In this document: in pieces, positions 1 to 56,457 of the stretch
Layout of the letters: every line of letters begins with the position of its first letter
Numbering within the stretch: position 1 is the first letter of the stretch
DNA from: an uncultured Rhodobiaceae bacterium
Lineage (GTDB): Bacteria; Pseudomonadota; Alphaproteobacteria; RS24
Reading direction: 5' to 3'
Assembly (NCBI GenBank): GCA_937876775.1
Contig: CALEFA010000031.1
Coordinates: forward strand, 1-56,457
DNA length: 56,457 nucleotides
Position numbers and translations under genes: made by a program
The notes under the pieces: generated by a model
The model's input: only the letters and a program-made list of their open reading frames with translations
What the model was told of the DNA's origin: nothing
Database searches by the model: none

Positions 1-305
1 ATAAAGCGATAAAGCTGATAGGCGATATAAGGGAAGCAAATAAACAAGGCGGCAAACATCGCCAGTTTGATTTGCGTGAAGAAAAACTCATGCGGCGCCG
101 TATATATAAGCTCCAAAGGGGCTGTTGGCCCTACCGCCTGCTCAAACGGCCATAATAAAAGCGCAAATATATCGCCAGCAAAAAACAAGCAGGCTGACAG
201 AGTCGCAGCAAAAACCGCCAACACCCACAATAATCGGGTACGCAATTCAATCAGATGGTCAAGCAACGGCGCTTCGCTGGCACCCAATGGGTCTGTGTCA
301 GCCAT
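1..305 (-). CDS. tatC: Sec-independent translocase TatC, N-terminal part (cut by window edge)
   Basis: TatC is the polytopic inner-membrane subunit that recognises twin-arginine signal peptides and forms the Tat translocase with TatA and TatB. The visible 101 codons start MADTDPL, followed by the family's N-terminal element (LLDHLIELRTRLLW), a first membrane segment at about residues 27-47, and the conserved periplasmic stretch ending YTAPHEFFFTQIK, which leads into the second membrane segment. The rest lies beyond base 1. The ATG at 305-303 overlaps the tatB stop by eight bases (ATGGCTGA), so translation is probably coupled. The order tatA-tatB-tatC and the sequence make the call firm. Confidence 0.93.
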   Translation of the reverse strand, partial: MADTDPLGASEAPLLDHLIELRTRLLWVLAVFAATLSACLFFAGDIFALLLWPFEQAVGPTAPLELIYTAPHEFFFTQIKLAMFAALFICFPYIAYQLYRF

Positions 306-597
306 TATTGTCTTTCTCACTGGTGGTGTCGAATAAATCTGGCACCCCAATATCCACTTCTTGCAAAGACTTTTTTACTTTTTCAATGTCAACTTGATCG
401 GCAAAACTGTGTGACACATCAGTTGAAATATCGCGCCCCATATCATCCATTTGGCCACGGAATTCCGCAGCAATGTGACGGAATTTACCAACATATTGTC
501 CGAGTGTTCGCAACAGGCTAGGTAATTCGCGCGGCCCCACGACCAGCAAAATAAGGACACCCAAAACGAGCATTTCTGTCCAGCCAATATCAAACAA
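298..597 (-). CDS. tatB: Sec-independent translocase protein TatB
   Basis: This 99-residue protein has the TatB pattern: a very short N-terminus (MFDIGWTEML), one membrane helix at about residues 6-21, the hinge VVGPRELP, and an amphipathic helix starting LLRTLGQYVGKFR. The acidic, variable tail is normal for TatB. TatB pairs with TatC to form the receptor for folded twin-arginine substrates. The gene sits 11 bases after tatA and overlaps tatC by eight bases, as expected for one transcript. The conserved E in the membrane helix and the GP hinge distinguish it from TatA. Confidence 0.93.
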   Translation of the reverse strand: MFDIGWTEMLVLGVLILLVVGPRELPSLLRTLGQYVGKFRHIAAEFRGQMDDMGRDISTDVSHSFADQVDIEKVKKSLQEVDIGVPDLFDTTSEKDNNG

Positions 598-608
598 AAT
601 CGGCTCCG

Positions 609-824
609 CTATTTTTTATCTGAGTCAGCCTCAGAGGCCTCGCCGTCGATCGTCGGGCCAGTGGTATCATCGACCGATGGCGTGTCGACACCCTCTTTCA
701 GTCCGCGACGAAAACTTGTAATGCCGGAAGCGACATCGCCCATCAGCGAAGAAATGCGGCCGCGGCCGAACAATAGAACCAGCAAAACTGCGACAACTAA
801 AATTTGAACCCAACTAATGCCCAT
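609..824 (-). CDS. tatA: Sec-independent translocase protein TatA
   Basis: A 71-residue TatA: an N-terminal membrane helix ([20 protein letters not shown]), the hinge [17 protein letters not shown] and an amphipathic helix (SFRRGLKEG), then an acidic, low-complexity tail. TatA oligomers form the translocation path for folded proteins. The usual hinge Gly is present and the helix carries Q7 in the polar position. It lies 18 bases downstream of an ABC transporter ATPase gene and 11 bases upstream of tatB, so it probably belongs to the operon that starts further upstream with argS. Confidence 0.93.
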
Positions 825-842
825 TTATCCGTTTCCTTATTT

Positions 843-1880
843 TCATACCTTGAATAGCATGAGATGGCGCGCGGATACATAGAATTTATGCGCCCCGACC
901 TGCGGCGCATGTGCTTGACGCAGGCGGGCGTGCCAGCCGTGAACCTCAGCGCCACTCAAGTCAGCCAGCCATTCGGATCCAAAAGCACGGACATGATTAA
1001 GTTCTGCCGTGAAACTCAGACCGGCCTCTTTTCCCCTGTCTAAACTCAAGCTCTCCGGTCGCAAGCCGATTTGATAATTGCCATCAGCTGCCTCAACGAC
1101 ACAATTGCCCAATCCGCAGATTAAAACCCCTGCTTCAACCTGACCTTGTAGCGTATTCACAGGCCCAAACATGGTCGCAACGTCATATTGTGCAGGCTGG
1201 AAATATATTTCCTGCGGCGAAGCGATTTGCAGCAAGTTGCCCTTATTGAGCACAGCAATGCGATCCGACATGCGCAGCGCATCGGCCGCGTCATGTGTCA
1301 CAATCAGTCCAGCCGCTTTTGATTGTTTGAGCAAATGGAGTGTCAAATCACGCATTTGGTCGCGCAATTGCGGATCAAGGTTGGAAAACGGCTCATCCAT
1401 TAGAACCAAACGCGGGCTCGGTGCCAAAGCCCGCGCCAAAGCTGCTCGTTGCTGTTCGCCTCCCGATAAAGTGTCTGGAAACTTATCTTCAAAACCAGCT
1501 AAATCGACTTGTTCAAGCAACATCGATACGCGGGCGCGTTTTTCACTATCGTCGAGATGGCGAATGCCAAAACTAACGTTATCGGCGATCGATAAATGCG
1601 GAAATAAGGCGAAATCCTGAAACAAAAAGCCAATCCCACGGGTTTCAGGTGGCTGCGCCATTTGTTTGTTGGCCACGCATTGCCCAGCCATCCAAATCTC
1701 GCCACCACTCAAAGTTTCCATGCCACCAGCCAGTCGAAGGCTGGTTGTTTTACCACAGCCTGAGGGGCCTAAAAGGCAAACAATCTCAGTTGGTTGAACG
1801 TCAAAACTAACCTGATTGACAACCTGCTCGCTACCGAATTGGCAGGAAACATCGACAAAACGAAGTGCCGCGTCGCTCAA
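843..1880 (-). CDS. ABC transporter ATP-binding protein, Fe3+/polyamine/thiamine importer type
   Basis: This is a 345-residue ATPase of the family that energises Fe3+, putrescine/spermidine or thiamine import (FbpC/PotA/ThiQ-like). Visible motifs are Walker A GPSGCGKT (38-45), Q-loop FLFQDFALFP (about 86-95), signature LSGGEQQR (138-145), Walker B LVLMDEPF (158-165) and the switch His in IVTHD. Residues about 240-345 look like a TOBE-type regulatory domain. It starts at a TTG (1880-1878) overlapping the scpB stop as TTGA, which implies coupling. No permease or binding-protein gene is nearby, so its partners must be elsewhere. The substrate cannot be read from sequence. It is an unusual insert between scpB and tatA. 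Confidence 0.85.
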   Translation of the reverse strand: MSDAALRFVDVSCQFGSEQVVNQVSFDVQPTEIVCLLGPSGCGKTTSLRLAGGMETLSGGEIWMAGQCVANKQMAQPPETRGIGFLFQDFALFPHLSIADNVSFGIRHLDDSEKRARVSMLLEQVDLAGFEDKFPDTLSGGEQQRAALARALAPSPRLVLMDEPFSNLDPQLRDQMRDLTLHLLKQSKAAGLIVTHDAADALRMSDRIAVLNKGNLLQIASPQEIYFQPAQYDVATMFGPVNTLQGQVEAGVLICGLGNCVVEAADGNYQIGLRPESLSLDRGKEAGLSFTAELNHVRAFGSEWLADLSGAEVHGWHARLRQAHAPQVGAHKFYVSARHLMLFKV

Positions 1881-2572
1881 TGGCCTGTTTCCTTTTCTGC
1901 CACTGGCGCCTCATCCATATCTGGCAAATCCATTTCTAACGGTTCCAAACCATCATCACCGTCGGTCAAGGGGTCTTCATTCGGGTCATTATCTGGATCA
2001 GGTTCCGGCACAGCAAAGCCCGGCGGTAAACGCCCATCCAACAGGCCGGCGGCCTTTAACTCGTCTAAACCCGGCAAATCCTGCAACCGCTCAAGCCCGA
2101 AATAAGACAGGAAAGTATCGGACGTTCCATAAGTCACCGGACGCCCCGGCACTTTACGGCGCCCGCGAATTTTCACCCATTCACTTTCCAGTAAGACATC
2201 CAGCGTCCCTTTAGACACGGAAACGCCGCGAATATCTTCAATTTCGGCTCGTGTCACCGGCTGGTGATAGGCGATGATCGCCATGGTTTCTAAAGCAGCG
2301 CGTGACAAACGACGTTGCTGCACAACATGTTTTTGAAGCACATGAGCGAGATCAGCGGCACTGCGGAAAGCAAATTTATTGCCAATCCGCTGCAAATTAA
2401 ACCCAGCCCCTTCATATTTAACCCGCACCGCTTCGACGATCGCCGTCGTATCGACATCAGCTGGCAGCTTATCGGCGATATTAGCCAAATCCAGCGGCTC
2501 CTCAGCTGCAAACAATACGGCCTCTACAATCCGCACATGTTCGGCGTCAATTTCAATTACGTCATCAGTCAT
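1877..2572 (-). CDS. scpB: Segregation and condensation protein ScpB
   Basis: ScpB is the winged-helix kite subunit that binds the ScpA kleisin and so completes the SMC-ScpAB condensin for chromosome segregation. The 231-residue protein has the family core: VEAVLFAAEEPLDLANIA near the N-terminus, LSRAALETMAIIAYHQPVTRAEIEDIRGV at about residues 93-121, and GRRKVPGRPVTYGTSDTFLSYFGL at about 136-159. The C-terminal 50 residues are acidic and Pro/Asp-rich, as in other alphaproteobacterial ScpB. It follows scpA by ten bases, and its stop overlaps the start of the ABC ATPase. Confidence 0.93.
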   Translation of the reverse strand: MTDDVIEIDAEHVRIVEAVLFAAEEPLDLANIADKLPADVDTTAIVEAVRVKYEGAGFNLQRIGNKFAFRSAADLAHVLQKHVVQQRRLSRAALETMAIIAYHQPVTRAEIEDIRGVSVSKGTLDVLLESEWVKIRGRRKVPGRPVTYGTSDTFLSYFGLERLQDLPGLDELKAAGLLDGRLPPGFAVPEPDPDNDPNEDPLTDGDDGLEPLEMDLPDMDEAPVAEKETGH

Positions 2573-2582
2573 AGGGTGACAC

Positions 2583-3413
2583 TCACTCTGCTTGCTCGAC
2601 AGTGGCTTTTGGCCGCGCGCGGCGGATCAAAACATCGTCAAAATTTTTGCTTTGCTGAACTTCAAGGCGTCCGTCACGGACATATTCCAAAACAGCGCTA
2701 AACGAACTGGCAATTGTGGTTCGTCGTTTTTGCCGATCGCGCACATCGCCGGCCACTAAACCATCCAAAACTTCCCAATTGTCGAGCTTGCCAAAAAGCC
2801 GCTCGAGCCGCATGCGGGCGCGGTCAATGCTCATTACATCAAGCTTCGGCGGGGTCCACTCTTGATAATAATTACGCAGCCTTTGCGTCGAATAAGCGGC
2901 CAGAACTTCATAAAGGCTAGCCTCATACTTGCTGGCCCGTTTAATGCGAATACCCTCAGGCATACCGTGAACGAAAAAATCACGCCCCAGCAAGTCGCGA
3001 GCCATCAATTGAGCCGCTCGCTCGCGCATGGCATCCAAGACCTGCAAACGATAGACCAAGCGCGCCGCCAATTCCTCAGCACTGACCTCTTCGCCATCAT
3101 CTTGCTTCGGCAATAGCAAGCGCGACTTCAAATAGGCGAGCCAAGAGGCCATCACCAAGTAATCAGCCGCCACTTCAATTTTCAAATCCTGCGCTTGGCG
3201 CACAAAATCGAGATATTGTTCGGCCAGTTGTAAAATTGAAATTTGCTTGAGATCAACTTTTTGGGTGCGCGCCAACGACAAAAGAATATCTAGCGGGCCT
3301 TCATAACCCTCAAGGTTAAGCGGCAAGCCGTCACCGGTAATTTGCTGATAGGCAACGCCTTCGTCAAAATCAACCGGTTCGGCAGAATCACTTTGGTTCT
3401 CTTCCATGACCAT
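2583..3413 (-). CDS. scpA: Segregation and condensation protein ScpA (kleisin)
   Basis: ScpA is the kleisin that bridges the SMC heads in bacterial condensin. The 276-residue protein contains the N-terminal family core LEGYEGPLDILLSLARTQKVDLKQISI at about residues 34-60, followed by DYLVMASWLAYLKSRLLLP, and the C-terminal winged-helix part. The start ATG immediately follows the nagZ stop with no spacer; a second ATG two codons later is also possible. Kleisin, kite and NagZ genes adjacent to tat genes is a standard alphaproteobacterial arrangement. Confidence 0.93.
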   Translation of the reverse strand: MVMEENQSDSAEPVDFDEGVAYQQITGDGLPLNLEGYEGPLDILLSLARTQKVDLKQISILQLAEQYLDFVRQAQDLKIEVAADYLVMASWLAYLKSRLLLPKQDDGEEVSAEELAARLVYRLQVLDAMRERAAQLMARDLLGRDFFVHGMPEGIRIKRASKYEASLYEVLAAYSTQRLRNYYQEWTPPKLDVMSIDRARMRLERLFGKLDNWEVLDGLVAGDVRDRQKRRTTIASSFSAVLEYVRDGRLEVQQSKNFDDVLIRRARPKATVEQAE

Positions 3414-4481
3414 TTATACCGCGTTCCGAGCATCAGGGAAAATATCGCCGATAAGTTCTCCCCAGTCTTGTTTCGCCTCAGCCCGCTCCACCGCACTAAG
3501 AACGGTCGGTTGCGTCGCGAGTAAAGCGTCAACATGCGCCATGCGCTGCACTGTCTCTGCCGATGGGGAATCTGGCAAGGCCTCGGCAACCGCCTGCATT
3601 TCTGTCATATCGCCGTTGCAATGCAGAACCAAATCACAGCCAGCCTCAAAGCATTGACTGGCCCGCGTGGTAAAATCACCATCAAGCGCGTGCATACTCA
3701 CATCATCGCTCATCAAAAGCCCTGAAAAGCCAATTTCCTGCCGAATAATGCGCTGAATAACGACTGGTGAAAAAGTCGATACATTATCGGCATCAATATC
3801 AGTGAACAGTAAGTGGCCGGTCATGCCCAAGGGCAGATCATTGAAGGCTTTGAAAACCACAAAATCTGTCGCTTGCAAGACATCAGCCGATGTGTCGACC
3901 ACGGGCAATTCGACATGGCTATCAACGGTTGCGCGCCCATGGCCAGGTAAATGCTTGGCAAGGCTCAGGACACCCGCCTTTTGCTGACCATCGACGAAAG
4001 CCCGTGCCAAGGCATTAATGCTTTCGACATCGGCACCAAAAGCTCGATCAGCAATAATTTCAGACATATTTGGCAAGCCCAAGTCGAGGCATGGCGCACA
4101 ATTAATTGTTATTCCCGCATCGTGCAAATCTGCGGCCAGCAAATATCCTCCGAGAAATGCGGCGCGGCAGGCTTTTTCTGGCGCGGTCTCATAGAGCTGA
4201 CGATAAACACCAGCCGCCGGATAAGCCCGCACCAAAGGAGGCCGCAGACGAGCCACCCGCCCCCCTTCTTGATCAATCAAAATCGGCAAATGCGGGTTGC
4301 AAGATGCAGCACGGAGTTTATCAGTCAGCGCCCGCACTTGTTCCATAGAGTCGATATTGCGGGCGAATAAAATGACCCCCCAAGGGCGAACATCCTCGAA
4401 CCAGGCCAACTCTTCCGTCGTTATATCGTGCGATTGGAAACCGAAAATAACCGGCGAGGGATTACGGTTGTTTTTTGACAA
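3414..4481 (-). CDS. nagZ: Beta-N-acetylhexosaminidase NagZ (GH3)
   Basis: NagZ removes N-acetylglucosamine from GlcNAc-anhydromuropeptides during cytoplasmic cell-wall recycling. The 355-residue protein shows the GH3 NagZ signature KHLPGHG (176-182), followed by DSH with the acid/base His189, and the nucleophile region MSDDVSMHAL with Asp259. LIDQEGGRVARL near residue 70 is also typical. No signal peptide is seen, consistent with a cytosolic enzyme. Its start overlaps the end of the SPOR gene by 20 bases, and its stop abuts the scpA start, so expression is tightly linked to the cell-envelope genes around it. Confidence 0.94.
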   Translation of the reverse strand: MSKNNRNPSPVIFGFQSHDITTEELAWFEDVRPWGVILFARNIDSMEQVRALTDKLRAASCNPHLPILIDQEGGRVARLRPPLVRAYPAAGVYRQLYETAPEKACRAAFLGGYLLAADLHDAGITINCAPCLDLGLPNMSEIIADRAFGADVESINALARAFVDGQQKAGVLSLAKHLPGHGRATVDSHVELPVVDTSADVLQATDFVVFKAFNDLPLGMTGHLLFTDIDADNVSTFSPVVIQRIIRQEIGFSGLLMSDDVSMHALDGDFTTRASQCFEAGCDLVLHCNGDMTEMQAVAEALPDSPSAETVQRMAHVDALLATQPTVLSAVERAEAKQDWGELIGDIFPDARNAV

Positions 4482-5283
4482 GACAGTCCTGACCGCGCTC
4501 TTTGAGATTGATGCAGAAATTATTGGCGGCCATACGATGCGGGAAACCCGGCACGTTCACGCGATAGAAAATACCGCTCTCGCCTAAATCAATGCGTAAA
4601 ATCAGTGGGTCTCGGCGTCCTAAAAGCGCATCATGTTTGGCTTGGAGCTTACTGTATGTGCCCCGCGCTAAAGCACGACTTCGTGTCGCCGCCAGCTGAA
4701 CCATATAATCTTGCCGCCCGCTTGGCTTTGCGGCGGTGTCGACTTCGGCTGGTTTAGTGGGCTTCGCTTCAGCCACTTCAGCTGTTGCGACAGGATCTTT
4801 TGCCAACACTGTAGCTGGCGGTAGCCCTTCAGCTTGCTGTTTAATTTCAGCCATTGTTTCAGATTGGGCAATCAAACTCTCTATTGCGCCATTGGCGTTA
4901 TCAGCAGGCCCCTCTAGAACTTCATTTTCGCCGCCTTCGCCCTTCATCACGCCATAGATATTAAGGTCATTGGTGGATTTTTGTTCAGCCTCAGGCAGTT
5001 CACTTGCAGGCACTTTGGTCGGCGCTGGATCAGCGGCAATCATCGGTGGTAAATCGCGCTGCCCAACTTCTAGACCTCTTTGGTAGCCAAGGTAATAGCC
5101 GCCTGCGAGCACCCCGCCGATCACGATAAAGCCAAGTAAAAGAACCCAAATCGACGGGAGATCAGAGGCACTGCGCGTGACAATCGTTCCATCTGACGGC
5201 GGGCGACCAATCTGCAAATCAACGTCGTTATCTAAAAAGCCCTGATCATATTCTGAGCCGGTTTCGGGTGGGTTTTGTGTCAT
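4462..5283 (-). CDS. SPOR domain-containing membrane protein
   Basis: This 273-residue bitopic protein has a cytoplasmic N-terminus, one membrane helix at about residues 45-65 (IWVLLLGFIVIGGVLAGGYY), a long Ala/Pro/Glu-rich linker, and a C-terminal SPOR domain at about 190-270 beginning YMVQLAATRSRALARGTYSKL. SPOR domains bind denuded septal peptidoglycan, so the protein probably localises to the division site. It lies between argS and nagZ, the usual place for this gene in alphaproteobacteria. It is FtsN-like in architecture, but I would not call it FtsN. Confidence 0.88.
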   Translation of the reverse strand: MTQNPPETGSEYDQGFLDNDVDLQIGRPPSDGTIVTRSASDLPSIWVLLLGFIVIGGVLAGGYYLGYQRGLEVGQRDLPPMIAADPAPTKVPASELPEAEQKSTNDLNIYGVMKGEGGENEVLEGPADNANGAIESLIAQSETMAEIKQQAEGLPPATVLAKDPVATAEVAEAKPTKPAEVDTAAKPSGRQDYMVQLAATRSRALARGTYSKLQAKHDALLGRRDPLILRIDLGESGIFYRVNVPGFPHRMAANNFCINLKERGQDCLVKKQP

Positions 5284-5315
5284 GTTATCTCCAAGCGAAT
5301 CCCTGAAGTTTTAGT

Positions 5316-7076
5316 CTAGCGCATTTCCTCTTCCGGTTCCACGCCAATGACGTCCAGCCCGCAAGCTAAGGTAACGGCTGTCGCGCGCAAAAGTGCCAGT
5401 CGTGCGAGGCTGCCTGAGATGTCATCCTCTTGGATAAACCTCAAATGCGTCTGTTCTTTGCCAAGGTTCCATAAAGCGTGGAATTGCGCCGCTAAATCCT
5501 GCAAATAGAAGGCCACCCTATGCGGTTCACGCGCTTCGGCAGCCGACGCCAAAAGTCGAGGGTAATTCGCCAGATTACGGATCAAACCAAGTTCCGCCGG
5601 ATCTTGCAAACAAGACATATCAATGGCCGATAAAGCGGCATCGGTAAGCTGTTCCTCATCCACTCCAGCTTGCCCGGCATTACGCAAAACAGAGCAAATT
5701 CTTGCATGAGCATACTGTACGTAAAACACTGGATTTTCACGACTTTTTTGTTTCACCAAATCAAAGTCAAAGTCTAGGGGCGCATCGTTTTTGCGGGTCA
5801 ACATCATGAAGCGGACGACGTCTTTGCCGACTTCATCAACAACTTCGCGCAGGGTTACAAAATCACCAGAACGTTTCGACATTTTGACTGGCTCGCCGCC
5901 ACGTTGCAATTTAACCATATTGCACACTTTGACTTCAAGACGACCCTGCCCAGCGGTAATCGCTGTAACGGCCGACTGCATGCGCTTGATATAGCCAATG
6001 TGGTCAGCCCCCCAGACGTCAATCATTTGCTGATAGCCGCGATTGAATTTATTGAAATGGCAGGCAATATCAGGAGCGAAATAAGTCCAAGCCCCATCGG
6101 ATTTACGCAAGGCACGGTCGCTGTCATCACCAAATTCGGATGATTTGAACAACCATTGAGGTGAGGCTTCCCAATCGGCCGGCGGTTCTTTGCCTTTTGG
6201 CGGTTCCAGAACCCCGTGATAAACCAAGCCAGCCTGCTGTAAAGTGTCAAACGCTTCCTCGACCGAGCCGTCATCATGCAAGCTTTGCTCCGATAGGAAA
6301 AACTTATGCTCAATGCCCAAGGCGGCTAAATCAGCTCGTATCATGTCCATCATCATCGGCAGCGCCAGCGCCTTAGCGGTTTGCACTTGCGTCGCCTCGT
6401 CTTGGCTTAATAAATCAGCGCCAAACTGCGCCGCTAATGCGTCACCAACAGGTATCAGATAATCACCGGGATATAGCCCAGCCGGTATCTCGCCAATGTC
6501 TTCGCCCAAGGCCTCACGCATCCGTAGCAAAGCCGATTGTGCCAAAACATCAACCTGGGAACCCGCGTCATTAATGTAATATTCGCGCAAGACTCGGTAA
6601 CCGGTTTTTTCAAGTAGGCGCGCCAAAGCGTCGCCAAATACGGCGCCACGTGCGTGACCAACATGCATTGGGCCCGTTGGATTGGCCGACACATACTCAA
6701 CATTGATTGGTATGTTTTGGTAGCGCTCGCTGCTGCCATAGCTAAGTCCGCTGTGCAGAATTTCCGGCACCAAAGCGACCCAAAAGGAAGCGGCCAATGA
6801 CAAATTCACGAAACCCGGGCCAGCGATTTCGGCGCTTTCGATATGTTTCAAAGCGGTCAATTTTTCCACTAAAATAGCAGCCAAATCACGCGGATTCATG
6901 GCGGCGGGCTTAGCCAGCACCATGGCGGCATTAATTGCCATGTCGCCATGCGAGGCGTCACGCGGTGGTTCGACACTGACGCGAGAAAAATCTAGCCCCT
7001 CAGGCAAGGTTCCTGCCGTGGTCAGGTCAGTTAAAATGGCGATTAGATCGCTTTCGATACGAGCAAACAAATTCAT
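5316..7076 (-). CDS. argS: Arginyl-tRNA synthetase
   Basis: ArgRS charges tRNA-Arg. The 586-residue class I synthetase has the N-terminal Add1 domain, the HIGH-type motif in [13 protein letters not shown] (HVGH 138-141), a KMSKR motif in [16 protein letters not shown], and a C-terminal DALR anticodon-binding domain from about residue 460. Length and motifs are complete. It is the first large gene after dgt on this strand, with nine bases between them. A tRNA-Arg(UCU) gene lies elsewhere in the window at 36819-36895. Confidence 0.96.
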
Positions 7077-7085
7077 CAGCAGTGT

Positions 7086-8267
7086 TTACGCCATTGTGTC
7101 TGAAATGTCGAACAATCGCCGATGTTCTTCCATCGCAAATCGATCGGTCATGCCAGCAATATAATCACAAATAATCCGCGCCCGCCCGGTTTCATCACGA
7201 CCTTGGGCTTGGCGGCGCCATTCTTCCGGCAGAACTTCCGGCTCATCGAACATCAGGTCAAATAAATCACGCATCACCCGTCGAGCTTTGCTCATCGAAC
7301 CATTGACCGTATGATGGCGGTACACTTGCTGAAACAGAAACTCTTTAATGACGGCGTGCTTCTCAGCCAGTTCAGGCGAAAAATGCGCCATCGCTTGTTT
7401 CGCTTGGCGCACGTCATCGGCGGTTTCAATATTCTGCGCGGCAATATTGTGATGCGTCTGGCTGACCAAATCGCCGATCATCACGGAAATCATTTCACGC
7501 ACCAATTCATGGCGCTGCATTTTGGCACTCAACAGCCCATGCTTCTTTTCAATCTGACGCAAAATATCACCGGTCAATGGCAAGTCGCGCAAATCATCCA
7601 GATTGATCAAGCCCGCCCTCAGTCCATCGTCAATATCATGATTATTATAGGCGATATCATCCGACAGGGCGGCAATCTGAGCCTCCAGTGACGGCCATGT
7701 ATCAAGCTGTAAATCTTGCTCCTGCGCATGTTCTTGAATGGCGAAAGGCAAAAACTCAAGGCCGCGCGATGGCGTCAGCAGGGGGCCATTATGTTTGACC
7801 AAACCTTCCAGCGACTCCCATGTCAAATTCAACCCGTCAAAATGGATATAACGTTTTTCTAAACGGGTAACGATGCGCAGAGTCTGGGAATTGTGATCAA
7901 AGCCCCCATAGGGTTGCATGGCGGCGTCCAATGCTTCTTCACCAGCATGGCCAAATGGCGTGTGACCAAGATCATGGGCCAAGGAGAACGTCTCAATTAA
8001 ATCTTCATCCAAGCCCATTTCGCGGGCAATCGATCGTCCGATTTGTGCGACCTCTAATGAGTGGGTCAAGCGCGTTCGGTAATAATCTCCAACATGCGCC
8101 ACAAAAACCTGCGTTTTGTGTTTTAGACGACGAAAAGCACCGGCGTGCAGAATACGATCACGGTCTCGCTGAAATGCCGAGCGCGTCTTACTTTCTGCTT
8201 CGTTGTGTAGGCGTCCGCGGGATTGCGAAGCGAGGCAAGCAAATGTGGAAACTGTCGTGCGTGTCAT
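7086..8267 (-). CDS. dgt: Deoxyguanosinetriphosphate triphosphohydrolase-like protein (HD domain)
   Basis: An HD-domain dNTPase that hydrolyses dNTPs to deoxynucleoside and triphosphate. The 393-residue protein has the family N-terminal element RSAFQRDRDRILHAGAFRRL, the metal-binding H of THSLEVAQIGR, and the HD pair in FSLAHDLGHTPFGHAGEEAL, with a later D in SDDIAYNNHDIDDGLRAG. The length fits the dGTPase-like type 2 family common in alphaproteobacteria. It is divergent from erpA across about 140 bases that must hold both promoters, and probably heads the long leftward operon. Confidence 0.92.
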   Translation of the reverse strand: MTRTTVSTFACLASQSRGRLHNEAESKTRSAFQRDRDRILHAGAFRRLKHKTQVFVAHVGDYYRTRLTHSLEVAQIGRSIAREMGLDEDLIETFSLAHDLGHTPFGHAGEEALDAAMQPYGGFDHNSQTLRIVTRLEKRYIHFDGLNLTWESLEGLVKHNGPLLTPSRGLEFLPFAIQEHAQEQDLQLDTWPSLEAQIAALSDDIAYNNHDIDDGLRAGLINLDDLRDLPLTGDILRQIEKKHGLLSAKMQRHELVREMISVMIGDLVSQTHHNIAAQNIETADDVRQAKQAMAHFSPELAEKHAVIKEFLFQQVYRHHTVNGSMSKARRVMRDLFDLMFDEPEVLPEEWRRQAQGRDETGRARIICDYIAGMTDRFAMEEHRRLFDISDTMA

Positions 8268-8405
8268 AAACGCGTCCTTAACCGTGGGTTCTTCTCACTC
8301 TTAAATTGCTTTGTTGCTTATGGCAAAGATTTCCGTCGTTTAATAGTGGTGTAGATAATGCGGCCACCACTTGTTTTTACCATCAACTCAACCTATCTTC
8401 TGCAC

Positions 8406-8744
8406 ATGACACAACAGCCAAGCCAGTTTGCCATTACCGATTCTGCCGCCACCCAAATAGCCAAAATTTTGGCCACAGAGGCGCCGGGCAGTTGCTTGCG
8501 CGTTGCCGTTCAAGGCGGTGGCTGTTCTGGGTTTTCTTATATTTTCTCAATCGACGACACACAGACCTCTGACGATCTGGCGTTTGCCCGCGACGGTATC
8601 ACCGTGCTGATTGACGATATGTCGATACAATATATGCAAGGGGCTGAAATTGATTGGGTGGATGACCTTATCGGCGCCGCTTTCCAAATCAAAAACCCCA
8701 ACGCAACCGCCTCATGTGGCTGCGGCACCTCATTCGACGTATAA
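8406..8744 (+). CDS. erpA: Iron-sulfur cluster insertion protein ErpA / A-type carrier
   Basis: This A-type carrier delivers Fe-S clusters to apoproteins. The 112-residue protein has the three cluster-ligand cysteines of the family: C40 in GGGCSGF and C104/C106 in SCGCGTSF. I chose the ATG at 8406 because the family starts a few residues before this point; the frame stays open upstream to 8358 but the extra 16 residues are not family-like. Its place between dgt and xth is common in alphaproteobacteria. ErpA versus another HesB/IscA member is decided mainly by this context. Confidence 0.88.
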   Translation: MTQQPSQFAITDSAATQIAKILATEAPGSCLRVAVQGGGCSGFSYIFSIDDTQTSDDLAFARDGITVLIDDMSIQYMQGAEIDWVDDLIGAAFQIKNPNATASCGCGTSFDV

Positions 8745-8750
8745 ATAATC

Positions 8751-9542
8751 ATGAAAATCGTCAGTTGGAATGTCAATTCAGTCAAAGCCCGCCTGCCTAA
8801 CCTTCTAGCCTATTTGGAAGAAGCCAAGCCGGATGTTGTCTGTTTGCAGGAATTAAAATGTGTCGACGAAGCGTTTCCGCGCATGGAAGTTGAGGCGCTT
8901 GGCTATAATGTAGAGACGCATGGGCAAAAAACCTATAACGGCGTCGCCCTTCTCTCAAAATCACCGCTTGAAGATGTCACCCGTGGCTTACCGAATTTTG
9001 AAGACGAGCAATCACGTTATATTGAAGCCGTCGTTAGCACAGAAAAAGGCGCCGTCCGCATTGCCTCGCTGTATTTGCCTAATGGCAACCCAACCGAGGG
9101 GGGCAATGGCCCGAAATACAGCTATAAGCTGGCGTGGATGGCCGCTCTAGAAGCTCATGCGCGTAACCTAATGGCGCATGAAGAGGCGGTCGTTCTTGCT
9201 GGCGATTATAATGTTATTCCGACAGACGCTGATGTCCATGATCCGGCGGCTTGGGAAGGTGATGCGCTATTCAGACCCGAGACCCATGCAGCATTCCGTC
9301 GTTTACTGCATCTGGGTCTCACTGAAGCCGTCGCCAATCTCACAGTGACCGATGAGAACACCTATACATTCTGGGACTATCAAGCTGGCGCTTGGGCGAA
9401 GAATAATGGCATTCGTATCGACCACCATTTGTTGACGCCATTGGCGGCTGACTGCCTGACCGGCTTTGGCATTGACAAACACACCCGCGACTGGGAACGC
9501 CCTTCCGACCACGTGCCGGTATGGATTAGCCTCGACGCATAA
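8751..9542 (+). CDS. xth: Exodeoxyribonuclease III
   Basis: Exonuclease III acts at abasic sites and on 3' ends in base-excision repair. The 263-residue protein has the metallo-endonuclease signatures KIVSWNVNSVKARL at the start, DVVCLQELK, the catalytic Asp/Asn in LAGDYNVIPTDADVHDP, and the terminal His in RPSDHVPVW. It starts six bases after the erpA stop, so the two are co-transcribed. A hairpin directly after the stop probably ends the transcript. Confidence 0.94.
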   Translation: MKIVSWNVNSVKARLPNLLAYLEEAKPDVVCLQELKCVDEAFPRMEVEALGYNVETHGQKTYNGVALLSKSPLEDVTRGLPNFEDEQSRYIEAVVSTEKGAVRIASLYLPNGNPTEGGNGPKYSYKLAWMAALEAHARNLMAHEEAVVLAGDYNVIPTDADVHDPAAWEGDALFRPETHAAFRRLLHLGLTEAVANLTVTDENTYTFWDYQAGAWAKNNGIRIDHHLLTPLAADCLTGFGIDKHTRDWERPSDHVPVWISLDA

Positions 9543-9568
9543 AGCCCGCCTGTTTTCACAAGCGGGCT
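9543..9568. terminator. Hairpin between convergent xth and ilvD
   Basis: AGCCCGC (9543-9549) pairs perfectly with GCGGGCT (9562-9568) across a 12-base loop. The hairpin begins one base after the xth stop and lies 24 bases beyond the ilvD stop, so it could end transcripts from both sides. The T-run after it is weak. Confidence 0.6.
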
Positions 9569-9591
9569 CTCATGTTGGTTAATCGGCAGGC

Positions 9592-11310
9592 CTAAATATC
9601 AGCGTATTGCTTTTTCTCTTTAGCGCCGCCTGGGTGTGTAACCGCACCTTTTGACGCCGGCCCAACAGTTTGCATGTATTTCCATAAAGTGCCGGACGCG
9701 AAATCATTTTCACGTGCTTGCCATTTCGCTTTGCGTTCAGCCAAAACCGCCTCATCGACGAGAAGGTCAATTGTACCAGCTTCAGCATCAATCGAAATTT
9801 TATCGCCGTCTTCAATCAAGGCAATCGGGCCTCCTTCGGCAGCTTCTGGGCCCACGTGGCCAATACAGAACCCCCGCGTGGCTCCGGAAAAACGACCATC
9901 GGTAATCAAGGCAACCTTGTCGCCATTACCTTGGCCATAAATCGCAGATGTGGTGGAGAGCATTTCGCGCATACCGGGGCCACCTTTCGGGCCCTCATAG
10001 CGAATGACCAATACCTCGCCAGGCTTATATTGCTCACTGGCAACGGCGGCAAAGGCGTCTTCTTCACAATCAAAACAGCGCGCCGTACCTTCAAATTGAA
10101 GCACTTCCATACCGGCGACTTTAACAATTGCCCCATCAGGCGCTAGAGAACCTTTTAGGCCAACAACACCGCCAGTTGGCGAGATAGGGTTAGAAACCGG
10201 ATAAATTACTTTTTGATCTGAATTAAACGTAATGTCCTTGAGGTTTTCCTCTAATGATTTGCCGGTCACAGTGAGGCAGTCACCATGCAAATAGCCACCG
10301 TCAAGCAATGTTCTTAACAACATTGGCACGCCACCAGCCTCATACATATCTTTGGCGACATAATTCCCGCCCGGTTTCAAATCGGCAATATACGGCGTCT
10401 TTTTGAAAATCTCGGCGACCTCCATTAGATCAAAATCAATGCCTGCCTCATGCGCCATAGCTGGCAAATGAAGTCCGCCATTGGTTGACCCGCCCGTAGC
10501 GGCAACCACAGTGGCAGCATTTTCAAGCGACTTACGGGTTACAATATCGCGCGGGCGAATATTGCGGGCAATCAAATCCATCACGGCGCGACCTGAGGCC
10601 TCCGCATAGGCGTCGCGACTAACATATGGGGCTGGTGCGCCGGCAGAATTCGGCAAGGCCAACCCAATGGCCTCAGAAACGCAAGCCATTGTATTGGCAG
10701 TAAACTGACCACCACAGGCGCCAGCACTTGGACAAGCTACACATTCCAAATCATGCAACTCGGAATCTGGCAGATTACCAGCCGCATGCTGACCGACCGC
10801 TTCAAACACGTCCATCACCGTGACGTCTTTACCCTTAAACTCGCCGGGCATAATCGACCCGCCATACATGAACACGCTCGGCACATTCAATCGCAGCATT
10901 GCCATCATCAATCCCGGCAATGACTTATCGCAACCTGCAAGTCCAACCATGGCATCATAGCAATGACCACGCATGGTCAGCTCGACACTATCAGCAATCA
11001 CTTCGCGCGACACCAGGGATGACTTCATACCCTCATGCCCCATGGCGATACCATCGGTCACAGTGATGGTGCAAAACTCTCGCGGCGTGCCACTGGCAGC
11101 GCGCACACCGGCCTTGGCCGATTGCGCCTGTCGCATTAATGAAATATTGCACGGTGCCGCCTCGTTCCAGCACGACACCACGCCAACGAAGGGTTGGTTG
11201 ATTTCTTCTTCCGTCATGCCCATGGCATAATAGTAAGATCGGTGCGGTGCGCGCTCAGGGCCTACAGATACATAGCGGCTTGGCAATTTGGACTTATCAA
11301 AACGGGTCAT
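9592..11310 (-). CDS. ilvD: Dihydroxy-acid dehydratase
   Basis: IlvD dehydrates dihydroxy acids to 2-keto acids in valine and isoleucine synthesis, using an Fe-S cluster. The 572-residue protein has the cluster and active-site segments [16 protein letters not shown] and [16 protein letters not shown], and the C-terminal [27 protein letters not shown] Shine-Dalgarno precedes the ATG. It stands alone, divergent from the TauE gene across 77 bases. IlvD and the sugar-acid dehydratase Edd are homologous, but the length and motifs fit IlvD. Confidence 0.95.
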
Positions 11311-11387
11311 TCTTTTCTCCTCAAATCTGCACCCTATGTAACAAGAATTTGTCAGACTTGCGAGAGCAAATCAGGTAATCATGACGC

Positions 11388-12146
11388 ATGGATTTTTATA
11401 TTGAAACGGTAATGCTGTTTTTGGCTGGTTTGATTGGCGGAACAATGAATGCTTTGGCCGGTGGGGGTTCCGGTGTGACCTTCGCTGCTCTAATTTTTTC
11501 AGGCATGCCGCCAATTGTCGCCAATGCGACCAATACATTCGCCGCCACTTTCGGCTATATCACCGGCGCCGCTGGCTATCGCAAACATATTTATGACGTG
11601 CGTGCCGCCCTCGTGTGGCAATTGCCGGTCGTCTTCATCGGTGGGCTGATTGGCGGCTGGTTATTGTTGCAGACTGACGCCCACGTGTTTGAAGCCGCCG
11701 TGCCTTGGCTTCTATTATTCGCAACCTTGCTGTTCATGTTGAGCCATCAGTTGGAGCGGTTGGCTGCCCGTTTGGGTAAACGCAATGTCACGCTAATGGG
11801 CGGTTTGGCGCTGTTTGGAACCTGCGTTTATGGCGGCTATTTTAATGGTGGCTTTGGCATTCTCACCCTCGCCGCTTTGTCACTCGGCGGCTATACCGCT
11901 GTCCGCGCCATGAATGGCATTAAACTCGTCTTTGCTGCAGTGTCATCCATTGCCGCTTTAGTGCTGTTTTTCATGAGCGATAAAGTCGATATCACCGGTG
12001 GATTAGCGGTAATGGCGGGCATCGGAATTGGCAGCTATACAGCGGCACGATTGACCGATTACGTCTCAGATAAAAATGTTAAAAGGGCTAGTCTGACAGT
12101 TTGTATTGCAGTAACCGCCTACGCTTTTTGGCGCCACTTCATCTAG
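11388..12146 (+). CDS. TauE/SafE-family (TSUP) membrane permease
   Basis: A 252-residue integral membrane protein with about seven to eight hydrophobic segments. It has the family's glycine-rich start ([21 protein letters not shown]) and a second related segment at mid-protein ([21 protein letters not shown]). The two-half repeat is typical of TSUP carriers, which move anions such as sulfite, sulfoacetate or other organic acids. The substrate is not readable. Its TAG stop lies inside a palindromic CTAG that also supplies the valS stop on the other strand. Confidence 0.88.
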
Positions 12147-14824
12147 CCCAGACGAGCCAGAGCGTCAGACAATTTATCTCGACGCGCCTGCTCTTCTTCC
12201 AAACGCTTTTGATTCTCTGCAATCACTGACACCGGTGCTTTATCTAGGAACCCTTGATTGCCCAATTTCCCAGCAATCTTTTTAATCTCACCGTCGGCCT
12301 TGGCAATGTCTTTGGTCAGCCGCGCTTTTTCGGCCGCAACATCAATCACATCAGCCAAGGGCAGAGCAAAAATGGTTTCACCAAGAACCGTCTGAACAGC
12401 TCCCTCAGGCACACGATCGGCAAAGCTAATATCTGAAACCCGCGCCAAACGCATTAAGACGTTTTGCGTTTCATCAACCCGCACTTTGGTTTCGCTATTT
12501 GCGCCAACCAGCACTAAAGGAATACGGGCACCAGCAGGCACATTCATTTCGGCACGCACCGAGCGAATTTCGCTAATCGCACCAATCAGCCAGCCAATCT
12601 GAGCATCAGCCTCAGGGGTCATCAGGCTGGCATCAAAATTTGGCCACTTATCAAGCATCAGGTAATCTGCGCGCTGACCCGTCTTGCTCCATAATTCTTC
12701 GGTCACGAAGGGCATGAAGGGGTGCAACAAACGCAAAGCCTGATCAAAAGCCCATTTGGTCGCCGCCTGCACTTCCGCCTTGGCGTCTATATCGTCGCCT
12801 TGCAGCGCTGGCTTGGCCAATTCGACATACCAGTCGCAGAAATTATTCCAGATGAAATGATACACGCCATTTGCTGCATCATTAAACCGGTAGGCTTCCA
12901 ATGCTTCTGTCACCGTATCTTGCGCCGCAATCGTTTGGTTTACCAACCACTGGGTCAGCGGTTGACTGGCTTGACTTGGGTCAAAGTCTGGCGCCGCAAA
13001 ACAATCGTTCATTTCGCAAAAACGCGCCGCATTCCATAATTTGGTACCAAAATTTCGATAACCCTCGACGCGCGATTCTGATAGCCGAATATCGCGCCCC
13101 ATGGCGGCCATAGACGACAGAGTAAACCGCAGCGCGTCGGCACCATAAGTGTCAATCAACTCCAGCGGGTCAACCACATTGCCCTTAGATTTAGACATTT
13201 TCGCGCCATGCTCATCGCGAACCAAAGCGTGGATATAAACGGTATGAAACGGCACTTCATCCATGAAATGCAAGCCACTCATCATCATCCGTGCGACCCA
13301 GAAGAAAATAATATCGAAAGCAGTAATCAGCACATCGGTTTTATAATGCCGCGCCAGCTCAGGGGTTTTTTCTGGCCAGCCCAAAGTTGAAAACGGCCAC
13401 AATGCCGAAGAAAACCATGTGTCGAGCACGTCTTCATCGCGCGTTAACAGGGTTGGCTTGCCAAAATGAGCATCAGCTTTGGCTTGCGCCTCGGCCTCCG
13501 TTTCGGCAACAAAAATCTCGCCCTGAGGCCCATACCATGCCGGAATTTGGTGCCCCCACCACAATTGCCGCGAAATACACCATGGCTGAATGTTGTTCAT
13601 CCATTCAAAATAGGTTTTCTCCCAATTGGCCGGTACGAATTTGGTTTGACCGCTTTTCACCGCTTCAATGGCTGGCTTAGCCATAGTCGCGGCATCGACA
13701 TACCATTGGTCGGTCAACCAAGGTTCGATAATTTTATCGGACCGGTCACCAAATGGCACCATATGCGTATTGTCCTCAATCTTCTCGACGACGCCTAAAG
13801 CTTGCAATGCCGCAATAATTTTTTTGCGGGCATCGAAGCGATCCATACCCTGCCAATCGGCGCGATTTGGCATCTCGTCAAAAGCCGCATCCGATAAATC
13901 TAAGCAAGCGTGCTGATCAAGAATATTAATCGCCGCCAACCCAGCCCGTTTGCCCACTTCAAAATCGTTGAAATCATGCGCTGGCGTGATTTTCACCGCG
14001 CCTGATCCCTGCTCAGGGTCGGCGTAGCTATCAGCAATAATCGGCACCCGACGCCCCACTAAAGGCAGAATAACGAATTTGCCAATTAAATCCTGATAGC
14101 GTTCGTCGTCAGGGTGAACGGCAACACCGGTGTCACCGAGCATGGTTTCAGGTCGCGTGGTGGCGACCGTAATATGGCCACTGCCATCTTCCAGCGGATA
14201 ATTGAAATGCCACATGTGGCTGTTCACTTCGCGCTGCACCACTTCAAGATCCGAAATCGCCGTTAACAAGCCCGGGTCCCAATTGACCAAACGTTTATCT
14301 TTGTAAATCAGTCCCTGCTCATGCAACGCCACAAATACTTTCAACACCGCCTGCGATAAGCCTTCATCCATGGTGAAACGCTCACGGCTCCAATCGCAGG
14401 AGGCGCCAAGACGGCGTAATTGTTGGGTGATGGTCGATCCGCTTTCGGCCTTCCAAGCCCAAACCCGCTCCAGAAAGGCTTCGCGGCCAATATCGCGGCG
14501 CGATTGATTGCCCTCCTCTGCTATTTGCCGCTCAACAACCATTTGCGTGGCAATACCAGCGTGATCGGTTCCCGGCTGCCACAATACATCGCGACCACGT
14601 AAACGTTGGAAGCGCACCAATACATCTTGCAATGTATTGTTCAGAGCGTGCCCCATATGCAGACTACCGGTCACATTGGGCGGCGGAATAACAATTGTGT
14701 AAGGCTCACCCTCACTATTGCGACCCGGCTTAAAACAGCCGTCTTCTTCCCAAGCCTGATAAAGCCGCGCCTCAAGCGAAGCGGGAACATAATTTTTTTC
14801 AAGTTGAGGTGAATCGGTCATCAA
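12143..14824 (-). CDS. valS: Valyl-tRNA synthetase
   Basis: ValRS charges tRNA-Val and edits threonine. The 893-residue class I enzyme has HMGH at 56-59 ([14 protein letters not shown]), KMSKS at 542-546, the editing-domain region with [17 protein letters not shown] (about 222-238), and a C-terminal coiled coil from about residue 830. It overlaps the convergent TauE gene by four bases at the stops. Upstream lies tolC, with only 62 bases between. In many alphaproteobacteria the polar organiser gene popZ (DUF2497) sits in that gap, but here there is no room for it. Confidence 0.96.
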
Positions 14825-14886
14825 AAGTTCTCGGTTAGCGCCGACCGCTCAACTCGGCGTAAAGATTAGTCGTCAGGCGACAAGGC

Positions 14887-16215
14887 CTATTCGGTTTCAC
14901 CGATATCTGCGGCATCAATACGTAACCGCTCAGACGTCAGACGGCCAATGCTGGCAAGCACACCATAGGCGGCCAAATTTTGTGAGGTCCCAGCGCGCAC
15001 CAAACCAACGCGGGCGTCGAGCAAGTCTTGCTCGGCATCCAGAACATCGAGATTGGTTCTTGTGCCAAGCAGATTTTCTTGCCGCACACCCTCAAGTGCA
15101 ATCTTCGAAGCTTTGATTTGCTGCTCGCGAGCGACAACGGCAGAAGTCGAAGCCTGATAATTATTCCACGCAACAATCACACCGCGCTCTACCGCATCAG
15201 AAGACGCATACACCTGATATTTTAAGGCATCTGAATAGCTTGAAGCTGCCGATATACCACTTAAGGCGCGCCCGCCACGAAAGAGCGGCACATTCAAAGT
15301 GGCCACCAATTCGGTCACTTCAGTCTCCACACCAATGGCAGCGAAACTTGGATCTTCGGTGCGCGTGTAAGACCCCGACAACGTGATCGACGGCAAAGCA
15401 GCACCAACAGCGCTATATGTATTCAAGCGTCCACTTGATGACATTTCTTTTGCCGCAATCAGCGACGGGTTTTCGCGGCGCGCCGTATTAATTGCGTCAT
15501 CAAGATTACGCGGCAAACGAGGTAACTTACTGACGGTTTCAAGATCACCCGCTTCCACGCCGATCAGTTCACGATAAATCGCTTTGGCACCGCGCAGATT
15601 AGCTTGTGCGGTCAACAAAGCCGATTGCGCGCCCGCCAAAGCCGCTTCAGATTGGGCAATGTCGGTTCGTGTCACAACGCCAACTTCAAAACGGTCGCGC
15701 ACGGCTTCCACTTGCTTGGTGAGAACATTGACGTTTTGCTGATTGAGGTCATAGACCGATTGGTTTTCCAAAACATTGAGGTAGGCTGTAATGGAGGACA
15801 ACAAAATCTGTTGCTCGGTTTCGGTCAATTTAGCCCGTTCACTGCGCACTTCGGCGCGTTTGCTGCGGAAGGCGTTGATGTTTTTCCCGCTGGTAAACAA
15901 ATCCTGCGTCACCATTACGCCATATGAATCAACATCACGGTCGCCAATATTATAGGTCGGGTTGACAGTGCCGGTTGCATAATTTTCCGCATCTGTGTTC
16001 GAGCGGCTTTCACGCGCAAACGCCGTTACCTGCGGCAACATATCGGCCATGGTAACGAATTGAGAGCTATAAATTGCTTGGAAGTTCGCCTTAGCCGCAG
16101 CCAAAGAAGCATTGCGCGCCAAAGCCTGCGACAGCGCCCCATTAAGTGTTTCTGAACTGGCTGATGTGGTCATGAGACCTGATGCCAGCATTAAAATCAT
16201 TGCTTTCGTTTTCAT
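14887..16215 (-). CDS. tolC: TolC-family outer membrane efflux protein
   Basis: TolC trimers form the outer-membrane exit duct for type I secretion and RND/ABC efflux. The 442-residue protein starts with a signal peptide (about 1-21, ending ASS-ETL) and shows the duplicated TolC repeat. One half contains FEVGVVTRTDIAQSEAAL and the other QENLLGTRTNLDVLDAEQDL, the two structurally equivalent helix-turn segments of the periplasmic tunnel. It lies between pcm and valS, the standard alphaproteobacterial position. No inner-membrane pump partner is in view. Confidence 0.92.
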   Translation of the reverse strand: MKTKAMILMLASGLMTTSASSETLNGALSQALARNASLAAAKANFQAIYSSQFVTMADMLPQVTAFARESRSNTDAENYATGTVNPTYNIGDRDVDSYGVMVTQDLFTSGKNINAFRSKRAEVRSERAKLTETEQQILLSSITAYLNVLENQSVYDLNQQNVNVLTKQVEAVRDRFEVGVVTRTDIAQSEAALAGAQSALLTAQANLRGAKAIYRELIGVEAGDLETVSKLPRLPRNLDDAINTARRENPSLIAAKEMSSSGRLNTYSAVGAALPSITLSGSYTRTEDPSFAAIGVETEVTELVATLNVPLFRGGRALSGISAASSYSDALKYQVYASSDAVERGVIVAWNNYQASTSAVVAREQQIKASKIALEGVRQENLLGTRTNLDVLDAEQDLLDARVGLVRAGTSQNLAAYGVLASIGRLTSERLRIDAADIGETE

Positions 16216-16250
16216 TATGTCTCTATCCCGCCTGATTCTCGTTACCTACA

Positions 16251-16268
16251 CAAGCGGCAAGCCGCTTG
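16251..16268. repeat. Perfect 8-bp inverted repeat between tolC and pcm
   Basis: CAAGCGGC (16251-16258) and GCCGCTTG (16261-16268) are exact reverse complements separated by AA. The site lies in the 60-base gap between the pcm stop and the tolC start. There is no T-run, so it is a poor terminator. It may be an mRNA-stabilising hairpin or a short dyad site. The same CACAAGCGG core recurs in hairpins at 9558 and 48421. Confidence 0.5.
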
Positions 16269-16275
16269 GCACAAT

Positions 16276-16962
16276 TTAAAACTCAAAGCCCGCTTCAACG
16301 TCAAAGTCTGTCAAATGCGGTGCCGTCAAATCAAACGCTGAGCGTGATGAAAAACTGTCACCGATACGTTGATACACAACGGCTTTCGAACTGCCGCCAA
16401 CCTTCTGCACACAGACCAATCGACCCGATGGAGCCAATTGTGCAAGTAAATCTTGTTCAATCTGAGCCACGCAGCCATTGATAAAGATCACATCAAAGGG
16501 CCCCTGCTTGGATTGGCATTCCTTTAAGCCGCCGGTCACCGCGACAGCATTATCGACACCCAATTCTTGCCAAACGGCACTGGCTTTTTCACTAAATGCT
16601 TCATTTTCTTCCAAGGCAATGACGGTGCTTGCAAGTCCGGCGAGCACCGCAGCTGAATAGCCAGTACCACCGGCAATATCCAACACCACATCGTTTTTGG
16701 ATAGGGTCGCCAATTCAGCCAAACGAGCAAAAGCCAAGGGGGTTAGCATTTTGCGCGCGCCCTCTCCGGCACTGCACTCAAGCTCGACGTCAGCATAGGC
16801 AATGTCGCGACTGGCTGCGCCAATAAACGCTTCGCGCGGCAAATTGCTCATCAGCTTTGTAATGTGATAATCGCGCACCCTGCCCGGTTTAATCTGACCC
16901 TCGACCATATTAAAGCGCGCTTGCGCATATATGTCGTCGTCTAAAGTCGCCGATTTTGCCAT
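16276..16962 (-). CDS. pcm: Protein-L-isoaspartate O-methyltransferase-family protein
   Basis: A 228-residue SAM-dependent methyltransferase of the PCMT family. Near the start is ARFNMVEGQIKPGRVRD; the SAM-binding loop VLDIAGGTGYSAAVLAG is at about residues 83-99, and DVIFINGCV follows. The family repairs isoaspartyl residues, but the short alphaproteobacterial members beside tolC have no assigned substrate. I chose the ATG at 16962 because GAGG sits seven bases upstream and family similarity starts there; the frame extends to 17070 without family-like sequence. It is probably co-transcribed with tolC. Confidence 0.85.
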   Translation of the reverse strand: MAKSATLDDDIYAQARFNMVEGQIKPGRVRDYHITKLMSNLPREAFIGAASRDIAYADVELECSAGEGARKMLTPLAFARLAELATLSKNDVVLDIAGGTGYSAAVLAGLASTVIALEENEAFSEKASAVWQELGVDNAVAVTGGLKECQSKQGPFDVIFINGCVAQIEQDLLAQLAPSGRLVCVQKVGGSSKAVVYQRIGDSFSSRSAFDLTAPHLTDFDVEAGFEF

Positions 16963-17134
16963 TGGAGCCTCGCAGTTGCTTATTAGGCTTTCTATATACG
17001 GCGCGTCAGCGGTTTTGACAATCGTCAACATTGTTAACCGACGGCAAAAAACACAGTCGGTGAAAAACAAGTTGCACTCGCTTTACAGATATTTATAAAC
17101 ACACCACCAACTCAGTAATGTTTAGCGACATTCT

Positions 17135-17208
17135 GGCCACGTGGCGGAGTGGTGACGCAGCGGCCTGCAAAGCCGTGTACCCCGGTTCGATTCCGGGCGT
17201 GGCCTCCA
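17135..17208 (+). tRNA. tRNA-Cys(GCA)
   Basis: The cloverleaf folds with acceptor GGCCACG/CGTGGCC and anticodon loop CTGCAAA (anticodon GCA). The T-loop is GGTTCGATTCC and the discriminator U is the one expected for tRNA-Cys. The 3' CCA (17206-17208) is encoded. It lies 86 bases upstream of tRNA-Asn on the same strand, probably in one transcript. Confidence 0.96.
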
Positions 17209-17294
17209 AAGTTTCGCTTAGCGTTAGATTCATCTTGGCCTTTTTGCCAAGCTCTGATATACGCCTAGCATAGGTTTTCAGGCCTTTCGCCTGA

Positions 17295-17369
17295 TCCCCG
17301 GTAGCTCAGTGGTAGAGCAAACGGCTGTTAACCGTTCGGTCGCTGGTTCGAGTCCGGCCCGGGGAGCCA
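17295..17369 (+). tRNA. tRNA-Asn(GTT)
   Basis: Acceptor TCCCCGG pairs with CCGGGGA; the anticodon loop is CTGTTAA with anticodon GTT. The D-arm GGTAGCTCAGTGGTAGAGC and T-arm GGTTCGAGTCC are canonical, and CCA is encoded at 17367-17369. A strong terminator follows three bases later. Confidence 0.96.
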
Positions 17370-17372
17370 GAT

Positions 17373-17420
17373 ACCCTCTGTTAGAGATGCTTATGCGTTT
17401 TCCAACAGAGGGTTTTTTTT
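17373..17420 (+). terminator. Rho-independent terminator after tRNA-Asn
   Basis: A ten-base perfect stem, ACCCTCTGTT (17373-17382) with AACAGAGGGT (17404-17413), is followed by an unbroken T run to 17420. It ends the tRNA-Cys/tRNA-Asn transcript. Confidence 0.92.
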
Positions 17421-17521
17421 GCCCTTTCTCGTTTGGTGCGCTTCGCGTTCAGCCATGTAAAGCATCTCTTCAACTGGATTAGGAGCAAACGGAACCTTGG
17501 AGAGTTTTATAAAAGCTCATC

Positions 17522-18007
17522 CTATCGGTTGAAGGCCGCTTCGATGCGCGCCCTAAATTCATCGGATATTCTCTCACCCGGCACTAAAACAGTTTCATCT
17601 GGAGCAACCGTATTGCCCTCTTGGTCAATCGCCGAAATGTCTGAAATGACCGCGCCGGTCTTGCTGTTGCAGGCCGACACAATGCCTCCCTGCGCCAAAT
17701 GTTTTTCGCTCCACAACAATAGGGACAGCAGAACCGTCCACAAATCACGCCCCTTTCCGGTCAATTCATAAAAGGTTTTACGCTTATCCGCCTCGCTTCT
17801 GGTCCTTTTCAGAATGTTATTGGCCGTGAGCTGCGCCAAACGATTGGATAACACCGCGCGCGGCGCGCCAATATTGCGCCGAAAACCCTCAAATTGCGAT
17901 GTGCCATACATGGCTTCGCGGATAATCAACAATGTCCAACCATCACCGATTTCTCTGAGTGCTTGAGCAATGGGGCATTCATGATGCGAAAATTTCGTGT
18001 TCAACAT
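17522..18007 (-). CDS. HxlR-family winged-helix transcriptional regulator
   Basis: This 161-residue protein has the HxlR pattern: an N-terminal Cys (HHECPIAQAL), then the winged helix IGDGWTLLIIREAMYGTSQFEGFRRNIGAPRAVLSNRL and the wing RKTFYELTGKGRDL. HxlR proteins are usually redox- or aldehyde-sensing regulators of the neighbouring divergent gene. Here that neighbour is an SDR-like gene at 18106. A 13-base palindrome at 18034-18046 between the two genes is a candidate operator. The C-terminal 50 residues after the helix domain are longer than usual for the family. Confidence 0.88.
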   Translation of the reverse strand: MLNTKFSHHECPIAQALREIGDGWTLLIIREAMYGTSQFEGFRRNIGAPRAVLSNRLAQLTANNILKRTRSEADKRKTFYELTGKGRDLWTVLLSLLLWSEKHLAQGGIVSACNSKTGAVISDISAIDQEGNTVAPDETVLVPGERISDEFRARIEAAFNR

Positions 18008-18033
18008 TTTACTTTACTTCTATAATTTTTTAA

Positions 18034-18046
18034 TTCAATTATTGAA
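18034..18046. promoter_or_regulatory. Candidate HxlR operator in divergent promoter region
   Basis: TTCAATTATTGAA is a perfect dyad (TTCAAT, one central base, ATTGAA) in the AT-rich 98-base gap between the HxlR gene and the SDR gene. Its position in the divergent promoter suggests a binding site for the HxlR protein. This is inference from position and symmetry only. Confidence 0.4.
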
Positions 18047-18105
18047 CTTATCATGAATTCAAGCACACGCAAATCATTCTCTAAACGTGAGGAAGAAGCA
18101 GTAAA

Positions 18106-18876
18106 ATGAACCAGAAACCAGTTTGTCTAATTCTCGGTGCCGGAGCAGGCATTGGCGGAAATGTTGGTAAGAAATTTGCAAAAGAAGGATACCACACTGT
18201 GCTGGCGCGGCGCAGCGATGAAGAAGGCCTCAATAAAATAGTCGACGACATCAAAAAGAATGGCGGCAGCGCTGTTGGTCGCTTGGTTAATGCCATTGAG
18301 GACAATGCCATTGAATACCTCATCGTGGATATTGAAAAGAATGAAGGGCCGATTGAAGTGGTGTTGTTCAATCTTGGCGCACAATTCGGCGATCGGACGT
18401 TGGAAGATACATCATTAAAGGTGTTTGAATTGGGCTGGCGATTGACCAGCCTCGCCCTATTCCGTCTGGCCAAAGTCATGACGCCGATTATGGAAGCCCG
18501 TGGTGGCGGTAAAATTTTGGTCACCTCAGCAACTTCAGCCATGCGCGGCAATGCCGGACAACACGCCCACGCCGCAGCGATTGGTGGTCGGCGCATGCTG
18601 TGCCAGACCTTGAACGCCGAATTATCCATTAAAGGCATACACATTTGCCACATCTACATTGACGCGCCCATTGAAGCGCCCGATACGCTGGGGCGCCTGC
18701 TCGGCGAAGAATTATATCAAAAGCTGCTTGATGAAAAATCAAACGGTAAAGACGGCATGGTGATACCGGAGAAAGTCGCTGAAACCTTCTATCACATTGC
18801 CCATCAGCACCGATCAGCATGGACGAGTGAAGTTGACATTCGGCCGTTTTCTGAGCAGCCTTGGTGGAATAATTAA
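18106..18876 (+). CDS. SDR-fold protein lacking the catalytic Tyr/Lys pair
   Basis: The 256-residue protein has a Rossmann start (VCLILGAGAGIGGNVG) and the order of a classical short-chain dehydrogenase: LFNLGA near residue 90, then ILVTSATSAMRG near 137. Where the family has YxxxK it reads HAAAI (His155 to Ile159), set by the LNAEL that follows. The active-site Ser141 region remains. It may bind NAD(P) without normal dehydrogenase chemistry, or use another mechanism. A related SDR subfamily has Phe for Tyr but keeps Lys, so loss of Lys is the odder change. It is divergent from the HxlR gene, which probably controls it. Confidence 0.8.
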   Translation: MNQKPVCLILGAGAGIGGNVGKKFAKEGYHTVLARRSDEEGLNKIVDDIKKNGGSAVGRLVNAIEDNAIEYLIVDIEKNEGPIEVVLFNLGAQFGDRTLEDTSLKVFELGWRLTSLALFRLAKVMTPIMEARGGGKILVTSATSAMRGNAGQHAHAAAIGGRRMLCQTLNAELSIKGIHICHIYIDAPIEAPDTLGRLLGEELYQKLLDEKSNGKDGMVIPEKVAETFYHIAHQHRSAWTSEVDIRPFSEQPWWNN

Positions 18877-18930
18877 GAGACAGGTTTTTACCCGTCATAC
18901 GTTTATTATTAATCAGTAAAGGAGTGAGTC

Positions 18931-19939
18931 ATGGAAAAAATTCTTGTTACGGGTGCGACCGGCTTTATCGGCCTACATTGTATCGCCCAATTATTGCAGC
19001 AGGGCTATAGCGTTACCGGCACTGTGCGCTCCCCTAGCCGTATTGATGAAGTCAAACAGGCTTTATCGGAACAGCAAATATCGACTGATAACCTCTCATT
19101 TGTAGAAGCAGATTTGACCAAAGACGATGGCTGGGATGAAGCTGTATCCGGCTGTGATTTCGTGATGCATGTCGCCTCGCCATTCATTATTGGTGTGCCG
19201 AAACATGAGGATGAACTGATTGTTCCCGCTGTCGAGGGAACAAGGCGGGTTATTGAGGCAGCCATTAAACAGGGCGTTAAAAAAAGTCGTGCTGACATCC
19301 AGTTGCGCCGCCATTACCGAAGCGCATAATGGACAAACCCATTTTACCGAGGCTGATTGGACAGACGCCTCCAGCGCCAAAACACCCGCCTATTACAAAA
19401 GTAAAACACTGGCTGAGCAAAAGGCTTGGGATCTCATTGGGGCGCAATCAACAACGAAATTGGCCGTCATCAATCCAGCCGGTGTTATCGGCCCAACTCT
19501 CACAGACGACATTGGGACGGCCAACGAGTTTATCCTGCAGATAATCGACGGCAAGGTCCCGGGTTGCCCGAAACTGCATATTGGTTTCGTTGATGTGCGC
19601 GATGTGGCAACCGCGCATATTCTCGCCATGCAAAAGTCGGAAGCCGATGGAGAACGTTTCATCATCAGTGAGCGCGAATATTGGTTTAAAGATTTCTCAG
19701 CCGTGTTGAAAGCGGCGGGCTATAAAAAAGCACCATCGCGGGAAATGCCGAATTGGTTGGTTAAAGTTTTCGGCCTTTTCGATCCGGCAACGCGGCAAAT
19801 GGCGCAAATGGTCGGATCAGAAAAGTTCACCCCCTCAGATAAGGCCAGAAAAATATTAGGTTGGAATCCGCGTAACACTGATGAGGGCATTCGCGACACG
19901 GCCATTCAAATCGTCGAAAAAGGCATGGTCAAACTATAA
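18931..19939 (+). pseudogene. NAD-dependent epimerase/dihydroflavonol reductase-like, frameshifted at an A7 run
   Basis: Two frames make one extended SDR. Frame one (18931 to the stop at 19329) gives KILVTGATGFIGLHCIAQLL and the N-terminal half up to EAAIKQGVKK. The next frame (to 19939) continues KVVLTSSCAAI, has the active-site YYKSK, then VINPAGVIGPTL and the substrate domain. The junction is a run of seven A at 19279-19285; removing one A restores a 335-residue protein. It is either a disrupted gene, a phase-variable or slippage-expressed gene, or a base-calling error in a homopolymer. Codon choice and a clean end (QIVEKGMVKL) suggest the second half is not decayed. A GGAG Shine-Dalgarno precedes the start. 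Confidence 0.85.
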
Positions 19940-20063
19940 CGCAAAGACCGAGCGAGGCCACGGCTGCCGACATACGACTTTGTGTCATCAGTCGGCTTCG
20001 CCTTTAAGGGCGCACGACCTATATTCATGAGCGAGCTTAAGACTAAGTTTGAGGGAGTTGCCC

Positions 20064-21479
20064 GTGTCACAGCCGATTATTGTTTGGTTCCGTCAAGATT
20101 TGCGTCTTGATGATAATATGGCGGTCGCCGCCTGCGTTGAAGCCAACGCCCCAATGATTGCCCTGTTCATTGATGACCGCCAGCATGAGCGGCAAGCTGG
20201 CGCCGTTTCGCTTTGGTGGCGTGACCAATCTTTGCAAGCACTCGCCGATGAATTGCAGCGCCGCGGCAGCCAATTAATCTTGCGTGAAGGCGACGCCGCC
20301 AGCCAGTTAAATCAGCTTATTGACGAAACAAACCCCCAAGCCGTGTTTTGGAATCGCCAATATTACGCTGAAAGCATCGCCCGCGATACCGCGATTAAAG
20401 CGGATTTACAGGCTCGACAGATAAATGTCGAAAGTTTCAACTCAACATTACTTTTCGAGCCTTGGCAAATTCGTAGCAAAACCGCCAATACGCCATTCAA
20501 AGTCTTCACCCCATTTTGGAAAGCCTGCCAAACACATGGCATTGATACGCGCATTTGGGATGCGCCTATGCAATTTCTCGCCCCAAGTAAATGGCCGCAA
20601 AGTCTTGCTCTAACCAAGACCAACCTCCCCGAAGGTGCACACGCGCTCGACCAATGGCAACCTGGCGAAGCGGGAGCGCGAAAGACCCTTCACCGTTTTC
20701 TGAGTGAGAACATTCATGGCTATGCCGACGGACGTGATTTTCCGGCCAAACCGGCAACCTCTCGCCTAGCCCCACACTTACGCTGGGGAGAAATCAGTCC
20801 ACGGCGGCTTTTTGCTGAAACCAGCGCTGCCCCCGTGTCAGATAATGATCAGAGGAAGTTTTTTGCCGAGATTGGTTGGCGCGAATTTTCCTATCAAACC
20901 TTGTTTCACAACCCAAATCTGAAAACCACTTGTTTGCAGCCCAAATTCGAGGCCTTTCCATGGCGCGAGGGTGCCGAGGCCGAGGATGATTTTGAGGCCT
21001 GGAAAAACGGCACCACTGGTTATCCGATTGTCGATGCAGGCATGCGCGAATTGCGACAAACCGGCTATATGCACAATCGAGTGCGGATGATTGCCGCCTC
21101 CTTCTTAATCAAACATTTGTTGATTGACTGGCGGCGTGGCGAAGCATGGTTTTGGGAACGTTTGGCCGATGCTGATCCGGCAAATAATACCGCCAGCTGG
21201 CAATGGGTGGCTGGTTGTGGGGCTGACGCCGCCCCCTATTTCCGGATTTTCAACCCGATCATTCAGGGACAAAAATTTGATCCAGAGGGACACTACACCA
21301 AACGCTATATACCCGAGCTCACTGGCTTATCTGGGAAAATGCTTTTCTCGCCATGGCTTGCCAAATCTGACCTTTTGGAGAACGCCAATGTTCAGTTGGG
21401 ACAGTCCTATCCAAAGCCGATTGTTGAGCATGACTTTGCCCGCAATCGCGCCCTAGATATATTTAAAGCGCTGGCTTAG
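20064..21479 (+). CDS. phr: Deoxyribodipyrimidine photolyase (class I)
   Basis: Photolyase repairs UV-induced pyrimidine dimers with blue light and FAD. The 471-residue protein has IVWFRQDLRLDDN at the start, an N-terminal antenna-binding domain, and the FAD/DNA-binding core GYPIVDAGMRELRQTGYMHN, then HLLIDWRRGEAWFWERL and NNTASWQWVAGCG. The start is GTG at 20064: GAGGGAG lies six bases upstream and the protein then begins SQPIIVWF. It heads a rightward run with an FAD oxidoreductase, DUF1365 and a Cfa-type gene. That context recalls the sigma-E/ChrR photo-oxidative response. Confidence 0.93.
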   Translation: MSQPIIVWFRQDLRLDDNMAVAACVEANAPMIALFIDDRQHERQAGAVSLWWRDQSLQALADELQRRGSQLILREGDAASQLNQLIDETNPQAVFWNRQYYAESIARDTAIKADLQARQINVESFNSTLLFEPWQIRSKTANTPFKVFTPFWKACQTHGIDTRIWDAPMQFLAPSKWPQSLALTKTNLPEGAHALDQWQPGEAGARKTLHRFLSENIHGYADGRDFPAKPATSRLAPHLRWGEISPRRLFAETSAAPVSDNDQRKFFAEIGWREFSYQTLFHNPNLKTTCLQPKFEAFPWREGAEAEDDFEAWKNGTTGYPIVDAGMRELRQTGYMHNRVRMIAASFLIKHLLIDWRRGEAWFWERLADADPANNTASWQWVAGCGADAAPYFRIFNPIIQGQKFDPEGHYTKRYIPELTGLSGKMLFSPWLAKSDLLENANVQLGQSYPKPIVEHDFARNRALDIFKALA

Positions 21480-21543
21480 CCCAAGAATCTTCTTATAAAT
21501 AAAACGAGATGTTATTTACGTTTGTCCGCGTCGGGAGTGTTGA

Positions 21544-22851
21544 GTGAAAATTGCGATAATTGGTAGCGGTATTTCTGGCAATGTCGCTAGCTACCTTCTT
21601 GCCCCACACCACGACATCACCGTCTATGAAAAACGCGACCGCACTGGCGGTCATAGCGCCACAAAATATGTCGATTACCACGGCGATGGTCAAAAAACCG
21701 CCGTTGATACTGGCTTCATTGTCTATAATGAACTGAACTATCCGGGCCTTACTGGCCTGTTTTCTGAGCTTGGCGTCGACACCACTGCCACAGATATGAG
21801 TTTCGCCTTTTCAGCAGATAATGGCGGCTTTGAATGGTCTGGCCAGACGCTGGCAACGGTATTTGCGCAAAAAAGTAATATTTTGAAACCAAAATTTTGG
21901 CGCATGCTGCGCGACATCTTTAAGTTTAACAAATATGCCGCCAGCGATTACGAAGCCGATAAGGTCGGTGATTTATCACTCGGCCAATGGCTGGCGCGCT
22001 ACAGCGTTAGCGCGGTTTTCAAAGACCGCTATTTACTGCCAATGGGCGCCGCGATTTGGTCGACGCCGGTCGAGCAGATCTTGGATTTCCCAGCCGCAAA
22101 TTTCCTGCAATTTTTCTACAATCATCGTCTTATTAACGCAGACCGCCCGCAATGGCGCACTGTTTTGGGCGGTAGTCAGCAATATGTCAACAAATTGACC
22201 CAACGTTTTGAAACGAACATTCGGCTCAATAGCCAAGTGACCCGTGTCGAACGCGCGGCAAATGGCGTGGCGGTTACGACTGCAGATGATCGGCAGGTCT
22301 ATGATCAAGTAATTTTTGCCACTCATTCCGACCAAGCCCTAGCGGTTTTGCACGATGCCGATGAAACCGAGCACTCGGTTCTCTCCGGCGTTCGCTATCT
22401 CCCCAATCAAGTCTACTTACACCGCGACCGTCGCCTGATGCCGCGCCGCCAGAACACCTGGTCTGCGTGGAACTATATCACTGACACATCACCCAAATCT
22501 GAGGGATCAGCGCCGATTATGACGGTGAGTTATTGGATGAATCGGTTGCAGAACATTGACCCGTCAACACCGCTTTTTGTGACTTTGAACCCGCCCGTTC
22601 CGCCGGCCGAAGAGCTAACATTTGGCCACTATGAATATGATCACCCGCAGTATGACCACACCGCCCTTCAAGCGCAAAAGGACTTGCCAAAAATTCAAGG
22701 TAAGCGCGGTGTTTGGTTCTGCGGCGCTTGGACTGGCTATGGTTTCCATGAAGATGGACTGCAATCGGCTTTACGCGTGTGTCGGGGCATTGCGCAGCTG
22801 ACGGAAAACAGCGAGATGGTTACCGATTTTCCCTTAATGGCGGCAGAATGA
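21544..22851 (+). CDS. FAD-dependent oxidoreductase (amine oxidase-like)
   Basis: A 435-residue flavoprotein with the dinucleotide fold KIAIIGSGISGNVASYLL, then the acidic end of strand 2 and the second FAD motif in VYEKRDRTGGHSAT, and a C-terminal FAD segment GVWFCGAWTGYGFHEDGLQS. This family (often annotated NAD/FAD-binding protein, COG2907) usually lies beside DUF1365 and a Cfa-type methyltransferase, as here. It is thought to act on membrane fatty acyl chains; the exact reaction is not known to me. It starts at GTG 21544. Its stop overlaps the DUF1365 start as ATGA, so the two are translationally coupled. Confidence 0.85.
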   Translation: MKIAIIGSGISGNVASYLLAPHHDITVYEKRDRTGGHSATKYVDYHGDGQKTAVDTGFIVYNELNYPGLTGLFSELGVDTTATDMSFAFSADNGGFEWSGQTLATVFAQKSNILKPKFWRMLRDIFKFNKYAASDYEADKVGDLSLGQWLARYSVSAVFKDRYLLPMGAAIWSTPVEQILDFPAANFLQFFYNHRLINADRPQWRTVLGGSQQYVNKLTQRFETNIRLNSQVTRVERAANGVAVTTADDRQVYDQVIFATHSDQALAVLHDADETEHSVLSGVRYLPNQVYLHRDRRLMPRRQNTWSAWNYITDTSPKSEGSAPIMTVSYWMNRLQNIDPSTPLFVTLNPPVPPAEELTFGHYEYDHPQYDHTALQAQKDLPKIQGKRGVWFCGAWTGYGFHEDGLQSALRVCRGIAQLTENSEMVTDFPLMAAE

Positions 22852-23621
22852 CGTCATTAAACAACAATCACCTTTACTTCGGACAAGTACGACACGCTCG
22901 ATACCAACCCAAGCCGCACCGTCTGAATTATAGAGTTTTCTCCGCGCTTTTTGATGTCGATGATATTGACGCTGGAACATTGGGACAAGAACTCCACTGG
23001 TTCTCACTTAATCGTTTCAATTTGTTCAGTTTTTATTTGAAAGACCATGGCGCCAAAGACACCTCCCCCTTACGCCCGTTCATCAATAAATTACTGGCTG
23101 AAAAGTCCCTGACATCCCCTGATAAAATTCTAATGATGTGCTATCCGCGTATTCTCGGCTATGCCTTCAACCCAATAACTGTTTACTACTGCCTTTATGG
23201 CGAGAACATAGGCGCCATGGTTTATGAGGTACGCAATACATTTGGCGAAGACCATATTTATGTTGCCTGCCTTAAAGAAAACAGCACGGAAACCGCCGGT
23301 TTACATAGTCGAGACAAGGTCTTTCACGTGTCACCATTTATTGGCATGACGGCGCAATATCACTTCTCAACCGCCGTTCCAGATGAAAAATTGCGGCTGG
23401 TGATCCGCGAAACCGAGCAGCAAGCCCCACTTTTAGTGGCAAGTTTTGTCGGACAGCGACAGCCGTTCACGGACGCGACCCTAGTGAAAGCTTTTTTCAA
23501 ATACCCGCTGATGACTGTGAAAGTCATGCTGGCAATCCACTATGAAGCGGTAAAATTAATTTTCAAAGGTGTTGGCCTTGCCAAACGCCCCAAAAAACCG
23601 CAGAATCGCATCAGTTATTAG
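22848..23621 (+). CDS. DUF1365 family protein
   Basis: This 257-residue protein matches DUF1365 by its start (LYFGQVRHARYQPKPHRLNYRVFSALFDVDD) and the segments MCYPRILGYAFNPITVYYC, VYEVRNTFGEDHIYV and HVSPFIGMTAQYHF. The function is unknown. It is nearly always found between an FAD oxidoreductase and a Cfa-like methyltransferase, and in Rhodobacter related genes are induced by singlet oxygen. I chose the ATG at 22848, which overlaps the previous stop; the frame is open further upstream but that part lies inside the FAD gene. No signal peptide is visible. Confidence 0.88.
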   Translation: MTSLNNNHLYFGQVRHARYQPKPHRLNYRVFSALFDVDDIDAGTLGQELHWFSLNRFNLFSFYLKDHGAKDTSPLRPFINKLLAEKSLTSPDKILMMCYPRILGYAFNPITVYYCLYGENIGAMVYEVRNTFGEDHIYVACLKENSTETAGLHSRDKVFHVSPFIGMTAQYHFSTAVPDEKLRLVIRETEQQAPLLVASFVGQRQPFTDATLVKAFFKYPLMTVKVMLAIHYEAVKLIFKGVGLAKRPKKPQNRISY

Positions 23622-23641
23622 GAATAATAAAAAGGTGAGAG

Positions 23642-24856
23642 ATGAGTGAGAAACCAATAGAAACCAATATGAAAGGCCTCTCCCCAGCCGCGCGGGTGAT
23701 TTTTTTCATGCTCAACCGCCTGCGCCATGGCCAGTTATTGGTTACACTGCCCGATGGACGACAGTTTTCTTTTGGTCAAGCCGTCAAAGGCCAAGATGCG
23801 GCGCAGATGTTTGTCGAGAAAAAGGGGTTTTTCCGTCGGCTATTACGCAAAGGCAGTTTGGGGTTCGGTGAGGCCTATATGGACGGAGAGTGGCGCACAC
23901 CTGACTTGGCCCTTTTACTTTCTGTCTTAAACAAAAATATGAGCCACCTGTCTCAAACTATTGATTCAAATAGATTTATCGCCTTTTTTAATCGTGTTCT
24001 TCACCTCTTAAAGCCGAATACGCGAGCTGGATCTAAAAAGAATATCCATGCCCATTACGACCTTGGCAATGCGTTTTATGAATTGTGGCTTGATCGAACA
24101 ATGACCTACTCATCGGCCCGCTTTAGCAACCAGCAAATGAGTCTGACCGAGGCGCAAAACGAAAAGTACCGCAGTCTGGCGGAGAGCGCGAACATCGGGC
24201 CAAATGATCATGTGCTGGAAATTGGTTGCGGTTGGGGTGGTTTCGCAGAGTTTGCGGCCACCGAAATTGGCTGCAAAGTGACTGGCATCACGATTTCCAA
24301 TGAGCAATTGACCTATGGGCAAGAGCGCATCGCCAAAGCAGGCTTAAACGACCGCGTCGAGTTAAAGTTTTGCGACTATCGCGATGTCACTGAAAAATAC
24401 GACCGCATTGTTTCCATTGAGATGTTTGAGGCGGTTGGCGAAAGTTATTGGCCGAGCTATTTTTCGCAATTAAAAAATTGCCTCAAATCAGATGGAAAAA
24501 TTGGCCTGCAAATCATAACCATTGCCAATGAACGGTTCCCAACCTATCGCAAAAGCGCTGATTTCATTCAGAGGTATATTTTTCCGGGTGGGATGCTGCC
24601 GTCCCCTGACAAGCTCTATCAACAATTTGATGAAGCCGGACTGAAATTGGATGCGCAATCGGACTTTGCGGCTGATTACGCCCGCACTTTGGCCGAATGG
24701 CGCCATAAATTCCTTGAAGTTTGGCCGACTGTCGAAACCCTCGGTTTTGATCAACGGTTTAAGAATATGTGGGAATATTACCTAGCCTATTGCGAGGCGG
24801 GTTTTGCTTCCAAGAGTATTGATGTCTCTCATTTCACGCTCAGCCATAAGGCCTAA
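23642..24856 (+). CDS. Cyclopropane-fatty-acyl-phospholipid synthase family methyltransferase
   Basis: A 404-residue SAM-dependent enzyme of the Cfa family, acting on unsaturated acyl chains in membrane phospholipids. Visible are NIHAHYDLGNAFYELWLD, the SAM loop VLEIGCGWGGFAEFAA and IVSIEMFEAVGESYWPSYF with the catalytic Glu. At the position of the active-site Cys of E. coli Cfa (YSCAYW) this protein reads YSSARF. The Cys is therefore absent, as in many genes of this neighbourhood type, and the product need not be a simple cyclopropane. GGTGAGAG precedes the ATG. Its TAA stop overlaps the convergent SDR stop by four bases. Confidence 0.88.
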   Translation: MSEKPIETNMKGLSPAARVIFFMLNRLRHGQLLVTLPDGRQFSFGQAVKGQDAAQMFVEKKGFFRRLLRKGSLGFGEAYMDGEWRTPDLALLLSVLNKNMSHLSQTIDSNRFIAFFNRVLHLLKPNTRAGSKKNIHAHYDLGNAFYELWLDRTMTYSSARFSNQQMSLTEAQNEKYRSLAESANIGPNDHVLEIGCGWGGFAEFAATEIGCKVTGITISNEQLTYGQERIAKAGLNDRVELKFCDYRDVTEKYDRIVSIEMFEAVGESYWPSYFSQLKNCLKSDGKIGLQIITIANERFPTYRKSADFIQRYIFPGGMLPSPDKLYQQFDEAGLKLDAQSDFAADYARTLAEWRHKFLEVWPTVETLGFDQRFKNMWEYYLAYCEAGFASKSIDVSHFTLSHKA

Positions 24857-25626
24857 CGCTTCGTCAGCCCGACTAAGCGAACGTAAGCCCCTCGCGGCAG
24901 CATATTGATGGCCCGCAGAAAAAAGCTGAAACGCTTCGGGAATGATATGTGGGTTTTCCCCTTGGCCAGCCCTGCCACCATGCGTTTGGCGGCTTCTTCG
25001 GCGGAAATAATGAACGGCATGGGAAATGAATTAACATCGGTTGCTGGTGTTTTAACAAACCCTGGGGCAATCATCGACACGCCGACACCAGAGGCCGCCA
25101 GATCCATCGCCATCGACTCACCCAAATTAAACAAAGCCGCCTTGCTGGCGCCATAGGCAGCCGAGGTTGGCAGACCGCCATATCCGGCCACTGACGATAC
25201 CAGTGCTAAACGGCCCTTCCCTCGCTCAACCATTAACGGCACCACTGGTGACATGGCATTTATTGTGCCGGTCAGATTAACCTCAAAAGTTCGATCAAAA
25301 ATCGTTGCGTCAAATTCTGGCAGAGCGGTTGGCAAATAAATGCCAGCATTGAGCACCGCTAAAGCAATCGGCCCCAGCTCAGCTTCAATGGCCATGACAA
25401 CATTGTGCATAGCCGCGCGGTCTGTGACATCGCCAACAAAAGCGTGAATGTGGGGGTGCTGCTGCGCAATCTCGTCAAGTGCCGTCTGTCGACGAGCTGA
25501 AATGGCCACTTGCCATCCTTGCTTTGCCATTTCGAGCGCCAAAGCCGCGCCAATACCGGAGGAAGCGCCGGTAATCCAAACACAACCATCATTTGGCTTC
25601 ATCGCTTGAGGTCGAGTTTTAGCCAT
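24853..25626 (-). CDS. Short-chain dehydrogenase/reductase
   Basis: A complete classical SDR: VWITGASSGIGAALALEMA, then LAVLNAGIYLP, the Ser of LALVSSVAGYGG, and the catalytic YGASKAALFNLGESMA. It probably reduces or oxidises a hydroxyl or keto group with NAD(P). The start is set at ATG 25626, just past the upstream stop; the frame extends six codons further upstream (25644) but would then overlap the DUF6134 gene. It runs in the same direction as the DUF6134 and ChrR-like genes and converges on the Cfa gene, so it probably belongs to the same response. Confidence 0.87.
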   Translation of the reverse strand: MAKTRPQAMKPNDGCVWITGASSGIGAALALEMAKQGWQVAISARRQTALDEIAQQHPHIHAFVGDVTDRAAMHNVVMAIEAELGPIALAVLNAGIYLPTALPEFDATIFDRTFEVNLTGTINAMSPVVPLMVERGKGRLALVSSVAGYGGLPTSAAYGASKAALFNLGESMAMDLAASGVGVSMIAPGFVKTPATDVNSFPMPFIISAEEAAKRMVAGLAKGKTHISFPKRFSFFLRAINMLPRGAYVRLVGLTKR

Positions 25627-25628
25627 GG

Positions 25629-26363
25629 TTACGGTTGCTTCCAACTGGCAGGTGGCGGCAAATCAGAGAATTTCACGGGGCGAATGGCAATCGTTTCATT
25701 GCCCAAGCTGAACTCGGTGCGCACCCATTGACCAGCGGGCGTATACCAAATGTTTAAGGCCAAATCGCCAGTCAGTTGATAGTGAACAGCGTCAACAGTG
25801 CCGTCAGGGGTTGTCACAGTGTCGACCCCCAGATTGGCGATCTCGACGTTCAAAATGCGGCCATCTTGCGTGCTTAGTAAAGCATTTTGCCGGATGAAAT
25901 TCGGGTTAAAATAGCTGGTTGTCAATATCGGCGCGCGAACCGGCAACTTGGCTTTCGTTGCTTTGCCTTGCAGCGCATCGCCCTCAAGGCGCAAATCGAC
26001 AATTTCATCGTCGCCATTGTTATAAGTTTTGGAAACAATCGACTGCAAGGCCCCATCTTTCCAAACCTCTTGATTAGCATGGATATAGCGGAACAGCGTG
26101 ATAAAGCCGAATTTCAAATCAATGCGAATATAGACATCAACGACCAGTTGATTGTTATCATCGCGACTGAAACTCAAAGTTTGAAAGCCAATACGTTTAT
26201 CTTTACGGACAATCTCATAAGATAATTGATTGTTTTCCGGAATGCCGCCAAGCCAATCTTGTGAAATATCTGCAGAGCCGCTAGCGGCCACAGGCCGAAG
26301 CAAACATGCGGTCACAAACATAAGGGCTAAAAACTTAACCGGCAAAGAAATCTCGTGCGACAT
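25629..26363 (-). CDS. DUF6134-like exported protein
   Basis: The protein begins with a signal peptide (hydrophobic KFLALMFVTACLL, cleavage near VAASGSA), then a beta-rich domain with SYEIVRKDKRIGFQTLSFSR, which matches the DUF6134 type as I recall it. The function is unknown. It could handle lipids or lipophilic compounds in the periplasm, but this is only a guess from structure and neighbours. The start is uncertain: ATG 26363 gives a good signal peptide and overlaps the ChrR-like gene by 29 bases, while ATG 26396 adds 11 residues. No clear Shine-Dalgarno precedes either. Confidence 0.7.
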   Translation of the reverse strand: MSHEISLPVKFLALMFVTACLLRPVAASGSADISQDWLGGIPENNQLSYEIVRKDKRIGFQTLSFSRDDNNQLVVDVYIRIDLKFGFITLFRYIHANQEVWKDGALQSIVSKTYNNGDDEIVDLRLEGDALQGKATKAKLPVRAPILTTSYFNPNFIRQNALLSTQDGRILNVEIANLGVDTVTTPDGTVDAVHYQLTGDLALNIWYTPAGQWVRTEFSLGNETIAIRPVKFSDLPPPASWKQP

Positions 26364-26994
26364 GGGCAATCGAACCGGCAAAACGCACGCCACCATCTGT
26401 TACCGCGAGGCAAATGCAATCTTCATCGCCTTGAGCACGCGGACGGTGTTTCACATCATGATCGGCAACCGCGACATCACCGCGCTGGAACAGCCGCTTG
26501 CCATCGCTAAAGGCGCCACGCAACACCAATGTCGCTTCCACACCATCATGGCTGTGACGCGGCGCGGCTTTACCTGGTTTGATTTTCAGGAGCTTAACTT
26601 TTTCCCCGCGATCACCGATCGGCAATGTCATTTGACGAACACCCGGATATGCAAAGCGCCATTTGCCATTTTCAATCGGCTGATTGAGAAATTGACGCAG
26701 AGGTAATGGTAAATCTTCATTGATTTCCTCAACCGGTTTTTCCTCGGCTGCGGCTGGCGCTTCGTCAAGCAAGCGCTGCAAATCTTCCAGCATCATCGGT
26801 GACACAGCGACCGGCTCTGCTTCATTTAGCAAAACGCCGTTCAAACTCTCAAGCTCTTCGAGGCGATGACGTGCATCGGACGACAAGGTAACGTAGCTAG
26901 CGACCAATACCGCCATGCCATGATTGAGGCTACCGGCGGCATATTGCTGCAATAGATTTTGTAAGCCTTCGCTTGAATTTTCACCCACGCCCAA
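26335..26994 (-). CDS. chrR: ChrR-like cupin protein with degenerate anti-sigma zinc site
   Basis: The 219-residue protein aligns with ChrR, the zinc anti-sigma factor that holds the ECF sigma RpoE until singlet oxygen appears. The C-terminal cupin keeps all four metal ligands: H147, H149 and E153 (PRHSHDGVEATLVLRG) and H183 (DHDVKH). In the N-terminal domain the ligands equivalent to H31, C35 and C38 of Rhodobacter ChrR read Tyr34, Ser38 and Ala41 (VASYVTLSSDA), and no His is present near residue 6. No sigma gene is adjacent. It starts at TTG 26994 with AAGGGG six bases upstream. It may bind sigma without zinc, or serve only as a cupin sensor or enzyme. Confidence 0.78.
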   Translation of the reverse strand: MGVGENSSEGLQNLLQQYAAGSLNHGMAVLVASYVTLSSDARHRLEELESLNGVLLNEAEPVAVSPMMLEDLQRLLDEAPAAAEEKPVEEINEDLPLPLRQFLNQPIENGKWRFAYPGVRQMTLPIGDRGEKVKLLKIKPGKAAPRHSHDGVEATLVLRGAFSDGKRLFQRGDVAVADHDVKHRPRAQGDEDCICLAVTDGGVRFAGSIAHVARDFFAG

Positions 26995-27101
26995 AAAACA
27001 CCCCTTAAATACGTCACTTGCTTGGTTATATGTTATATACGATATAGCTTATCGATTGGATTTGACCAGTCTAATTTTTGTTTTGCCTAAGGAGGCCTAT
27101 T
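26995..27101. promoter_or_regulatory. Divergent promoter region between ChrR-like gene and cysteine synthase
   Basis: The 107-base gap between two divergent genes is AT-rich in its centre (around 27028-27055), where promoters would be expected. It holds the AAGGGG ribosome site of the leftward gene and TAAGGAGG (27088-27095) of the rightward gene. I looked for the ECF11-type pattern TGATCC followed by TAAGT and did not find it here. Confidence 0.4.
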
Positions 27102-28100
27102 GTGAATTTTCACCATTCAATGATCGACGCCATTGGCAACACACCGCTGATTAAATTAAACAAAGCCTCCGAGGAAACCGGTTGCACAATTTTGGGCAAG
27201 GCTGAGTTTATGAACCCTGGGCAGTCGGTGAAAGACCGCGCGGCGCTGTTCATCATCCGCGACGCTGAACAAAAGGGCCTACTTAAGCCCGGTGGCACGA
27301 TTGTTGAGGGCACAGCGGGCAATACAGGTATTGGTATTGCACTGGTCGCTAATGCGCTGGGCTATAAATCAGTAATTGTCATTCCTGAGACCCAAAGCCA
27401 GGAAAAGAAGGATATGCTTCGTCTTGCTGGTGCCGAGTTGATTGAAGTTCCTGCCGTGCCCTATCGCGACGACAATAATTACGTTAAATATTCTGGCCGT
27501 CTGGCAGCTGAACTGGCGGAAAAATCTGATAAAGGTGCCATTTGGGCGAATCAATTCGACAATATTGCCAACCGTCAGGCCCATATTGAAACCACTGGGC
27601 CCGAAATTTGGCGCCAGACCGACGGCAAAGTTGACGGCTTTACTTGCGCCATTGGCACGGGCGGCACATTGGCCGGCACGGGTCTCTATTTAAAGCAGCA
27701 AAATGCCAATATTCGCATAGCCGCCGCTGACCCCATGGGCGCAGCCATGTACCATTGGTACAAACATGGCGAATTAAAATCTGAAGGCACATCAATTACT
27801 GAAGGCATTGGGCAAGGCCGCGTGACAGCGAATTTACAAGACGCGCCGATTGATGACGCTTATCAAATTGCAGACGCCGAAGCGCTACCAATCGTTTTTG
27901 ACCTACTGACTGAAGAAGGCCTGTGCCTTGGCGGATCAAGCGGCATTAACATTGCCGGTGCTAAGCGCATGGCCGCAGACCTCGGCCCTGGCCATACGAT
28001 TGTGACAATTCTATGCGACTATGGCACGCGCTATCAGTCGAAATTGTTCAATCCAGAATTTTTACGGCAACAAGGTCTGCCTTGCCCAAGCTGGTTGTAA
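27102..28100 (+). CDS. cysK: Cysteine synthase family PLP enzyme
   Basis: A 332-residue fold-type II PLP enzyme: IGNTPLIKLNKASEETGC, the PLP lysine in MNPGQSVKDRAA, the phosphate/substrate loop EGTAGNTGIGIALVA, and GTGGTLAGTG. It makes cysteine from O-acetylserine and sulfide, or a related beta-replacement. The segment PYRDDNNYVKYSGRLA is shared with a longer alphaproteobacterial CysK-like subgroup. The GTG at 27102 is chosen because TAAGGAGG lies just upstream; the frame is open from 27078. A GNAT gene follows 14 bases later and is probably co-transcribed. Confidence 0.88.
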   Translation: MNFHHSMIDAIGNTPLIKLNKASEETGCTILGKAEFMNPGQSVKDRAALFIIRDAEQKGLLKPGGTIVEGTAGNTGIGIALVANALGYKSVIVIPETQSQEKKDMLRLAGAELIEVPAVPYRDDNNYVKYSGRLAAELAEKSDKGAIWANQFDNIANRQAHIETTGPEIWRQTDGKVDGFTCAIGTGGTLAGTGLYLKQQNANIRIAAADPMGAAMYHWYKHGELKSEGTSITEGIGQGRVTANLQDAPIDDAYQIADAEALPIVFDLLTEEGLCLGGSSGINIAGAKRMAADLGPGHTIVTILCDYGTRYQSKLFNPEFLRQQGLPCPSWL

Positions 28101-28114
28101 TTTGGTGTCCATAA

Positions 28115-28630
28115 ATGAGCCGTCACCCGACCACTGTTACGCATTTAGCAATGCATCCGCCGTTTGGTTTTTCGACTGAGCCAGTGGTTTGGCCATCTGG
28201 GCTGAGCTTTCTGGCGGTTGAAAACATCGCGCTAGATGATTACCGCCGACTTTACGACACGGTTGGCCGTGAGTGGCATTGGGTCAACCGCCGACACCTC
28301 ACAGACCGCCAACTGGCCAGTTTAATCCACCATCCGTCGTGTCATGTAAGGGTTTTATATCGCGGCAATAAACCTATTGGCTTTGTTGAATTAAATGCCC
28401 GCAAATTTCCAGAAGTTGAAATTGTTTTTGTTGGTTTGGTCAGCGTTGAAATCGGGCTGGGACTGGGTCAACTCATGGTGCGCGCGGCACTGACGGAAAT
28501 TGCCGCGCTAAAGGCTGAGCGGATTATCATTCAAACCTGCACGCTAGATCACCCCAGCGCCCTGCCACTATATCAGCGCCTTGGTTTTGTGGCCTATGAT
28601 CGCAAACAAGTTGTGATTATTGATGATTAG
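28115..28630 (+). CDS. GNAT-family N-acetyltransferase
   Basis: The 171-residue protein has the GNAT core: the beta-4 strand VEIVFVGLVSVEIGLGLGQLMVRAAL with the acetyl-CoA loop GLGLGQ, and the C-terminal IIIQTCTLDHPSALPLYQRLGFVAYDR. The N-terminal half (YDTVGREWHWVNRRHL) is distinctive of a small GNAT subgroup. The substrate is unknown. Closeness to cysteine synthase hints at an amino-acid-derived substrate, without proof. It is convergent with aapP, 13 bases apart. Confidence 0.83.
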   Translation: MSRHPTTVTHLAMHPPFGFSTEPVVWPSGLSFLAVENIALDDYRRLYDTVGREWHWVNRRHLTDRQLASLIHHPSCHVRVLYRGNKPIGFVELNARKFPEVEIVFVGLVSVEIGLGLGQLMVRAALTEIAALKAERIIIQTCTLDHPSALPLYQRLGFVAYDRKQVVIIDD

Positions 28631-28643
28631 CCAATTGCTGGCT

Positions 28644-29378
28644 CTATAGCACTTGGCTGAGGAATAGTTTTGTCCGCTCGTTTTGCGGGTTAGCGAAAAA
28701 TGCCTCGGGATTATTTTGCTCAACAATCTCACCAGCATCCATGAAAATCACTCGATCGGCGACTTGTCGGGCAAATCCCATTTCATGGGTGACGCAAACC
28801 ATTGTCATGCCTTCATCGCCCAACTCGACCATCACATCCAAAACTTCCTTGATCATTTCCGGATCTAGCGCCGAAGTTGGCTCATCGAACAACATGACTT
28901 TCGGATTCATGCAAAGCGCCCGGGCAATGGCAACGCGTTGCTGTTGGCCACCAGATAATTGTCCTGGATATTTATCCGCCTGATCAGGAATCCGTACCCG
29001 CTCAAGAAATTTACGAGCCACTGCCTCTGCCTCAGCCTTGGGCATCTGTAGCACCCACATCGGGGCCAGAGCGCAATTTTCGAGAACCGTCATATGCGGG
29101 AATAAATTAAACTGCTGAAAGACCATGCCAATATTCTTACGCACATCCTCAAGGCTTTTGGTGCCGTCGCCGATTTCTTCGCCATCGAACATGAGGGTTC
29201 CCTCTTGATGTTCTTCCAGCCGATTTATGCAACGAATAAGCGTCGACTTACCCGAGCCAGATGGCCCGCAAATGACGATTTTTTCGCCTTGCGCCACGTC
29301 CAAGTCAATGTCGCGCAAAACATGAAAATTGCCATACCATTTATTCAGCTGACGAATTTGAACGATTGGTTGAGCCAT
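28644..29378 (-). CDS. aapP: General L-amino acid ABC transporter, ATP-binding protein AapP
   Basis: A 244-residue polar-amino-acid ABC ATPase: Walker [10 protein letters not shown]-loop [13 protein letters not shown], signature LSGGQQQR, Walker [16 protein letters not shown] and switch CVTHEMGFA. It powers import through AapQ and AapM. The gene is last in the aapJQMP order, nine bases after aapM. All motifs are intact and the length is normal. Confidence 0.94.
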
Positions 29379-29386
29379 CGTATTTC

Positions 29387-30496
29387 CTAATCTCTATCCG
29401 TCGACAGACGGTTTTCCATAAATATTGAATAGCGTGACATTGCAAAACAAAACACCCAGAACACAAAGGCGGCGAAGACATAGCCGGTGATATGGGTTTC
29501 TGGCGTTGCCCAGCTGGCATCGGTAAAGTGAAATTGCACAATCCCCAGCAAATCAAACAGGCCAACAATCAGCACCAAGGTCGTGTCTTTAAACAGACCA
29601 ATAAATGTATTCACAATGCCAGGAATCGTCATTTTCAGAGCCTGCGGCAGCACCACGAGGCCGGTGACACGCCAATAGCCTAGCCCAAGCGCCGCCGCCG
29701 CTTCATATTGGCCTTTTGGAATGGCTTGCAATCCGCCGCGAATGACTTCTGCCATATAGGCTGAGGAGAATAAGGCGACACCAATCAGGCACCGCATTAA
29801 TTTGTCGAAATTGACCCCATCGGGCAAAAATAACGGCAGCATGACCGAGGCCATAAATAAGACGGTAATCAGTGGGACGCCTCGAAAAATCTCAATAAAC
29901 CCAATGCACAGACTGCGCACAATCGACATTTCGGATCGCCGCCCAAGAGCCAATAAAATGCCCAATGGCAAGCTGGCGACAATGCCCGTAATGGCAACCA
30001 CGAGGGTCACCAGTAACCCGCCCCAATCCGTGGTTTCAACAGCCACCAAACCAAAGGCGCCTCCGGTGAGCATAAGAAACGCGAAAATGGGAAACGGGCC
30101 GAGCATGAAGATAACATTGGCGCGCTTCCAGCCAATTTGTGGCACCAGTAAGGGAACCAGACCGACAAAACCAATCAGATAAACCAAATCAACGCGCCAG
30201 CGTTCGGCCTCTGGGTAACGGCCATAAATAAATTGCCCAAATTTTGCTTCGATAAAGGGCCAACACGCACCCTGCACCTCTTTCAGACAAGCGGTGCGGT
30301 CAGTGCCAGAGAAACTCGCGTCAATGATTGCCCAATGGAAAACCACATCAATGGTATAATACAAGGCCAAAGCAGCAATTATTGTGAGCAACACATCGCC
30401 GGGCGTGGCGAAAAGGTTTTGCCGCATCCAGCCCCATACGCCAACCACATGTGTGGGTGCCGGACGTGCTGGTTTTGGTTGCCATGTCGCGCTCAT
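29387..30496 (-). CDS. aapM: General L-amino acid ABC transporter permease AapM
   Basis: This 369-residue permease has several hydrophobic segments and a C-terminal HisM-type domain. The EAA loop reads [27 protein letters not shown], followed by [23 protein letters not shown]. The long N-terminal part with an extra periplasmic loop is typical of AapM compared with short HisM-type permeases. It shares one base with the aapQ stop (TAATG), so translation is coupled. It pairs with AapQ in the inner membrane. Confidence 0.94.
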
Positions 30497-31632
30497 TAGT
30501 TTTGCCCTACCAGCGCAATCCGCGCATTATATCGATTCATTGCCCAAGACGTCAGCAAGCTTAAAAGCAAATACACCATCATAGTAATGAAAATAATTTC
30601 AATGGCTTGGCCAACTTGGGTCAATGTTGTGCCTGCAAATACGGATACAATATCCGGATAAGCGATGGCGACGGCCAATGATGAGTTCTTTGTCAGATTG
30701 AGATACTGGCTGGTCAGTGGCGGAATAATCACCCGCAAGGATTGGGGGATAACGACAAGGCTCAAAGCGCGATTATGCGACAGGCCGAGGGCAGCAGCGG
30801 CTTCTCTTTGCCCTTGATAGACCGACATAATGCCAGCCCGCACAATTTCCGCAATAAACGCCGCCGTATAAAGGCTCAAAGCCAGCAGAAGAGCGACAAA
30901 CTCAGGTATCACCGACATTCCGCCACGGAAGTTAAATCCGCGCAGTGACGGTATATCGGCCGCAAACGGCAAACCGGCCACCGCGCCTGCCAGCAGCAAA
31001 ACGGCCAAGCTCACGATACCCAAAGGCTTCCAAAAAGCGACTATTTGGCCGGTCGCCAGAAACAGTTTGCGGGCCCGGCGTCGCAAGCCAATTGCGGTGA
31101 CGATAATGGCCAGTAAGGCCAAGCCATAGAAACCCGCCCCGTCCATAAAACTAACGGATGGAAGGGCGAAACCGCGATTGCTCAAAAACATCACATCGCC
31201 AATATTGATGGCCTGACGCGGCGACGGCAAATTGCGCAAAACCCCGAAGTACCAAAACATAATCTGCAAAAGCAGAGGTACATTGCGAAAAATTTCAATG
31301 TAGACCATGGCGATTTTGCTGATTAGCCAGTTACGCGACAAGCGCCCGACGCCAAGCAGAAAGCCCAGAACGGAAGCGAAGATAATGCCAAGAACCGAGA
31401 CTAAAAGCGTGTTCAGCAGACCAATGATCAACACCTGTCGATAACTATCGTCTTCATCATAATCAATTAAAGTTTGGCTTATGCCAAAACCAGCCCGTTC
31501 GTTCAAAAACCCAAACCCAGAGGCAATATTTTGCCGGTCGAGGTTGTCCGCCACATTAGCGATGAGCCAACCAATTCCGGCCACCACCAAGGCTAGCGTC
31601 ACAAGCTGCAATAGAGCGTCACGGCGGCTCAC
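30496..31632 (-). CDS. aapQ: General L-amino acid ABC transporter permease AapQ
   Basis: A 378-residue permease: membrane segment near the N-terminus, FGFLNERAGFGISQTLIDY (typical of AapQ), and the EAA loop [28 protein letters not shown] before the last membrane helices. It starts with GTG at 31632. With AapM it forms the membrane channel for a broad range of L-amino acids delivered by AapJ. It is second in the operon. Confidence 0.94.
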   Translation of the reverse strand: MSRRDALLQLVTLALVVAGIGWLIANVADNLDRQNIASGFGFLNERAGFGISQTLIDYDEDDSYRQVLIIGLLNTLLVSVLGIIFASVLGFLLGVGRLSRNWLISKIAMVYIEIFRNVPLLLQIMFWYFGVLRNLPSPRQAINIGDVMFLSNRGFALPSVSFMDGAGFYGLALLAIIVTAIGLRRRARKLFLATGQIVAFWKPLGIVSLAVLLLAGAVAGLPFAADIPSLRGFNFRGGMSVIPEFVALLLALSLYTAAFIAEIVRAGIMSVYQGQREAAAALGLSHNRALSLVVIPQSLRVIIPPLTSQYLNLTKNSSLAVAIAYPDIVSVFAGTTLTQVGQAIEIIFITMMVYLLLSLLTSWAMNRYNARIALVGQN

Positions 31633-31669
31633 TAGAAAAGATAATTTAGAGATAGTGTTACCCTATGTG

Positions 31670-32695
31670 CTAGCGAATGGGCGGCGCATATTGCAGTCCG
31701 CCATCTTTCCAAAGTGCGTTGACGCCACGGGCAATCCCTAAAGGCGTGTCCTTGCCAACATTGCGCTCAAAAGTCTCGGCATAATTACCGACCGTACGGA
31801 TAATATGATAGGCCCAATCATTGCTAATGCCCATATTGGCACCGAATGAACCATCAAGCCCCAAAAGCCGCTTTATAGATGGGTTGGTTGAGCTTTTCAT
31901 TGTTTCGACATTGCTCGACGTCACACCCAATTCTTCTGCGTTCAACATAGCATTATGCGACCAGCGCACAATATCGCCCCACTGATTATCACCCTGACGC
32001 ACCACCGGCCCTAACGGCTCTTTAGAAATGATTTGCGGCAAGACGACATGCGCCTTTGGATCGGTTAATTTCAAGCGTTGGGCATAAAGTGCTGATTGGT
32101 CGGTCGTGTAAGCATCGCAACGCCCCGTATTATAGGCCGATACGGCCTCATCGGCTTTTTCAAAAGCTACCATTTCATACTGCATATTATGGGTCCGGAA
32201 GTAATCAGCAGCATTCAATTCAGTAGTTGTGCCCAAATTGGTGCACAGGCTAGCGCCATCAAGTTCTTTCGTGCTGGTAATGCCCAATTCGGCACGCACC
32301 ATAAACCCCTGCCCGTCATAATAATTCACGCCGGTAAAATCGACACCCAGTGCCGTATCGCGGTGCATTGACCAAGTTGTGTTGCGCGCCAGTAAATCAA
32401 CCTCACCCGATTGCAGGGCGGTAAACCGCTCTTTGGCTGACAACGGGGTGAATTTTACCTTTTCATCCGTGCCAAACACAGCAGCGGCAACGGCGCGGCA
32501 CAAATCAACATCGATACCATTCCAATTACCCTTATCATCTGGATTGGAAAATCCGGGAAGCCCTTGCGAAACACCGCATTTGACATACCCACGCTGCTGA
32601 ACCACCTGCAACGTATCTTCGGCGGCGCGCACTGGCAGCAAGGTCAAAAGGGTGAGAGCCGCTGAGGCGGCAAAAATTTCTGCAAGCTTTTTCAT
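31670..32695 (-). CDS. aapJ: General L-amino acid ABC transporter substrate-binding protein AapJ
   Basis: A 341-residue periplasmic binding protein with a signal peptide (about 1-24, ending VRA-AED). Family segments are QQRGYVKCGVSQGLPGFS, the amino-acid-binding DVDLCRAVAAAVFG, and ARNTTWSMHRDTALGVDFTGVNYYDGQGF. AapJ captures many L-amino acids with high affinity, which suits an organism living on dilute organic nitrogen. It is the first gene of aapJQMP, divergent from a PLP enzyme gene over only 47 bases, so the two promoters must overlap. Confidence 0.95.
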   Translation of the reverse strand: MKKLAEIFAASAALTLLTLLPVRAAEDTLQVVQQRGYVKCGVSQGLPGFSNPDDKGNWNGIDVDLCRAVAAAVFGTDEKVKFTPLSAKERFTALQSGEVDLLARNTTWSMHRDTALGVDFTGVNYYDGQGFMVRAELGITSTKELDGASLCTNLGTTTELNAADYFRTHNMQYEMVAFEKADEAVSAYNTGRCDAYTTDQSALYAQRLKLTDPKAHVVLPQIISKEPLGPVVRQGDNQWGDIVRWSHNAMLNAEELGVTSSNVETMKSSTNPSIKRLLGLDGSFGANMGISNDWAYHIIRTVGNYAETFERNVGKDTPLGIARGVNALWKDGGLQYAPPIR

Positions 32696-32742
32696 AAGAG
32701 ACCTCTTAAAGTGATACGCTATGGTAACATTTTTGCGCAGGA

Positions 32743-33906
32743 ATGATACAAGTGAAAGAAGAAACTAAGATTATCTTGGCTGGCCGTCATCCGCAAGACC
32801 ACGAAGGCGCTGTCAACACGCCAGTTTATCACGCCTCAACAATTCTATATCCATCACTTGCCGCACTGCGTGGTCGCGAACCAATGCGCTATACATATGG
32901 TCGACGCGGCACCCCAACCAGCAAAGCTTTAGAAGAGGCCATGTGCGACCTTGAAGGGGCCGACGGTTGCGTAATAACACCATCTGGTGCCAGTGCGGTG
33001 GCCGTCGCCATTTTAAGCGTTGCTAAAGCTGGCGATCATATTCTGATGGTCGATAGTGCGTATTATCCAACCCGCTCTTTTTGCGATAAAATGCTGGCAG
33101 GTTTGGGCATTGAAACCGAATATTATGACCCGTTACTGGGAGCCGACATCGCCTCTCTGTTTCGAGATAATACGTCGTTGGTTTTTATGGAAAGCCCCGG
33201 TTCGCAAACTTTTGAGGTGCAAGACGTACCGGCCATTTGCGCCGCGGCAAAATCGGCCAAGATAAAAACCGCCATTGATAACACATGGGCGTCTCCGCAT
33301 TTTTTCAAACCGCTGGTGCATGGCGTTGATCTATCAATACAAGCGGCCACTAAATATATCGTGGGTCACGCCGACGCCCTGCTGGGAACGGTCTGCGCCA
33401 ATAAAGCCTCGCATTCAGATCTTCGCCATATCCATGGGCTATTGGGTTTATGCGCTGGCCCCGATGACGTGTTTTTGGCCCTCCGAGGCCTGCGCACGCT
33501 ATCGACCCGATTGAGACAGCACCAAGAAAGCGCAATCGCCATCGCCAAATGGCTGCAAACCTTTGATTTTGTGCGTCAGGTTTTCCATCCGGCTTTGCCA
33601 GAGGCGCAAGGGCATGACATTTGGCAGCGCGATTTCACCGGCGCGGCTGGGCTTTTTGCGTTCGAGGTTAATCCGTGCAGCGAACAGCAATTGGCCAATA
33701 TGCTCGACCATATGTCGCTATTTGGCATGGGCTATAGCTGGGGTGGTTTTGAAAGCCTCATCGTGCCGGCAGAAATCACGCGCACGGCAACGGCTTTTGA
33801 CAACAGCCGTCAATTGCTCCGGCTTAATATTGGCCTTGAGCACATTGACGACTTAAAAAATGATTTATATCAGGGGTTTATTCGCGCCGGCTATCTTAAG
33901 GCTTAA
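32743..33906 (+). CDS. metC: Cystathionine beta-lyase-like PLP enzyme
   Basis: A 387-residue Cys/Met-metabolism PLP enzyme: TPVYHASTILYPSLAALRG, the PLP phosphate region TPSGASAVAVAIL, and the Schiff-base lysine in QAATKYIVGHADALLG. The family splits cystathionine or sulfur amino acids into ammonia, pyruvate and a thiol. The YSWGGFESL near the C-terminus is typical of MetC rather than MetB. The start is ATG 32743; a GTG at 32752 is also possible. It is divergent from aapJ, so uptake and use of amino acids may be linked. Its stop overlaps the convergent Sel1 gene (TTAA). Confidence 0.88.
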   Translation: MIQVKEETKIILAGRHPQDHEGAVNTPVYHASTILYPSLAALRGREPMRYTYGRRGTPTSKALEEAMCDLEGADGCVITPSGASAVAVAILSVAKAGDHILMVDSAYYPTRSFCDKMLAGLGIETEYYDPLLGADIASLFRDNTSLVFMESPGSQTFEVQDVPAICAAAKSAKIKTAIDNTWASPHFFKPLVHGVDLSIQAATKYIVGHADALLGTVCANKASHSDLRHIHGLLGLCAGPDDVFLALRGLRTLSTRLRQHQESAIAIAKWLQTFDFVRQVFHPALPEAQGHDIWQRDFTGAAGLFAFEVNPCSEQQLANMLDHMSLFGMGYSWGGFESLIVPAEITRTATAFDNSRQLLRLNIGLEHIDDLKNDLYQGFIRAGYLKA

Positions 33907-34535
33907 AGTCCACCGGGAATAAAATTCTCGGCCCGCGCCTCGCCTTCAGCCAATTCTTCCGCCGTCATCACTGCCACCAGCCCTTCCAAGGCTTTAGAAG
34001 CAAAGGGGAAGAATCCTTGATCGCGCGACAACACATAATATTTATATGCCTCAACGCGGTCTTGCTCGATGCCCTCACCGTTCTCCAGCATGGCAGCAAT
34101 GTTAAACATGGCTGATGGCACACCAAGACGCGCCGCGCGCAAATAAAGTTCCGCTGCTTTTTCGCGATTCTCGGGCACGCCGGTTCCGTAATCATAATAG
34201 CCCGCCAGCTCAGCTAAGGCGCGCGCATCACCGTCATCCGCCGCCTGCATGAGATATTTGAGAGCCAATTTGACATCGCGCTCAACAATTTTGGCATCAA
34301 AATATTCAACAGCCAGCTGATAAGCGGCGCCGGAGTCACCTGCTGCTGCGGCTCTTTTCCAATGATCAAGCGCCTCGCTATAAAGGCCGCGCTGATACAT
34401 TTCGCGCCCTTCGCGCTCGCTATAAGCTATGGCCGTTGAAGCAAAGCCGAAAATGACCAAGGTGAAAACGGCTGCCACCAGGCCAGCAAGCGGTCGACGG
34501 TTTAATATTACGGACATTGCTTGAACCTTATTCAT
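33903..34535 (-). CDS. Exported Sel1-repeat protein
   Basis: The 210-residue protein has an N-terminal signal peptide or anchor (hydrophobic LAGLVAAVFTLVIFGFAST, ending AIA-YSERE), then Sel1-like helical repeats: ALDHWKRAAAAGDSGAAYQLA, ALKYLMQAADDGDARALAELA, AAELYLRAARLGVPSAMFNIA, and a last copy EAYKYYVLSRDQG. Such repeats bind other proteins, often in the envelope. I chose ATG 34535 because AAGGAG lies seven bases upstream. The function is unknown. Confidence 0.82.
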   Translation of the reverse strand: MNKVQAMSVILNRRPLAGLVAAVFTLVIFGFASTAIAYSEREGREMYQRGLYSEALDHWKRAAAAGDSGAAYQLAVEYFDAKIVERDVKLALKYLMQAADDGDARALAELAGYYDYGTGVPENREKAAELYLRAARLGVPSAMFNIAAMLENGEGIEQDRVEAYKYYVLSRDQGFFPFASKALEGLVAVMTAEELAEGEARAENFIPGGL

Positions 34536-34637
34536 TTTCACGCTCCTTGCACTTATGAGACGATTTCACAATTGCTATCATGATTTATTTAGCGTTAATT
34601 AATTCCCAAGTAAACACAAGCATTTTGGAGTTGCCTC

Positions 34638-35399
34638 GTGATCCTCGGCATTATTTGCAATCGTAAATCACATGAAATCGACACGCTGCAATCGGTTAAC
34701 CACACTTATTTACGCGCCGTCGAAGCCTATATGGACGTCCAGCCCATGTTGATTCCGGCCACCACCAATGCCGAGCAGATGATTAACGCTGAATTAATCA
34801 TCAGTCGCCTTGATGGTCTGCTGATTACTGGCAACCGAAGCAATTTGCATCCGTCGCACTATGGCGCGGACGAAACACCCGCCCATGCGCCATTTGACCG
34901 TCAACGTGACGCCGCCAGCCTTGCGCTGATTAAGGCGGCTCTGGAGCAAGACCTGCCGATGCTGGCTGTTTGTCGCGGGACGCAGGAACTGAATGTCGTG
35001 TGCGGCGGCAATTTGCATGCTGAACTGCACGACATGGATGGTCGTCTTGACCACCGCACGCCAGCCCTGCCCGACGCGGCTGACGACGACACGGCTGCCG
35101 CCACGATTTATGCCGCGCGTCATCGTGTCAGCTTTGCTGAAAATGGCTATTTTCAAAACCTTTTGAACACGGACAATGCCATGATTAATTCGCTTCATCG
35201 CCAAGCCATTGACCGGTTGGGCGACGATCTGTGCATTGAAGCAACGGCAGAGGATGGCACGATTGAGGCGGTTCGCCACACAAAACAGCGCTATTGCCTT
35301 GGCGTGCAGTGGCATCCGGAAATGCAAACTGGTGAGAATATTATTTCCGCCGCTTTGTTCGCCGATTTTAATCGCGCCATGAGACTTGCTCAACATTAA
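34638..35399 (+). CDS. Gamma-glutamyl-gamma-aminobutyrate hydrolase-like amidotransferase
   Basis: A class I glutamine amidotransferase-like hydrolase of the PuuD type, 253 residues. The nucleophile Cys is in LPMLAVCRGTQELNVVCGGNL and the catalytic His/Glu pair in GVQWHPEMQ. PuuD-type enzymes cleave gamma-glutamyl-GABA in putrescine use; other members act on related gamma-glutamyl amides. It starts with GTG 34638, with GGAG upstream. It is followed after 18 bases by a patatin-like gene. No other putrescine genes are near, so the substrate is open. Confidence 0.82.
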   Translation: MILGIICNRKSHEIDTLQSVNHTYLRAVEAYMDVQPMLIPATTNAEQMINAELIISRLDGLLITGNRSNLHPSHYGADETPAHAPFDRQRDAASLALIKAALEQDLPMLAVCRGTQELNVVCGGNLHAELHDMDGRLDHRTPALPDAADDDTAAATIYAARHRVSFAENGYFQNLLNTDNAMINSLHRQAIDRLGDDLCIEATAEDGTIEAVRHTKQRYCLGVQWHPEMQTGENIISAALFADFNRAMRLAQH

Positions 35400-35417
35400 C
35401 CATGGGAGCCGGCAAAT

Positions 35418-36512
35418 ATGTTGACCAATTTAACCATTGCAGCAGGCCCTAGCGCCTACGCACATATCCAGAAGAACGGTCTTTCCGCCGATGATATAGC
35501 GGCGATTTTCGGCGCTTCCGGTGCGGCTAAATGGTTAGCCATCACCGGGCTCGATAGTGCCGTTTTTGGCAGCTTTATGAAACAACGGCAAAAGCCGCAA
35601 GCCGTTGACCTATTCGGCACTTCGGTTGGCGCCTTCAAACTAGCAGCCGCTGCGCGCCAAGACCCAGCGCAATCTTTAGAGCAAATGGCCGATTTATATA
35701 TTCATCAAAGCTATGACGGCGATGCTGGATTTGACAAAATCGACTCGGAGACCGACAAAATTCTGAACGCCATCACCGGTGCAGGCGACAAGCAGACCTT
35801 GCGTGGGGTTGAAGAAATCCTGACAAATCCAGCCTATCATTTACATATTGGTGCCGTGCGCTGCCATGGCTTGCTCAACCATCGCGATCGAAAGTGGCAA
35901 GCCTTAGCTTTGGTGCAAGCCGGCATGGGGTCGCTGATCAGCGCTAAGCATCTACGTGGGCTGGCCGAGCGCGTCGTCTTCTCAGATCCGCGAAGCCAAC
36001 TGAACTTTGAGGCAAGAGACGGTTTTCCTGTCCGGCATACAAAATTGGATAACAGCAATTTTGCCGCCGCACTCAAAGCTTCTGGCTCTATTCCGGTTTA
36101 CATGCCGCCTGTCGATATCCTCGCCGACGCTTCACATATTTACCATGATGGCGGCATGCTGGATTACCACCCTATTCCGGCCAATTTCTGGCCGCAACAC
36201 GATGGCCTCATTCTCTATCCGCATTTTTACGATCACTTCAAAAACCGTTGGTTTGACAAATTCTATCCGTGGCGTCGTGCTTCCGCCGACCAGCTAGATA
36301 AGGTGGTGATGATTGCTCCCAACCGCGATTATGTCGCGCGCCTGCCGGACGGAAAAATTCCGTCGCGGCAGGATTTTGTGAAGTATGTGAAAAACGAACC
36401 GCTGCGGTTTGCAAAATGGCAAAACGTCGTGGCCCGCAGCTACGCACTTGGCGAAGAGTTCCTCGCAGTCTGCGCCTCAGGCGATATTGCCGCTCATGTT
36501 CGACCACTGTGA
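35418..36512 (+). CDS. Patatin-like phospholipase domain protein
   Basis: The 364-residue protein has the patatin catalytic pair: the nucleophile elbow LFGTSVGAFK (GxSxG) at about residues 66-75 and the Asp in YHDGGMLDYHP. An early AIFGASGAAKW could serve as the oxyanion-hole segment. The family cleaves acyl esters of phospholipids or storage lipids. No signal peptide or membrane helix is seen, so it is probably cytosolic or membrane-associated. Its stop overlaps the next small gene as GTGA. Confidence 0.8.
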   Translation: MLTNLTIAAGPSAYAHIQKNGLSADDIAAIFGASGAAKWLAITGLDSAVFGSFMKQRQKPQAVDLFGTSVGAFKLAAAARQDPAQSLEQMADLYIHQSYDGDAGFDKIDSETDKILNAITGAGDKQTLRGVEEILTNPAYHLHIGAVRCHGLLNHRDRKWQALALVQAGMGSLISAKHLRGLAERVVFSDPRSQLNFEARDGFPVRHTKLDNSNFAAALKASGSIPVYMPPVDILADASHIYHDGGMLDYHPIPANFWPQHDGLILYPHFYDHFKNRWFDKFYPWRRASADQLDKVVMIAPNRDYVARLPDGKIPSRQDFVKYVKNEPLRFAKWQNVVARSYALGEEFLAVCASGDIAAHVRPL

Positions 36513-36799
36513 AAACATTTGAGTTAACAAATTGCCTTGAAACCGTCGGCAGCAGGTTGATTAGAATCCGTAAACCAAACCAACCCACTCATGTGGTCAG
36601 CTTTCTACTGATTGTTTTTAACCTTTCGGTGATCAAGGGAGGCTTGGAATATCACGCCAGCATTGACACCTGTCCTGACCAGCAAATACTTGTCTGGCTC
36701 CACAGCTTGTTCGCACAAGTCAGCACCGCCACACTTTTCGGCATATGGCTGTTGGTCAATTTCATTTTAATGCTGGGCGCGTGGCAACTGAGCAATTAA
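36509..36799 (+). CDS. Small membrane protein of unknown function
   Basis: A 96-residue reading frame that starts at GTG 36509, overlapping the patatin-like stop (GTGA), which suggests translational coupling. It has two hydrophobic segments, at about residues 29-44 (VVSFLLIVFNLSVIKG) and 73-92 (TLFGIWLLVNFILMLGAWQL), separated by a loop with one Cys. I do not recognise a family. The tight overlap and membrane pattern argue that it is real, but no similarity supports it. Confidence 0.5.
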   Translation: MKTFELTNCLETVGSRLIRIRKPNQPTHVVSFLLIVFNLSVIKGGLEYHASIDTCPDQQILVWLHSLFAQVSTATLFGIWLLVNFILMLGAWQLSN

Positions 36800-36818
36800 G
36801 CGAAAAACCTCTAGAAAA

Positions 36819-36895
36819 TGGCGACCCCGGCAGGACTTGAACCTGCAACCTCAAGATTAGAAGTCTCGCGCTCTATCCAGTTGAGCTACGGGGCC
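36819..36895 (-). tRNA. tRNA-Arg(TCT)
   Basis: Read on the minus strand, acceptor GGCCCCG pairs with CGGGGTC (one G-U). The anticodon loop is CTTCTAA with anticodon TCT. The D-arm TAGCTCAACTGGATAGAGC and T-arm GGTTCAAGTCC are canonical. CCA is encoded (36819-36821). The gene borders a small region with a broken hydrolase and two unknown membrane proteins. Confidence 0.95.
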
Positions 36896-37090
36896 GTTTG
36901 CCGTTGTCCAAAGTTCCCATGTTAAATGGGGCCCAGGTAACCAAGCGATCTACTTTGTCCGCTTCCGGAACGACAACATAAAAGGCTTTTGTCTTCGTGT
37001 CACCGATAAGAATTGTTTTTTGCAGTTAGGCAATAGCTCGTGAAGAAAACCAAGCAAATTAAAAGCTGTAAAGCCTATTCAGGATGCGAG

Positions 37091-37513
37091 TCATTGAAGT
37101 GCCCTCGCACTTAAACAGTTTCCATCGGTCAATTTTCCCAAGCGCGCCGCCTGCACAAATTCCATCGCGTCATTTATAGAATGGCTCAATGTATTCAAAT
37201 GCGCTTTATCTTTATAAACGACCGAATGAACTGTAGAACCTGCATCACAGAGTTTTGACACCAATGCTTGCTGCATTCTAAGAGGGGTATCTTTATCCAT
37301 CGCGCCAGACGCAATAAAAATCGGCACTTTCAGTCCTAATTCAGGGTATTGCATCAATTTAAAAGCCTTCTCCAATCCAGAGTTCGGCGACCTGATGAAG
37401 CTATTATTATAGGTGAGCTTCTCTTCAGAAATAATCTCCCGCATTTTTCGGTTACATATCGCACTTATTCGTTGAGCTACTGGGCGCGCTTTATCTGACA
37501 GATAATCATTCAT
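37091..37513 (-). pseudogene. C-terminal remnant of an alpha/beta hydrolase
   Basis: The 140-residue frame contains only the last part of an alpha/beta hydrolase: VPIFIASGAMDKDTPLRMQQAL with the catalytic Asp region, and KDKAHLNTLSH with the catalytic His. The nucleophile elbow (GxSxG) and the first half of the fold are missing, and the sequence upstream (37514-37607) is regulatory for the next gene. It is probably a truncated, inactive remnant. The ATG at 37513 could still give a stable fragment. Confidence 0.6.
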
Positions 37514-37553
37514 CGAATTTTAACTGGCATTTGCCAATGAACTATGTTCGGTT

Positions 37554-37599
37554 TTTAAAGTTAATAACTTTAGAGATTTAAAGTTAACAACTTTAGAGG
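37554..37599 (+). repeat. Tandem 23-bp repeat with internal palindromes before membrane gene
   Basis: Two adjacent 23-base copies (37554-37576 and 37577-37599) differ at two positions. Each contains a 15-base dyad, AAAGTTAATAACTTT and AAAGTTAACAACTTT. The end of copy two, with the next bases, forms the AGAGGAG ribosome site of the gene at 37608. The repeats could be tandem operator sites or leader hairpins. Confidence 0.75.
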
Positions 37600-37607
37600 A
37601 GAAGATT

Positions 37608-38030
37608 ATGACTGAAATGGAAATTTTTATGCTTCAAGCCCAAAGTGTCCAAGGTACAGGCATGTATCAAGTCGCGATGGCATTCAGTATCTGGGTGGCG
37701 TTCCGAATTGCATCGAATGTTGGACAAAATTACAGCGACAATATTCTCGCTAAAATCTCATCCACTATTTTTGGCCTCGGCACGTTGTTTTTCTTCAACA
37801 TGACCTATGCTTTCTGGAACTTTAACATGGTTAGCACCGGTCATCGTCTGGCTGAGCTGAAAGCCTCTGGCGGAGACGTCTCGGCCTTGGCAACAGGATT
37901 TATTGCCGATTCAGGTGCCACAGCAACACCACCAGTATTCTCAGTGGTCCCAAGCGACCCTGTGTTTATTCTGATGTTGTTGGCAATCGCCTATATGATT
38001 TTGCGCCCGACCTGGGGCGCCAACAAGTAA
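37608..38030 (+). CDS. Small integral membrane protein, paralogue of the next gene
   Basis: A 140-residue protein with three hydrophobic segments: about 19-33 (MYQVAMAFSIWVAFR), 48-72 (SSTIFGLGTLFFFNMTYAFWNF) and 118-133 (PVFILMLLAIAYMILRP). Between them lie SDNILAK and the loop region FIADSGATATPP. I do not recognise the family. It shares spacing and residues (AF..W...R, DNIL, FIA..G, final P..PV) with the protein at 38196, so the two are diverged duplicates. It has an AGAGGAG ribosome site, tandem palindromes upstream and its own strong terminator, the layout of a highly expressed single gene. Confidence 0.82.
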   Translation: MTEMEIFMLQAQSVQGTGMYQVAMAFSIWVAFRIASNVGQNYSDNILAKISSTIFGLGTLFFFNMTYAFWNFNMVSTGHRLAELKASGGDVSALATGFIADSGATATPPVFSVVPSDPVFILMLLAIAYMILRPTWGANK

Positions 38031-38073
38031 ACGCTCAAATCGAAAAGCACATGAAAAATGGTGCAGATTATAG

Positions 38074-38100
38074 AAAAGGGCGCGAAAGCGCCCTTTTTTT
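38074..38100 (+). terminator. Rho-independent terminator after first membrane gene
   Basis: AAAAGGGCGC (38074-38083), a GAAA tetraloop and GCGCCCTTTT (38088-38097) form a perfect ten-base stem that runs into further T residues. Confidence 0.95.
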
Positions 38101-38195
38101 GTTTTGGATAAGTGACCACAATGAAATGACTTGTCTTACATTTGTCATGGAAAAGTGCTCCGCTTATTAAGTGAAGTAAGTTAATGGAGGAAGAA

Positions 38196-38624
38196 ATGGA
38201 TTTTGTAGAAGTAAATATGTTTTATGCCAACCTTGGGCAAGCTATGGGGCTCTACGTAATCAGCGCGGCGTTTTTGCTATGGCTCGGCCTGCGCGCAACC
38301 TCAGTTGTTGTCGAACGCGAAACCGATAATATTCTATACAAAGGTTTGGCTGTTATTCTCGGTATTGCCGTAAGTGCCAACTTTATTCTAGTTGGATCTC
38401 AGATGGCTCTGACCTTCCAAAATCACGCCTTTGCTTTGAAGCAGCTGGCGGCAAATGGGACAACCTCAACAACGGCCGAGGCTTTCATTGCAAGAATGGG
38501 TGTCGGTGACACAGTGCCGGAACTTTCCCTCACTGGAAATCCAGTGATGCTGGTTATCGGTCTTGTCGGCCTTGCATTTTGCATCCTGCCACTTTTTGTG
38601 AGCATGAAACCCAAACAAGCCTAA
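38196..38624 (+). CDS. Small integral membrane protein, paralogue of the previous gene
   Basis: A 142-residue protein with three hydrophobic segments at about 15-34 (LYVISAAFLLWLGLRATSVV), 49-68 (GLAVILGIAVSANFILVG) and 114-135 (NPVMLVIGLVGLAFCILPLFV). It keeps the AF..W...R, TDNIL and AFIA motifs of its neighbour, at low overall identity. The ATG at 38196 is preferred over 38184 because GGAGG sits seven bases upstream of it. It is followed by its own terminator. The family and role are unknown to me. Confidence 0.82.
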   Translation: MDFVEVNMFYANLGQAMGLYVISAAFLLWLGLRATSVVVERETDNILYKGLAVILGIAVSANFILVGSQMALTFQNHAFALKQLAANGTTSTTAEAFIARMGVGDTVPELSLTGNPVMLVIGLVGLAFCILPLFVSMKPKQA

Positions 38625-38640
38625 GCCTTTGCAAAATACG

Positions 38641-38671
38641 AATGCGCGACTTTCGGGTCGCGCATTTTTTT
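38641..38671 (+). terminator. Rho-independent terminator after second membrane gene
   Basis: AATGCGCGAC (38641-38650) pairs with GTCGCGCATT (38657-38666) around a six-base loop and is followed by Ts to 38671. Confidence 0.94.
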
Positions 38672-38749
38672 GGCTCAGGTAACCAAATAGAGAGTTTCTG
38701 CTTCAATTTAGGCGATCTAAGCGATCGCTGCTTGACGCGCCACCGCTCG

Positions 38750-39055
38750 CTAATGCGACCAAGGGCTGACGCGGTCGAATTTAAAATTATCACTATAGGA
38801 TTTAATCGCTCTTTTCCGAGCGCGTGGTTGGTCAACGCGCGCTGCAATCCCTTTGCTAGCGGCATAGGCTTGGGCTGCCTCAAGCGTGTCAAATTTTAAC
38901 CGCACTTGGGTGTTCGTCTCATCGGCACTATTCCAACCCGTCAGCGGATCTTTGCGACGCGGTTTGCTAGCCGCAAACTCAAGCACCCATTCTTTGGTCT
39001 TGGCCACGCCAGACGACATGGCAGTTTTTGACGGTTGATAGATGCGCGCACTCAT
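38750..39055 (-). CDS. ETC complex I subunit, NDUFS4-like
   Basis: This 101-residue protein matches the alphaproteobacterial relative of NDUFS4, an accessory subunit of NADH dehydrogenase. Family residues include ARIYQPSKTAMSSG, WVLEFAASKPRRKDPLTGWNSADET, VRLKFDTLEAAQAYAASKGI and the basic tail with DNFKFDRVSPWSH. The gene stands alone here, as is common, away from the nuo operon. Its presence supports an alphaproteobacterial host. Confidence 0.9.
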   Translation of the reverse strand: MSARIYQPSKTAMSSGVAKTKEWVLEFAASKPRRKDPLTGWNSADETNTQVRLKFDTLEAAQAYAASKGIAARVDQPRARKRAIKSYSDNFKFDRVSPWSH

Positions 39056-39132
39056 ATTGATTCCTTAGGGAAATAATTTATGTCCCTATATCGCTAAATT
39101 TAAGACTGATTTCAAGCCTTCAATAAACTGCC

Positions 39133-40068
39133 CTAACGAATGGCCAGCGGATTAATGATGGCCTGCACGGAGCCTTTCAACTTAGGCACGCCGAGGGTGA
39201 ACATAAACTCTTTAACGCCATCAGCGATTAACTCCTCAGTTACCATATTCTCCAGAATATAAACGCCATATTTGGTCAATAATATTTGGTGCACAGGAAA
39301 CGCCTGACTGGCGTCTTCGCTTGGCAGAACTTCTAGTGCCCAACTATCAGCCCCGACAGCGACGACACCGCGTTTGGCCAAATAATGCGCCCCGCTGACG
39401 CCCAGTCCCGGCTCAGCCGGTGATAATTCTGTTTTTCCCTCATTGGCTTTCATATAGCCCGAATGCAAAAGAACCACATCGCCCTTAGTAATACGAACGC
39501 CCTGCACTATCGCCGCTTTTTCAATATCTTCTTGCGTATATGCAGTGCCAACCGGCACTGGGTTTTTACCAAAATGCTTGGTCATATCCAACACCACGCC
39601 ACGCGTCACAATACCCGGCAAAGCTTCAGTGCCGAAAATTTTCAGCCCATCCGGCGCCACCACATCTGCGGCTTTCCGGTTGTTATAGTAAGCATGGTCA
39701 CGACCAATATGGCCCAGACCGTCAAGCTGAGAGCCAATACCAATAGACGTCAAAACCGTATCATCATTGCTGACAACTCTGTTGGAGCCAATCGACTCGC
39801 CTGAGCCATCGGCTAATTGGTGAACAATCATTTGATAGCGCCTTGGCCCATAGGCCGGAGTATCGCTGCCCGTTACCATGCCGAGCTGATAAACTTTGCC
39901 TTTGGTGACAAGTTTCGCCGCCTGCTGCGCCTTCTCGGCAGATAAGTGATTAAGTGCGCCCAAAGTGTCATCTTTGCCAAATTCTGAAACGAACCAATCA
40001 TCGGCCTGCGCACTCGCCAAGCTCAGGCTGGCGGCTAAAAAAACTGACAATACATAATGCTTTTTCAT
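39133..40068 (-). CDS. Exported cyclase-family (PF04199) hydrolase
   Basis: The 311-residue protein has a signal peptide (MKKHYVLSVFLAASLSLASA, cleavage near AQA-DDW). The family's metal motif HxGTHxDxxxH appears here as GIGSQLDGLGH, close to the GTQxDxxxH variant of one subgroup but lacking the first His. Later segments GDVVLLHSGYM and VGADSWALEVLP are typical. The family includes kynurenine formamidase and various ring-opening hydrolases. The substrate is unknown. GGGGAGAA precedes the ATG. Confidence 0.82.
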   Translation of the reverse strand: MKKHYVLSVFLAASLSLASAQADDWFVSEFGKDDTLGALNHLSAEKAQQAAKLVTKGKVYQLGMVTGSDTPAYGPRRYQMIVHQLADGSGESIGSNRVVSNDDTVLTSIGIGSQLDGLGHIGRDHAYYNNRKAADVVAPDGLKIFGTEALPGIVTRGVVLDMTKHFGKNPVPVGTAYTQEDIEKAAIVQGVRITKGDVVLLHSGYMKANEGKTELSPAEPGLGVSGAHYLAKRGVVAVGADSWALEVLPSEDASQAFPVHQILLTKYGVYILENMVTEELIADGVKEFMFTLGVPKLKGSVQAIINPLAIR

Positions 40069-40152
40069 AACTGTTCTCCCCTAGGCGATAACAGTAAACG
40101 CTTTTATGATGCTAGGTAAAGTGCTAGTTCCTAGGTAATTAGGTAGGCAATT

Positions 40153-41031
40153 ATGCAAGTAAAATATTTTATTCAAGCAACTGTTTCGAAATTTTTCCTC
40201 AACAGTTACAAACTGGTTGGCCTGCGGGCTGGGTCATATTTGGGCAGCCTATTGGGCCGTGCCATTGGACGCATTGCACCAGAAGGCAAATTGGCGGCTC
40301 GCAATATTGCCCGTGCCTTGCCGCATTTAACCGCAGAGCAACAGCGCCAAGTCAACAAAGAGCTATGGTCCAATTTGGGGCGGCTGATGGGCGAATTTCC
40401 ACATTTGAGACAGATTGACGTCGAAAGCGATAGCCGACTTTTATTCGAAGGCCTGGAACACATCCAAGCCGCGCAGAAAACCGGTAAGCCAATCATTATT
40501 TTGTCAGGGCATTTTGCCAACTGGGAAATGGTGATGATTGGGCTGGGTAAAATTCTTGGGCCGACGGGCGCACTTTATCGGGCCGCCAACAACCCTTATA
40601 TGGAAGACTGGATTGTCAAACAGCGCAGCGCTTTCATGCCTGTTCAAATTCAAAAGAACTCAGCAGGTGCGCGCAAAATGATTGAGCTCATGAAGGCTGG
40701 CACACCCATTGCCGGTCTGGTCGATCAGCGCCTTAACACCGGTGACCCGATTAATTTTCTTGGCCGCGACACGCGAGCCCCGTCGGCTTTTGTGAAACTG
40801 GCGCGCCGCTTTGAAGCACCGATTGTGATGACGCGCATTGTTCGCCGCGACGACGGCCCCGACAAAACCCATTTCAAACAAATTTTCTACCCCGCCTTTT
40901 ACACTCCCCAAACCGACAATATGCAGGCCGACATCGATACCACCATGCGGCGGGTCTATGATGTTTTTGAGGATTGGATTCAAGAGCGCCCAGCCGATTG
41001 GTTTTGGGCCCATAATCGCTGGGGCGACTAG
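40153..41031 (+). CDS. Lipid A-type lauroyl acyltransferase (LpxL/HtrB family)
   Basis: A 292-residue acyltransferase of the LpxL/HtrB family, which adds secondary acyl chains to lipid A. It has the HX4E catalytic motif in LSGHFANWEMVMIGL, then ALYRAANNPYMEDWI, and the ending ERPADWFWAHNRWG typical of the family. A hydrophobic stretch near residues 20-40 could anchor it to the inner membrane. Its TAG stop shares a CTAG palindrome with the convergent glycosyltransferase gene, which may also act on surface polysaccharide. Confidence 0.88.
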   Translation: MQVKYFIQATVSKFFLNSYKLVGLRAGSYLGSLLGRAIGRIAPEGKLAARNIARALPHLTAEQQRQVNKELWSNLGRLMGEFPHLRQIDVESDSRLLFEGLEHIQAAQKTGKPIIILSGHFANWEMVMIGLGKILGPTGALYRAANNPYMEDWIVKQRSAFMPVQIQKNSAGARKMIELMKAGTPIAGLVDQRLNTGDPINFLGRDTRAPSAFVKLARRFEAPIVMTRIVRRDDGPDKTHFKQIFYPAFYTPQTDNMQADIDTTMRRVYDVFEDWIQERPADWFWAHNRWGD

Positions 41032-42062
41032 TCTTTCGTCAGATAGTTTTCCCAATAAAGCCGGTTCTTGCGCCGTGCCAAACCTTTGCCGATAGCGTAA
41101 CGTAGGAACACCATCAAACCTGTGCGCATCATGGCGTGCCGCGAAATGATTTGGGTGGCGGCACCATCGTCTCGCGCTTGCGGGGACGCCACAATGTGGC
41201 GAGCCAGCATATTGCCAAGGTTATAATCTTCAATAACCCGACGTCGCGCTTCAATAATCGCCGGCAGTCTCTTTTCATATTCATTATTGGCAATCGCCGC
41301 CTTAATGGTCGCCAGAGCCTCTTGGCTGTCGCGAATATCTATCTCAATGAAACTTTCTTCCGGAAAATATTCCGCCGCATTCGAACAACCGACGTAAAAC
41401 GGCAGACAATAACCCAGAAAACTATCCGATAATTTCTCCGTCCAGTGATGCGGGCCAATGTGGTTTTCCACCGCAATGTGATAGCGATAATCGTCAAGCG
41501 CCTCGGCCTTGTGCTCCACGAATTGGTGGCCGCGGCCATACACATCCAACTGCTCGGATAGCCCCTCTTGAATCGCGGTAATAAAATCAAAACGACGCTT
41601 ATGTAGCGTGTGTTTCTCTTGTTTGGCCGAAGCAAAAATGGAAATATCCCTAGTTTTTTTCGGCGCCGTTGGATGGGCGCGTATTTGGTCTATTCCGCCA
41701 TAATACCAAACCCCCACCGGCGGCATGTCATGACGATTACGATGCGCCAAACTATCGGGCGCATGACTGGTCAACACCATGCCGTATTGATCTGTGTAAT
41801 CTTGCCCATAAAATTTGACCGATGATGGCTCATAGGTAATCAGCACAGTGTTTTCGCGCCGGCAGGCTAAGTTCTCCACCCCCAGTGACAACCGCTCATC
41901 GCCGTTTGACGGCACGTCATCATAGACTACCAACCAATCATAATCATCGCATTGGCGATCAACAATAAACTCTACATTGGGAAACTGCTGCGGCAGTTCA
42001 GTGAGCTGAAAGCTGTGAATGCCGTTTTTTGAGATGATTTTGACGCGAATAGGCTTGCTCAT
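41028..42062 (-). CDS. GT10-family (fucosyltransferase-like) glycosyltransferase
   Basis: The 344-residue protein resembles GT10 alpha-1,3-fucosyltransferases in its C-terminal half: YRYHIAVENHIGPHHWTEKL followed by GYCLPFYVGCSNAAEYFP matches the donor-binding core (the N and TEK motifs). The N-terminal half has VLITYEPSSVKFYG. It probably modifies LPS or another surface glycan, using a GDP-sugar. ATG 42062 is chosen; a GTG at 42083 in frame is possible and neither has a clear ribosome site. No other glycan gene flanks it except the acyltransferase. Confidence 0.8.
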   Translation of the reverse strand: MSKPIRVKIISKNGIHSFQLTELPQQFPNVEFIVDRQCDDYDWLVVYDDVPSNGDERLSLGVENLACRRENTVLITYEPSSVKFYGQDYTDQYGMVLTSHAPDSLAHRNRHDMPPVGVWYYGGIDQIRAHPTAPKKTRDISIFASAKQEKHTLHKRRFDFITAIQEGLSEQLDVYGRGHQFVEHKAEALDDYRYHIAVENHIGPHHWTEKLSDSFLGYCLPFYVGCSNAAEYFPEESFIEIDIRDSQEALATIKAAIANNEYEKRLPAIIEARRRVIEDYNLGNMLARHIVASPQARDDGAATQIISRHAMMRTGLMVFLRYAIGKGLARRKNRLYWENYLTKD

Positions 42063-42107
42063 AGCCTTAAATAACCTGAGCACAGGATAACACGCAAGGC
42101 TTAACTC

Positions 42108-42581
42108 TTAGCGCCGGGGCTCAACAAGTCGGTCAGTTGGGTCTGGTTCAAGCGAGTCCCAACAAAGGCCGGATTTCGTTGTGCTGAACGGCATCGGCGG
42201 CGTAATTGTATAGCTATAGCTATCGTCAGCGGCGATAACCAAATCACCTCTGCGCGGCTCTTGACCTTCAATGTCCAGTAACAGGCGATACCCTTTGCGG
42301 CTTTCTTCATTCAAGCGCTCAACGCTAAATTTCCCTTTAATCTTAATCCACGGATGATCATAGTTACGTTGCTCATAACTCGGGTGCGGAATACTAAGAT
42401 AGCTAATCAAAAAATCGCCATTATCCTTTTTTAGAATAACGAAATCATAGAGCGACTGTCCGCTATCCCAATCAAATTCTCCGTCAGAACAATAGACGAT
42501 TTTGTCTGGGCGAAACTCACCGGGGGCAGCCATGGCAGCAGGCGAAAACATTAGAGAAATAAGTGTGATAACGCGCAACAT
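42108..42581 (-). CDS. Exported hypothetical protein
   Basis: A 157-residue protein with a signal peptide (LRVITLISLMFSPAAMA, cleavage before APGEF) and two Cys that could form a disulfide (YCSDGEF and GLCWDS). The rest is rich in charged and aromatic residues without a recognised motif. It is probably periplasmic. The gene stands between the GT10 gene and a GST gene, each separated by its own gap. I do not recognise the family. Confidence 0.65.
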   Translation of the reverse strand: MLRVITLISLMFSPAAMAAPGEFRPDKIVYCSDGEFDWDSGQSLYDFVILKKDNGDFLISYLSIPHPSYEQRNYDHPWIKIKGKFSVERLNEESRKGYRLLLDIEGQEPRRGDLVIAADDSYSYTITPPMPFSTTKSGLCWDSLEPDPTDRLVEPRR

Positions 42582-42726
42582 GGGAAGGCTCCGGAAGAAA
42601 GAGGAATCTTAAGTCAGGGAGATGTATAGGCCATATTCGCCGTAGCTATCAAGAAAGAAGCCAAGAAAAACGCCATTTTTGGCGATTTGCCGCACCTGCG
42701 CGATGGCTCAGTTGAGTATGACTATG

Positions 42727-43341
42727 TTAAATGCCGACGGCCAGCATACGTTGATAAGCTGATCGCTGTTTGACCTTTTCAAGCCATGCCGCCGTCGCGC
42801 CAGACTTGTCAAACGCTGGATGCATAGACATATTTTGAATATTGAACCCCATCAAACAATCAGCCGCCGAGAAGTTAGCGCCGCCAAAGTAAGCATTGTC
42901 GCGTAAATGATTTTCGATAAAGCCAATGACTTTCATCTGCTCTTCTATCAAACGCGCTTCCAAGGGCGACCCTTCAGCATTAGCAACACGCATATAAACC
43001 ACCAAAAGAAACGGCAGAAAAGGCGCCCCTTCGGCGGCATGCACCCATTCAATATATTTCGCATAATCAGGGTTCGAACTGGTCGGGTGAAACTTATGCT
43101 CAGTGTCATATTTTGCCAGAAGATATTCCGCAATGGCGCCTGTCTCAGCGATCACCAATGCATCATCTTCCAACAGCGGTGACTTACCCAATGGGTGAAT
43201 TTTTAGCAGCGTGTCGGGTGCCAGATTAGTTTCGGTGCTGCGCGTGTAATGAATGATTTCATGCGGCAGTTGCATTTCTTCAAGGAGCCAGACAAGACGC
43301 TGCGAGCGCGATGCATTGAGATGGTGAAGTTTGAGAGTCAT
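42727..43341 (-). CDS. Glutathione S-transferase family protein
   Basis: A 204-residue GST: N-terminal thioredoxin-like part with LHHLNASRSQRLVWLLEEM (active Ser in the SRSQR position), then HPLGKSPLLEDDALVIAETGAIAEYL with the glutathione-binding cis-Pro and ES/ET motif, and a helical C-terminal domain including FSAADCLMGFNIQ. It conjugates glutathione or uses it in another thiol reaction. The substrate is unknown. It precedes a thiolase-like and an old yellow enzyme gene on the same strand, but with gaps that allow separate transcripts. Confidence 0.88.
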   Translation of the reverse strand: MTLKLHHLNASRSQRLVWLLEEMQLPHEIIHYTRSTETNLAPDTLLKIHPLGKSPLLEDDALVIAETGAIAEYLLAKYDTEHKFHPTSSNPDYAKYIEWVHAAEGAPFLPFLLVVYMRVANAEGSPLEARLIEEQMKVIGFIENHLRDNAYFGGANFSAADCLMGFNIQNMSMHPAFDKSGATAAWLEKVKQRSAYQRMLAVGI

Positions 43342-43432
43342 AAGATTTCTTTCGTTTTAAAATTGGCCGTGTTCTGCCATGGCATCTAACACCAGACAAG
43401 TCGCTTGTCAGCGATGAAATTCCGCCGCCCGA

Positions 43433-44623
43433 TTAACCGCCTTCATAAAGCGTCACCACGCAGGCGCCGCCTAAGCCCAAATTATGCTGCAAAGCCATTC
43501 GCGCCCCCTCAACTTGACGCGCCTCTGCCGTGCCGCGTAATTGATGGGTCAGCTCATAACACTGCGCCAAGCCTGTAGCCCCCAGCGGATGACCCTTTGA
43601 GAGCAATCCACCTGATGGATTGGTCACCACACGGCCACCATAAGTATTGTCGCCATCAGCAATAAATTTCTGGGCCCCGCCTTCTGGGCATAGGCCGAGG
43701 CCTTCATAGGTGATCAGCTCATTATGGGCAAAACAATCATGCAATTCGACGACATCAATATCTTGCGGGTCAATGCCAGCTTTCTCATAGACCTCTTGAG
43801 CCGCCGCGACGGTCATATCATAGCCAACCAATTGCATCATATCGCGCGCCTCAAAGGTCGACGGAAAATCTGTCTTCATGCTTTGAGCGATGATTTTAAC
43901 ATCTGACCGCAGGCCGTGTTTCTTGGCAAAATTTTCCGACACAAGAATCGCCGCCGCAGCGCCGCAGGTTGGCGGACAGGCCATTAAACGGGTCATGACG
44001 CCAGGAATCATCTCCGGCGACTGCAAAACATCGCCCTCGCTCAACTCAGTGCGGAATAAAGCTTTCGGGTTATTCATGGCATGCCGGCTGGCTTTCGCGC
44101 GAATTTTCGCAAAGTCAGAAATCTCCGTGCCATATTTATCCATATGACTTTTGCCAGCGCCGCCGAAATAGCGCAAAGCCAGCGGCGCTTCGCTCTCAAA
44201 AATAGCATTGCAGCTGGTGTCGAAGTCATCGAACGGGCTTGGCCGGTCATCCCACACGCTGCCCAGTGCACCAGGTTGCATTTGTTCAAAGCCAACCGCC
44301 AAAGCACAGTCGACAAGACCGCTTTCGACCGCTTGGCGCGCCATATAAAGCGCTGACGAACCGGTCGAGCAATTATTATTGACGTTAAAAACTGGAATAC
44401 CGGTCATGCCGACCCTATAAATCACCTTTTGGCCGCACGTGCTGTCGCCATAAACATAGCCAGCATAGGCTTGCTCAATATTAGAGAAGTTCAAGCCGCT
44501 GTCGCTCAATGCCTCGCGAATAGCTTGCTCGCCCATCACGTCGTAATTTTCTGACGCGCCCGGCTTGCCAAAGGCAACCATGCCGACACCGGCGACAATC
44601 GTCGGGTTGTTTTTCGTGCTCAT
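43433..44623 (-). CDS. Thiolase-like protein (SCP2/lipid-transfer type)
   Basis: A 396-residue thiolase-fold protein of the SCPx/lipid-transfer group. It has the Cys in FNVNNNCSTGSSALYMA, the His in VELHDCFAHNEL, and the C-terminal LLSKGHPLGATGLAQCYEL. The second active-site Cys region reads NLGLGGACVVTLY. These proteins cleave 3-ketoacyl-CoA from branched or sterol side chains, or make related condensations. The next gene is an old yellow enzyme, which suggests a pathway on unsaturated or cyclic substrates. Confidence 0.87.
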   Translation of the reverse strand: MSTKNNPTIVAGVGMVAFGKPGASENYDVMGEQAIREALSDSGLNFSNIEQAYAGYVYGDSTCGQKVIYRVGMTGIPVFNVNNNCSTGSSALYMARQAVESGLVDCALAVGFEQMQPGALGSVWDDRPSPFDDFDTSCNAIFESEAPLALRYFGGAGKSHMDKYGTEISDFAKIRAKASRHAMNNPKALFRTELSEGDVLQSPEMIPGVMTRLMACPPTCGAAAAILVSENFAKKHGLRSDVKIIAQSMKTDFPSTFEARDMMQLVGYDMTVAAAQEVYEKAGIDPQDIDVVELHDCFAHNELITYEGLGLCPEGGAQKFIADGDNTYGGRVVTNPSGGLLSKGHPLGATGLAQCYELTHQLRGTAEARQVEGARMALQHNLGLGGACVVTLYEGG

Positions 44624-44654
44624 TTACTTACTCCCCTTGGGTAAAATCATTTTC

Positions 44655-45722
44655 TTAGGCTTCGACGAAACCGGCCCATGTTGACATATAGTTAACGAAC
44701 TTCGGGCCGAGCCCTTCGCTCAACAAATGGTCGCGGCTCACCGGTGTTTCGACAGTAGCAAAATCCGCATTCGCAGCATAACGTTGTGGCCAGTCGTGAT
44801 GCAGAATACCCGCTCGCCCCAGTGCCACGAAATCGACACCCGCCTCTAGAACGTTCCTCATATCGGCACCGGTCATGATTTTACCGGCTACGGTGAGTTT
44901 GGTGTTCTTTCTGTCCAAAGCGGCGAAGACATCAACCAAACGCTGACCCGCGAAAGCCCCCTCTTCGACTTCCTGAAATACATCCCATAAAGACATGTCG
45001 ATAAAGTCAAGCTGACCGCCAGCGCATAAACGCTCAAAATAATTTGTAATTTCATCAATCTGCATGCCGAATCGGGCCGGTGACAAGCGCAATGCAAGAC
45101 TGAATGAATCGCCGCATGCCTGTTTGATGCCTGCGATAATATTGTCTATAATGCGGGTTCTGTTTTCCAGCGAACCGCCGTAGTCATCTTCACGTTTATT
45201 AATCTCTGCCGATATGAATTGGCACAGCAGGTAGCCGTGCGCGCCGTGAATTTCCATGCCATCAAACCCAGCCTTTTGTGACAGAACGGCAGCATTCACA
45301 AAGGCTTCCTCGGTCGCCTTAATCTCATCCATGGTCATGGCGCGGGCACCGGTCTCCGAATCGCCTGACGGACATACCGGCTGCTGGCCGGTGAATTTTT
45401 CAAATGTCCGCATGCCACCGTGAACGATTTGCGTGTAGGCAAGACTATCATACTGTTTAATGCCCGTAGCCATGCGTTGCAGGCCATCAAAATGCGCATC
45501 GCCGACCGCGCCCAGCTGGCCTTCAAATCCCTTGCCAGATTTTTCAGCAAACGCCGCACAGGTCATGGTTAAGCCAAAGCCGCCCTTAGCGCGCATGGTC
45601 AACCAATGATACTCATCATCGGTCAGCGTGCCGTCGTCATGGCTTTGCATATTGGTCAATGGTGCCAACATGAATTGATTTGGCATGGTGGTGCCGCTGA
45701 TAAAGGTGACTTTCTCGGACAT
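44655..45722 (-). CDS. NADH:flavin oxidoreductase / old yellow enzyme family
   Basis: A 355-residue FMN TIM-barrel enzyme: start FMLAPLTNMQSHDDG, the substrate-binding pair in GFDGMEIHGAHGYLLCQFIS (H..H), KREDDYGGSLENRTRI, and FMN phosphate-binding residues near DFVALGRAGILHHDWP. It reduces activated C=C bonds or related compounds. It lies 31 bases upstream of the thiolase-like gene, so the two are probably one transcript. A broken MarR gene sits just upstream, divergent, and could be the remains of its regulator. Confidence 0.9.
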   Translation of the reverse strand: MSEKVTFISGTTMPNQFMLAPLTNMQSHDDGTLTDDEYHWLTMRAKGGFGLTMTCAAFAEKSGKGFEGQLGAVGDAHFDGLQRMATGIKQYDSLAYTQIVHGGMRTFEKFTGQQPVCPSGDSETGARAMTMDEIKATEEAFVNAAVLSQKAGFDGMEIHGAHGYLLCQFISAEINKREDDYGGSLENRTRIIDNIIAGIKQACGDSFSLALRLSPARFGMQIDEITNYFERLCAGGQLDFIDMSLWDVFQEVEEGAFAGQRLVDVFAALDRKNTKLTVAGKIMTGADMRNVLEAGVDFVALGRAGILHHDWPQRYAANADFATVETPVSRDHLLSEGLGPKFVNYMSTWAGFVEA

Positions 45723-45803
45723 ACGCTTCTCCCTAAATTATCCGCGCCATGCCAGATGGCAGGATCCACATAGAGCGTTAAATTCAACGATAGCCGGAAA
45801 GCG

Positions 45804-46076
45804 ATGTGCGGCGAAAGCCTAAAAGCGCGCAATCTTGTTCAGCGTCAGGCTGACACGATTGACAAGCGCCGTTGGTATTTCTCGCTGACACCAACGGGTC
45901 AGACGATGATTGAACAAGCACCGCGCATGCTTCACGAACAGTTTTCGGAAAAATTTGGACAATTGCAGCAATGGGAACAGGCACAAATCATCAGTGCATT
46001 AGAGCGAATTGTATCCATGCTCGACGCTGAAGACATTGATGCGGCGCCAATTCTAGATACGCAAGAAATTAGCTAA
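45804..46076 (+). pseudogene. MarR-family regulator, N-terminally truncated
   Basis: The 90-residue frame shows only the second part of a MarR protein: the wing LVQRQADTIDKRRWYFSLTPTGQTM and the long dimerisation helix after it. The N-terminal dimerisation helix and most of the recognition helices are gone; only 81 bases separate it from the old yellow enzyme start and in-frame sequence upstream runs to a stop near 45771. It is probably a decayed regulator of the divergent OYE-thiolase genes. Its stop abuts the convergent desaturase stop. Confidence 0.65.
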
Positions 46077-46979
46077 TCAGTCCCGCGACGCCGTACCGAA
46101 CGGCTCTTGATTGCGCGAAAAATACCCGCTTTGACGGATTTGCTCCGATGGGACAAATTCCTTCACCTTTTTCCAAATTGGATCATACTTATACCATGGC
46201 ACGCCGGGATAAAGGTGATGGACTAGGTGTTGTGACTGGCCGAGCATGAAAAGATGCCGCCACCAGTGCGAATGCACATCTTGTATTGATGTCGCTCCCA
46301 CAGGATCGACTCGCTGTTCATGGCCCGGGCGATGCTGAATGGTGGCAAACAAATAAACCGTCAGAATACGCCCGACAAACATCGGGAGGATAAAGGCCAA
46401 AGTAAACTCCACCACATAAGCCGATGAAAACCCTATGGCAAATAGAGTGAGGTATAAAACCAGCCCTAAGCTAAATCGGGCGCGCTCGCCGAGCGGTCTC
46501 TCTGCCCAAACCGAAATGTAATACCGCACCCACAAAATGTCGAGGAAAGCGGCGTTCAATAAGCAGCTGAATAGGCTGCCCTTAGTGAACTTCAAATCCG
46601 GATCGTCATCTTGTCCGGTGCGTGCATGATGGGTTACGTGCAAAAAGCGATATAGAGACGATGTAAAGCCCGGTAAAAGCAATTGTGCGCTTACTGTACC
46701 GATCAGGTCGTTCAGCCAATTGACGCGCGACAGATTGCGATGCACCGCCTCATGCAAGGGCGTAAAGCTCCAAAAAATGAAAAATCCGCTGAGCACAATA
46801 GTGACCAGCGGCGGCAGCAAATCAGTGAGCAGCGCATAGGTCGACGTAGCAAATCCGGCAAAACTGAGGACTAGCACCAGAACCGTCGGCCATGCCAGCC
46901 ATGGCATATGGAACGCCTCCACTAACTCAGGGTGGTTCTTAACTTGCTTGATTATCGCCCGTTGATCTTGCGCTTTCAT
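46077..46979 (-). CDS. Fatty acid desaturase family protein
   Basis: A 300-residue membrane di-iron enzyme with the three His clusters of the family: HEAVH (76-80), HVTHH (114-118) and HLVHH (in SQHLVHHLYPG). Hydrophobic segments lie at about 31-50, 57-73, 92-105 and 170-205. The short-chain architecture (HEAVH, HxxHH) is shared with beta-carotene hydroxylase/ketolase-like desaturases, so acyl lipid or isoprenoid substrates are both possible. I chose ATG 46979, which has GGGAGAAG four bases upstream; the frame extends seven codons further. Confidence 0.87.
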   Translation of the reverse strand: MKAQDQRAIIKQVKNHPELVEAFHMPWLAWPTVLVLVLSFAGFATSTYALLTDLLPPLVTIVLSGFFIFWSFTPLHEAVHRNLSRVNWLNDLIGTVSAQLLLPGFTSSLYRFLHVTHHARTGQDDDPDLKFTKGSLFSCLLNAAFLDILWVRYYISVWAERPLGERARFSLGLVLYLTLFAIGFSSAYVVEFTLAFILPMFVGRILTVYLFATIQHRPGHEQRVDPVGATSIQDVHSHWWRHLFMLGQSQHLVHHLYPGVPWYKYDPIWKKVKEFVPSEQIRQSGYFSRNQEPFGTASRD

Positions 46980-47064
46980 CTGACTTCTCCCATTCGCCAA
47001 TTAAAGCTAGCGGCTAAACCAATGTCTGTCAGTCAAAAAAATGTTATGGATTTTAGAGAGAAAA

Positions 47065-47141
47065 TGGTCGGGGCTGCAGGATTCGAACCTGCGACCCCCT
47101 GGTCCCAAACCAGGTGCGCTACCAGACTGCGCCAAGCCCCG
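47065..47141 (-). tRNA. tRNA-Pro(TGG)
   Basis: On the minus strand the acceptor CGGGGCT pairs with AGCCCCG. The anticodon loop is TTTGGGA with anticodon TGG. The T-arm GGTTCGAATCC is canonical, and CCA is encoded at 47065-47067. Confidence 0.95.
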
Positions 47142-47233
47142 ACTGAGCACTTGCTTAAATCAAAATGCCGACGGTTTCAAGGCGAAGTTTTGCCAATTCG
47201 TCGATAAACCATAAATAGTGTGACCGCGCGAAA

Positions 47234-47698
47234 TTAGTACAAACGAAAAACCGCACTGGCAGCAAATACTAAGGCATCATCTAATACTTCCGTGCCTTCA
47301 CCAACCCAAGCGCGCGCCTCGACAAAAGCCATATTTCTTGTGTCGCGCACCACTTCCGCCGTGCCCTGTAACCAGTCGCCCGATTGCGCGCTGCGCAAAA
47401 ACTCAGTGTTCAGCTTCATTGTTACCGAGCTTCTACCTAAACTTCGAAACACCGCAGTAGCCGCTAAACCATCGGCAAAACTGCAGAGAAAGCCGCCGTG
47501 AACAATGCCACGACTGTTGCAATGGCGCGGCAGAAGACGCACGCCCTGACGGAAAATCCCGTCCTTGGCATAGTGAAACCACGGCCCGTTATGAGTGGTA
47601 AACGGCCCGCGCCGGACGCTTTTCTTAAATGGTGCCGGCGCATTGAGAGCCTCGTCGGACTCACTATTGGCATCAATATTGGTAGATGTATCTGACAC
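47234..47698 (-). CDS. PaaI-type hotdog thioesterase
   Basis: A 154-residue hotdog-fold protein: CNSRGIVHGGFLCSFADGLAATAVF holds the HGG motif and the acidic residue of PaaI-type acyl-CoA thioesterases, and SVTMKLNTEFLRSAQSGDWL follows. It hydrolyses acyl-CoA thioesters, possibly aromatic or medium-chain. GTG 47698 is chosen because GAGGGAGA lies six bases upstream; the longer frame to 47749 is unlikely. It lies after the cold-shock gene on the same strand. Confidence 0.85.
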   Translation of the reverse strand: MSDTSTNIDANSESDEALNAPAPFKKSVRRGPFTTHNGPWFHYAKDGIFRQGVRLLPRHCNSRGIVHGGFLCSFADGLAATAVFRSLGRSSVTMKLNTEFLRSAQSGDWLQGTAEVVRDTRNMAFVEARAWVGEGTEVLDDALVFAASAVFRLY

Positions 47699-47779
47699 AG
47701 GCGTCTCCCTCTTCGCGGCTAGGCACAGAAATTGCCATATGCGCGCCACGGTCGCAATAGAAGAAGAGTTAGCTCAGCG

Positions 47780-48364
47780 TCAGCTAGCTGATGCGTCGTC
47801 GGCTGGTTTTTCCATCTCAGACAAGCGATCGGCACTGTCAATTCGCTGCACATCGGTTGCCATCAAGCCTTTTGGCCCGGTTCCAAAACGCACCATGACA
47901 TATTGGCCTGGAACCAAAACCTCAATACCGGAATGGCGCAAAATTTCCATGTGAACGAAAATATCGTCACTGCCACCCTCAATATTGACAAAGCCAAAAC
48001 CCCGAATGCGGTTGAACCACTTTACATGGGCTTTTTGAAACTCAGAGACATTTTCAATGCTTGCCAAGAGAGCCGTCGGGCGCGATGTCGCTTGCGGCAT
48101 TTGCGCATTAGAATTATCGACGGCAACAATACTGTCGGCTTGCAGTCCCTGCTCTCTTTCAACCACAGTATCCTTTACGCGCGCACCGGGATATAAGATA
48201 TCGTGACCACCACGTCGCAAGGTGGAATGATGGATTAAAATATCAACGCCACCATTATCGGGGACTAAAAACCCATAGCCCTTAGATGGATCAAACCACT
48301 TCACCGTACCTTCTACAAGTGTTGCTTCTGCCGCTACCTGAGTAGTGGGCGTTACTGAAGACAT
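47780..48364 (-). CDS. Cold-shock protein with two CSD domains
   Basis: A 194-residue protein with two cold-shock domains. The first (about 15-85) has [20 protein letters not shown] with the RNP1-type KGYGFL and DILIHHS. The second (about 112-178) has [20 protein letters not shown] and DIFVHMEIL. Double-CSD proteins are common in alphaproteobacteria and bind single-stranded nucleic acid. The leader before the start contains a hairpin (48414-48443) and the gene begins with a GAGG site, which allows post-transcriptional control. Confidence 0.92.
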
Positions 48365-48413
48365 AATATAACCTCTACGTTATTATTGTTTTTCTTACGC
48401 AGAACTGACTTTG

Positions 48414-48443
48414 CTTTTAACACAAGCGGCGCCCGCTTAAAAG
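48414..48443 (-). other. Hairpin in the leader of the double cold-shock gene
   Basis: Read on the minus strand, AAGCGG and CCGCTT pair around GCG, with outer CTTTTAA/TTAAAAG able to extend the stem imperfectly. It lies about 50-80 bases upstream of the cold-shock start. It could be a leader structure of that mRNA or an end hairpin of the upstream sirtuin-type transcript; no T-run follows, which makes the second less likely. Confidence 0.4.
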
Positions 48444-48469
48444 TGTCTAAGCTGAATGACCCTCAAAAT

Positions 48470-49219
48470 CTAACTATTGAGACCAATAATATTTTGCAGC
48501 ACAGGGGTTATTTCTTCGTTAATAACCAGCGAAGCCCCCTCGTCCAAATCGGTGGGCTCGCGATTGATGATCACCAAACGCGCCCCATTATGGCGCGCCA
48601 TGATCGGAAACCCTGCCGCTGGAAATACTTGCAGAGATGAGCCAATCGCCAAGAATAAATCGCACGACATGGTGGCTGCCTCAGCCTCGCGCATTTGTCT
48701 TTCCGGCATCGCTTGCCCGAATGAGATGGTGGCGGTTTTGACAATGCCGCCACAATTCTGACACCCCGGGGCTTGCGATTGCTGACTGCCAAAAAAAGCG
48801 GCGCGAACATCGGCCAGTTCGTGGCGCAAATCACAATTAAGGCATTTGGCATAGGTTGAATTGCCATGCAGTTCGATGATTTTTTCAGCCGCGACACCAG
48901 AATTTTGATGAAGATTATCAATGTTTTGCGTGATAACGGCGCTAACTTTGCCAAGCTCGACCAGTTTGGCGATGGCCATGTGTCCAGCGTTTGGACTGAC
49001 GGCGCCAATTTCATCATCCATGGCAAATTTTCGACGCCACGCTTCAATGCGATTGTCCTCGCTGGCGAGGAAATCCTCAAACATTATCGGCGCCATGCGC
49101 GTCCACACGCCGCCGGGGCTGCGAAAGTCTGGTATGCCACTATCCGTGCTCATACCAGCGCCGGTAAATACCACCGCATTATTACTTTCTTCCATCCATT
49201 GGCGGAGAACAAGGCTCAT
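48470..49219 (-). CDS. cobB: NAD-dependent protein deacylase (sirtuin)
   Basis: A 249-residue sirtuin: VFTGAGMSTDSGIPDFRSPGG for NAD binding, the catalytic His in TQNIDNLHQNSG ... ELHGN, and four zinc cysteines in KCLNC and GCQNCGG. It removes acetyl or acyl groups from lysines and produces O-acyl-ADP-ribose. It starts with ATG 49219, which overlaps the hydrolase stop as ATGA. The partner hydrolase may be unrelated in function, but the coupling suggests one operon. Confidence 0.93.
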   Translation of the reverse strand: MSLVLRQWMEESNNAVVFTGAGMSTDSGIPDFRSPGGVWTRMAPIMFEDFLASEDNRIEAWRRKFAMDDEIGAVSPNAGHMAIAKLVELGKVSAVITQNIDNLHQNSGVAAEKIIELHGNSTYAKCLNCDLRHELADVRAAFFGSQQSQAPGCQNCGGIVKTATISFGQAMPERQMREAEAATMSCDLFLAIGSSLQVFPAAGFPIMARHNGARLVIINREPTDLDEGASLVINEEITPVLQNIIGLNS

Positions 49220-50115
49220 AAAATCAACTGGCTTTGATAAAACCCGACCGCATCGTCGAGGGCGGGTTGACGACCAGGCATTTCCAAAAGAGAAAAATGG
49301 CCGCCATCATATTCCTTCAATGTTGCCAAACTGCCGCATCGCCGCGCAAAAGTTTTAATCGCCTCATTTGAGACAGTCTCATCTTCGACGGCCATTTGCA
49401 AAAGCATGGGCGTCGTCAACATATCAGACAGTTCAGTGGCATTATTTAGCTCAAACTTGCCGGTCAACAGACTGCGTGCCGTCACACTATTTTGCCATGT
49501 TTCACCGGCTATTTTGGGATAAATCTGGGCTTCAGAGGCGCCCAAAATGGCCGGCCCCGTATCACCCTCCGGCGCCACTGCCAACATATTGTACTTACCG
49601 CCTAGAAAACTATCCTTCAGGTCTTTTTTCACCACTTTGATTAAGGCTTCGCTGGCCGCGGCCCCACGCTTGTAGTTCCCCAACATTGTATTCAGATGCG
49701 CGTCGACGGCGGGCACTTGAGCCACTAAACCGCGAATAGCCGGATCTTCGTGAGCCAAATAAATCACGTGGCCGCCTGAAAACGAAATGCCCCATAGGCC
49801 GATGCGATCTGCATCAACCGCTTCATGAGCGCGCAAAAACGCAATCGCCGCGCGCCAGTCGTCTCGCTGTTGCGGCACTGAAATATGTTGGCGCGGCGTG
49901 CCGTCACTGATGCCAAAGCCGCGATAGTCAAAAGCCAGTGCGTGAAATCCGGCTTCGGCAAAGCCCTCTGCATATTCTAGTAGACCGCTGTCTATCGTTC
50001 CGGCAAAACCATGCGCCAAGACAATACCGGCACCATTGCCCGCGCCGCGCTCTGGCTCATAAAGCACGCCGCGGCAGAATGTGTTTCCTGATTTGAATTC
50101 AACTGATTGTGTCAT
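49216..50115 (-). CDS. Alpha/beta hydrolase
   Basis: A 299-residue hydrolase with IVLAHGFAGTIDSG (oxyanion region), FDYRGFGISDGTPRQ, the nucleophile elbow GLWGISFSGGHV and, near the end, the acid in MAVEDETV and the His in YDGGHFSLLE. The catalytic triad is therefore complete. No signal peptide is clear. ATG 50115 is chosen; an alternative start 13 codons upstream (50154) lengthens the N-terminus with MMINSIKTVILYL. The substrate is unknown. It is coupled to the sirtuin gene. Confidence 0.85.
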   Translation of the reverse strand: MTQSVEFKSGNTFCRGVLYEPERGAGNGAGIVLAHGFAGTIDSGLLEYAEGFAEAGFHALAFDYRGFGISDGTPRQHISVPQQRDDWRAAIAFLRAHEAVDADRIGLWGISFSGGHVIYLAHEDPAIRGLVAQVPAVDAHLNTMLGNYKRGAAASEALIKVVKKDLKDSFLGGKYNMLAVAPEGDTGPAILGASEAQIYPKIAGETWQNSVTARSLLTGKFELNNATELSDMLTTPMLLQMAVEDETVSNEAIKTFARRCGSLATLKEYDGGHFSLLEMPGRQPALDDAVGFYQSQLIL

Positions 50116-50217
50116 AAGGTACAGGATAACAGTTTTTATAGAATTAATCATCACGTGCAGATAAATGATTGAAAGAAATTTCTTAGCCCATTGTTTGCCT
50201 TATAGGAGCCTTCATCG

Positions 50218-50637
50218 ATGAAATACCTTCACACAATGGTGCGCGTCAGCGACCTTGACGCCTCACTGGCCTTTTATTGCGACCATTTAGGTCTCGAACA
50301 GTTGGGACGCTATGATATTGAGGATGGCCGGTTTTCTTTAGTTTTTCTGGCGCCCCCCGGGCAGCCGGAAGCGCAAATTGAATTGACCCATAATTGGGAT
50401 CCCGAACCACTTGATGAGGGCCGCAATTTTGGTCATTTGGCCTATCAAGTCGATAATATCTATGAGACATGCGAAAAACTGGCCGCCGCCGGCGTGGTCA
50501 TCAACCGCCCACCACGCGATGGCCGTATGGCCTTTGTTCGCTCGCCTGACAATGTGTCGGTTGAACTGCTGCAAGCCGGTGAGGCACTAGCTCCCTGTGA
50601 ACCTTGGGCCTCAATGGAAAATATCGGCAAATGGTAA
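50218..50637 (+). CDS. gloA: Lactoylglutathione lyase (glyoxalase I)
   Basis: A 139-residue glyoxalase I that converts the methylglyoxal-glutathione hemithioacetal to lactoylglutathione. The two beta-alpha-beta-beta-beta halves are clear and the metal ligands fit: His5 in KYLHTMVRV, Glu in AQIELTHNW, His in FGHLAYQVDN and Glu in VSVELLQAG. The gene is coupled to the next by a seven-base overlap. Together with the GST it supports glutathione-based detoxification in this organism. Confidence 0.92.
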   Translation: MKYLHTMVRVSDLDASLAFYCDHLGLEQLGRYDIEDGRFSLVFLAPPGQPEAQIELTHNWDPEPLDEGRNFGHLAYQVDNIYETCEKLAAAGVVINRPPRDGRMAFVRSPDNVSVELLQAGEALAPCEPWASMENIGKW

Positions 50638-51263
50638 CACGCCTCTCGCCTCTGTTGATGGGTCTGGCGCTCAGTGTCGGAGCCATAACGCTGGCGCAAG
50701 CGCAGATTGAGCAAAAGACACCTGCCGAAGTGGTGCGCGAGCGCGCGCTTGAAAAACGCCTATCAAAAGATCCGTATTGGGATGGTTTTGCCCATAAAGA
50801 AATGGGCGACTGTCAAACAGCGGTTGAACTTTTGCGGCCAATCGCCAGACGTGGCCGCGGCTATGAGGATGCGCAAGTGGCGTTAGCTGAATGTTTGTTG
50901 GTGGAAGCCGGCGTTGACGATCTGGCGGGGCATGCGATCCGAGGTCAGGCAATCGCCCCAAGCGAGCCCGACACGTTCAATGAGGCGCTGAAATTCCTGC
51001 AAATCGCCGCCGACACGGGAAGTTATAAAGCGCAAGCAACACTCGTTGAGTTGTATACAATCAAGGCTGTTGCAAATGCGACGCAAGTTGAGGCGGCGAA
51101 ATGGGCTCATCTTTATCTTACCAATCCGCAGCGCCTGACATTGGGGGCGCCCTCAACTATTGCGCCGGTTATTGACTATTTGCAGGCCAGCATGTCGCGC
51201 GATGATTGGTTGTCGGGCAAAGAAATGGCGCGTCTTTGGGTGCCAACCTTCAAAGCGCCTTAA
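50631..51263 (+). CDS. Exported helical-repeat (Sel1/TPR-like) protein
   Basis: The 210-residue protein has a signal peptide (LSPLLMGLALSVGAITLAQA) and two to three TPR/Sel1-like helix pairs, for example EALKFLQIAADTGSYKAQATLVELY and the preceding AVELLRPIARRGRGYEDAQVALAECLL. The ATG at 50631 overlaps the gloA stop by seven bases (ATGGTAA), so it is translated after gloA. It probably acts as a periplasmic adaptor. No enzymatic motif is visible. No specific family is recognised. Confidence 0.75.
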   Translation: MVTRLSPLLMGLALSVGAITLAQAQIEQKTPAEVVRERALEKRLSKDPYWDGFAHKEMGDCQTAVELLRPIARRGRGYEDAQVALAECLLVEAGVDDLAGHAIRGQAIAPSEPDTFNEALKFLQIAADTGSYKAQATLVELYTIKAVANATQVEAAKWAHLYLTNPQRLTLGAPSTIAPVIDYLQASMSRDDWLSGKEMARLWVPTFKAP

Positions 51264-51313
51264 TGATAACATAATCGCTGCCTAGACTTTTAAGCTAACC
51301 AAAGGAGGTCAAA

Positions 51314-51943
51314 ATGCCCCAACTGATTAAACCCCACCTAAAGCGTTTGGTTGTTTGCTTATTTATCATCGCTACGCCTCTGTGCGCTCAAGCTGCCAAT
51401 GTTGCCACCGCCTATTTTGCTGGCGGCTGCTTTTGGTGCACCGAGGCCGATTTTGAAAAAATTCCCGGCGTCGCCATGGTTGTTTCCGGCTTCATGGGCG
51501 GCACAAAGAAAAACCCAACCTATGAAGCGGTGGCCTATGGCAGCACCCGCCATCGCGAAACCGTGAAAGTTGTCTATGACCCTGACCAAGTGTCCTATCA
51601 AACGCTTCTGAGCGCTTTCTGGCGCATGCATGACCCATCTGACGCCGGCGGCAGTTTTGTTGACCGCGGCCGCCATTATGGCTCAGCAATCTATGTTGCC
51701 GATGCCGAGCAACGGCGATTGGCGGAAGGGGCGGTAAAAGCGCTGACTGCGGCTAAGAAATTTGACAAACCCATTGCCACGCAAATCGCCGATGCCACAG
51801 CCTTTTATCCGGCCGAGGGCTATCATCAGGATTATTATAAAAAGAAGCCGCTGAAATATAAGTACTATCGCTATCGCTCGGGCCGTGACCAGTTCATTGA
51901 AAAATATTGGGCCGGCGACGACACAGTATATCAGACACAATAA
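51314..51943 (+). CDS. msrA: Peptide methionine sulfoxide reductase MsrA, exported
   Basis: A 209-residue MsrA with catalytic Cys39 in AGGCFWCTEADFEKIPGV and the typical segments SGFMGGTKKNPTYEAVAYGSTRHRETVKV and DRGRHYGSAIY. It begins with a signal peptide (LVVCLFIIATPLCAQA), so it repairs oxidised methionines in periplasmic or surface proteins. This differs from the usual cytosolic MsrA. AAAGGAGG lies upstream. It ends close to the tRNA-Glu gene. Confidence 0.93.
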   Translation: MPQLIKPHLKRLVVCLFIIATPLCAQAANVATAYFAGGCFWCTEADFEKIPGVAMVVSGFMGGTKKNPTYEAVAYGSTRHRETVKVVYDPDQVSYQTLLSAFWRMHDPSDAGGSFVDRGRHYGSAIYVADAEQRRLAEGAVKALTAAKKFDKPIATQIADATAFYPAEGYHQDYYKKKPLKYKYYRYRSGRDQFIEKYWAGDDTVYQTQ

Positions 51944-51959
51944 GGGGAAAGACAAACCA

Positions 51960-52034
51960 TGGTACGCCCTAGGGGAATCGAACCCCTCTTTCCAGGTTGA
52001 AAACCTGGCGTCCTAACCGATAGACGAAGGGCGC
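51960..52034 (-). tRNA. tRNA-Glu(TTC)
   Basis: On the minus strand acceptor GCGCCCT pairs with AGGGCGT (one G-U at the first pair). The anticodon loop is TTTTCAA with anticodon TTC, and the T-arm GGTTCGATTCC is canonical. CCA is encoded at 51960-51962. Confidence 0.94.
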
Positions 52035-52077
52035 TTCATGGGTTGTGTGAAGGATATATCCTCAATCGCATATGATT

Positions 52078-53868
52078 TCAAGCACTTCTCGCAACTGCGG
52101 CATCATGCACCATAAATTGCACATCGCGGCGCCCATTCCAGTCATCGGCCCGCAGAAATCCGGCTATGTGAAGCGGTTCGCGAGTCGTTAATATGAGCTG
52201 GCGCACCTCCTCTGGAACCGAGGCAAAGGCCATGGCTTTCAAACGACCGCCGCCCTCTCCCGCCAAAATACATCGCACGTGGCCATCGCCAACCATCGAT
52301 GGTTTGACGATTCGAGCGTTCACCACGACAAAGCGCGGCTCCGGATTCCCAGCGCCAAATGGCCCCACCTGTTGCACATCTTCTAACAAGGCCCGTGTAG
52401 CGGCAATGGCCGTCAAACTGGCTTCAATTTTTAACTCGCGGGTTTCATCCAGCGCCATGACACCCAATTGCTCGGTCAAAAAGGCCTCGAAAGCCGGTAT
52501 CTGATCTTCGCGCACCGTCACCCCCGCCGCCATGGCATGACCGCCCCCTGCTTCAATGAGTTTGGCATCCACCGCCATAGCCACCAAACGGCCAATATCA
52601 ACGGCGCTGACAGAACGGGCCGAACCTCTGCCCATACCATCGTCATCTAAGGCGATAATAAAACTCGGGCGGTGATACTTATCCTTTAAGCGGCCGGCAA
52701 CAATGCCGATAACACCGGGATGCCAGCCTTTGCGCGCCAATAATAAAAATGGTGGCGGCGCATTGTGTTGAGCAATTTTCTCTTCTGCCAGAGCTGTTGC
52801 CTCAGACAGAACCTGCGCCTCAATCGTGCGCCGCTCAGCGTTGAAATCATTGAGGCGCGCGGCCAATCCGGCGGCTTCTTCAGGGTCCTCACAAGACAGC
52901 AGACGCACACCCAAATCAGCTTGGCCGACGCGCCCGCCCGCGTTGACCCTTGGGCCCATTTGAAACCCAAGCTCATAAGTGCCAAATGGCGGTGTTGAAC
53001 CAGCACTGCGTGCGAGTGCGGCCATGCCAATATTACCACCCTGCCCGATAACCACACTGCCTTGCCGAACAAAAGCCCGGTTTACCCCTTCAAGCGGCAC
53101 CACGTCACAAACCGTGCCGAGCGAAACCAAGTCAAGCAATTGCGTTAACTGTGGCTCTTCGCGTGTATCAAAATATCCGCGCTGACGCAGGGCACGATTA
53201 ACGGCCACCACCAGCATAAAAGTAACGCCGACCGCCGCCAAATGGCCCAACTGGCTGGTATCATCCGGACGGCGGGGGTTAATCAAAGCATAGCATGGCG
53301 GCAGGCCACCGCCGGTTTGATGGTGATCGGCAACAATCACTTGCAGACCGTCGGCTTGCGCCTGTTGCAACACATTATGCGCCATAGTGCCACAATCAAC
53401 GGTAATGATCAGCTGATAGCCGTCGCTTTGCAATTGTTGGAAAGCCGCCGTATTGGGGCCATACCCCTCTTTCTGACGGTCGGGAATATGCACCCGCAAA
53501 TCTTGCCCGAGCATTTTCCAATAGCGCGCCAGAACGGCCGATGAGGTGGCGCCATCTACATCATAGTCGCCAAAAACTGCGACCGCTTCGCCGCTTTCAA
53601 TGGCTTCAGCTAACCGCGTCGCGGCCTTATCCATATCGGCAAGGCTCGACGGATCGGGTAACAGGTCACGCAAACGGGGTTCGAGAAATTGCGGCGCTGC
53701 GTCAGCTGAAATTTGCCGCGCAGCCAATAAACGGGCCAGAAGCTCAGACACACCAAGGCGTTGAGTTAAATGTAAAATCTCGCGCGGGTTTACATCACGC
53801 AAGCGCCATAGCTGGCCAGATGCCGATCGGGAAACCCCAAATGCAGCATCGACCGACTGATTAGCCAT
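52078..53868 (-). CDS. recJ: Single-stranded-DNA-specific exonuclease RecJ
   Basis: RecJ degrades 5' single-stranded ends in recombination and repair. The 596-residue protein has the DHH-family motifs: FGDYDVDGATSSAVL, IITVDCGTMAHN, IVADHHQTG and a C-terminal DHHA1-type segment GGHAMAAGVTV. The order and length fit RecJ. It follows glpX with an eight-base overlap. It is the last gene of the hom-glpX-recJ group and ends just before tRNA-Glu. Confidence 0.95.
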   Translation of the reverse strand: MANQSVDAAFGVSRSASGQLWRLRDVNPREILHLTQRLGVSELLARLLAARQISADAAPQFLEPRLRDLLPDPSSLADMDKAATRLAEAIESGEAVAVFGDYDVDGATSSAVLARYWKMLGQDLRVHIPDRQKEGYGPNTAAFQQLQSDGYQLIITVDCGTMAHNVLQQAQADGLQVIVADHHQTGGGLPPCYALINPRRPDDTSQLGHLAAVGVTFMLVVAVNRALRQRGYFDTREEPQLTQLLDLVSLGTVCDVVPLEGVNRAFVRQGSVVIGQGGNIGMAALARSAGSTPPFGTYELGFQMGPRVNAGGRVGQADLGVRLLSCEDPEEAAGLAARLNDFNAERRTIEAQVLSEATALAEEKIAQHNAPPPFLLLARKGWHPGVIGIVAGRLKDKYHRPSFIIALDDDGMGRGSARSVSAVDIGRLVAMAVDAKLIEAGGGHAMAAGVTVREDQIPAFEAFLTEQLGVMALDETRELKIEASLTAIAATRALLEDVQQVGPFGAGNPEPRFVVVNARIVKPSMVGDGHVRCILAGEGGGRLKAMAFASVPEEVRQLILTTREPLHIAGFLRADDWNGRRDVQFMVHDAAVARSA

Positions 53869-54838
53869 CTATATGAAATTTTGACGGATTGGTATGGCGC
53901 GCTTTAATCCAACGAATGGTGCCGGTTGATGAGCGCATCAACAGCGTGTCAGTCCAGATTTCATGGTTGTGATGAACAATACCGGTCAACATTGAGCCAG
54001 AGGTGACGCCGGTGGCCGACAAAACCACATCGCCTTTGGCCATTTCTTCAACACTGTATTTCTTGGTGAAGTCTGAAATGCCCATTTTTTGCGCCCGTGC
54101 ACGTTGCCCATCATCGTTCAAAATCAAACGACCTTGCATTTGCCCGCCGGTGCAGCGTAAAGCCGAAGCGGCCAACACGCCCTCAGGTGCACCGCCGGTG
54201 CCCATATACATATCAATGCCCGTGCTTGAGTCCGTTGTATGAATAACACCCGCAATGTCACCATCGCTTATCAAGGTTACGCGGGCACCCGCCTCACGCA
54301 CTTTGGCAATCATCTCCGCATGACGCGGGCGGTCGAGAATACACACATTCACCAAAGCAATATCGCAGCCTTTGGCTTGAGCCACGGCGCGCACATTGTC
54401 GCCTGGATCCGCGTCAAGATCGACTAAATTGGCCGGATAGCCGCCGCCAAGCGCGATTTTATCCATATATACATCTGGCGCATTAAGCAGGCTGCCAGCT
54501 TCTGCCATGGCCACAACGGCCAGCGCATTGCCCATGCCTTTGGCCGTCAGTGTCGTGCCTTCTAGCGGGTCGAGGGCGATATCAACTTTCGGGCCACCGC
54601 CCTTGCCGACTTTTTCGCCGATATAAAGCATCGGTGCTTCATCGCGTTCGCCTTCACCGATAACCACTTCACCATCAATGTCCAAAGCGTTAAGCTCGCG
54701 CCGCATGGCGTCAACGGCGGCTTGGTCGGCGGCTTTTTCGTCGCCTCGGCCAATCAATTTTGCTGCAGCAACCGCGGCGCGCTCTGTGACACGGGCTAAC
54801 TCAAGTGTCAGAACGCGGTTAATTTTTTTCTCGGCCAT
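53861..54838 (-). CDS. glpX: Fructose-1,6-bisphosphatase class II (GlpX)
   Basis: GlpX removes the 1-phosphate of fructose bisphosphate in gluconeogenesis, and in some organisms of sedoheptulose bisphosphate. The 325-residue protein has VVIGEGERDEAPMLYIGEKVG, the metal motif LDPLEGTTLTAKG, LDRPRHAEMIAKVREAGAR and GTGGAPEGVLAASALR. GAGGAG precedes the ATG. It lies between hom and recJ, a typical alphaproteobacterial order. Confidence 0.95.
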   Translation of the reverse strand: MAEKKINRVLTLELARVTERAAVAAAKLIGRGDEKAADQAAVDAMRRELNALDIDGEVVIGEGERDEAPMLYIGEKVGKGGGPKVDIALDPLEGTTLTAKGMGNALAVVAMAEAGSLLNAPDVYMDKIALGGGYPANLVDLDADPGDNVRAVAQAKGCDIALVNVCILDRPRHAEMIAKVREAGARVTLISDGDIAGVIHTTDSSTGIDMYMGTGGAPEGVLAASALRCTGGQMQGRLILNDDGQRARAQKMGISDFTKKYSVEEMAKGDVVLSATGVTSGSMLTGIVHHNHEIWTDTLLMRSSTGTIRWIKARHTNPSKFHIDG

Positions 54839-54853
54839 GGTTTACTCTCCTCA

Positions 54854-56134
54854 TCAATCAGCAAAAATCGGTAAACATAATACACCCTGACAAACATCCT
54901 GCTGCTGAAGAGCGGCAAGCGCATTGTTGAGCGACGATTCGTCTACTTCGTGGGTTATAAATACCACGGGTAAGAAGCCACCGCTATTACTGCTTGAACG
55001 CTGGATCACTTCTTCAATAGAAACCCCGTTTTCCGCCAATATCTGTGTCGCCTTAGCCATGCTGCCAGGCTTGTCGGCGAGACCGGCACGCAAATAATAC
55101 TCCCATTCGGGGGCTTTTTGCGACGATGGTGTGTGCATTTGCGATACCGGCGCCGAAAATAACGGACGACCGAAGCCAAGCGCCAAATCGGCAATATCGG
55201 CCAAAACAGCTGAAGCTGTAGCGCCGCCGCCTGCCCCGGGGCCTTGTAAGAATAAATCACCCAAAGGCGTGGCCCGCACCATTACCGCATTAAGCTCCTG
55301 ACGAACTTGCGCCAGATTATTATTGCGCCGCACCAACATCGGCGTGACGCGCTGATACACGGCGCCTTGATGGCGCTCGCTGACACCAACGAGACGGATG
55401 ACGCAGTCAAATTGGCTCGCGAAGAAAATGTCTTGCGGAGAAATCGCTTGAATGCCAGCAACCGGCATTTTTGTGTAATCCGGCGCCAGACCAAAGGCCA
55501 AAGCCGATAGGAGAGATAATTTTTGTGCCGCATCGACGCCACTGATGTCCAGTGTCGGGTCGGCCTCGGCAAAACCTTTGACCTGCGCCTCATCAAGGGC
55601 ATCCTCAAAGCTCAGTTTAGCCTCTTCCATGCGGGTCAAAATATAATTGCATGTACCATTTAAAATGCCTGACAAGCGGGTAATCTGATTGCCTGCCAAC
55701 CCTTCGCGCAAGGCTTTAATCACCGGAATACCGCCCGCGACGGCCGCCTCATAGGCCAATGGCACGGCTAAGCCGTCGGGCCTAGCAGACAAATCTGACA
55801 ACTCTGAAGCATGGGCTGCCAGCAGCGCCTTATTGGCACTCACAACCGGCTTCCCAGCCTGCAAACTAGCCTTCACCACGTCATAGGCGGTGCCATCCTG
55901 CCCACCAATCAGCTCGACAATCACATCAACTGTCTCATCAGCCACCATGTCCAGCGGGTCGGTGACAAACGGCAGGCCACTGATATCAAAACCGCGATCC
56001 TTATTTTTGTCACGCGCGCTCACACAGCTCAGGCTTACCCCTTCAATCGCGCCAGCGAGAATTTGCTGGGCTACCGTGGCGCCAACTGTGCCGAGACCTG
56101 CGAGGCCGACGCGTAAATGAGGCTTGTCGCTCAC
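54854..56134 (-). CDS. hom: Homoserine dehydrogenase
   Basis: It converts aspartate semialdehyde to homoserine for methionine and threonine synthesis. The 426-residue protein has the NAD(P) fold VGLAGLGTVGATVAQQIL, the catalytic core AVAGGIPVIKALREGLAG and GILNGTCNYILTRM, and a C-terminal ACT domain (LADKPGSMAKATQILAENG) for allosteric control. The start is GTG 56134, overlapping the aminotransferase stop as GTGA. The gene continues the operon from the aminotransferase. Confidence 0.95.
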   Translation of the reverse strand: MSDKPHLRVGLAGLGTVGATVAQQILAGAIEGVSLSCVSARDKNKDRGFDISGLPFVTDPLDMVADETVDVIVELIGGQDGTAYDVVKASLQAGKPVVSANKALLAAHASELSDLSARPDGLAVPLAYEAAVAGGIPVIKALREGLAGNQITRLSGILNGTCNYILTRMEEAKLSFEDALDEAQVKGFAEADPTLDISGVDAAQKLSLLSALAFGLAPDYTKMPVAGIQAISPQDIFFASQFDCVIRLVGVSERHQGAVYQRVTPMLVRRNNNLAQVRQELNAVMVRATPLGDLFLQGPGAGGGATASAVLADIADLALGFGRPLFSAPVSQMHTPSSQKAPEWEYYLRAGLADKPGSMAKATQILAENGVSIEEVIQRSSSNSGGFLPVVFITHEVDESSLNNALAALQQQDVCQGVLCLPIFAD

Positions 56135-56457
56135 GTCGCTTTACCTTTGTGGTGATCCATAAATCGTTTCAAATTGCGTCCGGCTTGGCGAATGCGCTGT
56201 TCGTTCTCAACCAGAGCGATGCGCACGTAATCGTCGCCATATTCACCAAAACCAATACCCGGTGACACCGCAATATCGGCCTCTTGCAGCAATAGAGTTG
56301 AAAACTCAAGCGACTTCATCCCTTCGAAAGGTGCTGGGATCTTGCCCCATGCAAACATTGTAGCCTGCGGCGACGGCACATCCCAACCAGCCCGCGAGAA
56401 CACGTCAATTAAGACGTCACGGCGTTCCTTATAGACTTTGCGAATATCGCGAATGAC
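56131..56457 (-). CDS. PLP aminotransferase, C-terminal part (cut by window edge)
   Basis: The last 108 codons of a fold-type I aminotransferase; the start lies beyond the window. The segment PQATMFAWGKIPAPF and the end ADIAVSPGIGFGEYGDDYVRIALVENEQRIRQA match the LL-diaminopimelate/alanine aminotransferase (AlaC/DapL-like) group, with the substrate-binding Arg in YVRIALV. In alphaproteobacteria this gene normally precedes hom. The stop overlaps the hom GTG start, so the two are coupled. Confidence 0.88.
   Translation of the reverse strand, partial: VIRDIRKVYKERRDVLIDVFSRAGWDVPSPQATMFAWGKIPAPFEGMKSLEFSTLLLQEADIAVSPGIGFGEYGDDYVRIALVENEQRIRQAGRNLKRFMDHHKGKAT

Follow-up and report, generated by a model that had tools for sequence, protein, structure and literature searches.

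ChrR is the anti-sigma factor that restrains a bacterial switch for light and oxygen stress. The usual rpoE-chrR circuit is self-activating, with positive autoregulation of the sigma factor. In R. sphaeroides, zinc binding by the anti-sigma domain (ASD) of ChrR is needed for sigma-E inhibition, according to PMC6852236, which cites Newman 2001; the role of the ASD zinc has been described as unknown (PMC6852236), and work on a model peptide points to unfolding of the domain when zinc is lost (PMC6432622). The published ECF11 promoter consensus is TGATCC-N16-CGTA (PMC5507510, PMC4336711), and rpoHII is also driven by R. sphaeroides sigma-E (PMC6852236). PMC7380195 and PMC3818230 place UfaD (RSP1091) and UfaO (RSP1090, DUF1365) in the furan fatty acid pathway and report that loss of RSP1090 blocks the singlet oxygen-induced turnover of ChrR in R. 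sphaeroides. Among anti-sigma domains in general, zinc-free class I members are common, and mixed groups have been reported (PMC7406223). Our literature search found no paper on recurrent ASD ligand loss in ChrR or on the split-locus promoter pattern described below, although both may be partly known. Here, we describe a locus at which a zinc-independent ChrR-type anti-sigma factor quite probably inhibits an unlinked ECF11 sigma that drives chrR and rpoH2 but not itself, with the cupin as the likely sensor.

In the window, by which we mean the whole stretch of 56,457 nucleotides analysed, the relevant features are the following:

20049 to 21479, plus strand: DNA photolyase (phr), by Pfam.
21544 to 22851, plus strand: UfaD-like FAD protein (Amino_oxidase), by Pfam; role by analogy with RSP1091 (PMC7380195).
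22845 to 23621, plus strand: UfaO-like DUF1365 protein (PF07103, 242 bits; UfaO carries DUF1365, PMC7380195).
23642 to 24856, plus strand: CFA synthase or UfaM-like methyltransferase (PF02353, 294 bits).
24853 to 25644, minus strand: short-chain dehydrogenase (SDR), by Pfam and synteny; ends the chrR-DUF6134-SDR gene run.
25629 to 26396, minus strand: DUF6134 protein (PF19630), by Pfam and synteny; overlaps the 3' end of chrR.
26335 to 26994, minus strand: chrR, with a zinc-ligand-free ASD at about residues 4-77 and a cupin at about 94-206, by TIGR02451, PDB 2z2s_B/2q1z_B and ligand columns.
27038 to 27063, minus strand: predicted ECF11-type promoter AAATCC-N16-CGTA, 44-69 bp upstream of the chrR start codon, at a family-conserved position.
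27078 to 28100, plus strand: cysteine synthase A (cysK), divergent from chrR (NF007989, 572 bits, cut-off 387).

The chrR gene has a TTG start and encodes a protein of 219 residues that passes the ChrR family model TIGR02451 as a full-length profile match (174.7 bits, cut-off 124.5) and aligns with R. sphaeroides ChrR (2z2s_B) over residues 14-206 with an E-value of 1.1e-35. As the initial annotation had described, the cupin metal ligands H147, H149, E153, and H183 are intact, being invariant in an alignment of 14 sequences, and all four zinc ligands of the ASD are gone. Alignment with ChrR homologues places Y34, S38, and A41 at H31, C35, and C38 of R. sphaeroides ChrR, and an equivalent of H6 is absent, no His being found among residues 1-14 or encoded by the 18 in-frame codons before the start (residues 1-10 of R. 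sphaeroides ChrR were entered by hand in our alignments, and H6 is placed according to PMC6852236). The H-x3-C-x2-C motif and N-terminal His that mark a zinc-binding anti-sigma (ZAS) domain are thus lacking. An AlphaFold model computed from the alignment (mean pLDDT 75) consists of three confident N-terminal helices and a weaker fourth, followed by the cupin. The ChrR chain of the SigE complex is its top PDB match (2q1z; Foldseek E 3e-15), and against this sigma-bound chain it reaches a VIA Z of 17.2 over residues 7-200.

The gene next door, previously read as a cysteine synthase, is confirmed by its profile match as cysteine synthase A. Throughout the lineage the locus is constant: the phr, ufaD-like, ufaO-like, and CFA genes are convergent with SDR-DUF6134-chrR, and cysK lies divergently on the other side of chrR. 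The DUF6134 gene is likely in the same operon as chrR, and its true start is probably downstream of the ORF start. The plus-strand row at 20049-24856 (photolyase, UfaD-like, UfaO-like with DUF1365, CFA/UfaM-like), found beside chrR lineage-wide, probably represents a cluster for furan fatty acids and photorepair. Nearby, at 18931-19939 (plus strand), an NAD-dependent epimerase-like gene is read in two frames that overlap, pointing to a frameshift or an error of assembly. At two loci of genus g4 (L177, L178), a DUF3833 gene with its own TAATCC-N16-CGTA site lies downstream of the CFA gene.

A chrR homologue was found in 24 of the 28 genomes of the lineage. Loss of chrR was considered for two well-assembled genomes (G002, G009) and rejected; because the neighbouring cysK is also missing there, an assembly gap is likelier than gene loss. 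All lineage homologues with a recovered N-terminus carry Y/F, S/E, and A at the positions of H31, C35, and C38, every complete cupin retains its four ligands, and the ligand-free state is fixed in four genera, the complete loci all having an intact reading frame. The dN/dS values (ASD 0.07, linker 0.21, cupin 0.036) indicate strong purifying selection on the ASD, in which many family-typical residues beyond the zinc site are retained. Judged from these substitution patterns, the ASD is not decaying; however, its divergence relative to the cupin is somewhat greater than in canonical ChrRs, which counts against an anti-sigma reading. A scan of the genome collection gave a sole match, the sister locus JAHEIG010000110.1 from a 'Rhodobiaceae bacterium' MAG.

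The initial annotation had also stated that there was no neighbouring sigma factor. This holds for the genes adjoining chrR, but the genome-wide search does find an ECF11-type sigma. The genome, 1.72 Mb long and with a completeness rating of 100%, contains five Sigma70 region 2 matches, namely a 661-residue frame that is presumably RpoD, one RpoH2-type sigma, one 311-residue RpoH-like sigma (judged by eye), and two ECFs. The single ECF11/RpoE-type sigma, at G000:C3:1599-2204, lies on a contig other than that of chrR and is the closest to R. sphaeroides SigE (2q1z_A, 176 bits, E 7.6e-51, versus 88 bits and E 1e-23 for the next ECF). Most lineage genomes have an ECF11 sigma (22 matches above 250 bits), and chrR and this sigma never share a contig in those where both were found. 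No recognisable anti-sigma gene appears beside the C3 sigma in the neighbour annotation, the downstream gene, here and in several relatives, coding for a zinc-type, quinone oxidoreductase-like dehydrogenase. The window ChrR is the only ChrR of its genome, where the ECF11 sigma is retained. The second ECF sigma, at G000:C57:8785-9399 (minus strand, locus L005), is nearest to NF004113, and the 166-residue product of the next gene may be its membrane anti-sigma.

The search for an ECF11-type promoter motif, suggested earlier as a check, returned sites before chrR in 18 of 22 lineage loci and before rpoH2 in all 22 lineage genomes read. At chrR, these 18 loci have the exact N16 spacing and CGTA, 16 with one mismatch and two, including the window, with two. 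A one-mismatch site would arise by chance in a region with a probability of about 0.003. The window site by itself is non-significant, with 0.5 expected by chance, and its weight rests on conservation in the family; the loci are related and their counts non-independent, and part of the count is explained by shared descent, as the spacer too shows conservation within genera. The CGTA form is lacking in the four loci of genus g5 (L019-L022), where L019 reads AAATTC-N16-CATA at the same position (by eye) and the genomes read keep the rpoH2 site. The rpoH2 site is the strongest: it reads TGAACC or TGATCC-N16-CGTA, lies 46-49 bp from the start codon, and varies in its spacers, the copy in the sister genome G001 being perfect. 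In the genome of the window it is:

G000:C20:2468-2493 (locus L073), plus strand: ECF11-type promoter TGAACC-N16-CGTA, 22 bp before rpoH2.

Upstream of the sigma gene, the ECF11 motif was found in none of 22 lineage loci. Within the window, the patterns tried gave no perfect TGATCC promoter before phr, ufaD, or the CFA gene, and the only site in the window is the two-mismatch one at chrR. TAATCC/TGAACC-N16-CGTA sites also precede 388-390-residue proteins at four loci in two genera (L193, L194, L197, L206), which look like efflux-pump membrane fusion subunits.

We compared the lineage with 90 other alphaproteobacterial ChrR loci from outside it. All four ASD ligands are kept in 66 and two or fewer in 24, a number that includes one badly aligned sequence (L139, no cupin letters), which was left out of the tree and should leave the ligand counts. 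The initial annotation had named, as evidence that would speak against its claim, many canonical anti-sigma ChrRs with the same missing ligands, and this is largely the case: about a dozen ChrRs among the 90 have 0-1 of the four ligands and, a few hundred bases upstream, an ECF11-like sigma in the same orientation. In the tree, the lineage ChrRs group with other zinc-free ChrRs, sigma-linked and unlinked alike (SH-aLRT 84). The ligand states require at least 11 changes, only two of them forced by well-supported branches alone. A chrR without a sigma gene in the flank read (orphan) occurs at 14 of the 90 loci. The idea that ligand loss is associated with being unlinked to sigma was rejected, the difference in the class set (6/14 versus 18/76) being non-significant (Fisher p = 0.19).

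Several orphans (L144, L146, L153, L156, L157, L169, L170) share the divergent cysK neighbour, most of them with SDR and DUF6134 genes, and zinc ligands are kept in some of these and lost in others; this cysK-linked arrangement, with a perfect ECF11 promoter, is found repeatedly in the class. Of the 14 class orphans, 13 have the ECF11 motif before chrR, and none was found upstream of the unlinked sigma in nine genomes that carry such an orphan; throughout the class, perfect sites precede sigma-linked as well as orphan chrR.

In four genomes (G141, G143, G237, G066) an orphan coexists with a sigma-linked ChrR, so an orphan is not in every case necessarily the main inhibitor. This coexistence favours an alternative in which ChrR no longer binds sigma and is instead a stand-alone cupin enzyme or sensor of the ECF11 regulon, acting, e.g., on oxidised lipids, with the bundle kept for another contact. 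An ECF11 promoter before chrR suits any regulon member, conservation is stronger in the cupin than in the ASD, and chrR adjoins a lipid-modification gene cluster, all of which speak for such a protein. However, an ASD dN/dS of only 0.07 and the retention of many family-typical residues outside the zinc site would be harder to explain in this way, as would the presence of just one ChrR in a genome that retains the sigma and the pairing of zinc-free ChrRs with sigma elsewhere. We consider the alternative unlikely, though worth keeping in mind. Of the two options in the initial annotation, the stand-alone sensor or enzyme is the less likely, and the zinc-free anti-sigma with a distant partner is supported by the unlinked ECF11 sigma, the chrR and rpoH2 promoters, and the ligand-free, sigma-linked ChrRs.

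The promoter evidence would be uninformative on the ECF11 sigma if the TGAACC/TAATCC-N16-CGTA sites before chrR and rpoH2 were read by the second, NF004113-related ECF (C57). The TGAACC variant of the -35 element is intermediate between known ECF -35 motifs, and a search for a promoter of the second ECF itself identified none, which leaves room for this explanation. It is nevertheless improbable, given that TGATCC-N16-CGTA is the published ECF11 consensus (PMC5507510, PMC4336711) and that perfect copies occur at rpoH2 of G001 and before linked and orphan chrR across the class. Decay of a zinc site no longer under selection, leaving the sigma to run free, could account for the loss of all four ligands but is hardly credible for a ligand-free state fixed in four genera under strong purifying selection, with intact frames in the complete loci.

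For the anti-sigma reading, we infer sigma binding, signal-triggered release, and cupin sensing by this ChrR as follows. The N-terminal helical bundle, with an aromatic residue in place of the ligand His and Ser and Ala in place of the two Cys, would fold and bind sigma without zinc. The zinc requirement in R. sphaeroides counts against a zinc-free domain, which would therefore need a different stabilisation of the bundle; it may be held by packing rather than zinc, as in RseA and RskA (PMC6852236, PMC7406223). The partner would be the only ECF11 sigma of the genome, inhibited in trans from another contig. Once free, the sigma would transcribe chrR (via 27038-27063) and rpoH2 but not its own gene, so that the loop would have negative feedback but lack the positive autoregulation seen in the usual rpoE-chrR operon. 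Singlet oxygen, a peroxide, or a lipid product is probably sensed at the intact cupin metal site, whose ligands are kept in every complete family member. The more specific proposal, i.e., that singlet-oxygen control operates through a zinc-free-ASD ChrR with the cupin as sole sensor and negative feedback only (chrR and rpoH2, not the sigma gene, under the sigma promoter), has in our estimate an even chance of being right.

Natural ChrRs that have lost the ASD ligands and kept those of the cupin would allow the roles of the two zinc sites to be told apart by comparison. If ligand-free ChrRs still respond, the cupin is sufficient for sensing. A chrR split from its sigma, with the promoter on chrR only, would be a naturally occurring variant, with negative feedback, of a circuit that is normally depicted as self-activating. 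If both cupin-only sensing and the rewired circuit are true, ASD zinc is dispensable for inhibition and sensing in natural ECF11 systems.

With R. sphaeroides RpoE-ChrR (ECF11; PDB 2Q1Z, 2Z2S), the system shares the two-domain fold, the cupin ligands, the promoter class, and the rpoHII target, as well as photolyase and furan fatty acid genes among the core regulon or neighbouring genes. In contrast to R. sphaeroides, the window ChrR is without ASD zinc ligands and unlinked to its sigma, no ECF11 promoter was found before the sigma gene, and chrR lies opposite cysK, with DUF6134 and SDR genes downstream. Rhizobium etli likewise has an orphan chrR apart from the sigma gene, with no rpoE nearby, and the excerpt of that report (PMC3818230) is silent on ligand loss, on the cysK/chrR-DUF6134-SDR arrangement, and on a promoter that follows chrR rather than sigma. 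E. coli RseA and M. tuberculosis RskA, which have zinc-free class I ASDs, bind an ECF sigma through a helical bundle without zinc (PMC7406223, PMC6852236), as is predicted for the window ChrR. However, RseA and RskA are not of the ChrR family, whereas the zinc-free domain in the window is joined to a ChrR cupin.
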